In this document: piece after piece, positions 1-64,000 of the stretch
Position numbering within the stretch: position 1 is the first letter of the stretch
Layout: every line of letters begins with the position of its first letter
Assembly (NCBI GenBank): GCA_031761875.1
Contig: CP134492.1
Coordinates: forward strand, 620,001 to 684,000
Direction: 5' to 3'
Length of the DNA: 64,000 nucleotides
Origin: Bacillaceae bacterium IKA-2
GTDB taxonomy: Bacteria; Bacillota; Bacilli; Bacillales; Anaerobacillaceae
Made by a program: the position numbers and the translations under genes
Notes under the pieces: model-generated
What the model was told of the DNA's origin: nothing
Databases searched by the model: none
What the model saw: only the letters and a program-made list of their open reading frames with translations

Positions 1-1
1 T

Positions 2-490
2 TCATATTTAGCAATATTGTTAGCATTTATTGTTTGGTATATCATCTATTATTCACCGTTTGGACTTCGCCTTCGTTCTGTAGGTGAGCACCCAATGGCT
101 GCAGATACGATGGGGATAAATGTAAATCGTATGAGATATATTGCTGTTATGCTTAGTGGAGCTTTTGCAGGAGCAGGCGGTGCAATCTTTGCAATTACTA
201 CGTCACAAAATTTTGCAGGTAACACGATTGCTGGACAAGGTTTTATGGCTTTAGCCGCATTGATTTTTGGTAAATGGCATCCAATGGGAGTGCTCGCCGC
301 GGCCTTGTTCTTTGGATTAGCGCAATCGTTAAGTATTACAGGACAACAAATACCTTTATTGCAAAACGTTCCACAAGTATACTTACTAATCGCTCCGTAC
401 GTCTTAACAATACTTGCTTTAGCAGGCTTTGTTGGTAAAGCTGAGGCACCAAAAGCAATTGGAAAACCGTATGAAAAAGGAAATAGATAA
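2..490 (+). CDS. ABC transporter permease, nucleoside/simple-sugar type, C-terminal part
   Basis: The reading frame is open to the window edge, so only the last ~160 residues of an inner-membrane permease are present. The TTG at 17 is an internal Leu codon, not a start. The block FGLRLRSVGEHPMAADTMGI, followed by a Gly/Ala-rich segment (GAFAGAGGAIFAI), is typical of the BPD_transp_2 permeases that work with BMP-type lipoproteins in nucleoside uptake (YufQ/NupQ-like). Several hydrophobic helices follow, and the protein ends in a charged tail. The partner permease, ATPase and binding lipoprotein would lie upstream, outside the window. A terminator follows, so this is probably the last gene of its operon. 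The family is secure; the substrate is inferred. Confidence 0.85.
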   Translation, partial: SYLAILLAFIVWYIIYYSPFGLRLRSVGEHPMAADTMGINVNRMRYIAVMLSGAFAGAGGAIFAITTSQNFAGNTIAGQGFMALAALIFGKWHPMGVLAAALFFGLAQSLSITGQQIPLLQNVPQVYLLIAPYVLTILALAGFVGKAEAPKAIGKPYEKGNR

Positions 491-587
491 GAAAAGTGCA
501 AGCGTCTGTCGCTTCGTGAACAAGGTGCTTATACTTTTACCTATCGGGCGGCGCCTATAAAAAGTAGATAAATAAGTAAGTATAGTA

Positions 588-617
588 AAAGCCATAGCAT
601 TTATGGCTTTTTTTATT
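588..617 (+). terminator. Rho-independent terminator after the permease gene
   Basis: A 9-bp stem (AAAGCCATA at 588-596 with TATGGCTTT at 602-610) with a 5-nt loop runs directly into a T-rich tract. Confidence 0.85.
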
Positions 618-710
618 TTAAAATTGAATTCATTAGATTATCCTTCATATTTGTGTTTAAATAAGAAATGATATAAATTATTTTAGATAATAAAAAGGGA
701 GCTTTTCCAA

Positions 711-2246
711 ATGAAAGAACTTGATGTTTCGAAATATGAAAAAAAGATAGAATTAAGACTAATAACAAAAGAAGATTTTCAAGAAATACTGGAATTACAA
801 AAAAGATGTTTTCGTAATATGGATCCGTGGAAGCTCGATCAACTTGAAAGTCACATCGAAATCTTCCCAGAAGGACAATTTTGTGTAGAATATGAAGGGG
901 AAATTATCGGATCATGTTCTAGTTTAATTGTAAATTTTGATGAATATGATGATCAACATACGTGGGATGAAATCACCGATAAAGGCTACATTAGCAATCA
1001 TGACCCAGAAGGCTATAATTTATATGGGATGGAAGTGATGGTTCACCCAGACTTTCGTCGTATGAAAATTGGTAGGAGACTTTATGAAGCAAGACATGAA
1101 TTAGCTAGAAATTTAAATTTAAAAAGTATTATTATCGGAGGAAGGATCCCAAATTATCGTGAACATGCAGGCGAATATACACCTAGACAATATGGAGAAG
1201 CGGTTATGCTCCACAACATCTACGACCCTGTTTTAACATTCCAAGTAATGAACGGCTTTACACTAAAACGAATTAATAAAAATTATTTAGAGGACGATAG
1301 TGCTTCAATGAAATATGCAACGTTAATGGAATGGAATAACGTCGATTATCAACCAAGTACGAAACGACATTTTAAAACGTCATTTCCAGTTCGTATTTGT
1401 GTAATTCAATATAGTATGAAAAAAATTGACGCCTTTGAAGATTTTGCAAAGCAGTGTGAGTTTTACGTTGATGTAGCAGCCAGCTATGAATCTGATTTCG
1501 CTGTATTTCCGGAAATCTTTACTGCACAACTTTTATCATTTATTGAGGAAAAATCACCAAGTCAATCAATTCGTAAGCTTACAGAGTATACAGAAGAATA
1601 TATATCGTTATTTACTGAACTTGCTGTAAAGTACAATGTTAATGTTATTGGTGGATCGCATTTTGTTGAAGAGGAAGGAAAAATTTACAACATTGCCTAT
1701 TTATTTAGACGTGATGGTACTATTGAAAAGCAATACAAAATTCATATTACACCAAATGAACGAAAGTATTGGGGAATATCAGGTGGAGACAAGATCGAGG
1801 TCTTTGATACTGATTGTGGTAAAATTGCGATTCAAATATGCTATGATATTGAGTTTCCGGAGTTAGCTCGGATTGCAACTGACAAAGGCGCTAACATAAT
1901 TTTTACCCCATTTTGTACGGATGAGAGACAAGGATTTTTGCGGGTGAAATATTGTGCTCAAGCTAGAGCAATTGAAAATCAAATTTATACAGTAATTTCT
2001 GGAACAGTCGGTAATTTATCAGAAGTAGAAAATATGGACATCCAATATGCTCAATCAGGAATTTATACCCCTTCTGATTTCACATTCCCAAGAGACGGTA
2101 TTGAAGGAGAATGTGCAACGAATATCGAGACTGTCATTATTGGTGATGTTGATTTAGAACTTTTACGGAGACATCGAAAATCTGGGAATGTAACTCATTT
2201 AAAAGATCGTCGCAAAGATTTGTATCAGATTAACTATAAGCAATAA
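711..2246 (+). CDS. GNAT acetyltransferase / carbon-nitrogen hydrolase (nitrilase) fusion protein, YhcX-like
   Basis: This 511-residue protein has two domains. Residues ~14-200 are a GNAT N-acetyltransferase fold, with the acetyl-CoA loop region around VHPDFRRMKIGRRLYEA. Residues ~225-505 are a carbon-nitrogen hydrolase. The nitrilase triad is visible: Glu in VFPEIF, Lys in YKIHITPNER and Cys in QICYDIEFPE. The same fusion occurs as B. subtilis YhcX, of similar length. It is probably cytoplasmic and acts on an amide or amine metabolite, but the substrate is unknown. The ATG has an upstream AAGGGAG. It is monocistronic, with a terminator on each side. Confidence 0.88.
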   Translation: MKELDVSKYEKKIELRLITKEDFQEILELQKRCFRNMDPWKLDQLESHIEIFPEGQFCVEYEGEIIGSCSSLIVNFDEYDDQHTWDEITDKGYISNHDPEGYNLYGMEVMVHPDFRRMKIGRRLYEARHELARNLNLKSIIIGGRIPNYREHAGEYTPRQYGEAVMLHNIYDPVLTFQVMNGFTLKRINKNYLEDDSASMKYATLMEWNNVDYQPSTKRHFKTSFPVRICVIQYSMKKIDAFEDFAKQCEFYVDVAASYESDFAVFPEIFTAQLLSFIEEKSPSQSIRKLTEYTEEYISLFTELAVKYNVNVIGGSHFVEEEGKIYNIAYLFRRDGTIEKQYKIHITPNERKYWGISGGDKIEVFDTDCGKIAIQICYDIEFPELARIATDKGANIIFTPFCTDERQGFLRVKYCAQARAIENQIYTVISGTVGNLSEVENMDIQYAQSGIYTPSDFTFPRDGIEGECATNIETVIIGDVDLELLRRHRKSGNVTHLKDRRKDLYQINYKQ

Positions 2247-2251
2247 TTGTA

Positions 2252-2297
2252 TAAAAGGCGATATACCATAAAATAATTTATGGTATATCGCCTTTTA
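2252..2297 (+). terminator. Long perfect hairpin after the GNAT-nitrilase gene
   Basis: A perfect 21-bp stem (2252-2272 with 2277-2297) closes a 4-nt loop. The arm begins TAAAAGGCGATATACC. The flanking A and T runs make it a plausible terminator in either direction. Confidence 0.8.
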
Positions 2298-2420
2298 CTA
2301 TTTCAAAGTAAATTTAAGTAAAAAATATTAATAAAAAGTGAAAAATTTAGCGTAAAGGATGAAAGTTTCTCGAGTTACAAATTTTTAGTTAATAAGTATT
2401 GAAATTTAAGTAAAAAAACG

Positions 2421-2449
2421 TTGACTTTTTCATTGAATTAAACTAAAAT
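2421..2449 (+). promoter_or_regulatory. Sigma-A promoter of the galactoside operon
   Basis: TTGACT at 2421-2426 and TAAAAT at 2444-2449 are separated by exactly 17 bp. They lie ~80 bp upstream of the binding-protein gene and just ahead of the operator-like palindrome, so transcription should start at about 2455-2457. Confidence 0.75.
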
Positions 2450-2461
2450 TTTACTAAGTGA

Positions 2462-2475
2462 TGAAAGTGCTTTCA
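2462..2475 (+). promoter_or_regulatory. cre or LacI-family operator of the galactoside operon
   Basis: TGAAAGTGCTTTCA is a nearly perfect 14-bp dyad. It differs from the CcpA consensus TGWNANCGNTNWCA only at one central base. It lies just downstream of the predicted start site, where bound protein would block transcription. CcpA and the LacI-type regulator at the end of this operon recognise similar dyads, so either or both may bind. Confidence 0.7.
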
Positions 2476-2531
2476 ATTAGCCGGAAGGAATTTTCATCAT
2501 AATTAAAAAATCATAAGGGGGATATCAGTGT

Positions 2532-3845
2532 ATGAAAGGTTTATCGAAAATATTTATTTTATTTTTTGCAGTTGTACTAACAATGGCGGCGTGTTCTTCT
2601 AAAGAAGAGAAAGTAACTGGAGATCAAGAGGTTGACAAAACAGATACAAAAGTTGAGTTAACTGCTTGGGCATGGAATGTTAATGTGGGTGCTTTAAATG
2701 AAGCGGCCGAGAAGTTTAAAGCTGAGTATCCAAATGTAGAATTGAAAGTAGAAGATATGGGACGTTTAGATGTTTATGACAAACTGTCGACGGGATTAGC
2801 AGCTGGGGGAATCGGTTTACCTGATATCCTTTTAGTAGAAGATGATCGTGTTCAAGGTTATTTGCAGGCATTTCCTAATGGCTTCGTTAATCTGTCAGAT
2901 AAAGGCTTTGACGAAAATGCAAATTTATTTCCAAATTTTAAAAAGGAAATGGTTTCTAAAGATGGAGATTTTTACGGGTTTCCGTTTGATGCAGGTCCAG
3001 GTGGAATGTTCTATCGAACAGATATCTTTGAAGCGGCAGGTGTGAGTTCAGATGATATCGAAACTTGGGAAGATTTTTTAGTGGCTGGTAAGCAAATTAA
3101 AGAGGCGACTGGTGCTTATGCAATGCCACTTGATATGTACAAAGATGACCCTACTTATCGGATGATGTTAAACCAATTAGGCGTTTATTACTTTGATGAG
3201 GAAGGTAACATTGATCTTACTAACCCAAAAGCAGTTCAAGCAATGCAAACGTTAAAAGATTTTGCTGATGCAGACTTAATTAAAGACATTGATGGTTGGA
3301 ACGGGATCGTTTCATCGACAATCGATGGTTCTGTTGCAGCCATTCCTTTTGGTGCATGGTATTACGGAACGATTACTGACCAAGCAAAGAATAGTGAAGG
3401 TAACTGGGGAGTATTTTTACTACCTGCATTTGAAAAAGGTGGAAATCGTGCATCTAACTTAGGTGGGTCAAATTGGTTGATCCCAGCTGCAAGTAAAAAT
3501 ATTGATGAGGCCTATGCTTTCTTAAACTTCTTCTCAACTTCAGATGAAGTTCAGTTAATGGCAATGGAAGAATTCGGTTTATTCCCATCTTTAGCATCTG
3601 TATATGAGTCAGAATTATTTATTGGTGAAGTCGACTTCTTCGGAGGGCAACCAATATGGAAAGTATTTGCTAATCAAATGGAAGATGTACCAACAGCGTA
3701 CTATACAAACGACTATGCAATCGGCTTAGATGAAGCCATTAAGGCGCAAGCTGATGTGTTTAATGGTAAGGACGTAAATCAAGCTTTGGAAGAAGCAGCG
3801 AATCGCTTAGCTAGTCGAACGAAACGCGAATTAAATAACTACTAA
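2532..3845 (+). CDS. Sugar ABC transporter substrate-binding lipoprotein (family 1), galactoside uptake
   Basis: This is a 437-residue extracellular solute-binding protein. The signal peptide MKGLSKIFILFFAVVLTMAA ends in a lipobox with Cys21 (MAAC), so the protein is lipid-anchored on the outer face of the membrane. The body (LTAWAWNVNVGALNEAAEKF, PDILLVEDDRVQ, the GASNWLIP-like SNLGGSNWLIP) matches family 1 binding proteins for oligosaccharides (MsmE/AraN/GanS-like). It is the first gene of the operon and is followed by two permeases, a GH36 and a GH42 enzyme. The ligand is therefore probably an alpha- or beta-galacto-oligosaccharide. That assignment rests on neighbours, not on binding residues. 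Confidence 0.88.
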   Translation: MKGLSKIFILFFAVVLTMAACSSKEEKVTGDQEVDKTDTKVELTAWAWNVNVGALNEAAEKFKAEYPNVELKVEDMGRLDVYDKLSTGLAAGGIGLPDILLVEDDRVQGYLQAFPNGFVNLSDKGFDENANLFPNFKKEMVSKDGDFYGFPFDAGPGGMFYRTDIFEAAGVSSDDIETWEDFLVAGKQIKEATGAYAMPLDMYKDDPTYRMMLNQLGVYYFDEEGNIDLTNPKAVQAMQTLKDFADADLIKDIDGWNGIVSSTIDGSVAAIPFGAWYYGTITDQAKNSEGNWGVFLLPAFEKGGNRASNLGGSNWLIPAASKNIDEAYAFLNFFSTSDEVQLMAMEEFGLFPSLASVYESELFIGEVDFFGGQPIWKVFANQMEDVPTAYYTNDYAIGLDEAIKAQADVFNGKDVNQALEEAANRLASRTKRELNNY

Positions 3846-3978
3846 TTTCATAAAAGGGTGTCTCAAAAAGGCTGATATAACATGGGAAACCAAATATATT
3901 GTTTGAGTTTGGTAGTGGCCACTCGCCTTTATATGGGGCACTCTTGATTTTTAAAATATTAAAGAAAGTTGGAAGAGC
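3846..3978 (+). other. Intercistronic spacer between binding protein and permeases, with short dyad
   Basis: The spacer is 133 bp, while most other junctions in this operon overlap or are under 50 bp. It holds the perfect palindrome AGTGGCCACT (3914-3923). A processing or partial-termination structure here would give more binding protein than permease, as is common in such operons, but no clear terminator is visible. Confidence 0.35.
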
Positions 3979-4833
3979 ATGAAAACGAAAAAATATATTC
4001 CATACATGTTTATTGCTCCAGCCGTTCTATTATTTTCGGTATTTATGCTATATCCGATTATTTATTCTTTAGTCTTAAGCTTTCAAACGAGTGTTGGTGG
4101 AGAAATGGCTTATAACGGAATCGATAACTATAAGCGGTTGTTTTCAGATCAAATTTTTATAAAGGCATTAAAAAATACATTTATTCTTTTAATTATTCAA
4201 GTTCCAATTATGATATCGCTAGCATTAATTTTAGCAACTTGCTTAAACTCAGCTTTATTAAAATTCAAAGGATTATTTCGAGTCGCTTTCTTTTTACCAG
4301 CGGTAACGTCGTTAGTTGCTTATTCAATTATTTTTTCTATGATTTTAATGAATGATGGTGTAATTAATCAAATAGTTACTGCGTTGGGTTTTGATCGTAT
4401 TCCGTGGTTGTCGCACCCGGTTTGGGCAAAGGGAGCATTGATTATGGCAATGACATGGCGTTGGGTTGGTTATAACATGGTGATATATTTAGCCGCAATG
4501 CAAAATATTTCTGATGATATTTATGAAGCAGCAAGTATTGATGGTGCTGGAAAAGTGAGGCAGTTTTTATCAATTACTATACCGCAGCTAAAGCCAGTTA
4601 TCCTATTTACAATGATTTTATCAACGATTGGAACATTGCAATTATTTGATGAGCCATTTGTTTTAACAAGAGGTGGTCCAAGTGATGAAACACTTACATT
4701 AGGAATGTACCTTTATCAAACGGGATTTAGATATTTTGATTTTGGTTATGCATCTACACTAGCCTATGTAATTGTAGTTTTAATCGCAATCATTTCATAT
4801 ATTCAGTTTAAAGTGACGGGTGATGAAAAATGA
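3979..4833 (+). CDS. Sugar ABC transporter permease, MalF type
   Basis: This is a 284-residue membrane protein with about six transmembrane helices. The N-terminal helix begins PYMFIAPAVLLFSVFMLYPI. The cytoplasmic EAA loop is visible as DIYEAASIDGAGKVRQFLSI, the docking site for the ABC ATPase. The end, SYIQFKVTGDEK, is typical of CUT1 permeases. It overlaps the next permease by 4 bp (ATGA), so the two are translationally coupled. Together they form the channel for the sugar delivered by the upstream lipoprotein. No ATPase gene lies in the operon. Confidence 0.9.
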   Translation: MKTKKYIPYMFIAPAVLLFSVFMLYPIIYSLVLSFQTSVGGEMAYNGIDNYKRLFSDQIFIKALKNTFILLIIQVPIMISLALILATCLNSALLKFKGLFRVAFFLPAVTSLVAYSIIFSMILMNDGVINQIVTALGFDRIPWLSHPVWAKGALIMAMTWRWVGYNMVIYLAAMQNISDDIYEAASIDGAGKVRQFLSITIPQLKPVILFTMILSTIGTLQLFDEPFVLTRGGPSDETLTLGMYLYQTGFRYFDFGYASTLAYVIVVLIAIISYIQFKVTGDEK

Positions 4834-5657
4834 TCAAAAAAATCGGTTTACAAAAGCTAACATTATACTTTGTCTTATTTATTGGAGCGGTCATTTCATT
4901 ATTTCCATTCTATTGGGCATTTGTCGGTGCGACAAATGAAAGCGGTAGTTTGTTCTCGAAACCTCCTTCGTTAATCCCGGGAACCATGCTTGTGGAAAAT
5001 GTTGTTAATTTAAACGAATCAATTGGTATTGGAAGGGTAATGTTTAACTCATTATTTGTATCAGGAGTTTATACATTTGTAAGCTTATTTGTATGTACTT
5101 TGGCGGCGTACGCTTTTGCGAAATTTGAATTTAAGGCTCGTAATCTTATTTTTGGAGTTTTCCTCCTCTCAATGATGGTTCCCTATCACGTAACAATCGT
5201 GCCCCTCTTTAAAATGATGGCAGCACTAGATTGGTTGAACTCATATAAGGCATTGATTTTACCGAATCTAGCTTATCCATTTGCGATTTTTTTAATGAGA
5301 CAAAACATGGTAGCATTTCCAAATGCATTGATAGAGGCAGGGAGAATTGATGGTGCGGGAGAGTGGAGAATTTTCTTTAAAATTGTTTTACCATCAATGA
5401 AGCCAGCCTTAGCTGCAACAGCGATTTTCATATTTATGTTTCAGTGGAATAGTTTCTTGTGGCCACTAATAGCGGTTTCGTCAACTGACATGTATACATT
5501 ACCGGTTGCCTTATCAAGTTTATTTGGATTATCAAGAATTGACTACGGTCAAGTAATGGCAGGAGTAACGATCGCTACGATCCCAATTATTATTTTTTTC
5601 TTATTGTTACAAAGGCACTTTATTTCTGGAATGTTAGGAAGTGCAGTTAAAGAATAA
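4830..5657 (+). CDS. Sugar ABC transporter permease, MalG type
   Basis: This 275-residue CUT1 permease is the partner of the preceding gene. The EAA loop reads ALIEAGRIDGAGEWRIFFKI, followed by the conserved LPSMKPALAATAIFIFMFQW helix region. It starts at the ATG inside the ATGA overlap at 4830. It ends 46 bp before the alpha-galactosidase start. It is likely an inner-membrane subunit for oligogalactoside import. Confidence 0.9.
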   Translation: MIKKIGLQKLTLYFVLFIGAVISLFPFYWAFVGATNESGSLFSKPPSLIPGTMLVENVVNLNESIGIGRVMFNSLFVSGVYTFVSLFVCTLAAYAFAKFEFKARNLIFGVFLLSMMVPYHVTIVPLFKMMAALDWLNSYKALILPNLAYPFAIFLMRQNMVAFPNALIEAGRIDGAGEWRIFFKIVLPSMKPALAATAIFIFMFQWNSFLWPLIAVSSTDMYTLPVALSSLFGLSRIDYGQVMAGVTIATIPIIIFFLLLQRHFISGMLGSAVKE

Positions 5658-5703
5658 AAAGTTAAAACTAAAGGTTTCGAGTACTTCTAAAGGGGGGATA
5701 ACC

Positions 5704-7938
5704 ATGTCTATTTTTATTAATGAAGAGTCAAAAGAATTTCACCTACAAACAAGGGAAACTAGCTACATCTTTACTTTGTTGAAAAATAAACAGTTAGGCC
5801 AACTCTACTATGGAAAAAAGGTGAAACATCGCAACAGTTTTTCTCATTTGCTGCAACTGCCAAACGAGCCATTAGGTAATGCGACATTCTTGGATAAGGG
5901 TGATAATTTTTTTTCTCTAGAAGCGATTAAGCAAGAATACCCTTCATATGGAACGACGGATTTTAGAGAACCTGCTTTTCATTTACTCCAGGAAAATGGA
6001 AGTAGAGTGAGTAACTTTAAATTTCATTCATACTTTATCAGTCAGGGGAAACCGAAACTAAAAGACTTACCAGCCACATATGTTGAAAAAAATCAAGAAG
6101 CAGATACATTAACAATTGTTTTAAAAGACACGCAACTAAACGTAACACTTTATTTAGCGTATACCGTATTTCATGATGAAAACGTCATTACAAGAAATGC
6201 TAAGCTCGTTAATAATGGCGATGAAACGATTAAAATTGAAAGATTTCTAAGTGCTGTTATCGATCTTCCGGACGCTAACTACGATTTATTACATTTAGAC
6301 GGTGCGTGGATCCGTGAAAGGCATGTTACAGAGCGAGCTCTTTCTAGAGGAGTTCAATATATTGATAGTAAACGAGGAACAAGTAGCTCACAACATAATC
6401 CTTTTATAGCTTTAAAAAGGAAAAGTACTACTGAGCACAGCGGTGAAGTATATGGTTTTAGCCTTGTTTATAGTGGCAACTTTCTAGCCGGAGTTGAGGT
6501 TGATCATTATGACACTTCAAGAGTTTTTATGGGTATTAATCCTTTTGATTTTAGCTGGAACTTAGAACCAAAAGAAACTTTTCAAGCTCCAGAAATAATT
6601 ATGGTTTATTCAGCAAAAGGTTTAAATGGAATGAGTCAGACGTTTCATCAACTATTTGCAAAAAGACTTGTTCGTGGTAAGTGGCGTGATCAACCGAGGC
6701 CGATCCTAATTAACAATTGGGAAGCAACTTATTTTGATTTTAATGAAGAGAAATTACTTCAAATAGCAACTGCATCTAAAGAGCTTGGAATTGAATTATT
6801 TGTTTTAGATGATGGGTGGTTTCAAGGGAGAAATGACGATACAACTGCCCTTGGTGACTGGATTGTAGATAAAACAAAAATTCCTAGTGGTTTAGCTAAT
6901 CTTAGTAAAAAAATTAACGAAACTGGGATTCAATTTGGCTTGTGGGTTGAACCCGAAATGGTTTCGGAAAAAAGCCAGTTATTCGAGAAACATCCTGATT
7001 GGGTATTGAGAGTAGCAGATCGGCCTCATTCACATGGGAGAAACCAATATATCCTGGATTTAACGAGAAAAGATGTCCGTCGTTATCTTACTAGATGCTT
7101 AAAGAAACTTTTTAGTAGTGCTGAAATTTCCTATGTGAAGTGGGATATGAATAGAAATATGACAGAAATAGGTTCAATGAAACTACCTGCAAATAGGCAA
7201 GGTGAAGTAGCGCATCGATATGTATTGGGTTTGTATGAAATTCTAGAAGATTTAACGAGTAGTTTTCCGGAAATACTTTTTGAGTCGTGTGCTAGTGGTG
7301 GGAATCGATTTGATCCAGGTATGCTCTACTATATGCCACAAACATGGGCAAGTGATAACACAGATGCTATCGAGCGATTGAAAATCCAATATGGTACATC
7401 GATTATTTATCCATTAGCAACAATTGGCGCACATGTTTCAAGTAGTCCAAATCATCAAACAGGAAGAAATGTTCCAATTGAAACTAAGTTTAATGTTTCC
7501 ATGTTTGGTGCATTTGGTTATGAGCTAGATCCAACAAAACTTACAAATGAAGAAAAAATAATAATTAAAAAGCAAGTTTCATTTATAAAACGCAATCGTG
7601 AGGATATTTTTAATGGAACATTTTATCGGCTGCTGAGTCCGTTTACTGGGAATGATACAGCTTGGATTGTTGTAGCAAAAAACAAGCAAAGAGCGATTTT
7701 TGCTTTTATTCGAACATTAGCAAAACCTAATCCTGGTTTTGAACGCGTTTTGTTAAAAGGTCTTGATCCTGATTTTGAATATACAGTCAAAGGGCTTAAT
7801 CATAAATGTTACGGTGACGAATTGATGCATATCGGTTTGTTATTACCACCATTTTATAATGGGACAATCAAACTAGAAAACTCAAACTTTGTTGGTGATT
7901 TTCAATCCATTGTTTTTGAGTTAGAAACAAACGTATAG
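5704..7938 (+). CDS. Alpha-galactosidase, glycoside hydrolase family 36
   Basis: This 744-residue enzyme releases terminal alpha-1,6-galactose from melibiose or raffinose-type sugars. It has no signal peptide, so it acts in the cytoplasm on imported substrate. GH36 hallmarks are FVLDDGWFQGRNDD, the nucleophile Asp481 in YVKWDMNR and the acid/base Asp551 in ASDNTDA. The length is normal for bacterial GH36. The start was set at the ATG at 5704 because AAGGGGGG lies just upstream; the frame extends to 5641 but without a comparable site. Confidence 0.93.
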   Translation: MSIFINEESKEFHLQTRETSYIFTLLKNKQLGQLYYGKKVKHRNSFSHLLQLPNEPLGNATFLDKGDNFFSLEAIKQEYPSYGTTDFREPAFHLLQENGSRVSNFKFHSYFISQGKPKLKDLPATYVEKNQEADTLTIVLKDTQLNVTLYLAYTVFHDENVITRNAKLVNNGDETIKIERFLSAVIDLPDANYDLLHLDGAWIRERHVTERALSRGVQYIDSKRGTSSSQHNPFIALKRKSTTEHSGEVYGFSLVYSGNFLAGVEVDHYDTSRVFMGINPFDFSWNLEPKETFQAPEIIMVYSAKGLNGMSQTFHQLFAKRLVRGKWRDQPRPILINNWEATYFDFNEEKLLQIATASKELGIELFVLDDGWFQGRNDDTTALGDWIVDKTKIPSGLANLSKKINETGIQFGLWVEPEMVSEKSQLFEKHPDWVLRVADRPHSHGRNQYILDLTRKDVRRYLTRCLKKLFSSAEISYVKWDMNRNMTEIGSMKLPANRQGEVAHRYVLGLYEILEDLTSSFPEILFESCASGGNRFDPGMLYYMPQTWASDNTDAIERLKIQYGTSIIYPLATIGAHVSSSPNHQTGRNVPIETKFNVSMFGAFGYELDPTKLTNEEKIIIKKQVSFIKRNREDIFNGTFYRLLSPFTGNDTAWIVVAKNKQRAIFAFIRTLAKPNPGFERVLLKGLDPDFEYTVKGLNHKCYGDELMHIGLLLPPFYNGTIKLENSNFVGDFQSIVFELETNV

Positions 7939-7950
7939 GTGGGGAAATAA

Positions 7951-9132
7951 ATGAATCATTTACAATCACTGTTTACAGAAATTTTTAATAAAAGTGAAAA
8001 AGAGTTACGACGATTTTTTGCGCCGGGAAGGGTCAACTTAATTGGTGAACATATTGATTACAATGGAGGTTATGTGCTTCCGTGTGCTTTGGATATTGGA
8101 ACATATGCTGTTGTATCTGAAAGAGTCGATAACCAAATTAATGTTTATTCAAATAACTTTCCTGAAAAAGGAGTTGTGTCGTTTACTTTAGATGAACTTT
8201 CTTTTAAAGCGGAGCATGATTGGGCAAATTATCCTAAAGGTGTTATGAAAGACTTTTTTGATAAAGGTGTTATGACATCAGGTCTTGATATATTTTTTGA
8301 AGGTAATATTCCTAACGGTGCTGGACTTTCATCTTCAGCATCGATTGAACTTGTCACGGCAGTATTATTAAATGAAGTTTTTCAAGCAAATGAAGAGATG
8401 ATTGACCTTGTGAAACTTAGTCAAAAAGTTGAAAATGAATTTATCGGTGTAAAGTGTGGAATCATGGATCAGTTTGCTGTTGGAATGGGAAAAGACCAAC
8501 ATGCAATTTTGTTACACTGTGACACTCTTGATTATAAATATTTACAATTAGATTTAAAAGATAGTTCAATTGTTATTGCAAATACAAACAAAAAAAGAGG
8601 TCTTGCTGACTCAGCGTATAACGAAAGGCGCACAACTTGTGAAATAGCTTTAGCAAAGATTAAAGAAAAAGTGTCGAGTGCTATCGTTACATTGGCCAAT
8701 TTAACAGTAGAAGAGTTTGAACAAAGTAAAGCTTTTTTAACAGAAACAGAGCAAAAGCGAGTATTGCATGTAGTCAGTGAAAATATTCGCACAAAACAAG
8801 CTGCTTTGTCATTACAGAATGGTAATTTAAATGAATTTGGATTATTAATGAAACAATCACATGAGTCGTTACGGGATTTGTATGAAGTTACAGGAATAGA
8901 GCTAGACACGTTAGTTGAAGCTGCTTGGAAGCATAAAGGTACAATTGGAGCGCGAATGACAGGAGCTGGCTTTGGTGGTTGCACAGTAAACATAGTTAAA
9001 AATGCTGAAATTAGAGATTTTATAGAAAAAGTAGGCAATGAGTATAACGAAAAAATTGGTTATATGCCAAGTTTTTATACTGCAACTATTGGAGAAGGAG
9101 CAAAAGAGTTGACGGAGAGCGAGGTTATTTAA
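7951..9132 (+). CDS. galK: Galactokinase
   Basis: This 393-residue enzyme phosphorylates galactose at C1 with ATP, the first committed Leloir step. The galactokinase signature FFAPGRVNLIGEHIDYNGG is near residues 22-40. The GHMP ATP loop is NGAGLSSSASIE, and the third motif is GARMTGAGFGGCTV. The start has AGGTGGGG upstream. The stop codon overlaps the galE start by one base, showing coupling with the next enzyme. Confidence 0.97.
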   Translation: MNHLQSLFTEIFNKSEKELRRFFAPGRVNLIGEHIDYNGGYVLPCALDIGTYAVVSERVDNQINVYSNNFPEKGVVSFTLDELSFKAEHDWANYPKGVMKDFFDKGVMTSGLDIFFEGNIPNGAGLSSSASIELVTAVLLNEVFQANEEMIDLVKLSQKVENEFIGVKCGIMDQFAVGMGKDQHAILLHCDTLDYKYLQLDLKDSSIVIANTNKKRGLADSAYNERRTTCEIALAKIKEKVSSAIVTLANLTVEEFEQSKAFLTETEQKRVLHVVSENIRTKQAALSLQNGNLNEFGLLMKQSHESLRDLYEVTGIELDTLVEAAWKHKGTIGARMTGAGFGGCTVNIVKNAEIRDFIEKVGNEYNEKIGYMPSFYTATIGEGAKELTESEVI

Positions 9133-10118
9133 TGATTTTAGTTTGCGGTGGCGCAGGTTATATTGGAAGTCATGCAGTTTATCGATTAATTGAAAAGGGT
9201 GAAGAGGTAGTTATTGTAGATAATTTGCAAACAGGTCACAAGAAGGCTATTCATCCAAAAGCTTACTTTTATCAAGGGGATATTAGAGACCGTAGGTTTT
9301 TAAAGTCAGTTTTTGCAAAGTATGATTTTGATACAGTCCTTCATTTTGCAGCAAATTCATTGGTTGGCGAAAGTATGGAAAATCCGCTCAAGTATTATGA
9401 TAACAATGTATTTGGAACTCAAGTTTTACTTGAAATGATGAGTCAATTTCAAGTGAGTCGGATCGTCTTTTCCTCAACGGCAGCCGTTTATGGAGAGCCA
9501 AACCAATTGCCGATAACAGAAACAGTTAATACGGTTCCAACCAATACGTATGGTGAAACAAAATTAGCAATGGAAAAAATGATGAAGTGGGCAAATATAG
9601 CTCATAAGATCAGTTATATTTCGCTACGTTATTTTAATGTAGCTGGAGCTTATGGAGTTAATCTCGGTGAAGATCATGATCCAGAAACACATTTAGTTCC
9701 GTTAATATTAAAAGTTGCGTTAGGACAAAGAGAAGAAATAAGTATTTTTGGTGATGATTATGATACCCATGATGGAACATGTATTAGAGACTATATTCAT
9801 GTTTTAGATTTAGTGGATGCTCATATTCTCGCTGTACAGAAGTTACGTCAAGGATCTGAACCACAAATTTACAACCTAGGAAATGGCAATGGCTTCACTG
9901 TAAAAGAAGTAATAGATGCTGCACGAAAGGTGACAAATCACCCGATCCCAGCTAGTGTGAAACAACGTCGATTAGGAGACCCGGCAAAGCTTGTGGCAGC
10001 GTCTTTTAAAGCAAAAGAAGAGCTAGGTTGGGTTCCGAAATTTCCGGATATTGAGGAAATTGTTGCTTCGGCTTGGGATTGGCACCAGAAAAATTCTCGC
10101 GGTTATGGTGGTGAATGA
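9132..10118 (+). CDS. galE: UDP-glucose 4-epimerase
   Basis: This 328-residue SDR-family enzyme interconverts UDP-galactose and UDP-glucose. The N-terminal NAD-binding loop is GGAGYIGSHAVY. The catalytic Ser/Thr and the YxxxK motif are in SSTAAVYGEP and NTYGETKLAMEKM. RYFNVAGAYG is typical of GalE. The length matches the family. It overlaps galK by 1 bp and galT by 4 bp, so the three Leloir enzymes are tightly coupled. Confidence 0.96.
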   Translation: MILVCGGAGYIGSHAVYRLIEKGEEVVIVDNLQTGHKKAIHPKAYFYQGDIRDRRFLKSVFAKYDFDTVLHFAANSLVGESMENPLKYYDNNVFGTQVLLEMMSQFQVSRIVFSSTAAVYGEPNQLPITETVNTVPTNTYGETKLAMEKMMKWANIAHKISYISLRYFNVAGAYGVNLGEDHDPETHLVPLILKVALGQREEISIFGDDYDTHDGTCIRDYIHVLDLVDAHILAVQKLRQGSEPQIYNLGNGNGFTVKEVIDAARKVTNHPIPASVKQRRLGDPAKLVAASFKAKEELGWVPKFPDIEEIVASAWDWHQKNSRGYGGE

Positions 10119-11620
10119 AATTGATAAATATTTATCAAAAAATTGACATCCTTCTGGATTATGGTGAAACACATCAGTTAATTGAAACAGAAGACCGTAT
10201 TTATTCTAAAAACAAACTCCTTGCCTTATTTGATTTAGAACATTGGCATGACGTTCAAAAAAAATCAGATCCAGAATCGGAAATTTATGAAATAATGGAT
10301 CAAATTCTAGATTGGGCTTTTGAGAACGGAAAAATAAAAGAGAACACAGGGACCCAAAGAGATATTCTAGACTCAATGATAATCGATTGCTTAATGCCAA
10401 GACCTTCAGAGCTAACCCGGCTTTTTGATTCCCATTTTGAAAAAAGTCCAGAAGCGGCAACTGATTTTTTCTATTCATTAAGTAAAGCTTCTAATTATAT
10501 TCATATGGATCGTATAGCGAAAAATCGTGATTGGGAAGTTGCAACAGAATATGGAAACTTGAATATTACGATCAATTTATCGAAACCAGAAAAAGATCCT
10601 AAAGAAATTGCTTTGTTAAAAGAGTTGCCAACAGGTAATTATCCAACTTGTTTGCTTTGCAAAGATAATGTTGGCTATAAAGGGACACTTCGTCATCCGG
10701 CACGCACCAATCACCGCATCATTCCAATTAAATTAAATAGGGAAGCCTGGAATCTACAATATTCCCCTTATGTTTATTATCATGAGCATTGCATTATTTT
10801 TCGTGATGAGCACTTACCGATGAAAATTAGTGAAGCGACATTTAGGCGCTTACTAGATTTCGTCGATATTTTTCCCCATTATTTTGTTGGTTCTAATGCT
10901 GATTTACCAATTGTAGGTGGGTCAATTTTGTCTCATGATCACTTTCAAGGCGGGAAATTCACGTTTGCGATTGAAAAAGCAGATATCAACCATGTATTTA
11001 AATTAGCACAATTTCCAAATGTTAAATTTGGGATTGTCGACTGGCCGATGTCAGTTATTCGAATTACTGGTAGTAAAATAGAGGTTGAACAAGCAACGTC
11101 GTATATATGGGAACAATGGCAGGGATATAGTGACCCAAGTGTTGAAATTTATGCGTACGTAAAAGATATTATTCATAACACTGTAACGCCGATTGCAAGG
11201 CGTCGTGGTGCTTCATATGAAATGGACGTTGTACTAAGAAATAATCGCACATCTGAAAAATATCCTTCTGGAATCTTTCATCCTCACAAAGAGCTTCACC
11301 ATATCAAACAAGAAAATATTGGCTTGATTGAAGTGATGGGATTAGCAGTATTACCAGGAAGGTTATTGGAGGAACTTAGTTTATTAGCGGAATACCTTGT
11401 TTATAATACTGAGCGAGAAAGCTGGAACGAAGCTATATTGAAGCATTTTCAATGGTACCAAGATCTTAAAGGAAAATATCATTTTACAAAAGAAAATGTA
11501 AATGTAACTTTACAACAAGAAGTGGGCTTAAAGTTTAAAAAAGTCCTTGAACATGCGGGTGTTTTTAAAACCGATGCAAATGGAAAACTAGCTTTTATTA
11601 AATTTGTTAACACGCTCTAA
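10115..11620 (+). CDS. galT: Galactose-1-phosphate uridylyltransferase, class II
   Basis: This 501-residue protein transfers UMP from UDP-glucose to galactose-1-phosphate. It is the long class II form found in Firmicutes, not the ~350-residue class I form. It carries LLCKDNVGYKGTLRHPARTN and the substrate region VGGSILSHDHFQGGKF with its His cluster. It starts at an ATG overlapping the galE stop. It completes the Leloir set within the operon. Confidence 0.95.
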   Translation: MKLINIYQKIDILLDYGETHQLIETEDRIYSKNKLLALFDLEHWHDVQKKSDPESEIYEIMDQILDWAFENGKIKENTGTQRDILDSMIIDCLMPRPSELTRLFDSHFEKSPEAATDFFYSLSKASNYIHMDRIAKNRDWEVATEYGNLNITINLSKPEKDPKEIALLKELPTGNYPTCLLCKDNVGYKGTLRHPARTNHRIIPIKLNREAWNLQYSPYVYYHEHCIIFRDEHLPMKISEATFRRLLDFVDIFPHYFVGSNADLPIVGGSILSHDHFQGGKFTFAIEKADINHVFKLAQFPNVKFGIVDWPMSVIRITGSKIEVEQATSYIWEQWQGYSDPSVEIYAYVKDIIHNTVTPIARRRGASYEMDVVLRNNRTSEKYPSGIFHPHKELHHIKQENIGLIEVMGLAVLPGRLLEELSLLAEYLVYNTERESWNEAILKHFQWYQDLKGKYHFTKENVNVTLQQEVGLKFKKVLEHAGVFKTDANGKLAFIKFVNTL

Positions 11621-11659
11621 ATACAGCTTAATTTTAAAAAATGGTAGGCGGTTTTTAAA

Positions 11660-12592
11660 ATGAAAAAAGGCTTATATAAAGGTATCGATTGCATTGAATT
11701 AGAAAATGAGTATTTAAAGGCAACATTTTTACCTGAATACGGAAGCAAGTTGGCTTCCTTGATTGATAAAGCATCAAATGAAGAGTTGCTTTTTCAATCA
11801 GCGGCAGACCAATTAGTTATTCCTCCTTATGGTGCGAAGTTTAGTGACTATGATTCAAGTGGCTTTGATGAAGTGTTTCCCTCAATTGATCCTTGTATTG
11901 ATCCGCAAACAGAAGCACAAATCCCGGACCATGGTGAAGTATGGACTTTGCCGTGGAAAGTAGAAATGAAACAAGGTAATTTGGAGTTTACAGTTAATAG
12001 CCCTAAGCTATCTTATCGATTAAAGAAGAAGGTAGTACTAAATGAAAATAGGTTGTGTTTTCATTACAATTTAGAAAACCTTAGTAAAAACACTTTTTAT
12101 TTTATTTGGACACCACATGCATTATTACGCTGTTCAACTGAAATGAAGTTGTTAGTTGAAGAACATCTAACCAAGGTAATCAATGTTGAACATAGTAGCC
12201 AACATTTAGGAGAGTGGGGTTCAATCCATCCTTACCCGAAGACGACTTCTCAAAAAACAAATGAGATTATTGATTTATCGGGAGTTGAACCTGTAACAGT
12301 TGGGAACTGTGAAAAATTTTATTTTACTGAGAAAGTAAAGCGGGGAGTATGTGGAGTCTTTAATCAAAAAACAGATAGGTACCTTAAGTATTACTATCCA
12401 CCAGAAAAAATACCATATTTAGGAGTTTGGAAAACACAAGGAGGTTACCGAGGTGATTATAATATTGCCTTAGAGCCATGTACGGGTGTTTACGACAATT
12501 TATATGTAGCGAAAACAATTAAAAAGGTATCGAGTGTCGGCGGGTTACAACATTTTGACTGGTGGTTTGACATGGAAGTAGGAGGAGAGTAA
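11660..12592 (+). CDS. Aldose 1-epimerase (galactose mutarotase)-like protein
   Basis: This 310-residue protein has the galactose-mutarotase-like beta-sandwich pattern: an N-terminal strand region ATFLPEYGSKLASLIDK, then GFDEVFPSID and late LEPCTGVYDNL. Such enzymes interconvert the alpha and beta anomers of aldoses. Beta-galactosidase releases beta-galactose while galactokinase uses the alpha anomer, so the role fits its place between galT and the GH42 gene. It is diverged from classical GalM, and catalytic His/Glu residues cannot be assigned with certainty. The GH42 gene starts 3 bp after its stop. Confidence 0.72.
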   Translation: MKKGLYKGIDCIELENEYLKATFLPEYGSKLASLIDKASNEELLFQSAADQLVIPPYGAKFSDYDSSGFDEVFPSIDPCIDPQTEAQIPDHGEVWTLPWKVEMKQGNLEFTVNSPKLSYRLKKKVVLNENRLCFHYNLENLSKNTFYFIWTPHALLRCSTEMKLLVEEHLTKVINVEHSSQHLGEWGSIHPYPKTTSQKTNEIIDLSGVEPVTVGNCEKFYFTEKVKRGVCGVFNQKTDRYLKYYYPPEKIPYLGVWKTQGGYRGDYNIALEPCTGVYDNLYVAKTIKKVSSVGGLQHFDWWFDMEVGGE

Positions 12593-12595
12593 TTC

Positions 12596-14542
12596 ATGTA
12601 TTTAGGAGTAGATTATTATCCCGAGCATTGGCCAAAGGAAATGCTAGAAGAAGATATAAAAGGTATTAAAGAGCTAGGTGCAAACGTTGTTCGAATTGGC
12701 GAATTCGCTTGGCATTTAATGGAACAAGAAGAAGGTAAATTTGATTTTTCATTTTTTGATCAGGTTATTTCAAAGTTAAAAGAAAAAGGAATTAGAGTCA
12801 TGTATGGAACACCAACAGCGACGTTTCCAGCCTGGTTAGCTCATAAGTTCCCATCAATTCTATCAGAAGACGAAAATGGTAATCCAAGAGTGTTTGGTGG
12901 ACGAAGACAATATTGTTTCAATTCTCCTGTTTATCGTGAGTATAGTGCGAAAATAACAACTGAACTTGTTCGCCATTACAAAGATGAAGAAGCGATTATT
13001 GCTTGGCAAATTGATAATGAATTTGGTCACGAAGGGAGTGATATGTGTTATTGTAAAAAGTGTCATAGTCAGTTTCAAAAGTTTCTAGCAAAGCGTTATC
13101 AAACAATCGATATTCTTAATGAAACGTATGGAACAATTTTTTGGGGACAAACATATAACGATTTTAACGAAGTTCCGATTCCAAAAAAGACAATTACAAC
13201 TCACAATCCTTCATTACAATTAGATTGGGCTCGATTTCGTTCATATTCAGTGAATAGTTATGCACACGAACAAACAAAATTGGTCCAACAGTTAAAAGGT
13301 GAACACCAACTCGTCACGACCAATGTATCAGGTGGATTTTTTGACAAATGGTTTGATCATGAAGAAAACGTCGAACTTATGGACTTTGTTTCTTATGATA
13401 ATTACCCGGTATGGGGTGGTTTAGCGGAACCAATCCCTCCTGCTGCAATTGCAATGAGTCATGATTTTAACCGTGGTTTATTAGATAAAAACTATTGGAT
13501 AGTCGAAGAACTAATGGGAGCTCAAGGTCATGATGTTATTGGTTATTTACCTCGTCCTAATCAAGCGAAAATGTGGTCGTATCAAGCTTTTGCCCATGGG
13601 TGTTCGGATTTACTTTACTTCCGTTGGCGTGGAATGACAAAAGGAGCAGAACAATTTTGCTATGGGGTAGTCGATCATAATAATAAGTATGGTAGAAAAT
13701 ATCAAGAAGTTCAATCGCTGTTTAAAGAAATATCTCAATATGAAGAACTTATAAATAGTGAAATAAAAGCAGAAATAGCTGTTCTCTATGATTACGATAA
13801 CATTTGGTCATGGCGTTTCCAAACCCAGAGTCAAGACTTTAATTTCACATCTGAACTTGTTCGCTTATATACACCATTTTATCAGCTTAATACACAAGTC
13901 GATGTTATCCCTACTTCTAGGGATTTCTCTCGCTACAAAGTTTTAGTAGTTCCAGCACTGCAACTTATTGATGAAGAGTTAGGAAAGCGCTTTGAAAAGT
14001 TTACTGAAAATGGTGGGACGGTTATATTCTCATTTCGAGCAGGCATTAAAGATAAGAATAATAATATTCATTTTAAAAAAATGATACCAGGGTTTATTGC
14101 TGATATTGCTGGAATTAACATTAGTGAAATTGAATCACTTTCCAAAAATCAATTTGTTGAAGTTGAGGGACATGGCTACTACGAGACGAAAAAAGGGCAG
14201 TGCTCAGTTTGGCGAGATATTATCACACCAGTTACCGCTGAAACCCTTTATTCATATATTGATCCGTTTTATCCTGAAGCAGCTGTTACAAAAAACAACT
14301 ATGGAAAAGGTACTGTTTACTATATTGGTGGTGGAATTGATGAAGCTATTCTTACAGAAATAGCAAAAGAAGTCGTAAATAAAAGTCGAATATCTTCTAT
14401 TGAAAGTGAAACAGGTATTGAGGTTTACGAAAGAAATTTAAATGAGGAAAAATATTATTTTATTATGAACCACACTTCAGATCAGAAAATATTCCAAAAT
14501 ATTACTCTTCAAGCGTTTGAGAGTAAAATAATTAAAAAGTAA
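12596..14542 (+). CDS. Beta-galactosidase, glycoside hydrolase family 42
   Basis: This 648-residue enzyme hydrolyses terminal beta-galactosides. The start MYLGVDYYPEHWPKEMLEED is characteristic of GH42. The acid/base Glu142 lies in IDNEFGH, and the nucleophile is a Glu in WIVEELMG (about residue 304/305). Cys residues in MCYCKKCHSQF resemble the family's metal site. There is no signal peptide, so it is cytoplasmic. Its GGAGGAG site overlaps the 3' end of the preceding gene. With the GH36 enzyme, it lets the operon use both alpha- and beta-linked galactosides. Confidence 0.94.
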   Translation: MYLGVDYYPEHWPKEMLEEDIKGIKELGANVVRIGEFAWHLMEQEEGKFDFSFFDQVISKLKEKGIRVMYGTPTATFPAWLAHKFPSILSEDENGNPRVFGGRRQYCFNSPVYREYSAKITTELVRHYKDEEAIIAWQIDNEFGHEGSDMCYCKKCHSQFQKFLAKRYQTIDILNETYGTIFWGQTYNDFNEVPIPKKTITTHNPSLQLDWARFRSYSVNSYAHEQTKLVQQLKGEHQLVTTNVSGGFFDKWFDHEENVELMDFVSYDNYPVWGGLAEPIPPAAIAMSHDFNRGLLDKNYWIVEELMGAQGHDVIGYLPRPNQAKMWSYQAFAHGCSDLLYFRWRGMTKGAEQFCYGVVDHNNKYGRKYQEVQSLFKEISQYEELINSEIKAEIAVLYDYDNIWSWRFQTQSQDFNFTSELVRLYTPFYQLNTQVDVIPTSRDFSRYKVLVVPALQLIDEELGKRFEKFTENGGTVIFSFRAGIKDKNNNIHFKKMIPGFIADIAGINISEIESLSKNQFVEVEGHGYYETKKGQCSVWRDIITPVTAETLYSYIDPFYPEAAVTKNNYGKGTVYYIGGGIDEAILTEIAKEVVNKSRISSIESETGIEVYERNLNEEKYYFIMNHTSDQKIFQNITLQAFESKIIKK

Positions 14543-14556
14543 TAGTAGTAATCTAG

Positions 14557-15579
<1,023 letters not shown>

Positions 15580-15749
15580 AAAAAAGCTTGGAAAATTGAA
15601 TTAAAAATCCTTTTAATGGTAAATGGGAAGAAAAAGGTAAGTAAAGTTGTGAGCAGAAAAGTAGGTTTTGTTTGTCCAAAGCTAAATAAAATCTAAAAAA
15701 ACTTTTTTTCATGATAAAGTAGTATGAAAAGTTGATTAGGAGGTGTTTT

Positions 15750-16304
15750 ATGGATTTTAATGGACAAAAGATCTTGCCAGCAGCTCGAAACTTAAAGGAC
15801 CTTGAAGAAATGATTGATAGCGATTACCTGTATATTGTTTTATTGAACAGTCATATCGGGCAGTTAAAAAGCCTTGTTCAATTAGCAAAAAGTAAAGGAA
15901 AGAAGCTGTTACTTCATGCTGATTTAGTGCAAGGATTGCGAAATGATGAGTATGCAGCCCAATTTTTGTGTCAAGATATTAAACCAGCTGGATTAATTTC
16001 GACGCGAAAAAACGTCGTTCTAACTGCAAAAAAGCATAGACTTATCTCAATGCAACGGTTATTCTTGTTAGATTCAATTGCTCTAGAATCTAGTTATAAG
16101 CTATTGGAAACGACAAGACCAGATTTTATTGAAGTGTTACCTGGGGTCATGCCCCATATTATTAAAGAAGTCTTTGAAAAAACAGGAATACCAATTGTAG
16201 CAGGTGGACTAATTAGAGATCGAATCGAAGTAGAGAATGCCTTAAAAGCAGGGGCATCAGCAATAACGACTTCGAGGAAGGAGTTGTGGCGGGAAAATAT
16301 TTAA
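15750..16304 (+). CDS. glpP: Glycerol-3-phosphate-responsive antiterminator
   Basis: This is an RNA-binding regulator of 184 residues. On binding glycerol-3-phosphate it lets transcription pass leader terminators of glp genes. The family pattern is visible: ILPAARNLKDLEEMI, DLVQGLRNDEYAAQFLCQ, STRKNVVLTAKKH, EVLPGVMPHIIKEV and the late IVAGGLIRDRIEVENALKAG. The start was set at the ATG at 15750, because AGGAGGTG lies at 15738-15745; the frame opens slightly earlier at a TTG. Its targets are probably the hairpin leaders before glpF and glpD in this window. Confidence 0.93.
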   Translation: MDFNGQKILPAARNLKDLEEMIDSDYLYIVLLNSHIGQLKSLVQLAKSKGKKLLLHADLVQGLRNDEYAAQFLCQDIKPAGLISTRKNVVLTAKKHRLISMQRLFLLDSIALESSYKLLETTRPDFIEVLPGVMPHIIKEVFEKTGIPIVAGGLIRDRIEVENALKAGASAITTSRKELWRENI

Positions 16305-16425
16305 AGTAAAGCTATAATTACAATAACGAACTTAAAATAAAATTTATTATGGCTGATACTCTTTTTCTACTAGCCTTTTATAATTAAGAACTTACTCTTT
16401 CTTAATTCGAATATTCAGAAAGGTG
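16305..16425 (+). other. glpP-glpF intergenic DNA with inverted repeat
   Basis: The only structure seen is AATTAAGAA (16382-16390) with TTCTTAATT (16400-16408) around a 9-nt loop. It could end glpP transcription, but no good T-run follows. Confidence 0.3.
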
Positions 16426-16456
16426 TTGACAGCGTTTTCAGGACGTGTTTTAATAT
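16426..16456 (+). promoter_or_regulatory. glpF promoter with overlapping cre site
   Basis: TTGACA at 16426-16431 is a consensus -35 box. The -10 region (TTTAAT/TAATAT) lies around 16449-16456. TGACAGCGTTTTCA at 16427-16440 fits the CcpA consensus TGWNANCGNTNWCA at every defined position and overlaps the -35 box. This predicts direct glucose repression of glpFK. Confidence 0.75.
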
Positions 16457-16474
16457 AAATAAGTTAATATTTTG

Positions 16475-16560
16475 TGACGGAGATATGGAGACCAAAACAA
16501 GTTTTTATTTGTCTATACCGGTGGTATAGTGTCAAATAAACTTTTTTTGGTCTCCATTTT
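16475..16560 (+). promoter_or_regulatory. GlpP-responsive leader terminator of glpFK
   Basis: A long hairpin pairs ATGGAGACCAAAA (from 16485) with TTTTGGTCTCCAT (ending at 16557). It contains an internal stem CTATACC/GGTATAG (16513-16529) and ends in a T-run. The 5' flank GACGGAGATATGGAGACCA resembles the glpD leader flank, which carries CGGAGAAACGGAGAGACCA. The shared CGGAGAnnnGGAG core suits a common GlpP recognition site overlapping the terminator stem. Confidence 0.82.
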
Positions 16561-16606
16561 TGTTGCTATTATTACTTAAAATTCTGGTAAAGGGAGAGGA
16601 TTTATT

Positions 16607-17434
16607 ATGTCGCCATTTTTAGGAGAACTAATTGGAACAATGATTTTAATTATTTTTGGTGGTGGGGTTGTAGCTGGTGTTGTTTTGAAAGGGTCAAAAT
16701 CAGAAAGTTCTGGATGGATCGTCATTACAATGGCTTGGGGGCTTGGTGTAGCAACAGCAATTTATGCAGTGGGAAGTATAAGTGGTGCTCACATTAATCC
16801 GGCAGTAACAGTAGGATTAGCATTAATAGGAGAGTTTTCATGGGCACTAGTTCCAGGTTACATCGCCGCACAAATGATTGGGGCATTTATTGGAGCAACT
16901 CTCGTGTGGTTACATTATTACCCGCATTGGAAAGTAACGGATGATCAAGGTGCAAAACTTGCAGTATTTTCAACAGGACCTGCAATCCGTCATACCCCAG
17001 CAAATCTTTTTAGTGAAATCTTCGGAACATTTATATTAGTACTTGGAATTTTAGCTATTGGAGCAAACCAATTTACAGAAGGTTTGAACCCACTAATTGT
17101 CGGCTTATTAATTGTCGTAATCGGTTTATCTTTAGGTGGAACAACTGGATATGCAATTAATCCAGCGCGTGACTTAGGGCCACGTATCGCACACTTTTTA
17201 TTACCGATCGCCGGTAAGGGTAATTCAGATTGGAAGTATTCTTGGATACCAGTAGTTGGACCGATTATTGGCGGTGGGTTAGGAGCTCTATTTTATGCAG
17301 CTGCATTTGAAGGAATAATCTATCCGGCACTTTGGATAATGTTGGTAGCGTTTGCAGTAGTAATGATTGCATCTATCGTTGCTAATAATAAGCAATCCTC
17401 TAGTTCTAAAACAAAAAAAGACTTTGCGGCTTAG
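16607..17434 (+). CDS. glpF: Glycerol uptake facilitator (aquaglyceroporin)
   Basis: This 275-residue channel of the MIP family admits glycerol. The two half-helix motifs are GAHINPAVTVG and GYAINPARDLGPR. The Asp after the second NPAR is diagnostic of glycerol facilitators rather than water-selective channels. Six transmembrane helices are evident. AAAGGGAG lies upstream of the ATG. It lies 91 bp before glpK with no terminator between, so the two form one transcript under the GlpP-type leader and the cre site. Confidence 0.96.
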   Translation: MSPFLGELIGTMILIIFGGGVVAGVVLKGSKSESSGWIVITMAWGLGVATAIYAVGSISGAHINPAVTVGLALIGEFSWALVPGYIAAQMIGAFIGATLVWLHYYPHWKVTDDQGAKLAVFSTGPAIRHTPANLFSEIFGTFILVLGILAIGANQFTEGLNPLIVGLLIVVIGLSLGGTTGYAINPARDLGPRIAHFLLPIAGKGNSDWKYSWIPVVGPIIGGGLGALFYAAAFEGIIYPALWIMLVAFAVVMIASIVANNKQSSSSKTKKDFAA

Positions 17435-17522
17435 ACCACAAAGCTATAAAAAACCATTTAACTAGTATCTATTATATATTAGAAGACCAATTAATTCAAA
17501 TTATAAACACAGGGGGAAATAA

Positions 17523-19019
<1,497 letters not shown>

Positions 19020-19067
19020 ATTTCTACTATAATATTGAAAGCTCTACAAACAATATATCGTAAATTA

Positions 19068-19096
19068 TATACATGTAGGGCGTTTGATGTTATAAT
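19068..19096 (+). promoter_or_regulatory. Probable glpD promoter
   Basis: A consensus TATAAT at 19091-19096 has a weak -35 match (TATACA, 19068-19073) 17 bp upstream. The start would fall at about 19103, just ahead of the leader hairpin. Confidence 0.5.
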
Positions 19097-19109
19097 TAAC
19101 GCAAGTTAA

Positions 19110-19186
19110 TAAATTCGGTCGGAGAAACGGAGAGACCACAACACTCTATTGTGTGATTACAATAGAGCAGTTGTGGTCTTTTTTGT
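19110..19186 (+). promoter_or_regulatory. GlpP-responsive leader terminator of glpD
   Basis: AGACCACAAC (19133-19142) pairs with GTTGTGGTCT (19170-19179). Inside it CTCTATTGT (19144-19152) pairs with ACAATAGAG (19159-19167), and a TTTTTT run follows. The 5' flank carries CGGAGAAACGGAGAGACCA, like the glpF leader. This is the classic arrangement of a terminator released by GlpP plus glycerol-3-phosphate. Confidence 0.87.
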
Positions 19187-19218
19187 ATACTCTGATAAAA
19201 ATAAAGGAGTGTTTGGAA

Positions 19219-20895
19219 ATGACAAAACCATTCTCAAGTCTAGAACGATTAAGTTATTTAAAGGCAATGAGTAACGAGGAGTTAGACCTATTAGTAATCG
19301 GGGGCGGAATTACCGGAGCAGGAATCGCTTTAGATGCACAAGTACGAGGCATTAAAACAGGATTAATTGAAATGCAGGATTTTGGTGCTGGGACGTCTAG
19401 TCGCTCGACGAAGTTAGTTCATGGTGGCTTACGATATTTAAAGCAATTTGAAGTTAAATTAGTAGCGGAAGTAGGGAAAGAGCGAGCAATCGTCTATGAA
19501 AACGCACCACACGTAACAACGCCTGAACAGATGCTTTTACCAATGATTGAAGGTGGGACGTTTGGAAAGTTTGCCACCTCAGTTGGGCTGAAAGTTTATG
19601 ATTTTTTAGCAGGTGTAAAGAAAAACGAACGACGTTTCATGCTGAATAAGCAGCAAACAATCGAAAAAGAGCCATTGCTTCGTAAAGATAAGCTCAAGGG
19701 TGGCGGTGTCTACGTTGAATATAAGACAGATGATGCTAGATTGACGTTAGAAACTATTAAAGAAGCTGTTAGACGTGGAGTTTTTGCAGTAAACTATGCA
19801 AAAGCTGAAGAGTTAATTTATGAAAATGAAAAAGTAGTCGGAGTTAAAGTTGTCGATCAATTGTCGGGTGAATTGTTTGAGATTCGTGCAAAGAAAATCG
19901 TTAATGCCGCGGGTCCTTGGGTAGATAAGATTCGTGAAAAAGATAATTCAAAAAAAGGTAAATTCCTACATTTGACAAAAGGTGTCCACCTTGTTTTTGA
20001 TCAATCTCGCTTCCCATTAAAACAGGCAGTTTATTTTGATACAGAACATGATGGTAGAATGATGTTTGCAATTCCACGTGACGGAAAAGCTTATGTTGGG
20101 ACAACTGACACATATTATGATAAAGATATTGCCAAACCACGGATGACTGTTGAAGATCGTGATTATATTATTTCTGCAGTTAATTATATGTTTCCAGAAG
20201 TAAAGCTTGCTGTTATAGATATAGAATCAAGCTGGACAGGATTGCGACCACTTATCCATGAAGAAGGTAAAAGTGCATCTGAAATTTCAAGGAAAGACGA
20301 AGTTTTCTTCTCAGATTCTGGCCTAATATCGATTGCTGGCGGGAAATTAACCGGATACCGTAAAATGGCCGAAAAAATTGTTAATATAGTTGGCAAAGAC
20401 CTTGGTATCAACAAACCATGTACAACGAAAAATATTAAGCTTTCTGGAGGAGATGTTGGTGGCTCTCAGAACTTAGCTGAATTCTTAAATGAAAAAACCA
20501 AGGATGGTGTAAAATTTGGGTTATCGGTTGAAGAATCTCGTAAACTAGCTCACTTATATGGTACGAATGTTACCCGCGTTTATGAAATTATCCAAACAAT
20601 GGGTGATGAAGCCAAACACTATCAACTAACCCCGGCAATATTTGGGGCCCTCGTTTATGGGATTGAAGAAGAAATGGCAGCCTCACCAATGGATTTCTTT
20701 AACCGCCGTACCGGTGCGATCTTCTTTAATATTGATTGGGTTCGTCAATGGAAAAAACCAGTTCTTCTATATATGAAGCAACGATTTAACTGGACAGATG
20801 AACAATTAAACTTTCATAGAAGCAAAGTCGAAGAAGAAATTGAACATGCGACAATTCCCGTAGACGAAGTTCAGCAATTAAGTAAAAATGCTTAA
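19219..20895 (+). CDS. glpD: Aerobic-type glycerol-3-phosphate dehydrogenase
   Basis: This 558-residue FAD enzyme of the membrane face oxidises glycerol-3-phosphate to dihydroxyacetone phosphate and reduces quinone. The dinucleotide fold is LLVIGGGITGAGIALDAQ near the N-terminus. GTSSRSTKLVHGGLRYL and GGKLTGYRKMAEKIV are GlpD motifs. The C-terminal helical domain is present. The start is the ATG at 19219, preceded by AAAGGAG; the longer frame from 19153 would begin inside the leader hairpin. It is transcribed separately from glpFK. Confidence 0.95.
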   Translation: MTKPFSSLERLSYLKAMSNEELDLLVIGGGITGAGIALDAQVRGIKTGLIEMQDFGAGTSSRSTKLVHGGLRYLKQFEVKLVAEVGKERAIVYENAPHVTTPEQMLLPMIEGGTFGKFATSVGLKVYDFLAGVKKNERRFMLNKQQTIEKEPLLRKDKLKGGGVYVEYKTDDARLTLETIKEAVRRGVFAVNYAKAEELIYENEKVVGVKVVDQLSGELFEIRAKKIVNAAGPWVDKIREKDNSKKGKFLHLTKGVHLVFDQSRFPLKQAVYFDTEHDGRMMFAIPRDGKAYVGTTDTYYDKDIAKPRMTVEDRDYIISAVNYMFPEVKLAVIDIESSWTGLRPLIHEEGKSASEISRKDEVFFSDSGLISIAGGKLTGYRKMAEKIVNIVGKDLGINKPCTTKNIKLSGGDVGGSQNLAEFLNEKTKDGVKFGLSVEESRKLAHLYGTNVTRVYEIIQTMGDEAKHYQLTPAIFGALVYGIEEEMAASPMDFFNRRTGAIFFNIDWVRQWKKPVLLYMKQRFNWTDEQLNFHRSKVEEEIEHATIPVDEVQQLSKNA

Positions 20896-20907
20896 GTTTT
20901 AGATTTT

Positions 20908-21015
20908 GGTGTCTGACACCAAAAGAGCTCCCCAATGACTTTCAGCCGCGAAATTGATGTGGTGTCTGACACCATATATGGACGAATTGGCTAAAAGTCC
21001 GTGGGGGGCGGACTT
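20908..21015. repeat. Paired palindromic repeat element (GTGTCTGACACC family), copy 1
   Basis: GGTGTCTGACACC occurs at 20908-20920 and again at 20961-20973. A third hairpin (AAGTCCG at 20995-21001 with CGGACTT at 21009-21015) follows. Related pairs occur near 59.0, 61.4 and 63.8 kb, and single units at 48.5 and 50.7 kb. Confidence 0.8.
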
Positions 21016-21046
21016 CATAATATGATTTACTTCATACACAAAAAGT

Positions 21047-21086
21047 AAAATCCCTTTCAAATTTATCTATTTTGAAAGGGATTTTT
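21047..21086 (+). terminator. Terminator after glpD
   Basis: AAATCCCTTTCAAA pairs with TTTGAAAGGGATTT across a short loop and runs into a T-tract. It ends glpD and lies beyond the repeat element. The rest of the 304-bp gap holds only the repeat. Confidence 0.85.
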
Positions 21087-21199
21087 GTAATTATTGTTGA
21101 AAGTAAATAATATGTCGAACAAATAATGTTATCTTTTGTCTGAAATATTGATAAAATAAATGATGTAGTAAAAAAGTTAGTAGAAGGAGGGATTTAATT

Positions 21200-22927
21200 A
21201 TGGAATGGAAAAACGAATATGAACTTTGGATGAATGACGTAAATTTAGATAGTGAACTTAAAAAGCAGTTACAACAAATGTCTGGAAATGATCAGCTAAT
21301 AGAAGAAAGTTTTTATAAAAACTTAGAGTTCGGTACAGGTGGAATGAGGGGCGAAATTGGTCCTGGTACGAATCGGATGAATATTTATACAATTCGAAAG
21401 GCGGCTGAAGGACTAGCCCAATACATAATAGAAAATGGTATTGCGGCTATCGAAAAAGGTGTCGTAATTGCGTATGATAATCGATTTAAATCGCAAGAAT
21501 TCGCTTTAGAGTCTGCGCTAACATTAGGAAAACACGGAATTAAGACGTACCTTTTTAAGAACCTACGTCCAACTCCAGAGTTATCTTTTGCAGTCCGTTA
21601 TGTACAAGCCTTCTCTGGAATTGTAATTACAGCAAGCCATAACCCTCCAGAGTATAATGGGTTTAAAGTTTATGGTGAAGATGGAGCACAATTAACGCCA
21701 GATGCTGCGGAAGTTTTAGTAGATAAAGTAAACGAAATTGAGAATGAACTAGCGATTGAAATAGCCGATAAAGAAACACTCCTTTCCACTGATAAATTGG
21801 TCATGATTGAAGAAGAAATTGATACTGCTTATGTTGAAAACTTGAAAACAGTTATCGTAAATCATGATTTAGTCGAAAAATTCGGTAACGATATTAAAAT
21901 TGTTTTCACACCTCTACATGGTGCAGCAACGTTGCCGGTACAACGGTCATTAGATGCGGTCGGTTTTACCAACCTTCATATTGTTGAAGAACAAGCTATT
22001 CCTGATCCTAATTTTTCAACAGTGGCCTCACCAAATCCAGAGGAGCATGCAGCATTTGAAATGGCGATTCAATATGGTGAAAAGCTAAACGCTGATGTTT
22101 TAATTGCCACAGATCCTGATGGTGACCGAGTCGGGGTAGCTGTTAAAGATAACAATGGTGACTATATCGTTCTTACAGGAAATCAAACCGGGGCTTTAAT
22201 GTTGGAGTATTTATTGTCTCAAAAGCAAAGCCAGGGCCAATTACCCAAAAATGGTGCTGTCGTAAAAACAATTGTTACGTCTGAGCTTGGCAGAGTGATT
22301 GCGAGTGCGTATGACTTAACGACAATTGATACGCTTACTGGTTTTAAATTCATTGGCGAAAAAATTAACGAATTTGAGGCAAGTGGTGACCACACCTTCT
22401 TATTCGGTTATGAAGAAAGTTATGGTTACTTAGTAAAGGATTTTGCAAGAGATAAAGATGCTATTCAAGCAGTTATCCTAGCGGCCGAGGTAGCAGCTTA
22501 TTATAAATCACAGAATAAAACAATGTATCAAGGCTTAATCGAACTTTTTGAAAAATACGGATATTTCATAGAAGGTCTCGAATCAATTACGTTAAAAGGT
22601 AAAACAGGTATTGAAAAAATGAAGGAGATTATTAATGGATTCAGGGAAAATCCACCAAAAGAATTTGCAGCAATAGAGGTAAAGTTTGTAGAAGACTACG
22701 CGACTCAAGAACGATTCAATCTATTAACTGGTGAAATAGAAGAAATTTTACTACCAAAATCAAATGTACTAAAATACATTCTTGAAGATAATTCATGGCT
22801 TTGTGTTCGTCCTTCAGGAACGGAACCTAAAATCAAGTTTTATATGGGAACAACAAGTGATTCATTAGAAAAAAGTGAAAACCAATTAAAAGAGCTTAAA
22901 TCTGCGCTAATGGAAAAAATTCAATAA
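21200..22927 (+). CDS. pgcA: Phospho-sugar mutase (phosphoglucomutase)
   Basis: This 575-residue alpha-phosphohexomutase interconverts glucose-1-phosphate and glucose-6-phosphate. The active-site serine loop is VITASHNPPEYNGFKVY, the metal-binding loop DPDGDRVGVAV, the sugar loop GYEESYGYLV and the phosphate loop RPSGTEPKIKFY. This long form matches the PgcA type of Bacillus, which feeds UDP-glucose for teichoic acid and glycolipid synthesis. It also links the Leloir product glucose-1-phosphate to glycolysis. It has its own AGGAGG and stands alone. Confidence 0.92.
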   Translation: MEWKNEYELWMNDVNLDSELKKQLQQMSGNDQLIEESFYKNLEFGTGGMRGEIGPGTNRMNIYTIRKAAEGLAQYIIENGIAAIEKGVVIAYDNRFKSQEFALESALTLGKHGIKTYLFKNLRPTPELSFAVRYVQAFSGIVITASHNPPEYNGFKVYGEDGAQLTPDAAEVLVDKVNEIENELAIEIADKETLLSTDKLVMIEEEIDTAYVENLKTVIVNHDLVEKFGNDIKIVFTPLHGAATLPVQRSLDAVGFTNLHIVEEQAIPDPNFSTVASPNPEEHAAFEMAIQYGEKLNADVLIATDPDGDRVGVAVKDNNGDYIVLTGNQTGALMLEYLLSQKQSQGQLPKNGAVVKTIVTSELGRVIASAYDLTTIDTLTGFKFIGEKINEFEASGDHTFLFGYEESYGYLVKDFARDKDAIQAVILAAEVAAYYKSQNKTMYQGLIELFEKYGYFIEGLESITLKGKTGIEKMKEIINGFRENPPKEFAAIEVKFVEDYATQERFNLLTGEIEEILLPKSNVLKYILEDNSWLCVRPSGTEPKIKFYMGTTSDSLEKSENQLKELKSALMEKIQ

Positions 22928-23004
22928 AAGAAAACAAAGCTTGTTTTTCCTGATTTGACCATTATTTTTGAGGGGAAGTCAGACCTAAGTAAATTATTTG
23001 TTTG

Positions 23005-23038
23005 AAGGAGCACTCAGAATCTATCTGTGCGCTCCTTA
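23005..23038 (+). terminator. Inverted repeat after pgcA
   Basis: AAGGAGCAC pairs imperfectly with GTGCGCTCCTT. There is no T-run, so termination is only possible. Confidence 0.4.
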
Positions 23039-23118
23039 ATTATGAAGTTGCATAGCAGTAATTACAAGTTATTGACATATGGTTCAAAGCAATAAATAGC
23101 GGGTAATAACTCAATAAT

Positions 23119-23144
23119 GGCTCGGTAGCTCAGTCGGTACTGAC
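23119..23144 (+). pseudogene. tRNA-Phe 5' relic
   Basis: GGCTCGGTAGCTCAGTCGGTA matches the acceptor strand and D-arm of Bacillus tRNA-Phe as I recall it. It breaks off into CTGAC and then a hairpin. There is no anticodon loop GAA, T-arm or CCA, so it cannot make a tRNA. Confidence 0.65.
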
Positions 23145-23176
23145 AGAAAAAACTTGGCATAAGCCAAGTTTTTTCT
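23145..23176. terminator. Perfect hairpin flanked by A and T runs, between the tRNA relics
   Basis: A 14-bp stem AGAAAAAACTTGGC (23145-23158) pairs with GCCAAGTTTTTTCT (23163-23176) around a 4-nt loop. It is a strong terminator in both directions and may once have ended a tRNA operon. Confidence 0.75.
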
Positions 23177-23192
23177 AATTTAATAAACGAAA

Positions 23193-23240
23193 CGCCTCTT
23201 AGCTCAATTCGATAGAGCATAGCACTTCTAATCCCCTAAG
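23193..23240 (+). pseudogene. Second tRNA relic (5' half, possibly tRNA-Arg UCU)
   Basis: GCCTCTTAGCTCAATTCGATAGAGCA-like sequence shows a D-arm (TAGCTCAATTCGATAGAGCA) and then ACTTCTAATC, the form of an anticodon loop with TCT. The acceptor 3' strand and T-arm are absent. The rest of the gap to feoA holds only the promoter and Fur box. Confidence 0.5.
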
Positions 23241-23386
23241 AAACCATTTTCACTTTGAAAGTTGCCTAGTTAGGCATATGTGCTTTTCTAACAAACTACT
23301 ATTAATAAGCTGTTAATAGTTAAAAGGTATACTTTGTAAAAATGTATATACAATTTTAGCAAACAAGGTGTAAAATATAACTATAG

Positions 23387-23401
23387 TGATAGTGATTATC
23401 A
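23387..23401 (+). promoter_or_regulatory. Fur box upstream of feoA
   Basis: TGATAGTGATTATCA matches the 7-1-7 Fur consensus TGATAATNATTATCA at all but one defined position. It lies 24 bp before feoA, downstream of an AT-rich promoter region (TAAAAT at 23371-23376). Iron repression of the feo genes is predicted. Confidence 0.85.
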
Positions 23402-23424
23402 GTTTCAATAGGTGGTGATTAAAA

Positions 23425-23646
23425 ATGACATTAGCCCAAGTGAAAGAAGGAAATAAAGTAATCATTAAAGACTTATCAAAAACCAATGACTTAATCAAAA
23501 GAAGATTATTGGACTTAGGAATTTTTGAAGGAACTGAAGTTAATGTACTTAGTAAAATGCCTTTTGGCGGACCAATTATGATTGAAAGTAATGGAAATAG
23601 AATTGCAATCCGAAAAGCAGATATGATAAAAATCGAAGTGGAGTAG
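23425..23646 (+). CDS. feoA: Ferrous iron transport protein A
   Basis: This is a 73-residue SH3-like cytoplasmic protein that helps FeoB-mediated Fe(II) uptake. It shows the family pattern: TLAQVKEGNKVIIKDLS, RRLLDLGIFEGTEVNVLSK, and GGPIMIESNGNRIAIRKADM. It starts at an ATG with AGGTGGTG upstream and ends 4 bp before feoB. Confidence 0.93.
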   Translation: MTLAQVKEGNKVIIKDLSKTNDLIKRRLLDLGIFEGTEVNVLSKMPFGGPIMIESNGNRIAIRKADMIKIEVE

Positions 23647-23650
23647 ACAA

Positions 23651-25654
23651 ATGAAAAAAGTTGCCTTAATCGGAAATCCAAATACAGGTAAAACGTCGCT
23701 TTTTAATCAATTAACTACCTCTTATGCTTACGTGGGTAATTGGAGTGGTGTTACCGTCGAGAAAAAAGTAGGTAAACTAAAAAATCAACAAGGGGAGTTA
23801 ATAGATCTCCCAGGACTTTACACATTAAATCCATTAACAGAAGATGAAGCGGTTGTAACTAAATATTTGTTAGAAGATTCATCTTCTACAATTTTAAATA
23901 TCGTTGATGCCTCACAATTACATCGAAACCTTCACTTAACGATCCAATTATTAGAGCTTGAGAAACCATTAATTATTGGTTTAAACATGACAGATGTGGC
24001 CAAGTATCATGGTACAACGATTGACTCTAAACATTTAGCAGAAAAACTTAATGTACCAATTATACCAATCGTCGCTAGAACAGGAAAAGGGTGCGTCGAA
24101 CTTAATCAACAAGTGGCAAGTAATTATCAAACGTTAACCCATAAAACAAGACTTTATTATGGCAGTATTATTGAAAAAGCAGTTTCCATAATTGAAGCAC
24201 AGATAACGGCTAAGACATCCTTACCAAAAAGATGGCTGGTTCTGCAATTTTTTGAAGGAAATAAGTACATATATAATTATTTGCAGACGTTGATATCAAA
24301 AAATATTTTAGACGAAATTTATGAAGAGGTTGAACAGGAAGTCAAAACAGTGGAAGGTGTATTTTTACATCACCGTATCTATCGAACAAGAAACGATTTT
24401 ATCCAGTCTTTATTATTAAAAGCAGAAGAAAAAAAACCAAGTCAATCTCGGACATTAACAGAAAAAATTGATCGAGTTGTCACAAACCGTTTCCTGGGGA
24501 TGCCAATCTTTCTATTGACAATGTTTTTAATCTTTATGTTTACCTTTGACTGGTTAGGTTTCCCTTTATCGGACTTGTTGGATGATTTTTTATCAGGGCC
24601 TTTTTCTGATTGGACAATTGTCTTTTTAGATTTAATAGGTGCCTCACCGTTTATTGAAGCGCTAATTGTTGATGGAATTATTGCCGGTGTTGGTGGAGTT
24701 GTTGTTTTTATTCCACAAATTTTTATCATGTACATATTCATTTCTTTCCTAGAAGATTCTGGATATATGACGCGAGTTGCTTTTGTCATGGATCGCCTTA
24801 TGGAGAAGATCGGCCTTAATGGTAAGGCATTTATTCCGATGATCATTGGCTTTGGGTGTAATGTACCTGGCGTGATGGCTGCTAGAACAATCGAGCAACC
24901 ACGTGAGCGTCTCTTGACGATCATTTTAATGCCGCTCATGTCTTGCTCAGCTCGGCTCCCGGTTTATGCTCTTTTCGCGGCAGCTTTCTTTGCGAAAAAT
25001 CAAGCTTTAATAGTGTTCTCATTATATTTATTAGGAATTGTTATTGCGCTTATTTTAGCGAAAGTGTTTTCTTCAACAATGTTAAAAAATGAGCCATCTT
25101 TCTTTATTATTGAACTTCCGCCATATCGATTACCGCACTTGGCAACTCTAACGAGAAGTGTTTGGGATAAAGGGAAAGGCTTCCTAAAAAAAGCTGGAAC
25201 AATTATTTTTGCTGGCTCAGTTTTCATCTGGCTGTTAACCTATTTTGGCCCTGGTGGTGTCGATGTTGCGATGGATGATAGCTTCCTAGCTTTAATCGGT
25301 GGTGCTATGGCTCCGTTTTTGGGACCGCTAGGTTTTGGAACTTGGCAAGCAGGTGCAGCTCTTTTGACAGGTTTTATGGCAAAAGAAGTCGTTGTTTCAA
25401 CAATGAATATTATGTATTACGCACCTGATGTAGATACATTGCAGGCACTAATGACTACCCATTATACAGCATTATCTGCCTATAGCTTTATGGCGTTTAT
25501 CTTACTCTACATTCCTTGTATGGCTACAGTTGCGACAATTAAAAAAGAAACAGGGTCAATGAAATGGACAATCATTTCAATTGCTTATGCACTAGTCTTA
25601 GCTTACGCGTTGTCATTCTTGATTTACCAGATTGGTAGTTTACTAGGATACTAA
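23651..25654 (+). CDS. feoB: Ferrous iron transport protein B (GTPase-coupled permease)
   Basis: This 667-residue membrane protein imports Fe(II). The N-terminal G domain shows G1 GNPNTGKTS, G3 DLPGLY and G4 NMTD. The C-terminal membrane part has two Gate regions, including GFGCNVPGVMAARTIEQPRE and LMPLMSCSARLPVYALF with the pore Cys residues. The length is typical of Firmicute FeoB. It is flanked by feoA and a small Cys-rich protein, all behind the Fur box. Confidence 0.96.
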   Translation: MKKVALIGNPNTGKTSLFNQLTTSYAYVGNWSGVTVEKKVGKLKNQQGELIDLPGLYTLNPLTEDEAVVTKYLLEDSSSTILNIVDASQLHRNLHLTIQLLELEKPLIIGLNMTDVAKYHGTTIDSKHLAEKLNVPIIPIVARTGKGCVELNQQVASNYQTLTHKTRLYYGSIIEKAVSIIEAQITAKTSLPKRWLVLQFFEGNKYIYNYLQTLISKNILDEIYEEVEQEVKTVEGVFLHHRIYRTRNDFIQSLLLKAEEKKPSQSRTLTEKIDRVVTNRFLGMPIFLLTMFLIFMFTFDWLGFPLSDLLDDFLSGPFSDWTIVFLDLIGASPFIEALIVDGIIAGVGGVVVFIPQIFIMYIFISFLEDSGYMTRVAFVMDRLMEKIGLNGKAFIPMIIGFGCNVPGVMAARTIEQPRERLLTIILMPLMSCSARLPVYALFAAAFFAKNQALIVFSLYLLGIVIALILAKVFSSTMLKNEPSFFIIELPPYRLPHLATLTRSVWDKGKGFLKKAGTIIFAGSVFIWLLTYFGPGGVDVAMDDSFLALIGGAMAPFLGPLGFGTWQAGAALLTGFMAKEVVVSTMNIMYYAPDVDTLQALMTTHYTALSAYSFMAFILLYIPCMATVATIKKETGSMKWTIISIAYALVLAYALSFLIYQIGSLLGY

Positions 25655-25672
25655 AGTAGAGGAAGTGATGAG

Positions 25673-25822
25673 ATGATTGTAAACATCATTATTGGGGCCG
25701 TTATTTTTTCTTATGCCGGTTGGACTCTTTATCGGTTTATTCAAAAATCGAAAAAAGGAAAATGTTCAGGTTGTAGTGAGGAACAAAAGTGTTCGGTGGA
25801 CAGTTGTGAAGATAAAAAATAA
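25673..25822 (+). CDS. FeoB-associated Cys-rich membrane protein
   Basis: This is a 49-residue protein with one N-terminal transmembrane helix (VNIIIGAVIFSYAGWTLYRF) and a short tail with four Cys (CSGCSEEQKCSVDSC). That is the pattern of the small proteins placed after FeoB in many Firmicutes; they may bind iron or a cluster. AGAGGAAGTG precedes the ATG. It lies 18 bp after feoB and is followed by a terminator, closing the operon. The family call rests on pattern and position. Confidence 0.85.
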   Translation: MIVNIIIGAVIFSYAGWTLYRFIQKSKKGKCSGCSEEQKCSVDSCEDKK

Positions 25823-25826
25823 AACG

Positions 25827-25862
25827 AAAGGTACGTTCCTGAAAAAGGACGTACTTTTTTTG
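25827..25862 (+). terminator. Terminator of the feo operon
   Basis: AAGGTACGTTCC pairs with GGACGTACTT (one mismatch) and runs into a long T-tract. Confidence 0.85.
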
Positions 25863-25947
25863 TTATATTTTAAACATTACACTATGAATGCGTTGCAAAT
25901 GTTATAGACATACTAATGAAGCAATTATTACATAGTGAGGTGGTTTT

Positions 25948-28900
25948 GTGAAAAAAGAAGAGCTCCATTCCTTGTTTATCGGAATTGACGTAGGTTCAAC
26001 GACGGTAAAAGCAACAGCTGTTCATCCCACTACGAAAAAAATTCTATGGTCAGACTATCAACGTCATCATACGAAACAAGCAGAAATGGTCATGGAGTTT
26101 TTAATTCGGATTGGAAATGAATTTTCCTATATAAAAAGAGACAATATTCACGTCTTTATAACGGGATCTGGTGGGGGCCCAATTGCTGAACATATTGGGG
26201 CTAAGTTTGTACAAGAAGTAAATGCTGTAACAATGACTGTAGAAGAACTACATCCAGATGTCGGAAGTGTTGTTGAACTAGGTGGCCAAGATGCGAAAAT
26301 CATCATTTTTAAAGAAAATGAAGAAACAGGCGATAAACAAGCAATGACGTCAATGAATGATAAGTGTGCATCTGGTACTGGGGCAACAATTGATAAATGT
26401 ATGATCAAAGTTGGTATGCCAGAAAGTGAAGTCGCAAAGCTACAATTTGATGATACGAAGCTCCACCACGTTGCGGCAAAATGTGGTGTATTTGCTGAAA
26501 CTGATATTGTCAACTTAGTAAAAAGTAGTATTCCCTCTTCAGAAATTATGTGTTCTCTTGCAGATGCCATTGTCATGCAAAACCTATCAGTATTAACGAG
26601 AGGGAATACGTTACGACACAAAGTGCTATTACTGGGTGGACCTAATACATACTTACCGTTCTTGCAACAATGTTGGCGCAAGCGAATTCCTGAAGGCTGG
26701 GAGCAACGAGGATACGAATATCCAAAAGAAATACCGATTGAAGAGTTAATTTTTATCCCAGAAAATGCCCAATATTACGCTGCGTTTGGTGCAGTTATGT
26801 ACGGAATGTTTGAGCCAGCTGAAGTTGGCATTTATAAAGGGATTGAAGATTTAAAAACGTTTATTACTCATGGTCGAAAAGCAAAACTTGGCGAAAAAGC
26901 AGGGGCTCCTCTAGTAAAAAGTATAGAAGAGTTAGAGCAATTTCGAATTGAATATTGCATTCCTAAATTTACACCAATCCAATTCAAAGAAGGTCAAAAA
27001 ATTAAAGCAGTGATTGGATTAGATGGTGGATCTACTTCATCAAAAGCAGTATTAGTTGATATGGATGGAACGATTTTACTGAAGGAATATCAACTATCAA
27101 AAGGAAACCCAATTCAAGATACCCGAGAATTATTAGGGAAGATACGTGAAAAAATCGATGCAAGTGGAGTAGAGCTAGAAGTGATGGGCTTTGGAGCAAC
27201 TGGGTATGCTGCTGACGTCCTAGAAAAAACATTAAATGCAGACGTTAATATTGTTGAGACCGTAGCTCATATGATGAGTTCTGTACACTATTTCGGAGAT
27301 ATTGATGTCATTTGTGATATTGGAGGCCAAGACATTAAAGTTTTATTTTTGAAAAATGGAGATATTCGCAATTTTCGCTTATCAAATCAATGTTCAGCAG
27401 GAAATGGCATGCTTCTACAAGCAATGGCAGATCAATTTGGAATACCAGTTCAAGAATATGCTGAGGTAGCTTTTAAAGCAGATTTATCGCCAAAATTTTC
27501 ATATGGTTGTGCCGTATTTTTAGATTCAGACCGTGTCAATTTTCAAAAAGAGGGCTATGCCAAAGAAGAACTATTGGCAGGTCTAGCCCTTGTTTTACCT
27601 AAAAATATCTGGCAGTACGTAGTTCAAGTTCCCCGTATGGCTGAACTAGGACGGAAGTTTGTCCTCCAAGGAGGTACACAACATAATTTAGCCGCGTTGA
27701 AAGCTCAGGTTGATTATATTAAAGAGCGGGTTCCTGATGCACAAGTTTTTGTTCATCCGCATACAGGGGAAGCAGGCGCTATTGGTGCAGCTATGGAAAC
27801 AATTCGTATTGTTAAGCGGAAAGGTTATACAAGCTTCCAAGGCTTAGATTCAGCGATTGGAATGACGTATGAATCACGAAATGATGAATCAACACGTTGC
27901 AATTTTTGCCCTAACTTATGCAGCCGGACATTTATCGATACAAAGACTCCAGAAGGCCAAACGGCTCGTTACATTTCTGGATTTAGCTGTGAAAAAGGAA
28001 CAGTAGAAGACAAAGGTGCGTTAATCGCTTTAACAAAAGAACGTAACCAACTGAAAAAGTATTACCCTAATTTAGTTGATTATGAAGCACGAACGATGTT
28101 TAAACATTTTTATGATCAAAAGCAGCTCCCAACAAAGACAACAATCATTGAAGATGTAAAAGTTAAATCAACTATTTTTGGTTTAAGTATGAAAAAAATC
28201 AATTACGAAAGACCTTTTCAACGCTCATCTGAGGAAGCGATGGAGCATCGAAAACAGCTACGAATTGGAATTCCGAAGGTGCTGAATATTTGGTCAACAG
28301 CTCCTTTTTGGCGAACGTACTTTGAGACATTAGGAATTCCCGAAAAAAATATTGTCTTTAGTGATAATACGAGTGAGGAGATGTGGCAGGCCGGCGGCAA
28401 GTATGGCTCGATTGATCCTTGTTATCCGTCAAAAGTGGCTCAGGCCCATGTTCATAATTTGCTTTTTAAACACCACAAAGAAGATAAACGATTACATGGG
28501 ATCTTCTTTCCGTGTATTACTCATATTGATGCCCATTTAAAAAACGTCATCGATTCAGCTAGCTGTCCAATCGTAGCAGGAGCACCAAACGTTATTAAAG
28601 CGGCATTTACGAAAGAAACAGATTTTTTTAAAGAAAGGAATATTCAATACTTTGATCCAGCGGTCACGTTTACGGAACCAAACTTATTAAAAAAGCAAAT
28701 GTTTGAAGCGTTACAGTCCTTCTTACAGATTACTGAAGATGAAAGTGATTTTGCTGCAGATGAAGCGTGGCAGGCAATGAGATTATTTGACGAAGAAATG
28801 CAGCAAAAAGGAAAGGCGATTTTAGAGCAAGTGGAAGAACTAAACCGAATTGCTATTCTAATGATCGGTAGACCATACCACTCTGACCCTGGCCTAAACC

Positions 28901-29439
28901 ACGGAGTTTTAGATGAGTTTCAAGTATTAGGCTATCCTATTTTATCAATGCGTTCTATTCCAAAAGATGAAGCTTGGTTACGAAGATTTTTTAAAGATGA
29001 TTTAGATAGTAAGAAAGTCGAATATGCGTTGGAAGTTACCGATGTCTGGCCAGAAAATTTTAGCTCTAACAGTGTCCAAAAGGTTTGGGCAGCAAAATTT
29101 GCAGCTCGTCATCCTCATGTTGCAGTTCTTGACCTTTCAAGCTTTAAGTGTGGTCATGATGCACCAACATACGGTCTTATCGACTCGATCATTACAACTG
29201 CTAGAACACCTTATTCTGCATTACATGATATTGACGCTAACAAGCCAAGTGGTTCAATTAAAATTCGTGTTAAAACATATGCTCATACCTTAAGTCTTAA
29301 CGAAGAACGGCTACAAGACTTAACACGAAAAAAAGCAGAGTTAGAAAAGTTAATTGAGAAAAAACGAAAATCGTTAGAGCTGAGTCAATTACTTGAACAA
29401 ATAGACGAACTTGAGAGTAGTAGCAAGGCTCAAGTTTAA
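25948..29439 (+). CDS. Double-headed acyl-CoA dehydratase activase (BcrA/BadF/HgdC family)
   Basis: This 1163-residue protein fuses two ASKHA-type ATPase domains with a C-terminal activase/dehydratase-like region. Domain 1 (about 10-300) has GIDVGSTTVKAT, GGQDAKIII and NDKCASGTGATIDKC. Domain 2 (about 353-630) has GLDGGSTSSKAVLVD, GGQDIKVLF and NQCSAGNGM. The Cys in the CASG/CSAG segments are those that hold the bridging [4Fe-4S] cluster in HgdC. A zinc or cluster motif CNFCPNLC follows near 651, then a DUF2229-like region and a coiled coil. These proteins use ATP to push a low-potential electron into a dehydratase. The partner gene follows by 12 bp. Substrate unknown. The start is GTG with GAGGTGG upstream. 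Confidence 0.85.
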   Translation: MKKEELHSLFIGIDVGSTTVKATAVHPTTKKILWSDYQRHHTKQAEMVMEFLIRIGNEFSYIKRDNIHVFITGSGGGPIAEHIGAKFVQEVNAVTMTVEELHPDVGSVVELGGQDAKIIIFKENEETGDKQAMTSMNDKCASGTGATIDKCMIKVGMPESEVAKLQFDDTKLHHVAAKCGVFAETDIVNLVKSSIPSSEIMCSLADAIVMQNLSVLTRGNTLRHKVLLLGGPNTYLPFLQQCWRKRIPEGWEQRGYEYPKEIPIEELIFIPENAQYYAAFGAVMYGMFEPAEVGIYKGIEDLKTFITHGRKAKLGEKAGAPLVKSIEELEQFRIEYCIPKFTPIQFKEGQKIKAVIGLDGGSTSSKAVLVDMDGTILLKEYQLSKGNPIQDTRELLGKIREKIDASGVELEVMGFGATGYAADVLEKTLNADVNIVETVAHMMSSVHYFGDIDVICDIGGQDIKVLFLKNGDIRNFRLSNQCSAGNGMLLQAMADQFGIPVQEYAEVAFKADLSPKFSYGCAVFLDSDRVNFQKEGYAKEELLAGLALVLPKNIWQYVVQVPRMAELGRKFVLQGGTQHNLAALKAQVDYIKERVPDAQVFVHPHTGEAGAIGAAMETIRIVKRKGYTSFQGLDSAIGMTYESRNDESTRCNFCPNLCSRTFIDTKTPEGQTARYISGFSCEKGTVEDKGALIALTKERNQLKKYYPNLVDYEARTMFKHFYDQKQLPTKTTIIEDVKVKSTIFGLSMKKINYERPFQRSSEEAMEHRKQLRIGIPKVLNIWSTAPFWRTYFETLGIPEKNIVFSDNTSEEMWQAGGKYGSIDPCYPSKVAQAHVHNLLFKHHKEDKRLHGIFFPCITHIDAHLKNVIDSASCPIVAGAPNVIKAAFTKETDFFKERNIQYFDPAVTFTEPNLLKKQMFEALQSFLQITEDESDFAADEAWQAMRLFDEEMQQKGKAILEQVEELNRIAILMIGRPYHSDPGLNHGVLDEFQVLGYPILSMRSIPKDEAWLRRFFKDDLDSKKVEYALEVTDVWPENFSSNSVQKVWAAKFAARHPHVAVLDLSSFKCGHDAPTYGLIDSIITTARTPYSALHDIDANKPSGSIKIRVKTYAHTLSLNEERLQDLTRKKAELEKLIEKKRKSLELSQLLEQIDELESSSKAQV

Positions 29440-29451
29440 GGAGGTACCGAC

Positions 29452-31059
29452 ATGGATAAGGTTGCTGAAAGGTTAGAAAAAGAGTTACTTCATTATCGAG
29501 AGGAACAAGAAACTAAATTAGGGCTTAATAAAACAAAAAAACAATGGTTTGATCCTGTTCCAAGACATTTTTTTACTAAAGACAAAGCATCAACAACGAT
29601 TTTATTTGGTGGTTTAACAATGGCCCATGACTACTTAGTTGCTGGTGGATTAAAAGGTATTGGCTATAACGTAGCACACTTAGAATGTCCAGATACTGAT
29701 GCTTTGCGTTTTGGTAAAGAGTTCGGAAATCGCGGGCAATGTAATCCGACGTATTTTACAGTGGGAAATTTAATTAAACATTTAACCCACCTACGAGATG
29801 TAGAAGGGAAGACGACAGAAGAAATTGTCAAAAATTATTTATTTGTCACTAGTGGTTCTTGTGGCCCATGTCGATTTGGAACGTATGTAACTGAGTATCG
29901 TAAAGCACTTAGAGATGCTGATTTTGATGGTTTTCGTGTGCTTCTATTTCAACAACAAAGTGGCTTAAAGCAAGCAACTGGAGAAGAATCAGCGTTAAAA
30001 CTAGACAGTTCATTTTTTATCACGTTCCTTAAAGCGGTGCTAATTGGCGATATATTAAATGCGCTTGGATACCGAATTCGCCCTTATGAAGTTGTTGTTG
30101 GAGCGACAAACGAGGCTTTAGAACGTTGTAAGAAAATGCTCTATGATACCTTTAGTGAAAGAAAGTCGATCATGAGAGCTTTATATCGCTGTCGTCGGGA
30201 ATTAGCTACAGTGAAAGTGAACAGAACGATTGTGAAACCGAAAGTAAGCATTATCGGCGAGTTTTGGGCAATGACGACAGAAGGTGACGGTAACTATCAG
30301 TTACAGAAATTTTTAGAGGGTGAAGGGGCTGAAGTAGAAGTTCAATCACTCACTGCCTGGATTTTGTTTTTAATCTGGGAAGGACGCTACGATACAAAAA
30401 AGCGACTCGAGCTTCGTAATGATGATGAGGGACGTTTTGGATTAAAAGGGAAAGATCCTCTGAAACGACTCTTTATGTTAAAATTTGCCGATTTTACGGT
30501 AAGAAAGTGGTTCCAAACATATGCAAAAATCATCGGACTAAATGATTATCATTTACCGGATATGGATGAAGTTGCTGAAGTTGCAAATAAGCATTACAAC
30601 AATCAGCTCCGAGGTGGCGAAGGCCATATGGAAGTGGGAAAACTAATTTTAAATGTCTTGAAAAAGAAAGTCAATATGACAATTTCAGTGAAACCTTTTG
30701 GCTGTATGCCATCTTCGGGAGTTTCTGATGGCATCCAATCTTTAATAACCGAAATGTATCCTGAGGCAATTTTCCTTCCAATTGAAACAACAGGAGACGG
30801 GGCCGTTACTGTGTATAGCCGAATTCAAATGATGCTCTTTAAAGCAAAAAAAGTCGCCCAAAAAGAATTTGCAGATGCACTTGCTATAAAAGGTTTAAAT
30901 GAAGAGATGTTACGCTCTTTCGAAACGAGTAAAACGTCTCGCTCATTAGCGACAAGTAATCATGTAGTTGGCTGTACAGCAGCTAATATGGTATATGGAA
31001 TTAATAAGGTATTTAAACGGTTTTCATTTCGAAAAACAAAATTAGAAGGAGTAAATTAA
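29452..31059 (+). CDS. 2-hydroxyacyl-CoA dehydratase-family protein (HgdB-like), activase partner
   Basis: This 535-residue protein has Cys placements typical of the cluster-binding dehydratase family: HLECPDTDALRFGKEFGNRG with a following QCNP, TSGSCGPCRFGTYVTEY, and PFGCMPSSGVSDGIQ. It lies 12 bp after the giant activase with a strong AAGGAGG, so the two are co-translated. It should be an oxygen-sensitive cytoplasmic iron-sulfur protein. No CoA-transferase or acyl-CoA dehydrogenase gene lies near, so it may not belong to amino-acid fermentation. Confidence 0.75.
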   Translation: MDKVAERLEKELLHYREEQETKLGLNKTKKQWFDPVPRHFFTKDKASTTILFGGLTMAHDYLVAGGLKGIGYNVAHLECPDTDALRFGKEFGNRGQCNPTYFTVGNLIKHLTHLRDVEGKTTEEIVKNYLFVTSGSCGPCRFGTYVTEYRKALRDADFDGFRVLLFQQQSGLKQATGEESALKLDSSFFITFLKAVLIGDILNALGYRIRPYEVVVGATNEALERCKKMLYDTFSERKSIMRALYRCRRELATVKVNRTIVKPKVSIIGEFWAMTTEGDGNYQLQKFLEGEGAEVEVQSLTAWILFLIWEGRYDTKKRLELRNDDEGRFGLKGKDPLKRLFMLKFADFTVRKWFQTYAKIIGLNDYHLPDMDEVAEVANKHYNNQLRGGEGHMEVGKLILNVLKKKVNMTISVKPFGCMPSSGVSDGIQSLITEMYPEAIFLPIETTGDGAVTVYSRIQMMLFKAKKVAQKEFADALAIKGLNEEMLRSFETSKTSRSLATSNHVVGCTAANMVYGINKVFKRFSFRKTKLEGVN

Positions 31060-31070
31060 TTTTTTCTAGG

Positions 31071-31115
31071 GTGATGTTCAACTTTTTCGAAAGTTAGCAT
31101 CATCTTCTTATTTTT
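31071..31115 (+). terminator. Terminator after the dehydratase gene
   Basis: TGATG-ttc-AACTTT pairs with AAAGTT-agc-ATCA around TTCG, and a T-rich tract follows. Confidence 0.6.
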
Positions 31116-31188
31116 TCGAAGCATTCTTCATCATTTGCCTATTAAGATCATAAATTGATGATAAGGACATCTGAGGAGGGATACAACA

Positions 31189-32589
31189 ATGGAAATCGAT
31201 CGCGAGTTAGAGAAAACCATTGATGAAATTACAGAAATTGCTACAGGATTCGGTCTAGATTTTTACCCAATGCACTATGAGATTTGTCCAGCAGATATCA
31301 TCTATACGTTTGGGGCATATGGGATGCCAACTCGTTTCTCACATTGGTCTTTTGGAAAACAATTTCATAAAATGAAAATTCATTATGATCTTGGATTAAG
31401 CAAAATTTATGAACTGGTTATTAATTCAAACCCATGTTATGCCTTTTTATTAAACACAAATTCTTTGATCCAAAACAAGCTAATTATCGCGCATGTTTTG
31501 GCACACTGTGATTTCTTCAAAAATAATGCGAGATTCTCAAACACAAGACGTGATATGGTCGAGAGCATGACCGCTACTGCCGAACGAATTGCTCATTATG
31601 AAATGGTTCACGGCAAAGAAGAAGTGGAAATTTTTTTAGATGCAGTCCTTGCCATTCAAGAACACATTGATCCAAGTATAAATCGGCCTAAACTTGACTG
31701 GACATTAGCTGACTCAGAGGAAGAGGAGGAAATCAAACGTAAAACACCTTACGATGATTTATGGAACATTAATAAGATAGATGAGACACTAGCACGAAAA
31801 AAGAAAAAGAAGTTCCCACCACAACCTGAGAAGGATATTCTTTTGTTTATTGAGGAGTACAGCCGTGAACTAGAACCATGGCAACGAGATATACTAACAA
31901 TGATGCGCGAAGAAATGCTCTATTTTTGGCCACAACTAGAGACAAAGATCATGAACGAAGGCTGGGCTTCGTATTGGCATCAACGGATTCTTCGAGAACT
32001 AGATCTCGGTTTTGATGAAGCGATCGAATTTGCCAAACTTAACGCTGGTGTAGTACAGCCGTCAAAAACACAGATCAATCCGTACTACCTTGGGCTGAAA
32101 ATTTTTGAAGATATCGAGGAGCGCTATAATAATCCTACTGAAGAAATGAAAAAGCTTGATGTTCTGCCAAACAGTGGCCGCGAGAAAATGTTTGAGGTTC
32201 GTGAAATTGAAAGTGATATTTCTTTCCTCCGTAACTATCTGACCAAGGATCTCGTGCTTCGCGAAGACATGTACTTGTTCCAAAAGCAAGGTCGGGATTA
32301 CAAAATTGTTGATAAAGGCTGGAAAGATGTTCGCGAACAACTTATCGGCATGCGGATCAACGGTGGCTTTCCATTTATAAGTGTAACTGACGGCGATTAT
32401 TTAAAAAATGGAGAGCTTTATCTTACGCATTATTATGAGGGAATCGAGCTAGACGTTAAATATTTAGAAAAGGTACTCCCCTATATTTATCAACTTTGGG
32501 GCAGACCGGTCCATATGGAAACCCAAATTTCGGATAAACAGATTGTCTTTGTGTATGATGGCAAGAAGATTCATCGAAGGTATTTGTAG
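31189..32589 (+). CDS. spoVR: SpoVR family protein (stage V sporulation protein R)
   Basis: This 466-residue protein matches the SpoVR family along its length: [55 protein letters not shown] and [15 protein letters not shown]. In Bacillus, SpoVR is needed for normal spore cortex formation; its biochemical role is unsettled. The conserved His and Glu in HCDFF and [10 protein letters not shown] could bind metal. It starts at an ATG with GAGGAGGG upstream and stands alone between terminators. It supports the view that this organism sporulates. Confidence 0.94.
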
Positions 32590-32595
32590 GGTGGT

Positions 32596-32630
32596 TGGGG
32601 CTGTCTCAAGGGGGACAGTCCTTTTTATTT
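32596..32630 (+). terminator. Terminator after spoVR
   Basis: GGCTGTCTC pairs with GGGGACAGTCC (with G-U pairing) and a TTTTTATTTTT run follows. Confidence 0.75.
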
Positions 32631-32639
32631 TTAATAATA

Positions 32640-32999
32640 TGCCGCTGTCAGCTTTTGTTCACTTTAATCCGCTTGCAAAGGTAACCATTCAACTTGGTTT
32701 CTGCCGGATAAATATAAATTAACAAGGAGACAGGTGACTTCCTAAGTCAGATTCGGTAAGATGTTCTAGATGGTTTAAATTGAGAGACCGTGTATTTTGA
32801 AAGAAGTCTCTACTCTCTTGATTCGTCCGATACGACGTCAAAAAATTACATTTATATTACAAATATACTACAAATATTACATATTACTGATATGCGTTAC
32901 AATATGTCAAAATCTATTGTCTATTACATGTTTTTATTATACTCTATGTATTGTATCCGACAAATAATAGTAAATCATACATATAGGGGAGAGTTTATT
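32640..32999. other. AT-rich intergenic region upstream of the NlpC/P60 gene
   Basis: About 360 bp carry no gene. The frame of the next gene stays open from 32790, but the added residues look non-coding and lack a ribosome site. No convincing promoter or riboswitch could be identified. Confidence 0.4.
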
Positions 33000-34031
33000 A
33001 TGAAAAAAGTGGTAATGAGTGTCGTTTTAGCGGGCTCTTTGTTCGTTTTACCGTCAGTGTCCGGTGCCGCACTAGGAGATCAAACGTTACGTGAGGGAAT
33101 TCGGCATGGTGATGTAGTTGAATTGCAAAATGCGCTGCGGGACACAGGGCACTTTGACTTTAACAAATCAACAGGATATTTTGGTTCTATAACGAGACAA
33201 GCTGTTCGTGACTTCCAACGAAGCAACGACCTTATCGTCGATGGAATTGCAGGACCTCAAACGTTTAATGCTTTAGGTACTTCTGCGACTAGCAAGGCAG
33301 TGGTTGTAAGTTCTAATTCATCTACAATTGATTTTTCACAAACACTTCGTCAAGGAAGTCGTGGATCTAATGTAAGAACGTTACAAACAGTTTTAAATGA
33401 TAATGGTGTAAATGCAGGAACGGTAGACGGTGTCTTTGGTCCGAAAACCACAACTGCAGTTCGTGATTTCCAACGTAGTGCGGGAATTACTATAGACGGT
33501 GTTGCTGGACCTCAAACATATAGTGCTTTAAATGGTAATCAATCAAATACAGCAACGACTATTTCTAATAGTAATGAAACATCAAATACAGCAACGACTA
33601 TTTCTAATAGTAATGAAACATCAAATACAGCAACGACTATTTCTAATAGTAATGAAACATCAAATACATCCAATGTTAATCAATTAATTCAAGGTGCTGA
33701 AGACTTATTAGGATCTTCTTATGTATGGGGTGGAACGACTCCTGCTGGATTTGACAGTAGCGGCTTTATCGTTTATGTATTTAAAGAGAACGGTATTAAC
33801 CTTTCACGGACTCATCGCGAATATTACCACGAGGGTGCTTCCGTTTCCACGGCACAAAAAGGAGATGTCGTGTTCTTTGAAACCTATTTAAATGAGCCTT
33901 CTCATGCGGGGATTTACCTTGGAAACAATACATTCATCCACAATAGTTCCACTCAAGGAGTGATTATTACAAGTATGGATAATTCATACTGGAGCCCCAA
34001 GTATATAGGTGCTAAACGTTACATAAATTAA
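33000..34031 (+). CDS. Secreted NlpC/P60-type cell-wall protein with two peptidoglycan-binding domains; catalytic Cys replaced by Ser
   Basis: This 343-residue protein has a signal peptide (MKKVVMSVVLAGSLFVLPSV, cut near SGA). Two PG_binding_1 domains follow (about 33-88 and 120-175, each ending DFQRS...DGxAGPQT), then a linker with three 13-residue repeats (TATTISNSNETSN). The C-terminal NlpC/P60 domain (about 230-343) has SYVWGGTTPAGFD and PSHAGIYLGNNTFIHNS. The family's GFDCSGF motif reads GFDSSGF here, with Ser253 encoded by AGT, one base from TGT. The His is kept. Unless Ser can act, the domain is a binder rather than a DL-endopeptidase. The start at 33000 follows AGGGGAGAG. Confidence 0.87.
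   Translation: MKKVVMSVVLAGSLFVLPSVSGAALGDQTLREGIRHGDVVELQNALRDTGHFDFNKSTGYFGSITRQAVRDFQRSNDLIVDGIAGPQTFNALGTSATSKAVVVSSNSSTIDFSQTLRQGSRGSNVRTLQTVLNDNGVNAGTVDGVFGPKTTTAVRDFQRSAGITIDGVAGPQTYSALNGNQSNTATTISNSNETSNTATTISNSNETSNTATTISNSNETSNTSNVNQLIQGAEDLLGSSYVWGGTTPAGFDSSGFIVYVFKENGINLSRTHREYYHEGASVSTAQKGDVVFFETYLNEPSHAGIYLGNNTFIHNSSTQGVIITSMDNSYWSPKYIGAKRYIN
33543..33668 (+). repeat. Tandem 39-bp repeat inside the NlpC/P60 gene
   Basis: Three identical 39-bp units start at 33543, 33582 and 33621, with a partial fourth unit at 33660. They encode the Thr/Ser/Asn-rich linker in frame. The perfect identity points to recent expansion or slippage. Confidence 0.95.
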
Positions 34032-34050
34032 TTTTTACCATATTCTGATA

Positions 34051-34085
34051 AAAAACTCCTAATTAAAGTAATTAGGAGTTTTTTT
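34051..34085 (+). terminator. Terminator after the NlpC/P60 gene
   Basis: AAAAACTCCTAATTA (34051-34065) pairs perfectly with TAATTAGGAGTTTTT (34069-34083) and continues as T. Confidence 0.9.
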
Positions 34086-34153
34086 ATATGAACTAAAGGT
34101 TAAAGTTTACCAAAATTAAGGGTGCCACAGAACATCAGTGTATAAGCTAAGCA

Positions 34154-34387
34154 CTAGTAGAATAGAATTGAAAGGAATAGAGAAAGTACCCACTTCTTGG
34201 AAAAAATTGGTTTTAAACTGTTTGTGTGATCATTTAAAAACCCCCTTTTATTAATAAAACCATACCGTATTCCATAACCACTCATGCAATATAAAATAAC
34301 TTCATCAAGTAATTGTTGATTTTCATATTCCGCTAGAGCAGCTGTGTTTGGCCCATTTAATGTATAGCCACAATTATTAATTCCCCA
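34154..34387 (-). pseudogene. Unrecognised reading-frame relic
   Basis: An open frame of 77 codons without a usable start reads on the minus strand. It includes NGPNTAALAEYENQQLLDEV and VILYCMSGYGIRYGF, which look protein-like. I do not recognise the family. Its upstream end lies in the loop of a long inverted repeat, as if a gene had been cut and partly inverted. The remainder of the 842-bp gap up to the LtaS-like gene shows no gene. Confidence 0.3.
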
Positions 34388-34416
34388 TTAATATTTGTGG
34401 CTATACATTAAATGGG
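34352..34416. repeat. 29-bp inverted repeat
   Basis: CCCATTTAATGTATAGCCAC and the following CAATTATTAA (34352-34380) are mirrored by TTAATATTTGTGGCTATACA and TTAAATGGG (34388-34416), with one mismatch and a 7-nt loop. One arm lies within the relic frame at 34154-34387. Confidence 0.8.
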
Positions 34417-34873
34417 AAATTTAAATAAATTTTTTATTATCTATTTTTATCAATTTGTATTATGATAAGCATCAATAGTAAAGAGCTGAAGCAGAATCAT
34501 TTATTCGCAAGAAACCAATTAACAAAAAAACAATACTCTGTGTGCATTTTCATAAAATATAACCAGGAGCCTTGTTTAGGGGTTCATTTTTTTATATAGC
34601 CCCCCTAAAAATAATGGTTTTACCGTATAGTGTTATATAGACTAATTTATTTTTATCGAACCATCTTTCATACATTGTCATGGTGGTTCTTATTTTAAGA
34701 GTAGATATTGAAACTAATTCTTAAGAATCTGTAACTTTTCGAAATATATAACGTCTAATATAATGTAGGCTTTACATCTATGGTAAATATAAGGAGCTAT
34801 TTTGAGATCCCTACCGTTTTTTTATTAATTAAAGATAGTATTTGAGGTTTTGAATTTAGAGGGGAGAAGAATT

Positions 34874-36736
34874 ATGGTTTATGGTAAAATGAAAGAATTA
34901 TTTTTTAGGTTTAAGTTTTTGTGGCTGGCGGTCTTTTTTTTATGGATAAAAACTTATCTGATTTATAAATTTGGTTTTAGAATTTCTTCTGATAGTCTCT
35001 TACAGGAGTTTCTATTATTCATAAATCCACTTAGTTCAGCTGTGTTCGTTCTAGGTATTGCTCTGTTTTTTAGAGGAAAATTTAAAAATGTGATGGTCAT
35101 TATGATGAGTCTATTGGCGACAATAATTTTGTATGCTAATTTATTATACTATCGGTTTTTTTCAGATTTTTTAACTTTGCCAGTATTGCTACAAACGAGT
35201 AATGTAAAAGATTTACAAGGAAGTATGTTTGAGCTAATGAGTTTACTAGATATTGTATTACTAGTAGATATTTTTATTCTTTACGTTTTATTTGTAAAGA
35301 ACAAGAGCCTTAAATTAGCTTCTATTAAATATGAAAAAGTTTTTGTGTTTTCGTTAGCTTTGCTTATTTTCACAGTAAATATAACGATAGCTCAAATAGA
35401 GCGCCCTCAATTATTAGCACGTGCATTTGATCGAGAAATGCTTGTTAAAAATATCGGGACTTTAAATCATCATATTTATGATATTTTTATTCAGTCGAAA
35501 GCTAAGACCAAACGTACTTTTGCTAGTAGCTCAGATATTACGGAAGTTAGAAACTACACAATGTCTAATTATAAAAAACCAGACGAAGATTTGTTTGGGT
35601 TAGCAAAAGATAAAAATATAATTGTTATAACAATGGAATCTGTACAAAGCTTTGTTATTAATAAAAAAATCGATGGTGAAGAAATTACGCCTTTCTTAAA
35701 TAATTTAATCAATGATAGTTATTATTTCGAAAATTTTTATCATCAAACATCGCAAGGAAAGACATCAGATTCCGAATTTATAGTTTCTAATTCAATGTTT
35801 GGTAAGAATAGTGGGGCTGTATTTTTCACTCACGCTAGCAATGAATACAATGCGCTTCCAGAAATTTTAAGAGGTGAGGGCTACTATACATCAGTTATGC
35901 ATGCAAATAATAAAAGCTTTTGGAATCGAGATATGATGTATGGCCCATTGGGATTTGACCATTTTTTCGATATTGAATCATATGACGTAAACGAGGAAAA
36001 TTCAATTGGTTGGGGATTAAAAGATGTTGATTTTTTCAAGCAATCAGTCTCGCATTTAAAGTCACAGTCAGAACCGTTTTACACGAATTTAATAACATTG
36101 ACAAACCACTTTCCGTTTGAACTAGCAGAGGAAGATAAATTGATTAATGAGCTGGAGACGAATAGCCGTACATTAAACCAGTATGTAACAACTGTCCGCT
36201 ATACGGATCATGCGCTAGAATTGTTTTTTGATGAGTTAAAAGCAGAAGGGTTATATGAGAATTCTATTTTCATTCTTTATGGAGATCACTACGGTATTTC
36301 CGAATTGCACAATAATGCAATGAGCATGTTTTTAGAAAAGGAAGAAATTACTCCTTTTGATACGGCTCAATTGCAGAAGGTGCCAATGTATGTTCATATA
36401 CCAGGACATCAAGACAACCAGACGTTAGAGACGGTCGGGGGACAAATTGACGTAAAACCGACTATCTTACATTTGTTAGGGATTGCAGATAGAAAAGATA
36501 TCCAATTTGGAACTGATCTTTTCGCTCCTAAGCGCAAGTCACTTGCTATATTTCGCGATGGAAGTTTTGTAACAGACACTCATGTCTTTACAAAAGAGAA
36601 TTGTTATCAAAATAGTACGGGTGAAGTAGTTGAAACAACTTATTGCGAACCATATTTTGAGAAGGTCAATTCAGATTTATTATATTCAGATAAAATGATT
36701 TATGGTGATTTATTACGTTTTGACATAGAGGAATAA
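34874..36736 (+). CDS. LTA synthase family membrane sulfatase-fold protein (LtaS/YfnI/YvgJ-like)
   Basis: This 620-residue protein has about five N-terminal transmembrane helices (to about residue 190) and an extracellular sulfatase-fold domain (about 240-590). Metal and catalytic motifs are visible: IVITMESVQSF (Glu ligand), HQTSQGKTSDSEFIVSNS with the nucleophile Thr in GKTSD, WNRDMMYGPLGFDHFF and ILYGDHYGIS. LtaS enzymes build the polyglycerolphosphate chain of lipoteichoic acid outside the membrane; paralogues can act as primases. Which role applies here is unclear. The start at 34874 follows GAGGGGAG; the frame opens earlier at a TTG. Confidence 0.88.
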   Translation: MVYGKMKELFFRFKFLWLAVFFLWIKTYLIYKFGFRISSDSLLQEFLLFINPLSSAVFVLGIALFFRGKFKNVMVIMMSLLATIILYANLLYYRFFSDFLTLPVLLQTSNVKDLQGSMFELMSLLDIVLLVDIFILYVLFVKNKSLKLASIKYEKVFVFSLALLIFTVNITIAQIERPQLLARAFDREMLVKNIGTLNHHIYDIFIQSKAKTKRTFASSSDITEVRNYTMSNYKKPDEDLFGLAKDKNIIVITMESVQSFVINKKIDGEEITPFLNNLINDSYYFENFYHQTSQGKTSDSEFIVSNSMFGKNSGAVFFTHASNEYNALPEILRGEGYYTSVMHANNKSFWNRDMMYGPLGFDHFFDIESYDVNEENSIGWGLKDVDFFKQSVSHLKSQSEPFYTNLITLTNHFPFELAEEDKLINELETNSRTLNQYVTTVRYTDHALELFFDELKAEGLYENSIFILYGDHYGISELHNNAMSMFLEKEEITPFDTAQLQKVPMYVHIPGHQDNQTLETVGGQIDVKPTILHLLGIADRKDIQFGTDLFAPKRKSLAIFRDGSFVTDTHVFTKENCYQNSTGEVVETTYCEPYFEKVNSDLLYSDKMIYGDLLRFDIEE

Positions 36737-36768
36737 AGAAAATTAATTTGCGTTAGCTAAGTAATCAG

Positions 36769-36806
36769 AGCCCAACTATTTAACTTAATGGTTGGGGTCT
36801 TTTTGT
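36769..36806 (+). terminator. Terminator after the LtaS-like gene
   Basis: CCCAACTATT pairs with AATGGTTGGGG and runs into TCTTTTTG. Confidence 0.8.
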
Positions 36807-36954
36807 TTTGAGAATTAACTCAATTTTACAAGCTAGTAGAGATCCAGGCCACCATGCTACATTGGACTGAAATAGTATTGAAAGATTTTTCCGTGGATGA
36901 GAAAAAAATATTATTCAAATTATTAATGTCAGTAACTAGTAATGCTGTATCGTA

Positions 36955-37056
36955 ATGGCGGGGACTGCATTTCTATTTTTAGAGCCACTCTTAAAGATGT
37001 TTGGTGCAACTGCTCAAATCTTTCCTCATGCCAAAGATTATCTTTCTATTATTTAA
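36955..37056 (+). pseudogene. MATE efflux protein remnant
   Basis: A short frame encodes GTAFLFLEPLLKMFGATAQI followed by FPHAKDYLSII and a stop. This matches the part of MATE multidrug transporters around the LFGA and YAxxYLxII positions. The rest of a ~450-residue protein is missing on both sides, and the upstream frame is broken. I judge it to be a decayed gene. Confidence 0.6.
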
Positions 37057-37130
37057 TTATCGGAGTTCATGTTTAGTTCATATTAAGATGATAGAGTTAT
37101 AAATAAATATCCATATGGAGGTTACAAATA

Positions 37131-37247
37131 ATGGGCAATTACATGAATAACACAAATGTAAGTTAGGACAATCAAGCGATACATTCACTCGAACAATTAG
37201 CAAATTCATTAAAGAAACAGGGAATAGAAGTCTCAATTGTAAAGTAA
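37131..37247 (+). pseudogene. Small gene with in-frame TAG, possibly broken
   Basis: ATG at 37131 follows a good GGAGGTTACAAATA ribosome site. The frame reads MGNYMNNTNVS, a TAG at 37164-37166, then DNQAIHSLEQLANSLKKQGI and EVSIVK before a TAA. The part after the TAG is amphipathic and protein-like. One substitution (CAG to TAG) would explain the break. No family is recognised. Confidence 0.45.
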
Positions 37248-37327
37248 TATTTAAGGAACTTAAAACATTGAACGACCTTGAAAAAAATAGTTTTTACATT
37301 TAGATTACCTAGAAAGGTGAGATACAA

Positions 37328-38074
37328 ATGAGCACAATAACAACAATAGATATAAAGCAATTAAAAAAATATAAAAAAGAAGTTACTAGATTTTTGATGG
37401 TGTATCAGTTTGGATTGGATGAGTTAAATACGAAAATTAATATTCTCAAACAGGAGTTTCATTATATTCATGACTATAATCCGATTGAAAATGTTAAGTC
37501 TAGAATTAAATCGCCAGAAAGTATCTTGAAGAAATTACATCGAAAAAATCTTAAATTTTCACGGTCATCTATAAAAGAAAGTATGAAAGATATTGCAGGA
37601 ATTCGTATTACATGTTCATTTGTCTCTGACATTTATGAAATAAGTAAGATGCTCGAGTGTCAACACGATATTGACGTAATTGAAATTAAAGATTACATTA
37701 AAAATCCTAAACCAAATGGATACCAAAGTCTTCATCTTATCCTTAAAATACCGGTCTTTATGTCTGATCGTACTGAGATGGTATATGTAGAAATACAAAT
37801 TCGGACAATTGCTATGGATTTCTGGGCAAGTTTAGAACATAAAATATATTATAAATACAATAAAGGTGTACCAGTAAGGATGTTAAATGAATTGAAAAAT
37901 GCAGCAGATACAGTAGCTCAACTAGATAAAAAAATGGAAGAACTGCATAAGGAAGTTAGAGAATTAGATTCTGATGACGATTATGAATATGAATCAAAAC
38001 TATTAAACTTTTCTAACGAGAAATTCAACATACCAATGGAGTTATTAGAAGCGATTTCTGACAATAACAGCTAA
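37328..38074 (+). CDS. Small alarmone synthetase, GTP pyrophosphokinase family (RelP/YwaC-like)
   Basis: This 248-residue single-domain synthetase makes (p)ppGpp from ATP and GDP/GTP; there is no hydrolase, TGS or ACT domain. The RelA_SpoT fold runs from about 40 to 175. SRIKSPESILKKL binds ATP, MKDIAGIRITCSFVSDIYEI holds the catalytic region, NGYQSLHL is the G-loop, and VEIQIRTIAMDFWASLEHKI is near the end. A charged C-terminal helix follows, as in RelP/RelQ tetramers. The SRIKSPESI and DFWASLEHKIYYKY wording suits RelP better than RelQ, from memory. The stop codon TAA lies within the target duplication of the IS element, but the frame is not truncated. Confidence 0.88.
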   Translation: MSTITTIDIKQLKKYKKEVTRFLMVYQFGLDELNTKINILKQEFHYIHDYNPIENVKSRIKSPESILKKLHRKNLKFSRSSIKESMKDIAGIRITCSFVSDIYEISKMLECQHDIDVIEIKDYIKNPKPNGYQSLHLILKIPVFMSDRTEMVYVEIQIRTIAMDFWASLEHKIYYKYNKGVPVRMLNELKNAADTVAQLDKKMEELHKEVRELDSDDDYEYESKLLNFSNEKFNIPMELLEAISDNNS

Positions 38075-38077
38075 TGT
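38073..38077. repeat. Target site duplication (left) of the IS21-family element
   Basis: AATGT here is repeated at 43969-43973, directly outside the two TGT...ACA ends of the element. It overlaps the stop codon of the alarmone synthetase gene. Confidence 0.75.
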
Positions 38078-38128
38078 TGTATTTGTCAACTCAAAAGCGG
38101 TCCACGAATCAGTTGAAAAAAGGTCCAC

Positions 38129-38875
38129 TTATTTAGTTGGTTTTAGCCATGACATTGTCTCTTCAAATCGGTGACTTACTTCTCGTGAAATATCTAAGAT
38201 ATGTGATTTGTGAGCAAGTCTATCTACAATTGCACCAGTAAGCATCGGGTCTTTAAAAATCTCTTCCCAGCGATCAAAAGCCAAGTTTGTTGTTATGATT
38301 ATTGATCCTTTATCGTTTCTATTTGATAATAAATTAAATAGTATTTCACAACCAATTTTGTCAAATGATACGTATCCCAGTTCATCTAAAACGACAAGAC
38401 TGTACTTTTCAAATTTGGTTTTATATTGCGATAGTTTGCTTTCACTCATTGCTTCTTTTAACTCTATTATTAAGTTAGGTACAGAGATAAACAATACACT
38501 TTTGCCTTCCAAACACGCCTTAATACCAAGCCCAATACTATAATGTGATTTCCCGCAGCCAGGAGATCCTATTAAGATTATATTTTCTTTATTTTCAATG
38601 AACTGCAACGTTTCTAGTTCTTCGAATTTCGGTATAAATTTCTTATGGTACTTACTCTTGTCGAAGTCTTCTAAGTACTTGTTAAGAGGGAATTTAGCCC
38701 TTCTGAGTCTATGTTTTAAACCATTCTCAAGCCTTAGTTCTAATTCTCTTTCGAGTAGACGACTTATCAGCTCTCGGTGGGTCATGTTTGTATGGTTTGC
38801 TTCATCAAGAAGCATTTGATAATTGGTTTTTATATAGGGTAATTTTAGTATATGGGCCATTTCTTGTATTTGCAT
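38129..38875 (-). CDS. istB: IS21-family helper ATPase IstB
   Basis: This 248-residue AAA+ ATPase assists target selection by IstA. The Walker A loop is LIGSPGCGKSHYSIGLG and Walker B is SLVVLDELGYV, followed by IIITTNLAFDRWEEIFKD and the family's VDRLAHKSHILDI. The start codon follows the istA stop directly (TAA-ATG), the standard coupling in IS21. It appears intact. Confidence 0.95.
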   Translation of the reverse strand: MQIQEMAHILKLPYIKTNYQMLLDEANHTNMTHRELISRLLERELELRLENGLKHRLRRAKFPLNKYLEDFDKSKYHKKFIPKFEELETLQFIENKENIILIGSPGCGKSHYSIGLGIKACLEGKSVLFISVPNLIIELKEAMSESKLSQYKTKFEKYSLVVLDELGYVSFDKIGCEILFNLLSNRNDKGSIIITTNLAFDRWEEIFKDPMLTGAIVDRLAHKSHILDISREVSHRFEETMSWLKPTK

Positions 38876-39556
38876 TTATTCCACCTCCGAGAAACATAAT
38901 TCGTTATATCTAGATACTTGCCTTGTAGCGATGTTGCTAAGTGCAGTTTTATCTATGTGCATAGATGGAATAATATCGATATGAGATTTATTGTATGTTT
39001 CTAGAATCAATAGTATTTCTTCGATTGGTTTATCATCATTTTCTTGAATGATCTCTATGAATTTTTTCTTGTTTCTGCTAAAATTAGTATCATAGATGGC
39101 TTTTAACCTTGGTATGCTTTTTAGAGCGTGGGAGTTCTTGATTGCACCTGGTTTTTTGTTTAATGAGTTTAAGTAATGTTTAATTTTAATACTTATCTCG
39201 TTAGTACCATCTATTTTTTTGTGTTCACAAACGAGTATGTTGTTTGAATAAAAGCCTATTGTGTCGTAATATTTCTTGATTGTTATTAAGCGTCCTACAA
39301 GATACTCCGGTACTGAATAGTGGTTGTTATCAACTCGTACAAAACTATATTTATTTGGTTTTTGCACTGTAACTGTTGCAAGATCAAGCTTTGGTTTTGT
39401 AGGTTGAAGATGTTTTATTTCTTCAGAAATAGTGCTGTCTTTATTGAGTTCTATCAATATAGTATTCAAGTATTCACGTGCATCATCGAATGTCTTAAAC
39501 TTATAAGTTAACGCAAATGCTTTGTTCCTAATTATCTTCACGCTGCCCTCCACATG
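38876..39556 (-). pseudogene. istA: IstA transposase, C-terminal part (split gene)
   Basis: This is the distal half of the transposase. It begins at HVEGSVKIIRNKAFALTYKF, the segment that follows the catalytic Glu in IS21 transposases, and has no start of its own beyond an internal GTG. It ends next to istB. It is separated from the N-terminal part by the RIT element. Joining ACCCTTCT at 39557-39564 to the same octamer at 43057-43064 rebuilds ...GNEKG-HVEG... in frame. Confidence 0.9.
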
Positions 39557-39582
39557 ACCCTTCTAATGCAAAGCTTTACATT

Positions 39583-39674
39583 AGAAGGGTAATGAAAAGT
39601 ATATGATAATGTAAAGTAAGGCTGTTAAATAACCGTAAGTAAAGGATCCCTCGCTGTTTTACTTTACATTATCT
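39583..39674. repeat. Left end of the RIT element: outer inverted repeat plus inner mirrored copy
   Basis: The outer arm (39583-39633) begins AGAAGGGTAATGAAAAGTAT. Its segment GATAATGTAAAGTAA (39605-39619) is mirrored at 39660-39674 by TTACTTTACATTATC. The paired arms look like tyrosine recombinase binding sites around a central spacer. Confidence 0.8.
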
Positions 39675-39691
39675 GCAACGCAAACACTATT

Positions 39692-40711
39692 TTATTTATC
39701 AAATCTTTTTAGCCATTCCAATAAATCTCCACTTTTTTGCCAAGAAGGTGCACCTTTTGGTACAACATCTGTATATGCTTTTTCAATTGCTTCTCTTTTT
39801 TGTTTTGAATCTACCTTAGCGTAAATTTCAGTTGTTTGGACAGAACGGTGACCTAGTATATCACGGATGTATATGAGATTAACTCCTGCTTGGAGTAAGT
39901 GCATAGCTTTTGAATGTCTCAGACAATGACAGCTAAATCGTTCTGGGATTAATATTTGATCTTTAATACGAGCCTTGCGTGCATATTTATCTAGTATGTA
40001 ATTCACCCCTGCCCGGGTCAGTTTTTCTCCTCTTTTGTTACAGAACAATGGGTACATGTTTGCTGACAAACTTAACAGCCCCTGCTCATCCATATATCGA
40101 TTTAATAAATCTAACGGAGCATCCATCAGAGGGACTATCCGGGCTTTATTCCCCTTACCAATTAACTTTACAGTACATGGTCTGTCAAAACGTACTTGTG
40201 ACGGAGTGAGGTCAATGATTTCCTGTACTCTTCCACCGCTTTCATACATAATTGACAAAAGAGCAAGATCTCTTCGTCCTATTTTAGTTGACTGATCAGG
40301 CATTTCCAAAAGTAGTCTGATCCCATTAAGCGTTAGGTAACTGATTGATTTTGTTTCTGTTTTCTTAACCCGGATTCCAAGGATTCTCTGCCATTCCAAA
40401 AGATTATCGGGGCTCTGATACTGGAGATATTGGAAGAAAGAGTGTAATGCCGCAAGGCGGACGTTCCTTGTGGCTGTACTACAGCCACGCTCTGTTTCTA
40501 TCCAGTCAAGAAAGTGAATAACCATTTCCTTATTAATCATGCCCAGCGTCAGAGAATTTGTTTTTATTCCTTTTTTATCCTTGATAAATGTAAGGAAAAG
40601 TACAAATGTGTCTCTATAAGAGGCAATCGTATTTATACTGAACCCCATTTCTCCTGGCAGGTATTTTGTAAGAAATCCTGTCAGATAGCGAGAGAAATCA
40701 GTCGGCTTCAT
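39692..40711 (-). CDS. Tyrosine recombinase, third gene of the RIT trio
   Basis: This 339-residue phage-integrase-family protein has an N-terminal SAM-like core-binding region (about 8-95) and a C-terminal catalytic domain. The active-site residues are the Arg in ESGGRVQEIIDL, the HxLR motif in SCHCLRHSKAMHLLQAG, the His in LGHRSVQT and the Tyr in TTEIYAKVD. The start at 40711 is chosen because GGAGGTTGACC lies just upstream. It overlaps the preceding gene by 14 bp. Confidence 0.9.
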   Translation of the reverse strand: MKPTDFSRYLTGFLTKYLPGEMGFSINTIASYRDTFVLFLTFIKDKKGIKTNSLTLGMINKEMVIHFLDWIETERGCSTATRNVRLAALHSFFQYLQYQSPDNLLEWQRILGIRVKKTETKSISYLTLNGIRLLLEMPDQSTKIGRRDLALLSIMYESGGRVQEIIDLTPSQVRFDRPCTVKLIGKGNKARIVPLMDAPLDLLNRYMDEQGLLSLSANMYPLFCNKRGEKLTRAGVNYILDKYARKARIKDQILIPERFSCHCLRHSKAMHLLQAGVNLIYIRDILGHRSVQTTEIYAKVDSKQKREAIEKAYTDVVPKGAPSWQKSGDLLEWLKRFDK

Positions 40712-41672
40712 AATGGTCAACCTCCGGAAATACATAGGCACAAACGTTATCTACTTCTCTAATTAAATCAGGGTACATGTCAGATGTTAGCCTTACATAC
40801 TTATCTGTAGCCTCTAATGACTGATGCCCAAGATATTTTGATAATATTGGGAGTGAGTAGTATAAATCTAGCCCAGCTTCTGACATTTTCACAAGAGAGT
40901 GTACACTGAAAGTGTGACGAAAGTCATGCATTCTTGGGCCAAAACCCTTCCCACCATGTGGAATTCCTGCATTCCAGAGTATTTTTCTGAACCATTCATA
41001 TATTGCCTTGGCATTACATTTTTGCCCATTGTTCTTGATAAAAAAATAACCTTTCGGTTCATATTTGCCGGGACGAACATTCCTATATTGAATACACACC
41101 TCAGTTAGTGTTTCAGATAATGGGAGTATTCGGTCTTTGCCGTTTTTCGTTTCCCTGACAATAATATTTTTTGCATCAAGATCAACATCCTTACATGTTA
41201 GGGATAACGCTTCGCTGATACGGATGCCACAGCCATATAGCATTCTAAATAAAGCGGGGAGTACATACACAGTTGTTTCAAATCGTCTATTAACTTTAAG
41301 CGTATCACATGCATCGAAGAATGCATTCACTTCCTTTTTCGAGAAAATATGTGGTACAAACGTACTGCTGTACTTTTTAGGCAATCTCGGTATATGTGAT
41401 GGATATCCCATATCATTTAAATAGGCGGAAAATTTTGCAATATAATGAATCCTCGCATAACGTGTCTTGTCTGATTCATTTGGACGCTTCTCACTCCATT
41501 TATCAACAATCTCCTTTGATAGACCGAGTTTTAATACGGCATTATCTATTGTAAATCTGTCAAATAACGAAAGTGTGTAAGTGGCATCAACAAACTTGTA
41601 ACCGAGGTTTCTTTTGAAATCAATGTACTGTTCGATTAAACCAGCATAAATACCACAATAGTTCGGCATCAT
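40698..41672 (-). CDS. Tyrosine recombinase, second gene of the RIT trio
   Basis: This is a 324-residue integrase-family protein. Catalytic residues are the Arg in YGCGIRISEALSL, HDFRHTFSVHSL, the His in LGHQSLEAT and the Tyr in DKYVRLTSD. Its ATG overlaps the stop of the first gene (ATGA at 41669-41672) and follows AGGAGG, so it is translationally coupled. The frame opens further upstream, but that would overlap the first gene by 58 bp. Confidence 0.9.
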   Translation of the reverse strand: MMPNYCGIYAGLIEQYIDFKRNLGYKFVDATYTLSLFDRFTIDNAVLKLGLSKEIVDKWSEKRPNESDKTRYARIHYIAKFSAYLNDMGYPSHIPRLPKKYSSTFVPHIFSKKEVNAFFDACDTLKVNRRFETTVYVLPALFRMLYGCGIRISEALSLTCKDVDLDAKNIIVRETKNGKDRILPLSETLTEVCIQYRNVRPGKYEPKGYFFIKNNGQKCNAKAIYEWFRKILWNAGIPHGGKGFGPRMHDFRHTFSVHSLVKMSEAGLDLYYSLPILSKYLGHQSLEATDKYVRLTSDMYPDLIREVDNVCAYVFPEVDHYEAD

Positions 41673-42916
41673 TCCACCTCCTTGGCATAAAATGGCGTTT
41701 TTAAGAGTGGAACATCTAATGCGCATTGGCTCAAAGATGTTAAGTCTATTCGTAAATAAGTTTTTGTGCTTTCGGTATTCTTGTGACCTAGCACTTCTGA
41801 TATAACATGGATGGGTATTTTTTGTTCCAGTAGTTGCCCAGCAAGACTGTGCCTCAAAGCATGAGGACCATGTTTCTTTTCTGTTATGTTTTTAATGCCA
41901 GCACGACGGAGATAAAAAGTAACAATGCTATGCAAAGTCGATCTATTTAGGCAGTTATATGGCGGGATTGCATGTAGGAAGACATAAGGAAGATCAGATT
42001 TAGGCCGTCCATACTTCAGATAATCGATAATAGCCTCTCCTATTTCTATTAAAAGTGGATGCTCAATCTTATTTTTAGTCTTTTGTTGAACAAGTGTAAT
42101 TGTATTCTTTTCCCAGTGTATGTTTTCAAACTTCAACAGACAGATGTCAGAAGCCCTCAATCCCAATCGTGCAGCCAATAGTATCATAGCAGCATCACGC
42201 TTCCCTTTTGGGCTACTTCTGTCAACAGTATTGATTAATGATTCAACTTCATTTTTCGTATATGTCGTGGGTAGTTTACATTGCTTCTTGTAATTGTCTT
42301 TTGGAATTAGGTATGAAAAGTCAATCCCTGTATACCCATTGTCATGTAGATATCTCATAAACCCACGTAAAGTGGTAAGCATGCTGTGGCGCGTTGCAGG
42401 TGTATAAAAACCAAGCTGATTCACAAATCCTAAAATGTGTTGTTTTTTAATTGCTTCGGTTTCCATGACTCCTTCTTCATTAAAAAAACTAAGAAAGCGA
42501 TGAAGATTTAATCGGTAATGACCAAGCGTATTTTCTGTAATACCCAAAGATTTTCGGTGATTAAGGAAATCCACCATAGGATTACCGATGCAACCATAAA
42601 ATTGGTAGGATTTCTTTGCCCTTCTGTATTGGAACGTTCCTGTAGACTGAAATTCAGTTAGAACATCCACACACCGGATTATGCTCTTTTCCCAATGGCT
42701 AAATTCCTCGTATTTCCCAGTACCAATAAAGTCAGCTATAAATGCTCCACCTACTGACGCTGAATAATACTCAATCTGATTGTTTTCCATAAAAGTAGCC
42801 AGTTTTTGCCACGCGGAACGATATTGGCTTATCCTTGATTCGGAATAGGACATATCCCGAAGGGATTTAACTACTTCTGAGGACAGTTGTTCAAATGTTT
42901 GATATTTTTGTTCCAT
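41669..42916 (-). CDS. Tyrosine recombinase, first gene of the RIT trio
   Basis: This 415-residue protein is the longest of the three. Its N-terminal ~200 residues include two core-binding-like segments, and the C-terminal catalytic domain has the Arg in RLGLRASDICLL, HALRHSLAGQLLEQ, the His in LGHKNTEST and the Tyr in KTYLRIDLT. TAGGAGG lies 8 nt before the chosen ATG; another ATG two codons earlier is too close to that site. A long palindrome lies directly upstream. Confidence 0.9.
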   Translation of the reverse strand: MEQKYQTFEQLSSEVVKSLRDMSYSESRISQYRSAWQKLATFMENNQIEYYSASVGGAFIADFIGTGKYEEFSHWEKSIIRCVDVLTEFQSTGTFQYRRAKKSYQFYGCIGNPMVDFLNHRKSLGITENTLGHYRLNLHRFLSFFNEEGVMETEAIKKQHILGFVNQLGFYTPATRHSMLTTLRGFMRYLHDNGYTGIDFSYLIPKDNYKKQCKLPTTYTKNEVESLINTVDRSSPKGKRDAAMILLAARLGLRASDICLLKFENIHWEKNTITLVQQKTKNKIEHPLLIEIGEAIIDYLKYGRPKSDLPYVFLHAIPPYNCLNRSTLHSIVTFYLRRAGIKNITEKKHGPHALRHSLAGQLLEQKIPIHVISEVLGHKNTESTKTYLRIDLTSLSQCALDVPLLKTPFYAKEVE

Positions 42917-42930
42917 AATCATAACCTCCT

Positions 42931-42966
42931 ATATTTAACGTAGGCGACCTCGCCTATATTAAATAT
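42931..42966. promoter_or_regulatory. 36-bp interrupted palindrome ahead of the RIT recombinase genes
   Basis: ATATTTAA (42931-42938) and TAGGCGA (42941-42947) are mirrored by TCGCCTA (42950-42956) and TTAAATAT (42959-42966). It lies at the 5' end of the trio, next to the first gene's ribosome site. It could be an autoregulatory operator or a leader hairpin that hides that site. Confidence 0.6.
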
Positions 42967-42975
42967 AGCCATTGA

Positions 42976-43064
42976 AAATGTAAAGTAAAACAACTAGAAT
43001 CACTTTGTTTATAGTTATCTAACAGCCTTACTTTACATTATCATATACTTTTCATTACCCTTCT
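42976..43064. repeat. Right end of the RIT element: outer inverted repeat plus inner mirrored copy
   Basis: The outer arm (43014-43064) ends ATATACTTTTCATTACCCTT then CT, mirroring the left end. The inner copy is AATGTAAAGTAAAACAAC, beginning at 42977. It faces TTACTTTACATT near 43029-43040. Confidence 0.8.
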
Positions 43065-43842
43065 CGTTTCCACTGAAACAATTAGTGACGTTGATATCGA
43101 ATCCGTAGTAGAGTGACAATTTTAGCAAATTCTCATTGAGGACTTTTTCAGTTTTACCTATGAATTTTGATACTACATTTCTCATATTGTCGTACACAAT
43201 CTCTGAATAAACGCCACCTAACATATCGAAGAAACGCACATGAGAATCCATAAAGACGTCTTGCTTTTGATTCTTATATAAATACGCCCATCTGAAATCA
43301 GCAGCTGGTGAAGATAGTACAGCTAGATGATAGGTATTGATCTCCCCGTTTATTTCTAACTTCACTTCGCCAAAATCATATTCAAGTCTTTGCCCTAAAT
43401 CATATGATTGTTTAATAAAGCATTCCTTAGGTTTGTTTCTTTTTTCTCTGATTTTATTTGTAATAGTTGTATATCCAATATCAAACTTTTCATTGACTAG
43501 CATTTGGTGAATTTGCAAATTAGTCAGCTGTTGTTTATGTCGACCTAACTCTTTACACTTTTCAGATTCACTCTCTAGGATTTCGTCTAATCTGGTATCG
43601 ATTTCTGCTGTGTACTTTCTTGGCTTTCTATTTTGAGCATTATACTTTGGTGCCTCGCATATTTTTTCTTGTACTTCTTGTACTTCTTTTTTATTAACGT
43701 CTAAGGCATTCAACAGAGTATTGTTCTTCTGGTACTCATTCCAATAGATTGCGACTGTTTTCCGATTGATGTTTAAAAGCTTGGCAGCTTTTCTATTGGA
43801 TACACCTTGCTGCTTTAGTTTTATTATTGCATGTTTGTCCAT
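43033..43842 (-). pseudogene. istA: IstA transposase, N-terminal part (split gene)
   Basis: The first 262 residues of the transposase are intact up to GNEKG, followed by a few codons read from the RIT end (NEKYMIM) and a stop. The helix-turn-helix is at residues 1-40 (KQQGVSNRKAAKLLNINRKT). The DDE residues are D156 in EYDFGEV, D218 in VYDNMR and E260 in GNEKG. The RIT insertion lies two codons after this Glu. With the distal part the repaired protein would have about 488 residues. The start MDKHAII at 43842 is preferred over 43881. Confidence 0.88.
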
Positions 43843-43968
43843 TATCTCAATCACTCCATCCCACCCCTTTACTGCCATCATAACAGTAAGAGATTAGTGT
43901 TAAAGTACTGGACCGTTTTTCAATTGATATTATTCTATTAATGGGCCACTTTTAGAGTATCATAAACA

Positions 43969-43973
43969 AATGT
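43969..43973. repeat. Target site duplication (right) of the IS21-family element
   Basis: AATGT, the partner of 38073-38077. Confidence 0.75.
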
Positions 43974-44007
43974 AGGATTTAGGGAATTTGAAAAGAAGGA
44001 TAGTAAC

Positions 44008-44052
44008 AAAAGAGCGTCTTTTCCTTAGTTCAGGATTAGACGCTCTTTTTAA
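44008..44052 (+). terminator. Terminator, probably that of the alarmone synthetase gene
   Basis: AAAGAGCGTCT pairs with AGACGCTCTTT and a T-run follows. It was separated from its gene by the IS insertion. Its right arm also forms the end of the ilvD fragment. Confidence 0.75.
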
Positions 44053-44161
44053 AATCGTCCTCACTAAAACCGACTGCTTTAAGCATCGTCGGATTAGGAG
44101 AGCGGTTTTCACCTTCACTTATGTCGATACTGCGTATTCTTAACTCTTCATTTTCACTCAT
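44036..44161 (-). pseudogene. ilvD: 5' fragment of a second ilvD
   Basis: This frame encodes 41 residues. The first 23 ([20 protein letters not shown] then SPN) are identical to the complete IlvD in this window. Residues 24-37 (PTMLKAVGFSEDDF) are diverged but homologous, after which the frame runs into the terminator stem and stops. A ribosome site (AAAGGGGA) is kept. It is a truncated duplicate of the gene at 48806. Confidence 0.88.
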
Positions 44162-44265
44162 TATTAAATCCCCTTTCAAAAACTAATAATCATGTTATTT
44201 ACTTTGTTACGTTCCCCAATATTCCGATAAAACATCGCGTTTAACTTAGGTCTTTTATTATTAGT

Positions 44266-44305
44266 GGTTGTTCAAGAGGGTTGGTTTTTACCTTTTTGAA
44301 CAACC
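44266..44305. repeat. Hairpin upstream of the ger operon
   Basis: GGTTGTTCAA (44266-44275) and TTGAACAACC (44296-44305) form a 10-bp stem. A second dyad, GAGTTAAT/ATTAACTC, lies at 44353-44375, just before the operon. Their roles are unknown; a forespore (SigG) promoter would be expected here but none is clear. Confidence 0.5.
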
Positions 44306-44422
44306 GCAAATATAAAAACAACTTTATTTTAAAGGATACTAGCTAGGTATTTGAGTTAATGTAAATAATTAACTCTTTATTGCACAAACTATAAATAAAT
44401 TATCTAGTTCGTGAGGTGCTTC

Positions 44423-45526
44423 ATGAATTACATCAAGATATCTACAGCTCAAGCGTTAATGATCTTAATTTCAAGTATAACAGTTACCGGTCATCTCTTG
44501 TTTATTCCTGTCATCTTAAATCATTCTGGGAGAGACGGGTGGATATCGGTTTTATTATCTTTTTTTTCTATAATTTATATTATCTATATTATTACGAAGT
44601 TGTCATTACGTTATCAAGGCCAAACGATTATCGAGTATGCAGAAATAATTTTGGGGAAGTATTTCGGAAAAATATTATCCTTAGTGTTAATATTTTATTT
44701 TTTTCACGATGGAACTTTATCGATTAGAGGTTTTGGGGAGTTTTACACAACGGAGATAACACCGGATGCTCCTATATTAATATACTTGACTTTGATTGTT
44801 ATTTTGGCAGTATACACAGTTCGGCAAGGTTTAGAAGTTCTCGTCAGAACGAATCAGTTTTTTTTGGTAGTTATGGTCATAATTGGAATCACGGCATCAA
44901 TGGTGACTTTTCCCGAGAAGGATTATCGAAACCTCTTACCAATTCTAGAGTTTGGTATCCAACCAGTATTAATGGGGGCACTAAGTTTGACTTCCCTTTT
45001 CAGCACATTTGTTGTTGCAGGGATGATTTTCCCGTATATATATGACCCGAAATCTTTAAAACGATTTAGTTTAGTAACTGGCATTATGTTAATTTTGTTA
45101 TTTCTAGGTCCGATAACAGGACCTATAGCAGTTTATGGTGGTGAAAGAGCAGTTGGCTTTGCATTCCCAACGTTTCAGTTGTTACGCGATATATCAATAG
45201 GAGATATCCAACGCTTAGATTTATTTGGGATACTACTTTGGTCAATGGGATCATTTTCAAAAATATCGCTTCATCTTTTTGCGACTAGTCTAGGTATAGC
45301 AAAGCTTTTTAAGTTAAATGATTATAAACCATTAATTATTCCAGTGGGCGCACTAATGATTATAGTTGGCTTACAAAATAGTGAAAATTTCATTGAGGTT
45401 TATCGTTTTTTAAAAGATGTTTATCCGTATTACTCAACTTTAATCGGTATATTACTTCCTTCAATTTTATTTTTATTTTCGACTATTCAAATGAAAAGTA
45501 AAAAAGGGAGTAGCCAAAATGTCTAA
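44423..45526 (+). CDS. Spore germinant receptor B subunit (GerAB/GerKB family)
   Basis: This 367-residue membrane protein is of the APC-like endospore germination permease family with ~10 helices. The opening KISTAQALMILISSITVTGH and the conserved LPILEFGIQPVLMGA are typical. The B subunit sits in the inner spore membrane and is thought to bind the germinant. The start at 44423 follows GAGGTG; it overlaps the A gene by 8 bp. Unlike many ger operons the order is B-A-C. The germinant is unknown. Confidence 0.9.
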   Translation: MNYIKISTAQALMILISSITVTGHLLFIPVILNHSGRDGWISVLLSFFSIIYIIYIITKLSLRYQGQTIIEYAEIILGKYFGKILSLVLIFYFFHDGTLSIRGFGEFYTTEITPDAPILIYLTLIVILAVYTVRQGLEVLVRTNQFFLVVMVIIGITASMVTFPEKDYRNLLPILEFGIQPVLMGALSLTSLFSTFVVAGMIFPYIYDPKSLKRFSLVTGIMLILLFLGPITGPIAVYGGERAVGFAFPTFQLLRDISIGDIQRLDLFGILLWSMGSFSKISLHLFATSLGIAKLFKLNDYKPLIIPVGALMIIVGLQNSENFIEVYRFLKDVYPYYSTLIGILLPSILFLFSTIQMKSKKGSSQNV

Positions 45527-47030
45527 AAATAAAACTGAAGATAAAGAATTAAATGAACTTCTCAAAAATGGCGTATTGTTGAGAAAAACATTTTCGGAAA
45601 AAATTTCTGAAATAAAGGTAATCTTTGGAGAAAGTAGTGATTTTACTGTTCGTCAATTAGGTAACGATGAACAGGTCAAAATAGCGATCCTGTACTTTGA
45701 TACGTTAGCTGAAAAGCAATTTATAGAAGAATTTGTTGTAAAAGAATATAAAGAATATTTGCAAGCCAATAAAGGAATCGGTGCTGAAGAAAATGTAAGC
45801 AACTTATTTATATCACAATTAAAAATATCCTCTGTAAAAGAAGCTGTTGAACAGCTTTTAGAAGGGAATTCGGTCATATTAATTGAGAATATTGAGGGAG
45901 GATTTGTTGCTAAATCAGAAGGTGGGGAGCGAAGAGGAGTATCAGAACCAGTAAATACAACGCTAGTGCGCGGTTCTCATGAGGCTTTCAATGAGTCACT
46001 TAGCACAAACATTGGTTTACTACGAAAGAGAATTAATAATTATAAATTTCGTGTAGATATATTAAAAATTGGTAAAGAAACGAACACTCCTGTTGCGATT
46101 GTTTACATTAACGGAATTGCAAAAAAAGAACTTGTATCAGAAATAAAACAACGGTTAGAAGACATTGAAATTGATTCTGTATTGGAATCTTATAATCTTC
46201 AAGAATGTATTGAAGATTATCAAGGGTATACACCTTTTCCGACAATGTTTGACTCAGAATTGCCAGATCAAATAGCTGGTGGGTTATTGGAAGGACGAAT
46301 TGCTATTCTGACAGAAGGAACTCCAATTGCGCTATTAGCGCCTGTAACAATGAATTTATTTCTGAGCTCCAATGAAGATTATTATCAACGATACGATATA
46401 GCATCTTTTTTAAGGGTTTTAAGGACAGTAACTTTTCAAATATCGCTCTCTTTTCCAGCATTTTATATAGTTTTGCTGACTTTTCATCAAGAAATGATCC
46501 CTACTTCATTACTTATTGCTTTAACAGGACAAAGGGAGGGTGTACCATTTTCTGTTGCTATAGAAGTACTCTTAATGGAACTAACATTTGAAATTCTAAG
46601 AGAGGCAGGGTTACGGCTCCCCAAATCTATTGGTTCAGCAGTTAGTATCGTTGGGGGTTTAGTTTTGGGACAAGCAGTAGTTGAGGCTGGGTTAGTCGGT
46701 GCAGGAACAGTAATTACAGTTGCACTAACCGCTATTTCATCTGCCTGCACACCTTCTTATAGCCTTGCAATTGCAGCTAGGCTAATTCGCTTAGTACTAA
46801 TTTTCTTTGGCGCGGCACTCGGTGGTTTTGGCTTAATGTTTGGTTTGATTTTTGTGTTTGTTCATTTAAATACGTTACGTTCTTTGGGTGTACCCTATCT
46901 TGCACCTGTGATTCCTTTTCATAAGCATGGTTGGTATGATGCGTTTTTTCGAATGCCAAACAAAAGTAGAAAGTTTCGTCCTGAAGAAATAGTTGGTGAA
47001 AATAAGCAGAGAGTTGCCAATAAGAAGTAA
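45519..47030 (+). CDS. Spore germinant receptor A subunit (GerAA/GerKA family)
   Basis: This 503-residue protein has a large soluble N-terminal region (about 1-250) and a C-terminal membrane region. Family motifs include YINGIAKKELV, the block IAGGLLEGRIAILTEGTPIA, the SSNEDYYQRYDIASFLRVLR loop, and LGVPYLAPVIPF. It forms the receptor complex with the B and C subunits. It is translated through an 8-bp overlap with the B gene. Confidence 0.94.
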   Translation: MSKNKTEDKELNELLKNGVLLRKTFSEKISEIKVIFGESSDFTVRQLGNDEQVKIAILYFDTLAEKQFIEEFVVKEYKEYLQANKGIGAEENVSNLFISQLKISSVKEAVEQLLEGNSVILIENIEGGFVAKSEGGERRGVSEPVNTTLVRGSHEAFNESLSTNIGLLRKRINNYKFRVDILKIGKETNTPVAIVYINGIAKKELVSEIKQRLEDIEIDSVLESYNLQECIEDYQGYTPFPTMFDSELPDQIAGGLLEGRIAILTEGTPIALLAPVTMNLFLSSNEDYYQRYDIASFLRVLRTVTFQISLSFPAFYIVLLTFHQEMIPTSLLIALTGQREGVPFSVAIEVLLMELTFEILREAGLRLPKSIGSAVSIVGGLVLGQAVVEAGLVGAGTVITVALTAISSACTPSYSLAIAARLIRLVLIFFGAALGGFGLMFGLIFVFVHLNTLRSLGVPYLAPVIPFHKHGWYDAFFRMPNKSRKFRPEEIVGENKQRVANKK

Positions 47031-47046
47031 TAAGGGTGCAAATATA

Positions 47047-48195
47047 ATGAAGATAATAAAATTATTTTTAATCTTTATATATAGTTTAATTTTAGTAGGG
47101 TGCTGGAATAAACATGAAATAAATGAAATTGCGATTGTTATTGGGGTGGGCATAGATAAAATTGAGGATCAATATGTTGTCACTGCCCAAGTGATCAAAC
47201 CATTACCAAAAGGAGGCGGTGGTGGAGAAGATTTGTCAACATGGAGTATAACAAGTAGGGACATAACTGTTGGCAACGCAATAAATGAGTTAAGTAGTAT
47301 TTCGCCACGCCCCCTATATTGGCCACATTTACAAATTATTATTTTTAGTGAGGCGGTTGCAAAAGAGGGGTTAGGGCAAGTAATTAGTTGGTTCACAAGA
47401 GATCGGGATAGTAGAGCAGGGGCTTATGTTGTTGTAACAAGAGGAAAGGCAGAAGATCTTCTCAACCAGACAATAGAATTAGGCGAAATGCCTGCAAAAT
47501 CTATGGCTTCATTTCTGGACACGGCTGAAATACGAAATATTTCCTTGAATAAATTAAAGCTAACTAACCTTGCTAGTATTTTATCTACTCCAGGAAATGA
47601 TGGAACATTAGATGTAATTGCGTTAAAGGAAATTCGTGGAGAGGTAGAAACTTACCAAATAACCGGAACTGCTATCTTGAAGAAGGACCAACTGATTGGT
47701 TATCTTCCAATTGAGATTGATGATGCTGTTCAGATGGCAAAGAATGAGTATGAACGAGGGGTAATTTCTACAGCTTGTCCAAACGAAGAAGGCTCTTATA
47801 TAACATTTCGGATAACAGATTTTGAAAATGAGCTATCTTTAACATTTTCAAAAAATATACCAACTGTAAAAATGAATATTTTTATTGAGGGAAATATTAT
47901 TGATCAAGAATGTCCAATAGATTTACTAGATCCAAGAAATATAAGTGAAATTGAGGATTTGATTAAAGAAGAAATACAGCAAATGATTCAAAAGGCGTTT
48001 AATGAAACGGCAGAGTTGGGTGCAGATGTTTTTGGAATCGGTCAGGAAATTAGAAGAAAACGGCCAAAGGTTTGGACGGAAATTCAAGATGAGGATCGGA
48101 TATATCTTAAAGATCTAAAATTAGAAATACATGTAGATGCGAACATTCGTCGTACGGGGCTTATTATTGATTCTACGATAAATAAAATTAAATAA
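47047..48195 (+). CDS. Spore germinant receptor C lipoprotein (GerAC/GerKC family)
   Basis: This 382-residue Ger(x)C lipoprotein has a signal peptide and lipobox (LILVGC; Cys followed by WNKHEINEIAIVIGVGID). The family's typical AEDLLNQTIELGEMPA and ADVFGIGQEIRRKRPKVW near the end are present. It is anchored outside the inner spore membrane and completes the receptor. The start at 47047 was chosen as it gives a proper signal peptide and follows AAGGGTG; the frame opens earlier, inside the A gene. Confidence 0.92.
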   Translation: MKIIKLFLIFIYSLILVGCWNKHEINEIAIVIGVGIDKIEDQYVVTAQVIKPLPKGGGGGEDLSTWSITSRDITVGNAINELSSISPRPLYWPHLQIIIFSEAVAKEGLGQVISWFTRDRDSRAGAYVVVTRGKAEDLLNQTIELGEMPAKSMASFLDTAEIRNISLNKLKLTNLASILSTPGNDGTLDVIALKEIRGEVETYQITGTAILKKDQLIGYLPIEIDDAVQMAKNEYERGVISTACPNEEGSYITFRITDFENELSLTFSKNIPTVKMNIFIEGNIIDQECPIDLLDPRNISEIEDLIKEEIQQMIQKAFNETAELGADVFGIGQEIRRKRPKVWTEIQDEDRIYLKDLKLEIHVDANIRRTGLIIDSTINKIK

Positions 48196-48219
48196 TCAAA
48201 TTGTGTGTTCAAAAGGAGA

Positions 48220-48258
48220 ATAATCAGAGCTGACGCAGAAAAATATCGCTCTGATTAT
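48220..48258 (+). repeat. Hairpin between gerC and the small membrane protein gene
   Basis: ATAATCAGAGC (48220-48230) pairs with GCTCTGATTAT (48248-48258). No T-run follows, so it may only attenuate or stabilise the transcript. Confidence 0.55.
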
Positions 48259-48295
48259 CGGGGTGTTTGAATACCCTCATAAAGGAGTTTTTACA

Positions 48296-48535
48296 ATGAA
48301 TGTACTGTTTATTAGTGTTGTTTTTTTTATTTTAGTTAGTATCGATAGTAAAGAGTTACGTAAAAAAAATCAAAAAAAATTATTAACTGTCTATGCTGGA
48401 ATTTTATTACTTGGTTTTACACTTTGGCTCATGTATTTCCTAAGAGTAGATGTACCGAGCATCAACAGAATGATCACTACAATCGTTCAGTATCTTTTCA
48501 CCGCGTTGTCCGCGTACGGCGGACTTTTTTGGTAA
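48296..48535 (+). CDS. Small two-helix membrane protein at the end of the ger operon
   Basis: This 79-residue protein has two hydrophobic helices: MNVLFISVVFFILVSI at the start and LTVYAGILLLGFTLWLMYFL in the middle. A charged KELRKKNQKK segment lies between them. AAAGGAG precedes the ATG. Small membrane proteins (GerD- or GerKD-like) accompany some germinant receptor operons, and this may be one, but no family is recognised. Its last ~20 residues overlap repeat-like DNA. A damaged copy of its 3' half lies at 50613. Confidence 0.7.
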   Translation: MNVLFISVVFFILVSIDSKELRKKNQKKLLTVYAGILLLGFTLWLMYFLRVDVPSINRMITTIVQYLFTALSAYGGLFW

Positions 48536-48537
48536 AT

Positions 48538-48805
48538 GCTGCCTGACACCAACAGGGTTCTTATCAATTGCATCTTTTGGCTGAAATGTTCGTCTTACTA
48601 GGAGTGTATTTATGAACTAGATCAAGAAATGGAGCTTTGAAAGAAAGCCAACTTAATCTGAGTTCTTAACACGAAGGCGTCGAAGTGGTTATTTTAAGAA
48701 AAAAGTCAAATAGAAAGAAAGTACTTGATCATATTTGATCAAGTACTTTTAACTAATACCTACCTACTCTATTTCGTAACTTTTTAAAAATGAGATGGTT
48801 TGAAT
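48538..48805. other. Intergenic DNA with a single repeat unit and the ilvD terminator
   Basis: GCTGCCTGACACC at 48538-48550 is a diverged unit of the palindromic repeat family, followed by CAACAGGGTT, which recurs after the unit at 50698. No gene was found in the rest. Confidence 0.5.
48718..48749 (-). terminator. Terminator of ilvD
   Basis: A perfect 14-bp stem (AAAGTACTTGATCA with TGATCAAGTACTTT, loop TATT) lies 56 bp after the ilvD stop. On the minus strand it is followed by a T-rich CTTTCTTT. Confidence 0.8.
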
Positions 48806-50494
48806 TTACTTATCAGTGATGGCTCCAATTGCTGCAGATGAGACTAATTTCGCATATTTATAGAGAACACCTTTAGAATAACGAAGTGGTGGGGCGACCC
48901 ATTCCTTCAAACGATTTTCCATCTCTTCTGTTGATATAGCTACGGAAAGTTCATGTGCTTCACTATCGATGGTTATTATATCACCATTTTTTAGCAGTGC
49001 AATTGGACCACCTACTTGTGCTTCAGGTGATACATGCCCAACTACTAAGCCGTGAGTTCCGCCAGAAAATCTTCCGTCAGTAATTAAACCTATTTTTTCA
49101 CCTAAGCCTTTACCGACAATGATTGCCGTAAGCGACAACATCTCAGGCATGCCTGGTCCTCCTTTAGGGCCAGAATAGCGAATTACAACGATATCTCCCT
49201 CTTTTATTTGATTGTTCAATAAGGCTTCAGTTGCTTGGGGCTCTGAATCAAAAACATTAGCAGGTCCAGTCATCTTGGTTACTTTTAAACCAGACATTTT
49301 TGCAACACCGCCTTCAGGAGCTAAATTCCCTTTCAAAACAAAAAGCGGTCCGGTCTTACGAATTGGATTATCTAATGGCTGAATAATTACTTGATCGGCT
49401 TTTAATGGTTCTTGCTCAGCGAGATTTTCGGCAAGTGTCAACCCGGTAACTGTTAAACAATCACCGTGGAGTAGGTCTGCCGCAAGAAGCAATTTCATAA
49501 CTGCGGAAACCCCTCCTACTTCGTGGAGATCTTGCATAACATAACGTCCACTAGGCTTTAAATTAGCAAGATGAGGCACTTTTATCCGGATACGTTCAAA
49601 GTCTTCTAAAGTAAGATCGACATCTACAGAATGGGCAATCGCTAAAAGGTGCAAGATGGCATTGGTTGATCCTCCAAGCGCCATAACAACGCTGATCGCA
49701 TTTTCAAATGCCTTTTTTGTCATAATATCTTTTGGATAAATACCTTTACGAAGTAGCTCAACTACTGCTTGACCAGATTTATGGCAGTCATCATGTTTCT
49801 CAGATGTTTCTGCTGGATTGGAGGCACTTCTAGGAAGACTCATTCCCATTGCTTCGATAGCGGATGCCATCGTATTAGCTGTGTACATTCCGCCACAAGA
49901 GCCAGCACCAGGGCAAGCTTGACATTCAATATCTTTTAATTCTGCTTCGCTAATAATCCCTTGATTAAATTGTCCAACTGCTTCAAAAACGGAAACAATG
50001 TCAATATCTTCGCCATCTTTTGATTTCCCTGGGGCGATAGTTCCGCCATAAACAAAGACAGCTGGGATATTTAGACGACCAATTGCAATCATGCAACCGG
50101 GCATATTTTTATCGCAACCACCAATTGCAACTAATCCATCAAGACGTTCAGCACCTACCACAGTTTCTACGGAATCAGCAATTACTTCTCGACTTGGTAA
50201 TGAATAACGCATTCCTTCATGACCCATTGCTATACCATCTGATACAGTAATCGTGTTAAAAATTAACGGAACACCGCCGCCTTTTTTTGCACCTTCCTTG
50301 GCCTGTATTGCTAGTTTGTCTATATGTATATTACAAGGTGTCACTTCACTCCAAGTACTTGCTATACCAATCATCGGCTTTTGAAAATCTTCATCACTTA
50401 AACCTACCGCTCTTAACATCGCCCGATTAGGAGAGCGGTTTTCACCTTCACTTATATCGATACTGCGTATTCTTAACTCTTCATTTTCACTCAT
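48806..50494 (-). CDS. ilvD: Dihydroxy-acid dehydratase
   Basis: This 562-residue iron-sulfur enzyme dehydrates 2,3-dihydroxy-isovalerate and its methyl-valerate analogue in valine, leucine and isoleucine synthesis. The cluster Cys are in [11 protein letters not shown] and [18 protein letters not shown]. The conserved region [20 protein letters not shown] is near the end. The start was set at 50494 because AGAGGAG lies just upstream and the duplicate fragment at 44161 starts at the same Met. It stands alone, without other ilv genes and without a visible T-box leader. Confidence 0.96.
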
Positions 50495-50612
50495 TACTAA
50501 TCTCCTCTCAAAAAACAAAATATTATAATAGTACTTTCTGTATTATTCTTCCCAACATACCATAAATTATCGTACTGACGTTAGAATTCACACTTAGTTT
50601 ATAATATATTTT

Positions 50613-50720
50613 CTTCGAGTTGATGTACCTGGTATCAACAGAATGAGCACAATAACATCCGTGTACGGGGGACATTTGGGGTGGAATGTCTTTTTGTGGT
50701 GTCAGGTACCAACAGGGTTT
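50613..50720 (+). pseudogene. Remnant of the small ger-operon membrane protein gene
   Basis: The frame reads IYFLRVDVPGINRMSTI, against MYFLRVDVPSINRMITT in the gene at 48296. The identity continues as DNA into the trailing repeat and CAACAGGGTT. Only this 3' part remains, on the far side of ilvD. Its presence explains most of the 324-bp gap between ilvD and the next gene. Confidence 0.8.
50698..50710. repeat. Palindromic repeat unit GGTGTCAGGTACC
   Basis: A diverged single unit of the GGTGTCTGACACC family, at the end of the duplicated segment. Confidence 0.7.
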
Positions 50721-50818
50721 AACGAAACTTAACGAAACTTAACAGAAGTGATTGAATATAAATCGAATTTGGGGTATCTTTAATTATTGTGATAATTTGA
50801 TTGAGTGGAGGGTTCGAC

Positions 50819-51745
50819 ATGACAGATCAAACATATACAGCAGATGAAATTGCGAAGATGTTTAAGGTTTCTAAGCATACAGTATATGAGCTCATCAAAA
50901 GGGGCGAGCTAAATGCTTTTAAGGTAGGAAGTAAAATGAGAATTAGCCCCGACGAAGTCGATCGTTACAAAAAAAGAACTAGAGCTTACGAAAGCAAAGC
51001 TAGTCAACCTACTGTTCACCAACAACCTTCACTTTCAAATACGATTAGGCTTTCTGGTAGTCATGACTTTCTAGTAGAGCATTTAACAAAGTATGTTAGT
51101 CAACATACGGATCTCCAAATTCAACCAACTTATATAGGTAGTCTAGAAGGTTTAATGATGATTTACCGAGGTACTGCAGATGTGGCAGCAATTCACCTAT
51201 TAGATCCAAATTCGAAACAATACAATATTCCGTTTATTAAACAATTTTTTATACATGAAAAAATATCAGTTATCCGATTTGCTTCAAGAGAGCAGGGGTT
51301 TATTGTCGCAGAAAATAATCCGAAAAGAATTATTGGTTTTCGGGACTTAACTAGGAACGAGGTTAGTTTTATTAACAGGCAAAAAGGTTCGGGAACGAGA
51401 TTTTTGTTTGATACATTTTTGATGCAATATGGAATTGATCCTAAAGATGTTAAAGGTTATCAAAGTGAAGAGTGGAACCATTTAGCAACTGCTTCTCATA
51501 TTAGTCGTGGAAGTGCCGATGTCGGTTTTGGGATCAGGTCAGCGGCTGAGCAGTTAGGATTAGACTTTGTTTCGGTAACAGAAGAGGAATTTGATCTTGT
51601 TTTCCGCTGGACAGAGGAGAATAAGCGTGAACTTGAAAACTTATATGAGCTAATTTGTTCTGAGGAATTTAAGGCTAGTATTTCAGAACTCCCAGGGTAC
51701 AAGATTACAAATCTAGGGGAAATAAAATATTCGACAATTGATTAG
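50819..51745 (+). CDS. Helix-turn-helix regulator with substrate-binding-like domain, next to tungstate transport genes
   Basis: This 308-residue protein joins an excisionase/MerR-type DNA-binding domain (about 1-50: YTADEIAKMFKVSKHTVYEL then KRGELNAFKVG) with a periplasmic-binding-protein-like domain (about 75-305). The latter has LSGSHDFLVEHLTKYV, a FINRQKGSGTRFLFDTFL loop and SADVGFGIRSAAEQLGL, as in ModE-linked and COG1910-type proteins. It has no signal peptide. It probably senses tungstate or molybdate in the cytoplasm and controls the tup genes. The ATG at 50819 follows GGAGGG. Confidence 0.85.
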   Translation: MTDQTYTADEIAKMFKVSKHTVYELIKRGELNAFKVGSKMRISPDEVDRYKKRTRAYESKASQPTVHQQPSLSNTIRLSGSHDFLVEHLTKYVSQHTDLQIQPTYIGSLEGLMMIYRGTADVAAIHLLDPNSKQYNIPFIKQFFIHEKISVIRFASREQGFIVAENNPKRIIGFRDLTRNEVSFINRQKGSGTRFLFDTFLMQYGIDPKDVKGYQSEEWNHLATASHISRGSADVGFGIRSAAEQLGLDFVSVTEEEFDLVFRWTEENKRELENLYELICSEEFKASISELPGYKITNLGEIKYSTID

Positions 51746-51806
51746 GGAGTTTGCTCCAAATGTTCAGTACTTCCTTTTTTAAACAGGCTCGCTTAGGGGG
51801 GATTTG

Positions 51807-52673
51807 ATGAAGCCTAATAAAACGATAAAGTTGTACTGGTTACTGCTAATCATGCTCGTAATTTCAGCGTGTTCAGATAATAATGAAACAACTCACAAAT
51901 TTGCCGAAAGCAATGAAACCGACAAGAAATCTGAATTAATTTTAGCGACAACGACAAGTACCCAGGATAGTGGATTATTAGACGTTCTTATTCCGATTTT
52001 TGAGGAAAAACACAACATCCATGTCAAAGCGATTGCAGTTGGCACCGGACAAGCATTAGCAATGGGAGAGCGTGGTGAAGTAGATGCGTTACTGACCCAT
52101 GCCCCTGTTGCTGAGGAAAAATTAGTAGCTGAAAAAGCAGTTATTAATAGAAAAAGAGTTATGTATAATGATTTTATTATTGTCGGTCCAACGGAGGATC
52201 TAGCGGCAATTAAAGGTGAAACGGCCGAAGTGGCTTTCCAAAAAATCCACTCTACAGGAGCAAGTTTCGTTTCACGGGGAGACGATTCTGGTACTCATAA
52301 AATAGAGCAATCACTTTGGGACAGGGTAAAACTAAATCCAACAGATAAAAGCTGGTACTTCGAAACAGGTCAAGGCATGGGCAGTACGTTGCAAATAAGT
52401 GCGGAACGCGATGGCTATATACTAACAGATCGGGCAACTTATTTAGCGCACCAGAAAAATTTCCAGCATCAGGTCATCCTTGTTGAAGGTGACGTGGCGT
52501 TATTAAATGTTTATCACGTGATGCAAGTTAATGAAGCAAAGCACTCATTTGTGAATGGAGAAACCAGTCGGATGTTTGTTGAGTTTATGGTTAGCGATGA
52601 AACGCAAGCGATTATTGAAGAGTTTGGTAAAGATGTTTACGGTCAAGCGTTGTTTCTTCCATATTTGGAATAA
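51807..52673 (+). CDS. tupA: Tungstate ABC transporter substrate-binding lipoprotein
   Basis: This 288-residue lipoprotein has a lipobox (LVISAC) near residue 22. The mature part begins LILATTTSTQDSGLLDVLIP, the hallmark TTTSxxDSG oxyanion-binding start of TupA. SRGDDSGTHKIEQSLW and the later GYILTDRATYLA are also conserved. TupA binds tungstate with very high affinity for tungsten enzymes. Molybdate cannot be excluded from sequence alone. It starts at the ATG at 51807 after TAGGGGGG. Confidence 0.92.
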   Translation: MKPNKTIKLYWLLLIMLVISACSDNNETTHKFAESNETDKKSELILATTTSTQDSGLLDVLIPIFEEKHNIHVKAIAVGTGQALAMGERGEVDALLTHAPVAEEKLVAEKAVINRKRVMYNDFIIVGPTEDLAAIKGETAEVAFQKIHSTGASFVSRGDDSGTHKIEQSLWDRVKLNPTDKSWYFETGQGMGSTLQISAERDGYILTDRATYLAHQKNFQHQVILVEGDVALLNVYHVMQVNEAKHSFVNGETSRMFVEFMVSDETQAIIEEFGKDVYGQALFLPYLE

Positions 52674-52708
52674 GACATTTTCAAGAAAGTGAATTTCATA
52701 ATCCCAAT

Positions 52709-52834
52709 AAACTAGCCACATCAAGTTACCTAGTAACTTGAATTACTAACAAGTTACCTAGTGGCGAAGAAACTGCATTATGAAATTTAGTAAAGAAAAT
52801 AATTAATTAATTAGTTATTTTCTTTACGGTGGCT
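52709..52834 (+). promoter_or_regulatory. Structured tupA-tupB spacer
   Basis: CAAGTTACCTAGT occurs at 52722-52734 and 52750-52762, the first copy forming CAAGTTA/TAACTTG. TAAAGAAAATAA (52791-52802) pairs with TTATTTTCTTTA (52815-52826). AGCCAC (52714) and GTGGCT (52829) could close the whole region. It may set tupA above tupBC or act as a leader. It does not resemble the molybdenum cofactor riboswitch. Confidence 0.4.
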
Positions 52835-52860
52835 AATAAACGTTAAGTGAGTGTGGTCTT

Positions 52861-53559
52861 ATGGATCTTTTTGTAGATGGATTTATAAAAGCATTTCAAA
52901 TGTTACTAAGTGGTGATCGGGAAATTTATGAAATCACCGCGACAACTCTTAAGGTTTGTTTAACCGCGATATTTTTTAGTACGATTGTCGGGATTCCACT
53001 TGGAGTTTTGTTGGGGTTGAAGAGCTTCGTGGGGAAAAAAATCGTGCTCGTACTGGTTAATATTGGCATGGGTTTACCACCAGTTGTCGCTGGACTTTAT
53101 ATTACAATGCTTTTATGGCGCTCGGGCCCGTTAGGTTCTTTCGGACTGCTTTACACGACACATGCAATCATTATCGCGCAAATTGTCGTATCATTACCAA
53201 TTATTATTGGTCTTACTTCGGCTGCATTTCAACAGATTGATCAAAAAATGTTGATCCAGATTAGAGCACTTGGTGCAACGAATCTGCAAAGGTTAGGCTT
53301 ATTGCTTCGAGAAACAAAACTAGCAATTATCGCGGCAATTATGGCTGGCTTTGGGCGTGTTCTCGCGGAAGTAGGAGCTGCGATGATGGTTGGAGGAAAT
53401 ATTAAAGGCGATACACGAATTTTAACGACATCGATGGTGATGGAAGTTTCAAAAGGAAATTTTGATGTAGCGATTGCGCTTTCACTTATTTTAATGACAT
53501 TAGCATTTATGATTATGTTTATACTAACGTCACTCCAACAAAGGAAGCAGCGTGTATGA
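52861..53559 (+). CDS. tupB: Tungstate ABC transporter permease
   Basis: This 232-residue inner-membrane protein has about five helices and the permease signature QIRALGATNLQRLGLLLRET, the EAA loop contacting the ATPase. The C-terminal part FGRVLAEVGAAMMVGGNIKG is typical of TupB/ModB-type permeases. It overlaps tupC by 4 bp (ATGA). It works with TupA. Confidence 0.92.
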   Translation: MDLFVDGFIKAFQMLLSGDREIYEITATTLKVCLTAIFFSTIVGIPLGVLLGLKSFVGKKIVLVLVNIGMGLPPVVAGLYITMLLWRSGPLGSFGLLYTTHAIIIAQIVVSLPIIIGLTSAAFQQIDQKMLIQIRALGATNLQRLGLLLRETKLAIIAAIMAGFGRVLAEVGAAMMVGGNIKGDTRILTTSMVMEVSKGNFDVAIALSLILMTLAFMIMFILTSLQQRKQRV

Positions 53560-54290
53560 AAATTTTACAATTACAAAATGTAAAGGTTGTTGCTGGTAAA
53601 CAAACCCTTTTAAATATAGCAGATTTTTCTTTAGAACAAGGTGATTTAGTCGGAGTCATTGGACCAAACGGTGCTGGAAAAAGTACGTTATTAAAAATTT
53701 TATCGTTTTTGCAAGCGCCAACCGAGGGGACAGTATTTTATAAAGGTGAAGCAATGCATGCTGATCAACTTCCTCTAGAAATAAGACGTAAGTTTGCAGT
53801 TGCCCTGCAACAATCGCTCTTATTTGATATGAATGTCTTTAGTAATGTTGCGATTGGTTTGAAATTGAGAAATGTTTCTAAAAAAGAAATAAACGACAGA
53901 GTAGCTTATTGGTTGGAGAAATTTAATATCACTCACCTTGCAAAAAAAAATGCCCACTCTTTATCAGGTGGAGAAGCGCAACGGGTCAATTTAGCAAGGG
54001 CATTAATTTTAAATCCAGAAGTACTCTATCTTGATGAACCATTTTCGGCGCTCGACTTTCCGACAAAAGCCGATTTAATTCAAGAATTAAAAGTAATATT
54101 ACAGGAGACAAACACAACTACCTTTTTTGTCAGTCATGATCTTTTGGAAATTAAACATTTAACGAAGAACTTACTGGTGATTATTGATGGGGAAATCAAC
54201 CAATTTGGAGAAACGAAATCAGTCATTCATGAGCCAAACGAGCTGGCAGCACCTTTCCTGAAGAAGTGGAAAGAGCTTTTTACACTGTGA
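53556..54290 (+). CDS. tupC: Tungstate ABC transporter ATPase
   Basis: This 244-residue ABC ATPase has Walker A GPNGAGKSTLLK, the signature LSGGEAQRVNLARAL, Walker B VLYLDEPFSALD and the switch His in TTTFFVSHD. It powers the TupAB importer. Its start overlaps tupB, giving coupled translation. There is no C-terminal regulatory TOBE domain, in line with its length. Confidence 0.92.
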   Translation: MKILQLQNVKVVAGKQTLLNIADFSLEQGDLVGVIGPNGAGKSTLLKILSFLQAPTEGTVFYKGEAMHADQLPLEIRRKFAVALQQSLLFDMNVFSNVAIGLKLRNVSKKEINDRVAYWLEKFNITHLAKKNAHSLSGGEAQRVNLARALILNPEVLYLDEPFSALDFPTKADLIQELKVILQETNTTTFFVSHDLLEIKHLTKNLLVIIDGEINQFGETKSVIHEPNELAAPFLKKWKELFTL

Positions 54291-54382
54291 AACTTCCCTC
54301 ACTCTGCAGGAATTTAGTCAAAGAGATTGTTTTTCTCAAACGAAAATAACTTGAGGATGAAAAATCAAAATAGGAGGAACGT

Positions 54383-55336
54383 ATGAACTATATTTTAATG
54401 CTTGTTGGATTTGGACTACTAATAAAAGGCGCGGATTTGTTTGTTACAGGATCATCAAATATCGCAACCTTGTTGCGTGTACCACCTATCTTAATTGGGC
54501 TAACAATTGTTGCTTTTGGAACTAGTTCGCCTGAAGCAACGGTAAGTATTATTGCTGCTTTAGAGGGCAGTAGTGATGTTGCATTAGGTAATGTTATTGG
54601 TAGTAATATTTTTAATATTACGTTAGTAATTGGCTTGACTGCTTTTATAAATCCTTTAAAAGTAGAGAGTGAAACAATTAGAAAGGAAATTCCCTTTGCC
54701 CTTTTAGCAAGTGTTGTGCTACTAGTGCTAGTAAGTGATGTGGCACTTCAAACAGTTGGTTCTAATTTAATAACACGTGCTGACGGCATTATCATTTTAT
54801 TGTTTTTTGCTGTTTTTCTGTACTATATTTTTGAGGTTGTTCGAAAAAGTCGTAAAATAACAACTGTTGAACAACAAACATCCAATGAAACATGGGGAAA
54901 AAACGTATTCTTTACCATATTAGGTCTTGGGGCGATTATTTTTGGCGGAGATTTAGTAGTTAAAAATAGCACAGAAATTGCTTACGCATTTGGAATGAGT
55001 GAAACATTGGTTGGATTAACAATTGTAGCGATCGGGACGTCCTTACCTGAATTAGTTACATCTATTACTGCAGCTCTAAAAAAACAAAGTGAGATTGCAC
55101 TTGGAAACATTATTGGAAGTAATATTTTCAATATTTTATTTGTATTGGGAACGACCGCAGTAATCACGCCTCTAGCTGTTAGTAGTAAAATATTTATAGA
55201 TATTTTTCTTATGATTGCATTTACTATTCTTCTATTAATATTTTCAAGAACCCGGTTTGTAGTTGGAAAATATGAAGGAATAATGCTTGCTTCAGCATAT
55301 GTTTTGTATTTAATTTTCATCATTATGCGTAATTGA
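54383..55336 (+). CDS. Calcium/sodium antiporter (CaCA family, YrbG-like)
   Basis: This 317-residue protein has ten predicted helices in two inverted halves. The alpha repeats are GLTIVAFGTSSPEATVSI with GNVIGSNIFNI, and GLTIVAIGTSLPELVTSI with GNIIGSNIFNI. These provide the Glu and Asn of the ion sites. It exchanges Ca2+ (or K+) for Na+ across the membrane. AGGAGG precedes the ATG. Exporters of this kind suit a saline or alkaline habitat, but that is inference. Confidence 0.93.
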   Translation: MNYILMLVGFGLLIKGADLFVTGSSNIATLLRVPPILIGLTIVAFGTSSPEATVSIIAALEGSSDVALGNVIGSNIFNITLVIGLTAFINPLKVESETIRKEIPFALLASVVLLVLVSDVALQTVGSNLITRADGIIILLFFAVFLYYIFEVVRKSRKITTVEQQTSNETWGKNVFFTILGLGAIIFGGDLVVKNSTEIAYAFGMSETLVGLTIVAIGTSLPELVTSITAALKKQSEIALGNIIGSNIFNILFVLGTTAVITPLAVSSKIFIDIFLMIAFTILLLIFSRTRFVVGKYEGIMLASAYVLYLIFIIMRN

Positions 55337-55466
55337 TGATAAGTAATTCTACTGTGAAAAAAAGGTAAAAAAAGAAAAGTAAGCATCTAATGAGCTTGTG
55401 TCTGAACTAGTCCAAGAAAGAGAAGCGGCTCCAGCTGATAAAATAATTTTCGAAGGGAATGATAAT

Positions 55467-56111
55467 ATGTACGATCTTTCTTATGTTCAAAAGCAACTAT
55501 TAAATAGGGAAACTGGGATTTTAGGAAGTTCAGACTCTATGAAATCAGCTGTGATCCTTCCACTTGTTTATGTAAATCAAGAACTTTCCATTCTTTTTGA
55601 AGTCCGTTCCAAAACACTAAGCAAACAACCAGGAGAAATATGTTTTCCAGGCGGTAAAATAGATCCGATTGATGAAAATGCTCAAGCAGCTGCTGTTCGA
55701 GAGCTAAGTGAGGAAATTGGAATAGCTATAAATGCGGTGGAGATTGTGGCTCCTCTTGATATATTAGTCACACCTTTTCGAGGTATTATCTACCCGTTTG
55801 TTGGAATTTTAAAAAATTTAGAAGATATTAAAATCAACCCAAATGAAGTCGATCATATTTTTACCGTCCCACTTTCTTTCTTTAGAAACTATCAACCACA
55901 AAAACACACGATGCGAATGAAATTTGAAACAGGAGAAGGATTCCCTTTAAAGAAAATTGCAAATAATAAACAGTATAGCACCAATAGATATAGTGATTTT
56001 TCTGAATCCTTTTATTACTATAAGGAATATGTAATATGGGGTTTAACAGCACGCATTTTAACTCATTTCATTGAAATCATGGTCCAATCCGATAAAAAGA
56101 AAGATTCTTAA
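55467..56111 (+). CDS. Nudix hydrolase, CoA pyrophosphatase-like
   Basis: This is a 214-residue Nudix enzyme. The NuCoA-type lead EVRSKTLSKQPGEICFPGGK precedes the Nudix box with the core AVRELSEEIGI. This combination marks enzymes that cleave CoA or acyl-CoA to 4'-phosphopantetheine and 3',5'-ADP. The start at 55467 is preferred for its GAAGGGA site. An upstream GTG at 55398 in the same frame has no ribosome site, and the extra residues look non-homologous. Confidence 0.85.
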   Translation: MYDLSYVQKQLLNRETGILGSSDSMKSAVILPLVYVNQELSILFEVRSKTLSKQPGEICFPGGKIDPIDENAQAAAVRELSEEIGIAINAVEIVAPLDILVTPFRGIIYPFVGILKNLEDIKINPNEVDHIFTVPLSFFRNYQPQKHTMRMKFETGEGFPLKKIANNKQYSTNRYSDFSESFYYYKEYVIWGLTARILTHFIEIMVQSDKKKDS

Positions 56112-56241
56112 ATACAGTAATGCTCATTAAGATATTTTGCTTTAATAAACATTGTTTACGAAGTAATTATAATTTGCTATATTATATAAAGATATTTAGT
56201 TAAGCGAAATAATTTTCATGGGAGTTATGGAGGACTATTTG

Positions 56242-57510
56242 ATGATGAAACAGAATAAAAATCCTCCACTAAAATTACCATTTTATTATGGATGGATGAT
56301 TGTCTTTTTGGCAGCAATGACAATTTTTTTCTCAGGACCTGGTCAAACGTATTCGATTTCTATTTTTATAGATGCCTATTTAAGTCACTTCGGTTGGAGT
56401 AGTACGTTAATTTCGACAATGTATTTATTCGCAACAATGTTGGCAGGCTTTCTTCTTTTTATTGTTGGTAGGTTGGTTGATAAATACGGGCAACGAAAAA
56501 TGACGGTAGTGACTGCATCTTTGTTAGGTGTGGCATGTATTTTTAATAGTTTTATTTTGGGACCGACAATGTTGTTTTTTGGATTTTTCATGCTGCGTTT
56601 ATTTGGTCAAGGATCGTTAACGCTAATTCCAAGTACACTTGTTTCACAGTGGTTTGTCAGTAAACGAGGGCGTGCATTCAGCTTTATGACATTTGGAGGC
56701 TTTTTAAGTGCGGCTGCTTTGCCGCCATTTAATGCGTGGCTAATAGATCAAGTTGGCTGGCAAACATCTTGGCTTGTCTGGTCTGCCCTACTTTTACTCA
56801 TTTTTGTACCTACTGCATTTGTATTGATTCGAAATAAGCCTGAAGATATTGGATTACTTCCTGATAATTTATCGGTTGAGGACTTTGACGATACAGATTT
56901 GGCGAATTCAACTATTTATGAGGAAGCTTGGACTGTCAAAGAAGCAAGGAGAACAAAGGAGTTTTGGTTATTATTGTTTTGTGTAGCAGTGCCATCGATG
57001 GTCAATACAGGGATTATTTTTCATTTCGTTCCTATTTTAGCGGAAAGTAGTATTGGACGAACAGAAGCTGCTTTGGTACTAAGTGTAATGGCAATTGTCG
57101 CATTTCCAGTAACTTTTTTGGCAGGATTTATTGTTGAACATGTGAAGGTAAATTATGTCCTAGCATTATCATTTTTGGGCCAGATTGGGCTGATGATTAT
57201 GCTAGTCCAGACAGATTCTTATACGGCGGCACTATTGTTTGGCGTTGCTCGTGGTATTGTAGGTGGATTTGAAGCTATTAGTCTAGGAATTATTTGGCCA
57301 AACTATTTTGGTCGCGCCAATATCGGTAGTATTAAAGGAGTTGCAGCGACAATTATGGTTATTGGTTCTGCTTTTGGGCCTTTGCCTTTTGCACTTGCTT
57401 ACGATCGTTTTGGAAGCTACCAAGAAATCTTGTATGTGATGATGGTATTTCCTTTTTTGGCGATGATCTTTGCTTTTATTTCTAGAAAACCAGTCAAAAT
57501 AGGGGGTTAA
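56242..57510 (+). CDS. MFS transporter, oxalate/formate antiporter or monocarboxylate-like
   Basis: This 422-residue protein has 12 helices in two halves. The N-terminal FYYGWMIVFLAAMTIFFSGP with its Gly-Trp, and the GRLVDKYGQRKM loop between helices 2 and 3, are typical of the OFA/MCT branch of the major facilitator superfamily. Likely substrates are small carboxylates; none can be named. The start at 56242 is chosen because GGAGG lies 8 nt upstream; the frame opens at 56218. Confidence 0.82.
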   Translation: MMKQNKNPPLKLPFYYGWMIVFLAAMTIFFSGPGQTYSISIFIDAYLSHFGWSSTLISTMYLFATMLAGFLLFIVGRLVDKYGQRKMTVVTASLLGVACIFNSFILGPTMLFFGFFMLRLFGQGSLTLIPSTLVSQWFVSKRGRAFSFMTFGGFLSAAALPPFNAWLIDQVGWQTSWLVWSALLLLIFVPTAFVLIRNKPEDIGLLPDNLSVEDFDDTDLANSTIYEEAWTVKEARRTKEFWLLLFCVAVPSMVNTGIIFHFVPILAESSIGRTEAALVLSVMAIVAFPVTFLAGFIVEHVKVNYVLALSFLGQIGLMIMLVQTDSYTAALLFGVARGIVGGFEAISLGIIWPNYFGRANIGSIKGVAATIMVIGSAFGPLPFALAYDRFGSYQEILYVMMVFPFLAMIFAFISRKPVKIGG

Positions 57511-57536
57511 CTAAAAGAGGTTGTGTCAAAGCAGAT

Positions 57537-57571
57537 AAAAAAATCTCATCCCTATTAGGTTGAGATTTTTT
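57537..57571. terminator. Bidirectional terminator between the MFS and methyltransferase genes
   Basis: AAAAAATCTCA pairs with TGAGATTTTTT around CCCTATTAGG. It lies between convergent genes. A half unit of the palindromic repeat (ATCAGACACCAC) lies at about 57605. Confidence 0.85.
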
Positions 57572-57623
57572 CATTTTCATTTTCATTCAACGCGAAGTAT
57601 CCGCATCAGACACCACATTTATT

Positions 57624-58235
57624 TTACTTAACAGCTACTGCAACGCCTAGTGGATAATGGACCCCTTTACGAGCTGGTTCAATCGTTACACCACGCTGAA
57701 AATAAATCTCTGCCTCAGCGAAAATTTGAAAAAGATCGATAAATTCATCTTTTGTAAATTGATGGATATGAAATGGTTCTCTAGATGGTTTGCCTCTACC
57801 TTGTCCGAACGGGGTCGATAAAATCAGTGTTCCACCAGGGTTCAATAAATTATAGATATTTTTCATAAATAACTGATCATCGGCTACATGTTCAATTGTT
57901 TCAAAGCTCAAAATCGTATCAAATGTCCCAATTTTTTCGGACAAACTGGGGTCAAGTACATTTCCTTTTTGAAAAGATAATAGTGGGTGATAATAATTAT
58001 TGATCGCATATTTTAATGTATCATCGTCAATGTCAACACCAATCATTTCAGCAATTTCTTTTTTTCGCGTTTTTGCCACCATTTGACTTCCATACCCTGT
58101 TCCACAAGCTATATCAAGGACACGACCACTAACATATGGGGTAGAAAAATAATACCTTGCTATATGTTCTAGTAAAAGACCATTCGTTGGCTTCATTTGT
58201 TTCGGAATTATTCGTTCTCCTGTATCTTCTAACAC
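57624..58235 (-). CDS. SAM-dependent class I methyltransferase
   Basis: This 203-residue protein has motif I VLDIACGTGYGSQMVA, an acidic motif II (MIGVDIDDDTLKYA), a motif near GTFDTILSFETIEHV, and LLNPGGTLILSTPFG. The methyl acceptor is unknown. It starts at a GTG, 18 bp after the excisionase-like gene, so the two are probably co-transcribed. Confidence 0.85.
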   Translation of the reverse strand: MLEDTGERIIPKQMKPTNGLLLEHIARYYFSTPYVSGRVLDIACGTGYGSQMVAKTRKKEIAEMIGVDIDDDTLKYAINNYYHPLLSFQKGNVLDPSLSEKIGTFDTILSFETIEHVADDQLFMKNIYNLLNPGGTLILSTPFGQGRGKPSREPFHIHQFTKDEFIDLFQIFAEAEIYFQRGVTIEPARKGVHYPLGVAVAVK

Positions 58236-58253
58236 AACATCATCACCGCTTGT

Positions 58254-58439
58254 TTAGATTTTTTCATCATTTTTAAGTTTTTCAATAAATTCACTTAAAT
58301 CTTCTTTTTTCACGCGCCAATGACGACCGATTTTAAAAGCTGAAATTTTCCCTTGTTGAACTAATTTGTAGGTTGTCATTTCACTTATTTGAAAGTATTC
58401 TGCAACTTGAGCAATCGTCATGATTTCTGGATCCTTCAA
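58254..58439 (-). CDS. Excisionase-family helix-turn-helix protein
   Basis: This 61-residue protein is almost entirely one winged-helix domain: MTIAQVAEYFQISEMTTYKL, then GKISAFKIGRHWRVKKEDLS. Such proteins bind DNA as small regulators or recombination directionality factors. It starts at TTG with AAGG upstream; an in-frame ATG six codons later (58421) is also possible. No integrase lies beside it, so a regulatory role for the methyltransferase pair is more likely. Confidence 0.8.
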   Translation of the reverse strand: MKDPEIMTIAQVAEYFQISEMTTYKLVQQGKISAFKIGRHWRVKKEDLSEFIEKLKNDEKI

Positions 58440-58810
58440 TTGTTCATACCTTCTTTCAGTTTATTTTTAAAAAAAAGATAAAATAATTATACTCCATTAT
58501 AGTACACTATAAATAAGAGGATTAAAAGTTATCTAGTTTATATACAACTAGATTTATGTTAATATTACTCTAGTTAGAGGAAGTTTAAAAAAATCGGTAA
58601 TCCTAGCCAAAATTTCGGCAAATTCAGCCCTAAAAGTTGGACTTGCCTAATTTTTAGAAAGTTCGACTCCAAAATTTAGGCATGCTGTCGAATCTCTTCG
58701 CTAGCTTGCAATGTCCACGATTCCCCAAATATATTTTCTATTAATTCCATTAAATAATTGTATAAATCCTTTAATGAAATTCAAAAATAATCAGAAAGGA
58801 TTGAGAAAAG
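58440..58810. other. Intergenic region, 371 bp, no gene seen
   Basis: AT-rich DNA with two loosely repeated segments (AAAGTTGGACTTGCCTAATT near 58633 and AAAGTTCGACTCCAAAATTT near 58659). No RNA or coding signal could be supported. Confidence 0.4.
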
Positions 58811-59011
58811 ATGAAAAAAGAGGATAACAAAGAGCGAATTGAGAAAAAAAATGTCCAAAAAATGAAGGATAAAGTCTTTGACACGACAAATGAAAAAGAA
58901 AGAAATAAGTACTATACAAAGTACATTTTAGCCAAAGAACGTGTACGAGCAAGGGAACAACGAGTTAAGGATAACAAACTAGAAGTGGAGGGAACTGATA
59001 AGGGTAATTGA
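58811..59011 (+). CDS. Small, highly charged hypothetical protein
   Basis: This 66-residue protein is mostly Lys, Glu, Arg and Asp, with a likely helical middle (TKYILAKERVRAREQRVKDN). AAAGGATTGAG precedes the ATG. It resembles no family I can name. Small charged proteins of this type are common in spore formers, but there is no spore-protein motif. Confidence 0.55.
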   Translation: MKKEDNKERIEKKNVQKMKDKVFDTTNEKERNKYYTKYILAKERVRAREQRVKDNKLEVEGTDKGN

Positions 59012-59040
59012 ACAACATAAGTATTTTGAAAAGGAAATTT

Positions 59041-59125
59041 GGTGTCAGGTACCCCAGTACGTCCCCAAGTGCCCTCGAGTGGCGAACACTTGGGGTATTT
59101 TTGTATTTTCTCAGTGTCAGGCACC
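59041..59125. repeat. Paired palindromic repeat element, copy near 59.1 kb
   Basis: GGTGTCAGGTACC (59041-59053) and AGTGTCAGGCACC (59113-59125) flank a hairpin, CCCCAAGTG with CACTTGGGG (59063-59094), which is followed by a T-run. It could terminate the small gene upstream. The remaining bases to 59359 hold only a 19-codon frame at 59198 that is unlikely to be real. Confidence 0.75.
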
Positions 59126-59359
59126 AAGCTAAAAAGCGAATTCAGACTTATTAATTTTTAGAAAATGTGACTAACTTGTGAAAGAGGTAGTATTAAAATG
59201 AAAAATAGCGAAAATAAGATAAAAAACTATCTGACTCACGCTTACATCGCAATTTGATTTTTACTGCTTTCATGTTACTATTCAAGGTATTGGAAAACGG
59301 ATATGACTTTCGTGAGAGTCGGAAGTCGAATAAATTAATAGAAAGAAAGAGGTGTAAGC

Positions 59360-60820
59360 TTGAACTTACAAGCAATTAAAACAGAATGGTTTAGCAATAT
59401 TAAAGGAGACACACTTGCAGGGATTGTTGTTGCTTTAGCATTAATTCCTGAAGCTATCGCCTTTTCAATTATTGCAGGTGTAGACCCAATGGTAGGGTTG
59501 TATGCATCATTTACAATCTCAGTAGTTATTGCTTTTATTGGAGGTCGCCCAGGCATGATCTCCGCTGCAACAGGGGCAATGGCATTACTGATGATAACGC
59601 TAATAGCCGATCATGGTCTAGAGTATTTATTAGCGGCGACAGTCTTAACAGGCATTATTCAAATTATATTTGGAGTGTTTAAGTTAGCGAAATACATGAA
59701 ATTTATTCCGAGATCGGTAATGGTAGGATTTGTAAATGCACTAGCAATCTTAATTTTTACAGCTCAATTGCAGCATTTTGTCGATGCAACATGGATGATG
59801 TATGGCTTAGTCGCTTTAACGTTAGGAATTATTTACATTTTACCGAGATTTACAAATGCGATACCGTCTACACTTGTGGCGATTGTTGTAGTGACGGCGC
59901 TTGCAATATTTGGTAATTTAGGTATGAGTACAGTAGGCGATATGGGTAATCTTCAAAGTACTCTTCCGGTATTTTTGATTCCATCAATTCCTTTTAATCT
60001 TGAAACATTGATGATTATCTTACCGTACTCATTAGCTCTAGCAATTGTTGGTATTTTAGAATCACTTCTAACTGCCCAAATTGTTGATGATATGACCGAT
60101 ACAGGAAGTGACAAAAATAAAGAAAGTCGTGGTCAAGGTATTGCCAACGTTGTAACAGGATTTTTTGGTGGAATGGCGGGTTGTGCGATGATTGGACAAT
60201 CTGTTATTAATGTTAAGTCTGGTGGTAGAGGTCGTTTATCTTCACTAGTAGCAGGTGTATTTCTAATGTTTCTAATTATTGTTCTTGGTTCAATTGTTGT
60301 TCAAATTCCAATGGCCGCCTTAGCTGGGGTCATGTTTATGGTAGCAATTGGGACGTTCGATTGGAACTCTATTCGAACGTTGCACAAAATTCCGAGAACA
60401 GATGCGATAGTTATGGTCGTAACAGTACTGACAGTTGTTATTACGCATAACTTAGCAATAGGTGTCCTAACAGGTGTCGTTTTGAGTGCACTTTTCTTTG
60501 GTGCAAAAATTTCAAAGGTTCATGTAACATCACAATTTTCAAATTCAGGTCAGAAAAAAACATATTTTGTAGACGGTCAGCTATTTTTCGTATCAGTTAC
60601 TGATTTTATTGACTCATTTGACTTTAAAGATGATGTAAAAGAAGTTGAAATTGATTTTACCCGTGCTCATCTTTGGGATGACTCAGCAATTGGCGCGATT
60701 GATAAAGTTGAAATGAAATACGAGCAAAACGGAGTTACCGTTCTTTTAACAGGAATGGATAAAGAAAGTTCAACATTAATGAAAAAAATTGGTGGTTTAT
60801 CGAAAAACTCTGGACATTAA
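59360..60820 (+). CDS. SulP-family anion transporter with STAS domain
   Basis: This is a 486-residue membrane protein. The N-terminal helices carry the SulP signature region [20 protein letters not shown] then [11 protein letters not shown]. About 12-14 helices run to residue ~390, and a cytoplasmic STAS domain follows ([20 protein letters not shown]). It transports sulfate, bicarbonate or another anion; the substrate cannot be told. Start is a TTG at 59360 with AGAGGTG upstream, and no better start lies in the N-terminal region. Confidence 0.88.
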
Positions 60821-60970
60821 TCTGAATACTAATAATTTAAAGGCTGTTTATATGTGCCAATTAACTTAATAAAATAATGTTTTACAGTTATATTTAAGTG
60901 TATTTCTGTTGAGGTTATTGATACTATTGTTAATAGTGAAGGTTTTTCAATAAATACTGGGGGTTACGAA

Positions 60971-61390
60971 ATGTTTGAAAATATTTTATTAGCAGCAGAT
61001 GGATCTGTTCACTCTTTAAGAGCGGCTGAAAAAGCAATTTGTTTGATAAAGAATAAAGAAACAGCAGATATTAAAGTCGTCTATGTTGTCGATAGTTCAA
61101 CCTCAAAATCAGATGTATTGAAAAATCTAGATGATCATGACATTGCTGAAAAACGTAAACAGAAATTGAAAGATATTTTTGCTTTACTTGAGAGTTCAGG
61201 AGTTAAGCATGAGCTTAAAGTTATTCATGGTGAACCGGGAGAAACTTTAGTTGAATATGCAAATAATCATAAATTCGACTGTTTAGTGATTGGTAGTCGA
61301 GGACTTAATCGTTTCCAAAGCATGGTTTTGGGTGGAGTAAGTCATACAGTCGCTAAAGGCGCAAAGTGTCCTGTAATGATCGTTAAATAA
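60971..61390 (+). CDS. Universal stress protein, UspA family
   Basis: This 139-residue cytoplasmic protein opens with FENILLAADGSVHSLRAAEK and ends with the ATP-binding motif GSRGLNRFQSMVLGGVSHTV. The G-2x-G-9x-G-[ST] spacing is kept, so nucleotide binding is likely. It follows the SulP gene by 150 bp and may be co-expressed; UspA proteins often accompany transporters. Its ATG follows a GGGGG tract. Confidence 0.93.
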   Translation: MFENILLAADGSVHSLRAAEKAICLIKNKETADIKVVYVVDSSTSKSDVLKNLDDHDIAEKRKQKLKDIFALLESSGVKHELKVIHGEPGETLVEYANNHKFDCLVIGSRGLNRFQSMVLGGVSHTVAKGAKCPVMIVK

Positions 61391-61400
61391 AATAAAAGTA

Positions 61401-61433
61401 AGCTGTCCCCGTTTGTTTGGGGCAGTTTTTTTG
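61401..61433 (+). terminator. Terminator after the uspA-like gene
   Basis: CTGTCCCC pairs with GGGGCAG (one bulge) and a 7-T run follows. Confidence 0.85.
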
Positions 61434-61443
61434 AAGTCAGATT

Positions 61444-61528
61444 GGTGTCTGACACCATAATCGGTTCATGAGTGTACGCCAGAGGTGGACAATGGGGGTA
61501 TTATTGTCTTTTCTTGGTGTCTGACACC
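61444..61528. repeat. Paired palindromic repeat element, copy near 61.5 kb
   Basis: GGTGTCTGACACC at 61444-61456 and 61516-61528. The DNA between them shares AATGGGGGTATTATTGTCTT with the copy at 63.8 kb. Confidence 0.9.
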
Positions 61529-61614
61529 CTGTGAAGTTTTCACAATGTATTATAGGGTATACACTAAAAAGTTGGGCAATATAAGAAAAATGATGAAATT
61601 GGAGGGATTATAGA

Positions 61615-61926
61615 ATGAAGAGTATATTTGAAAAAGGATTGGCGTTTGGGCTAGGCCTAGCGGTTAAGAGTAAGGAACAAATTGAAGCTACTGTTGAAGA
61701 ATTGGTGAAAAAAGGAGAACTGAAAAAAGAGGAGTCTAATCGGTTTGTTAATGAACTTATCCAAAAAGGAGCGGAAACGAGGGGTGAGCTTGATCAAATG
61801 ATAAAAGAGAGAATGAAAATCATGCTAGACGAATTGAACCTTGTTAGAAAAGAAGACTTTCAACGGTTAGAACAACGGATTGTACAGCTTGAACAAGAAT
61901 TAAAAGAGTTAAATAAAGATAAGTAA
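61615..61926 (+). CDS. Phasin-like coiled-coil protein next to ubiB
   Basis: This 103-residue protein starts with a short hydrophobic, amphipathic stretch (IFEKGLAFGLGLAVKSKEQI), followed by a long charged helix (EELVKKGELKKEESNRFVNE) and a C-terminal coiled coil (RLEQRIVQLEQELKELNKDK). This matches the phasin-related proteins often encoded beside UbiB-family kinases in Firmicutes. No polyhydroxyalkanoate genes are seen here. A membrane or lipid-surface role is inferred. GGAGGG precedes the ATG. Confidence 0.75.
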   Translation: MKSIFEKGLAFGLGLAVKSKEQIEATVEELVKKGELKKEESNRFVNELIQKGAETRGELDQMIKERMKIMLDELNLVRKEDFQRLEQRIVQLEQELKELNKDK

Positions 61927-62050
61927 GAGTAAATATTGTACAGCAAACGAAATACTTCACCTTGTTTTATTGATAAACACCGCCAGTATACTCTTTACAT
62001 TAGTGATGCAGTTTATGGTAGGGTTCTCGCTATAAAGCAAGCACAAAGGA

Positions 62051-63742
62051 GTGTTTTTTATCTTAAGGAGAAGGATTAGACATATACAACGTTACAAAGA
62101 AATTGTAACAGCTTTTACCCGCAATGGTTTCGGTTTTGTCATGAAGGAACTAGGTTTACTCCAACTAGTTAGTATGCCAAAAAGGCTATTCATTGAAGGA
62201 AATAAAGAAACGCGAACAAAAACAGTTGGTGAACGCTTCAGGGTATTTTTTGAAGAAATGGGGCCAACTTTTATAAAAATTGGGCAATTAGCTAGTACGA
62301 GGTCTGACTTTATCCCAGCAGATATTATTAAAGAGCTAGAGAAACTACAAGATGATGTTCCAGCTTTTTCGTATGAAGATGTTGAGAGCATTTTGGTGAA
62401 AGAGCTTGAAGTTAAGATGGCAGATATTTTTAAGGAATTCAATGAAATACCCATTGCAGCGGCATCAATTGGACAAGTGCATTTTGCGATTTTGAAAACA
62501 GGTCAACAGGTTGCGGTTAAAATTCAACGACCCAATATTAGGCAAGTAATAGAGACTGACTTAGAAATATTACGAGATATTGCAGCGCTTGCCGAACGAA
62601 GGTTAGAATGGGCAGCGAAGTATCAACTTGTTGATATAGTTGACGAGTTTGCAAAGTCACTCTGGGCTGAAGTCGATTATACAATTGAAGCTCGAAATGC
62701 TGAAAAAATTTCAAAACAGTTTCTAAATGATCCGAAAATCAAGATTCCAGAGATTTATTGGGAATTTTCAAGCAAAAAAGTATTGACGATGGAATATGTA
62801 GAAGGAACAAAATTAAATGAAATCGATAAAATCGAAAAAAAAGGATATAGTCGCAAAGCCACTGCAGAGCGAGTAATAAATTCGATTTTTAAGCAAATTT
62901 TTGTACATGGATTTTTTCATGCCGATCCCCATCCTGGCAATATATTAGTGGTGGCAGATGAAAAGATAATTTTTATGGATTTCGGAATGGTCGGACGTCT
63001 CACTCCAGAAATGAGAGATCATTTTGCATCATTTATTATTGCGATGATGCTGCAAAGTACAGGCGGTGTTATCAAAGCAATTTTTCAAATGGGCCTTGTA
63101 CCTGACGATGTGAATAGCGTCTTATTACATTCAGATGTTGATATGCTCCGGGAAAAATATTACGATGTTCCTATTAGTCAGCTAAGTTTAGGTGAAGCCG
63201 TAAATGATTTGTTTTCGGTTGCCTCGAAGCATGGGATTCGAATTCCAACGGATTTAACGCTAGTCGGAAAAAGCTTATTGACGCTGGAAGGGTTGATTGA
63301 AAAACTAGATCCTTCGATAAGTATTGTGAAAATTGCCGAACCATTTGGCCGTCAGCTGCTCAAAGAACGTTATCTACCGAAGAACTTCTTGGGGAGAGTT
63401 TGGAATAATATTATTGAGTATAGTGAAGTTGTTACTGATTTCCCTAAAAGTTTAAAAGATTTTTCTTCTATTATGAAGCAAGGAAAACTAAGGGTAGAGG
63501 TTTCTATTTCCGATCTTGACCAGTTATTAATGAGGTTAGAACGAGTCAGTAATCGGATTTCCTTTAGTATTGTTTTACTTTCTTTTAGCATTATTATGGT
63601 TGGACTTATTATGGGTACATCACTAGCAGGAACAACATCAACACTGATTTGGAGATTACCTACTGTTGAGATTGGCTTTGGAGTAGCACTAATTATGGTT
63701 CTCTGGTTACTTTTTTCAATTTTAAAGTCAGGAAGATTTTGA
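62051..63742 (+). CDS. UbiB/AarF (ABC1) family atypical kinase
   Basis: This protein of ~560 residues has an ABC1 kinase-like domain and two C-terminal helices. Motifs: KxGQ-type FIKIGQLASTRSDFIPADII, Ala-rich loop AAASIGQVHFAIL with VAVKIQRP (Lys), catalytic HADPHPGNILV and metal-binding FMDFGMVGRL. These proteins are membrane-linked ATPases tied to isoprenoid quinone metabolism. The true start is unclear. The GTG at 62051 overlaps the ribosome site AAAGGAG (62045-62051) and cannot be used with it. An ATC at 62060 is 8 nt away, and the first ATG (62141) would remove 30 conserved residues. Confidence 0.88.
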   Translation: MFFILRRRIRHIQRYKEIVTAFTRNGFGFVMKELGLLQLVSMPKRLFIEGNKETRTKTVGERFRVFFEEMGPTFIKIGQLASTRSDFIPADIIKELEKLQDDVPAFSYEDVESILVKELEVKMADIFKEFNEIPIAAASIGQVHFAILKTGQQVAVKIQRPNIRQVIETDLEILRDIAALAERRLEWAAKYQLVDIVDEFAKSLWAEVDYTIEARNAEKISKQFLNDPKIKIPEIYWEFSSKKVLTMEYVEGTKLNEIDKIEKKGYSRKATAERVINSIFKQIFVHGFFHADPHPGNILVVADEKIIFMDFGMVGRLTPEMRDHFASFIIAMMLQSTGGVIKAIFQMGLVPDDVNSVLLHSDVDMLREKYYDVPISQLSLGEAVNDLFSVASKHGIRIPTDLTLVGKSLLTLEGLIEKLDPSISIVKIAEPFGRQLLKERYLPKNFLGRVWNNIIEYSEVVTDFPKSLKDFSSIMKQGKLRVEVSISDLDQLLMRLERVSNRISFSIVLLSFSIIMVGLIMGTSLAGTTSTLIWRLPTVEIGFGVALIMVLWLLFSILKSGRF

Positions 63743-63761
63743 GGTTTGTCCATTAACTAAG

Positions 63762-63803
63762 AAAAAGCTGTCTCCACGATAATGTGTGAGAAAGCTTTTT
63801 TTT
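63762..63803 (+). terminator. Terminator after the ubiB-like gene
   Basis: AAAAAGCT pairs with AGCTTTTT, with inner CTC-CAC/GTG-GAG pairing, and runs into T. Confidence 0.7.
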
Positions 63804-63888
63804 GGTGTCTGACACCGATAGCCGGTCTGAGGTGTCCGCGAGCTGTGGATAATGGGGGTATTATTGTCTTTTTCTGGTGTCTGACACC
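63804..63888. repeat. Paired palindromic repeat element, copy near 63.8 kb
   Basis: GGTGTCTGACACC at 63804-63816 and 63876-63888, with a spacer closely related to the copy at 61.5 kb. The first unit abuts the T-run of the ubiB terminator. Confidence 0.9.
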
Positions 63889-63976
63889 CATGTGAATTTT
63901 ACATTCTTTCTTCACTCTTTCTTCATTTATTATTAATATGATGAACTTAGATAAAACAAAGGAGAGAATAATTACA

Positions 63977-64000
63977 ATGAAAAAAATGTTTACTACCTTT
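63977..64000 (+). CDS. First codons of a gene cut by the window end
   Basis: ATG at 63977 follows AAAGGAGAG. Eight codons are visible (MKKMFTTF). A Lys-rich, then hydrophobic start is compatible with a signal peptide, but nothing more can be said. Confidence 0.5.

Follow-up and report, generated by a model that had tools for sequence, protein, structure and literature searches.

The IS21-family transposase gene istA that lies in the window, the 64,000-nucleotide stretch of the Bacillaceae bacterium IKA-2 genome analyzed here (contig CP134492.1, positions 620,001 to 684,000), is interrupted by an insert with three tyrosine recombinase genes, and our sequence comparisons support its identification as a recombinase-in-trio (RIT) element. 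This element is probably a transposon whose movement relies on site-specific recombination by its tyrosine recombinases, via a circle with two core sites, and that uses coding motifs specific to its RIT lineage as targets. From the copies we obtain exact ends, the empty site and the crossover spacer, as well as a prediction for the circle and a target rule. The other copies, their two orientations, the second core-like site and the targets of relatives were beyond the reach of the earlier note. RIT elements were first described in 2009 (according to the reference list in PMC10214605). In the excerpts available to us, a 2023 paper counts target specificity, the empty site and movement among the untested aspects of RIT elements (PMC10214605), and variation of RIT ends is reported without explanation (among PMC3414803, PMC10214605, PMC2864759 and PMC8138268).

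All three open reading frames of the insert are encoded on the minus strand, overlap and match the Phage_integrase profile PF00589, as the earlier note had claimed for a set of overlapping tyrosine recombinase genes. They are ritA (41669..42922, 417 aa), ritB (40698..41726, 342 aa as called) and ritC (39692..40741, 349 aa as called from GTG). Read against what we take to be the catalytic residue set of these enzymes, the alignments point to catalytic residues in all three proteins: R256, H354, R357, H380 and Y389 in RitA, R169, H267, R270, H301 and Y310 in RitB, and R171, H272, R275, H298 and Y307 in RitC. The assignment to the RIT class agrees with the presence of a colinear, homologous trio on the Cupriavidus necator plasmid pHG1, with 30%, 35% and 45% identity over the best segments of A, B and C, respectively; the old locus tags of this trio were not matched to the RIT list of the papers. 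One paper names pHG1 as particularly rich in RIT proteins (PMC3414803). In the structure predicted for RitA, a poor model on the whole (mean pLDDT 59.6), helices form two sets of four at residues 10-94 and 110-194 (pLDDT mostly 72-92 in the block), which is the pattern to be expected if RitA has the two successive core-binding domains of RIT elements, and Pfam places one SAM-like domain at 127-194. For RitC, in which a RIT element should have an additional C-terminal helix, a helix is predicted at 340-346 with a pLDDT below 50. The genome encodes a second recombinase trio, for which one inverted-repeat search found no RIT-like ends.

The host element is an IS21-family insertion sequence on the minus strand (38078..43968; 5,891 bp, or 2,391 bp without the RIT element), with istA and istB within defined ends and a 5-bp target duplication, AATGT. 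The gene istB, encoding the IS21 helper ATPase (38129..38875, minus strand; PF01695, NF038214), adjoins the 3' part of istA (38876..39557, minus strand; PF22483, matching Mu-transpos_C_2 in profile searches), which starts with HVEGSVK and lies on the hairpin side of the insertion. The 5' part (43064..43881, minus strand) ends in CFSGN ahead of the spacer codons and matches the NCBIfam model transpos_IS21 at 130.5 bits, the cut-off being 160. These matches, the neighboring istB and two uninterrupted copies of the insertion sequence elsewhere in the genome (L029 and L030) confirm that istA is split; the empty site that the earlier note had proposed to seek in related genomes is thus found in the same genome. 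The length of the insert, given by the difference between the filled (5,891 bp) and the uninterrupted (2,391 bp) insertion sequence, is exactly 3,500 bp, close to the size first estimated. The insert sits at a single 6-bp spacer, GAAGGG, which covers the codons for Lys and Gly in istA and is present in one copy in both empty sites. The octamer predicted earlier, AGAAGGGT, does occur once in the empty site, and the relatives narrow the shared spacer to 6 bp. A plain 8-bp target duplication was dropped in favor of a 6-bp spacer because the spacers of relatives vary within elements and the adjoining bases are half-sites. In six other genomes of the genus, matches were restricted to DNA around the insertion sequence, with none within the insertion-sequence part of the query.

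Comparison with the empty site places an outer spacer, CCCTTC (GAAGGG in gene sense), at 39558..39563. It is followed by a 20-bp near-palindrome that belongs to the element, here called S (39564..39583; TAATGCAAAGCTTTACATTA), which is composed of two inverted TWATGNAAAG half-sites; by an inner spacer, GAAGGG (39584..39589), within the core-site-like sequence CTTTACATTA-GAAGGG-TAATGAAAAG; by the 3,468-bp RIT body with terminal inverted repeats, here called E (39590..43057); and by a far spacer, CCCTTC (43058..43063). Subterminal inverted half-sites are found at the ritC end (GATAATGTAAAGTAA / TTACTTTACATTATC; 39605..39673) and at the ritA end (42974..43042, one imperfect), and outside the recombinase trio E has only 102 and 135 bp. 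The length of about 3.5 kb, the terminal inverted repeat and the palindrome are those of a RIT element. The 45-bp perfect inverted repeats noted earlier are present, within a 91-bp repeat of 86% identity, but they are not outermost on both sides: on the 39.56-kb side the repeat is flanked externally by S and another spacer. Between S and E the spacer recurs in inverted form, which gives the element an internal sequence with the form of a complete core site. Because S sits between a spacer and its inverted copy, the element looks as if it holds a spare core site.

Relatives share this anatomy. Of 45 loci in a position list, 44 were examined for end hairpins (in L064a no ritC was placed). A hairpin of the S kind was found at an element end in 38 of the 44; among the other six, none was seen in L054, L122 and L129, two contigs (L052 and L053) consist of the element only, and L133 has masked flanks. 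A table of 36 loci, window element included, leaves out these six, of which L122 is rearranged while L054 and L129 gave no end repeat, and also L064a, L114 and L121, where both ends have a hairpin; it is not an unbiased test of anatomy because loci were picked for having the palindrome. S was chosen by eye for L130, L131, L132 and L135, the far end of L139 was not found (13/24 match), and the spacing of L056 does not read as 6 bp. Three fetched loci, L055, L063 and L137, are outside the position list. The relatives also exclude G272 (1 of 4 rows outside the home genome), G505 twice, G589 and G409 (4 of 15), G834, G1117, G1087, G816, G959, G847 and G1077 (7 of 31), and 7 of 11 plasmid records; a search of viral_contigs found no relative. 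In 23 tabulated loci the outer spacer is exactly an inverted copy of the inner one, and in 13 it is not. Of 29 differences between spacers of one element, 23 are at third codon positions and 6 at other positions. Empty targets from which native spacers of mixed elements could be read were sought in G983, G486 and G956 and none was found; in G731 the second target copy is itself broken by a hairpin relic and is unusable as an empty target. The spacer history of the pairs L115/L116 and L109a/L110 is suggestive of one inner-core jump with a flip, and the reverse fits equally.

A conserved motif is present at the target in 33 of the 36 tabulated loci, and the motif classes are istA Lys-Gly, istB Walker A or B, intron reverse transcriptase (RT) PQGG, amidoligase and integrase. 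No target was identified for L056 and L061, and L138 is a misfit with ArdA on one side and a recombinase zinc ribbon on the other. Pfam scans of target pieces returned PF01695 for 9/9 istB pieces scanned, PF00078 for 6/6 RT pieces, PF12224 for 2/2, and rve or Mu-transpos_C_2 for 8 of the 11 istA pieces scanned; the istA label of L111, L120 and L125 is motif-based, with only HTH or weak other Pfam matches, and the istA loci L110, L119 and L126 are outside the scan. The strand of the gene relative to S is constant within a class (istA 13/13, RT 6/6), with E found either way; for istB Walker A the longest frame gives one strand in six of eight loci, and L131 and L139, the remaining two, read as IstB on that strand as well. 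Target class tracks the RitA tree, in which each class needs one change (support 98/95 for istA, 100/99 for istB Walker A and 100/99 for RT; 28 rows, excluding the same-genome copies L109b, L110, L113, L116, L118 and L124 and including L114). The RitC tree supports the target classes weakly (37/85 for RT), and istB Walker A needs two changes there.

The RIT element is present in 20 copies in the genome, with one base different in one copy over the 3,459 bp compared, which rules out a chance arrangement. Including two empty sites there are 22 places: 11 copies read S-E, in 8 both S and E are reverse-complemented, and one (L020) has the hairpin at both ends. S is on the same side of the target in 19/19 two-sided copies, and no copy lacks S. 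Four loci, L126, L134, L141 and L142, were removed for the 19/19 figure upon inspection. That S always turns with E is consistent with a circle that has two core sites in inverted orientation, and not with inversion of E in place between the inner and far core-like sites. These sites are inverted repeats and could recombine, but such an event would turn E and leave S, an arrangement seen in 0/19 copies; and S is the exact reverse complement between copies of opposite orientation in G983, G486, G956 and G843 (G1072 is uninformative), so that S and E are coupled in 4/4 informative genomes with both orientations. We therefore reject in-place inversion, a very improbable origin of the two orientations given that S is never uncoupled. 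A more serious alternative, although in our view a doubtful one, is that the RIT element is inactive cargo that entered istA once or twice, the 20 copies having spread by transposition of the insertion sequence with intact copies helping in trans. Nineteen of the 20 copies are at the same site of the same insertion sequence with both of its halves present, all are almost identical, and 17 of the 21 insertion-sequence copies with both ends found have target duplications of 5-7 bp, 16 of these being filled. Within this genome RIT jumping is indistinguishable from spread with the insertion sequence because the copies are almost identical and two founders suffice; sequence differences, amounting to one substitution in one copy, could not separate the two. 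However, the occurrence of two orientations, with S reversed together with E, takes at least two recombination events, and in G983 a RIT element identical over 3,448 bp is found in three strongly diverged istA genes (20-26% identity between N-pieces, 27-34% between C-pieces) and in a fourth that is close to one of them. RITs of this kind thus appear to jump on their own.

Movement might also proceed through a folded single strand, similar to attC, or by a copy-out route such as has been put forward for strand-biased elements, with the S hairpin as the recognized structure. Spacer-S-spacer does form a near-perfect hairpin in most tabulated elements, with exact pairing of the spacers in the 23 loci given above, and strand-biased (SE) elements, which also use tyrosine recombinases, regenerate no empty site (PMC10214605). 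A strand-biased route is expected to favor one spacer pattern, whereas the two patterns are balanced: outer equals inner but not far in five loci (L065, L066, L109a, L130 and L134), and inner equals far but not outer in five others (L062, L112, L128, L131 and L142). We therefore consider this route unlikely. It is less probable still that targeting of motifs follows from how common IS21 elements and introns are, together with lineage inheritance, without recognition of the motif. Co-inheritance would equally make target class follow the RitA tree, but it does not account for single genomes in which elements that are identical or almost so occupy the same codons despite little flanking identity: in diverged target pairs of G983, G486 and G956 only 13-18 of 30 bases are alike in the hairpin-side flank and 8-13 of 30 in the far flank.

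Under the two-core reading that we prefer, the element would leave as a circle, the junction of which would read E-spacer-S-inverted spacer-E, a near-perfect palindrome (122 of 132 positions of the predicted junction are self-complementary) with two equivalent core sites. The circle and the strand exchange are inferred from the arrangement of these sites. The recombinases would cross either core with the single target spacer; the core used would determine the orientation of the element, and the polarity of the target would determine the side of S. Crossover would tolerate mismatches in the 6-bp spacer, mostly differences at wobble positions, and as a consequence spacers of past targets would travel along; Tn916 likewise carries coupling sequences. 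Each RIT lineage would recognize one conserved coding motif, most often that of another mobile element, which for the window element would be the Lys-Gly codons next to the Glu presumed to be catalytic in the IS21 transposase. With somewhat less assurance, we favor extending this to the whole class: RITs would be homing transposons that prey largely on other mobile elements, with highly conserved, lineage-specific active-site codons as targets (istA Lys-Gly by the catalytic Glu, istB Walker A/B, group II intron RT PQGG and tyrosine recombinase RY), synonymous tolerance in a 6-bp crossover, a symmetric two-core circle, free orientation and a spare spacer that records an earlier target. If true, a tyrosine-recombinase system with coding motifs as homing sites and tolerance at wobble positions would represent an unusual target specificity, and the catalytic cores of mobile elements would be prey to other mobile elements.

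Several known systems share parts of this scheme. Tn916-type recombination has a 6-bp coupling sequence for which a match is not required and which travels on to the next site; the RIT element differs in its inferred junction with two inverted cores around a palindrome, its three recombinases and its narrow choice of targets. Homing endonucleases and inteins also target conserved active-site codons and tolerate changes at wobble positions, whereas RIT is a recombinase transposon and most of its targets are genes of mobile elements. Tn554 has tyrosine recombinases, a 6-bp footprint and target specificity in common with RIT; it is composed of two recombinases and TnpC, whereas here all three proteins match PF00589 and no TnpC-type non-recombinase is present. 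GInt and SE elements, as far as the consulted sections describe them, resemble RIT in having several recombinase genes, site-specific insertion and attachment-site variants; their GinC and Tfp are without catalytic residues, and they depend on a fourth protein (PMC5385486, PMC10214605), whereas the RIT trio all keep catalytic residues and there is no fourth co-oriented gene. The site anatomy and the target rule were not found in the literature searched, outside of which are Ricker 2013 and Van Houdt 2009. The window element agrees with published RITs, to the extent that the excerpts cover them, in its overlapping ritA-ritB-ritC genes, length of about 3.5 kb, end inverted repeat with an overlapping palindrome and several copies per genome (PMC3414803, PMC10214605, PMC2864759, PMC8138268), and with some of them in its insertion in a transposase gene; it goes beyond those accounts in that its sequence and those of its copies and relatives give the ends, two core-like sites, the 6-bp spacer, an empty site and the target motifs.

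Three overlapping ORFs on the minus strand of the window (42922-41669, 41726-40698 and 40741-39692) each encode a Phage_integrase-family tyrosine recombinase, and they are bracketed by inverted repeats of 91 bp at 86%, including 45 bp that are perfect. This unit breaks the istA of an IS21-family IS, whose pieces lie beside istB. The overlapping recombinase genes, the repeats and the split istA described in an earlier note are borne out by these matches, and its assignment also holds: the element belongs to the recombinase-in-trio (RIT) family. Directly adjoining the IS are ORFs at 44411-48195, which we take to resemble a spore-germination receptor operon. The predicted structure of RitA is poor overall (mean pLDDT 59.6), yet two sets of four helices each (10-94 and 110-194) are confidently modeled, consistent with the pair of core-binding domains that the available part of PMC8138268 describes in RitA. 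For RitC, a C-terminal helix at 340-346 is predicted with a pLDDT below 50.

We searched the genome of the window's own organism (4.42 Mb, one contig) and obtained 20 full-length RIT copies; the 5' region of istA is present 21 times, twice with no insert. The 20 RIT bodies are identical over the 3,459 bp compared, save one base in locus L028. The IS is 2,391 bp when empty and 5,891 bp when filled, and the insertion is therefore exactly 3,500 bp; the IS at L023 is 12 bp shorter (5,879 bp) owing to a small deletion next to the RIT, in the 3' part of istA. Target duplications, 5-7 bp long, accompany 17 of the 21 IS copies with both ends located; L014, L019, L025 and L030 lack one. AATGGT occurs both to the left of the empty IS at L030 and to the right of the filled IS at L019, suggesting recombination between IS copies. 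A second recombinase trio in this genome (L146:2999-6036, G000:C1:about 2467500-2470540; 342, 356 and 315 aa) is only distantly similar, and one search found no RIT-like end repeats there.

Read from the hairpin side, which in the window is the istA 3' side, the order is target, outer spacer CCCTTC, S, inner spacer GAAGGG, E, far spacer CCCTTC, target. S (TAATGCAAAGCTTTACATTA) is a palindrome of two inverted TWATGNAAAG half-sites, and E, the 3,468-bp body, carries this half-site at its start and its finish; the 64-kb window has nine matches to TWATGNAAAG, seven of which fall within the element ends. A tyrosine-recombinase core site consists of two inverted half-sites around 6 bp. Because half-sites of S and E flank it, the inner spacer sits inside a putative core, a sequence that has the form of a complete site.

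Among 22 places fetched from the same genome, 11 have the S-E order, eight have S and E both reverse-complemented with S kept on the istA 3' side, and two are empty; the remaining one, L020 (G000:C1:2182733-2192257), has a hairpin and an istA 3' half to either side. Inversion in place would also yield two orientations, but it would turn E alone, and yet in none of the 22 places is S uncoupled from E, nor is there a copy without S; inversion therefore does not explain the two classes. We infer instead a circle of the form E-spacer-S-inverted spacer-E, which would carry two cores. Crossing of either the left or the right core with a single target spacer would generate the two orientations, and crossing at either would always leave S on the same target side. 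The predicted circle junction is self-complementary at 122 of 132 positions. S is exactly reverse-complemented between opposite-orientation copies within genomes G983, G486, G956 and G843; G1072, also with both orientations, is uninformative on this point. L020, L114 and L121 have a hairpin at both ends and same-side target halves on both flanks, perhaps as a result of homologous recombination between oppositely oriented copies.

RitA homologues are present in 2/7 genomes of the family and 5/397 of the order (E 1e-70), and in 13/398 of the class and 23/398 of the phylum (E 1e-60), the window's own genome being counted at each rank. They were also found at five loci in genome_contigs and in 11 plasmid records, and none was found in viral_contigs. 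The trio of Cupriavidus necator pHG1 is colinear with that of the window; the available part of PMC3414803 singles out pHG1 for its wealth of RIT proteins. A spacer-S-spacer hairpin occurs at one or both ends of 38 of the 44 loci whose ends were inspected. We tabulated 36 loci including the window, with the palindrome as a selection criterion, so that its presence there tests nothing. In 23 of these 36 the inner spacer exactly repeats the outer one in inverted form; the spacing of L056 gives no 6-bp spacer reading, and no far end was found for L061 and L139. In genome G731, a hairpin end lies in a second reverse transcriptase gene copy (L159:about 2536-2600) with other DNA directly after it and no trio in the surrounding 10 kb; its appearance suggests a relic that broke at the inner core. 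Two RIT copies in istB genes of genome G905 (L123 and L124) have equal hairpin-side flanks and differing far flanks.

Reading of flanks and Pfam scans of pieces assigned a target in 33 of the 36 loci (L056, L061 and L138 remain outside), loci from one genome not being independent lineages. Motif names beyond those of Pfam are our assumption. Thirteen loci, including the window, are in K-G codons of istA, with one variant (L135); we take this motif, by comparison with retroviral-type integrases, to lie immediately upstream of the third catalytic residue, a Glu. The istB Walker A is the target at eight loci (L139 on one side only) and the Walker B Asp-Glu at two, PQGG of a group II intron-type reverse transcriptase (RT) at six (TLQGG in L062), CGIH of an amidoligase at two, and TTERYL of an annotated site-specific integrase without Pfam match at one, on pHG1. 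Pfam supports 9/9 scanned pieces for istB, 6/6 for RT, 2/2 for amidoligase and 8/11 for istA (L109b and L135, among the eight, below the curated cut-off). One element of G983, identical over 3,448/3,448 bp, occupies istA genes with identities of 20-26% between their N-pieces and 27-34% between their C-pieces, and the feature common to these targets therefore appears to be the motif rather than the surrounding gene. The RitA tree (28 rows) requires one change each for istA (98/95), istB Walker A (100/99) and RT (100/99), and none of 500 shuffles reaches so few changes; RitC gives one for istA (86/87), one for RT (37/85) and two for istB Walker A. Target specificity, as judged from these trees, follows the recombinase.

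The available parts of published work describe RITs of about 3.5 kb with some end variation, a 28-9 bp inverted repeat with an overlapping palindrome, and insertions in a Tn6049-related transposase gene, radC and IS66 tnpA (PMC3414803, PMC10214605, PMC8138268, PMC2864759, PMC5385486); in 2023 target specificity, empty site and movement were given as not tested (PMC10214605, available in part). In the literature searched, neither this anatomy of the sites nor the rule for targets is described, though Ricker 2013, Van Houdt 2009 and Nielsen 2017 may contain part of them. The build of this element's ends, with the two-core circle that they would imply, looks new, as does a putative rule by which related RITs insert at codons for active sites, most of these codons belonging to other mobile elements. 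The circle, the movement and the roles of the enzymes are predictions.

Spacer differences within elements, counted in the 26 loci that make up the three main classes of target, fall on the third position of a codon in the interrupted gene in 23 of 29 cases (1/3 expected; binomial P 5e-7, assuming independent spacer positions), and in 19/19 after post hoc removal of L126, L134, L141 and L142, where other positions differ too. In L109a/L110 and L115/L116, from two genomes, one copy has an inner spacer equal to a target-junction spacer of the oppositely oriented other, which a spare core that keeps the record of a previous target would produce; the pairs fit a move in either direction, and our searches found no usable empty target to settle it. 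Outer and inner spacers agree and the far one differs in five elements, inner and far agree and the outer differs in five, and outer and far agree and the inner differs in two (L110 and L132). In Tn916 heteroduplexes are resolved without bias, and the RIT spacer patterns match what such unbiased resolution would give.
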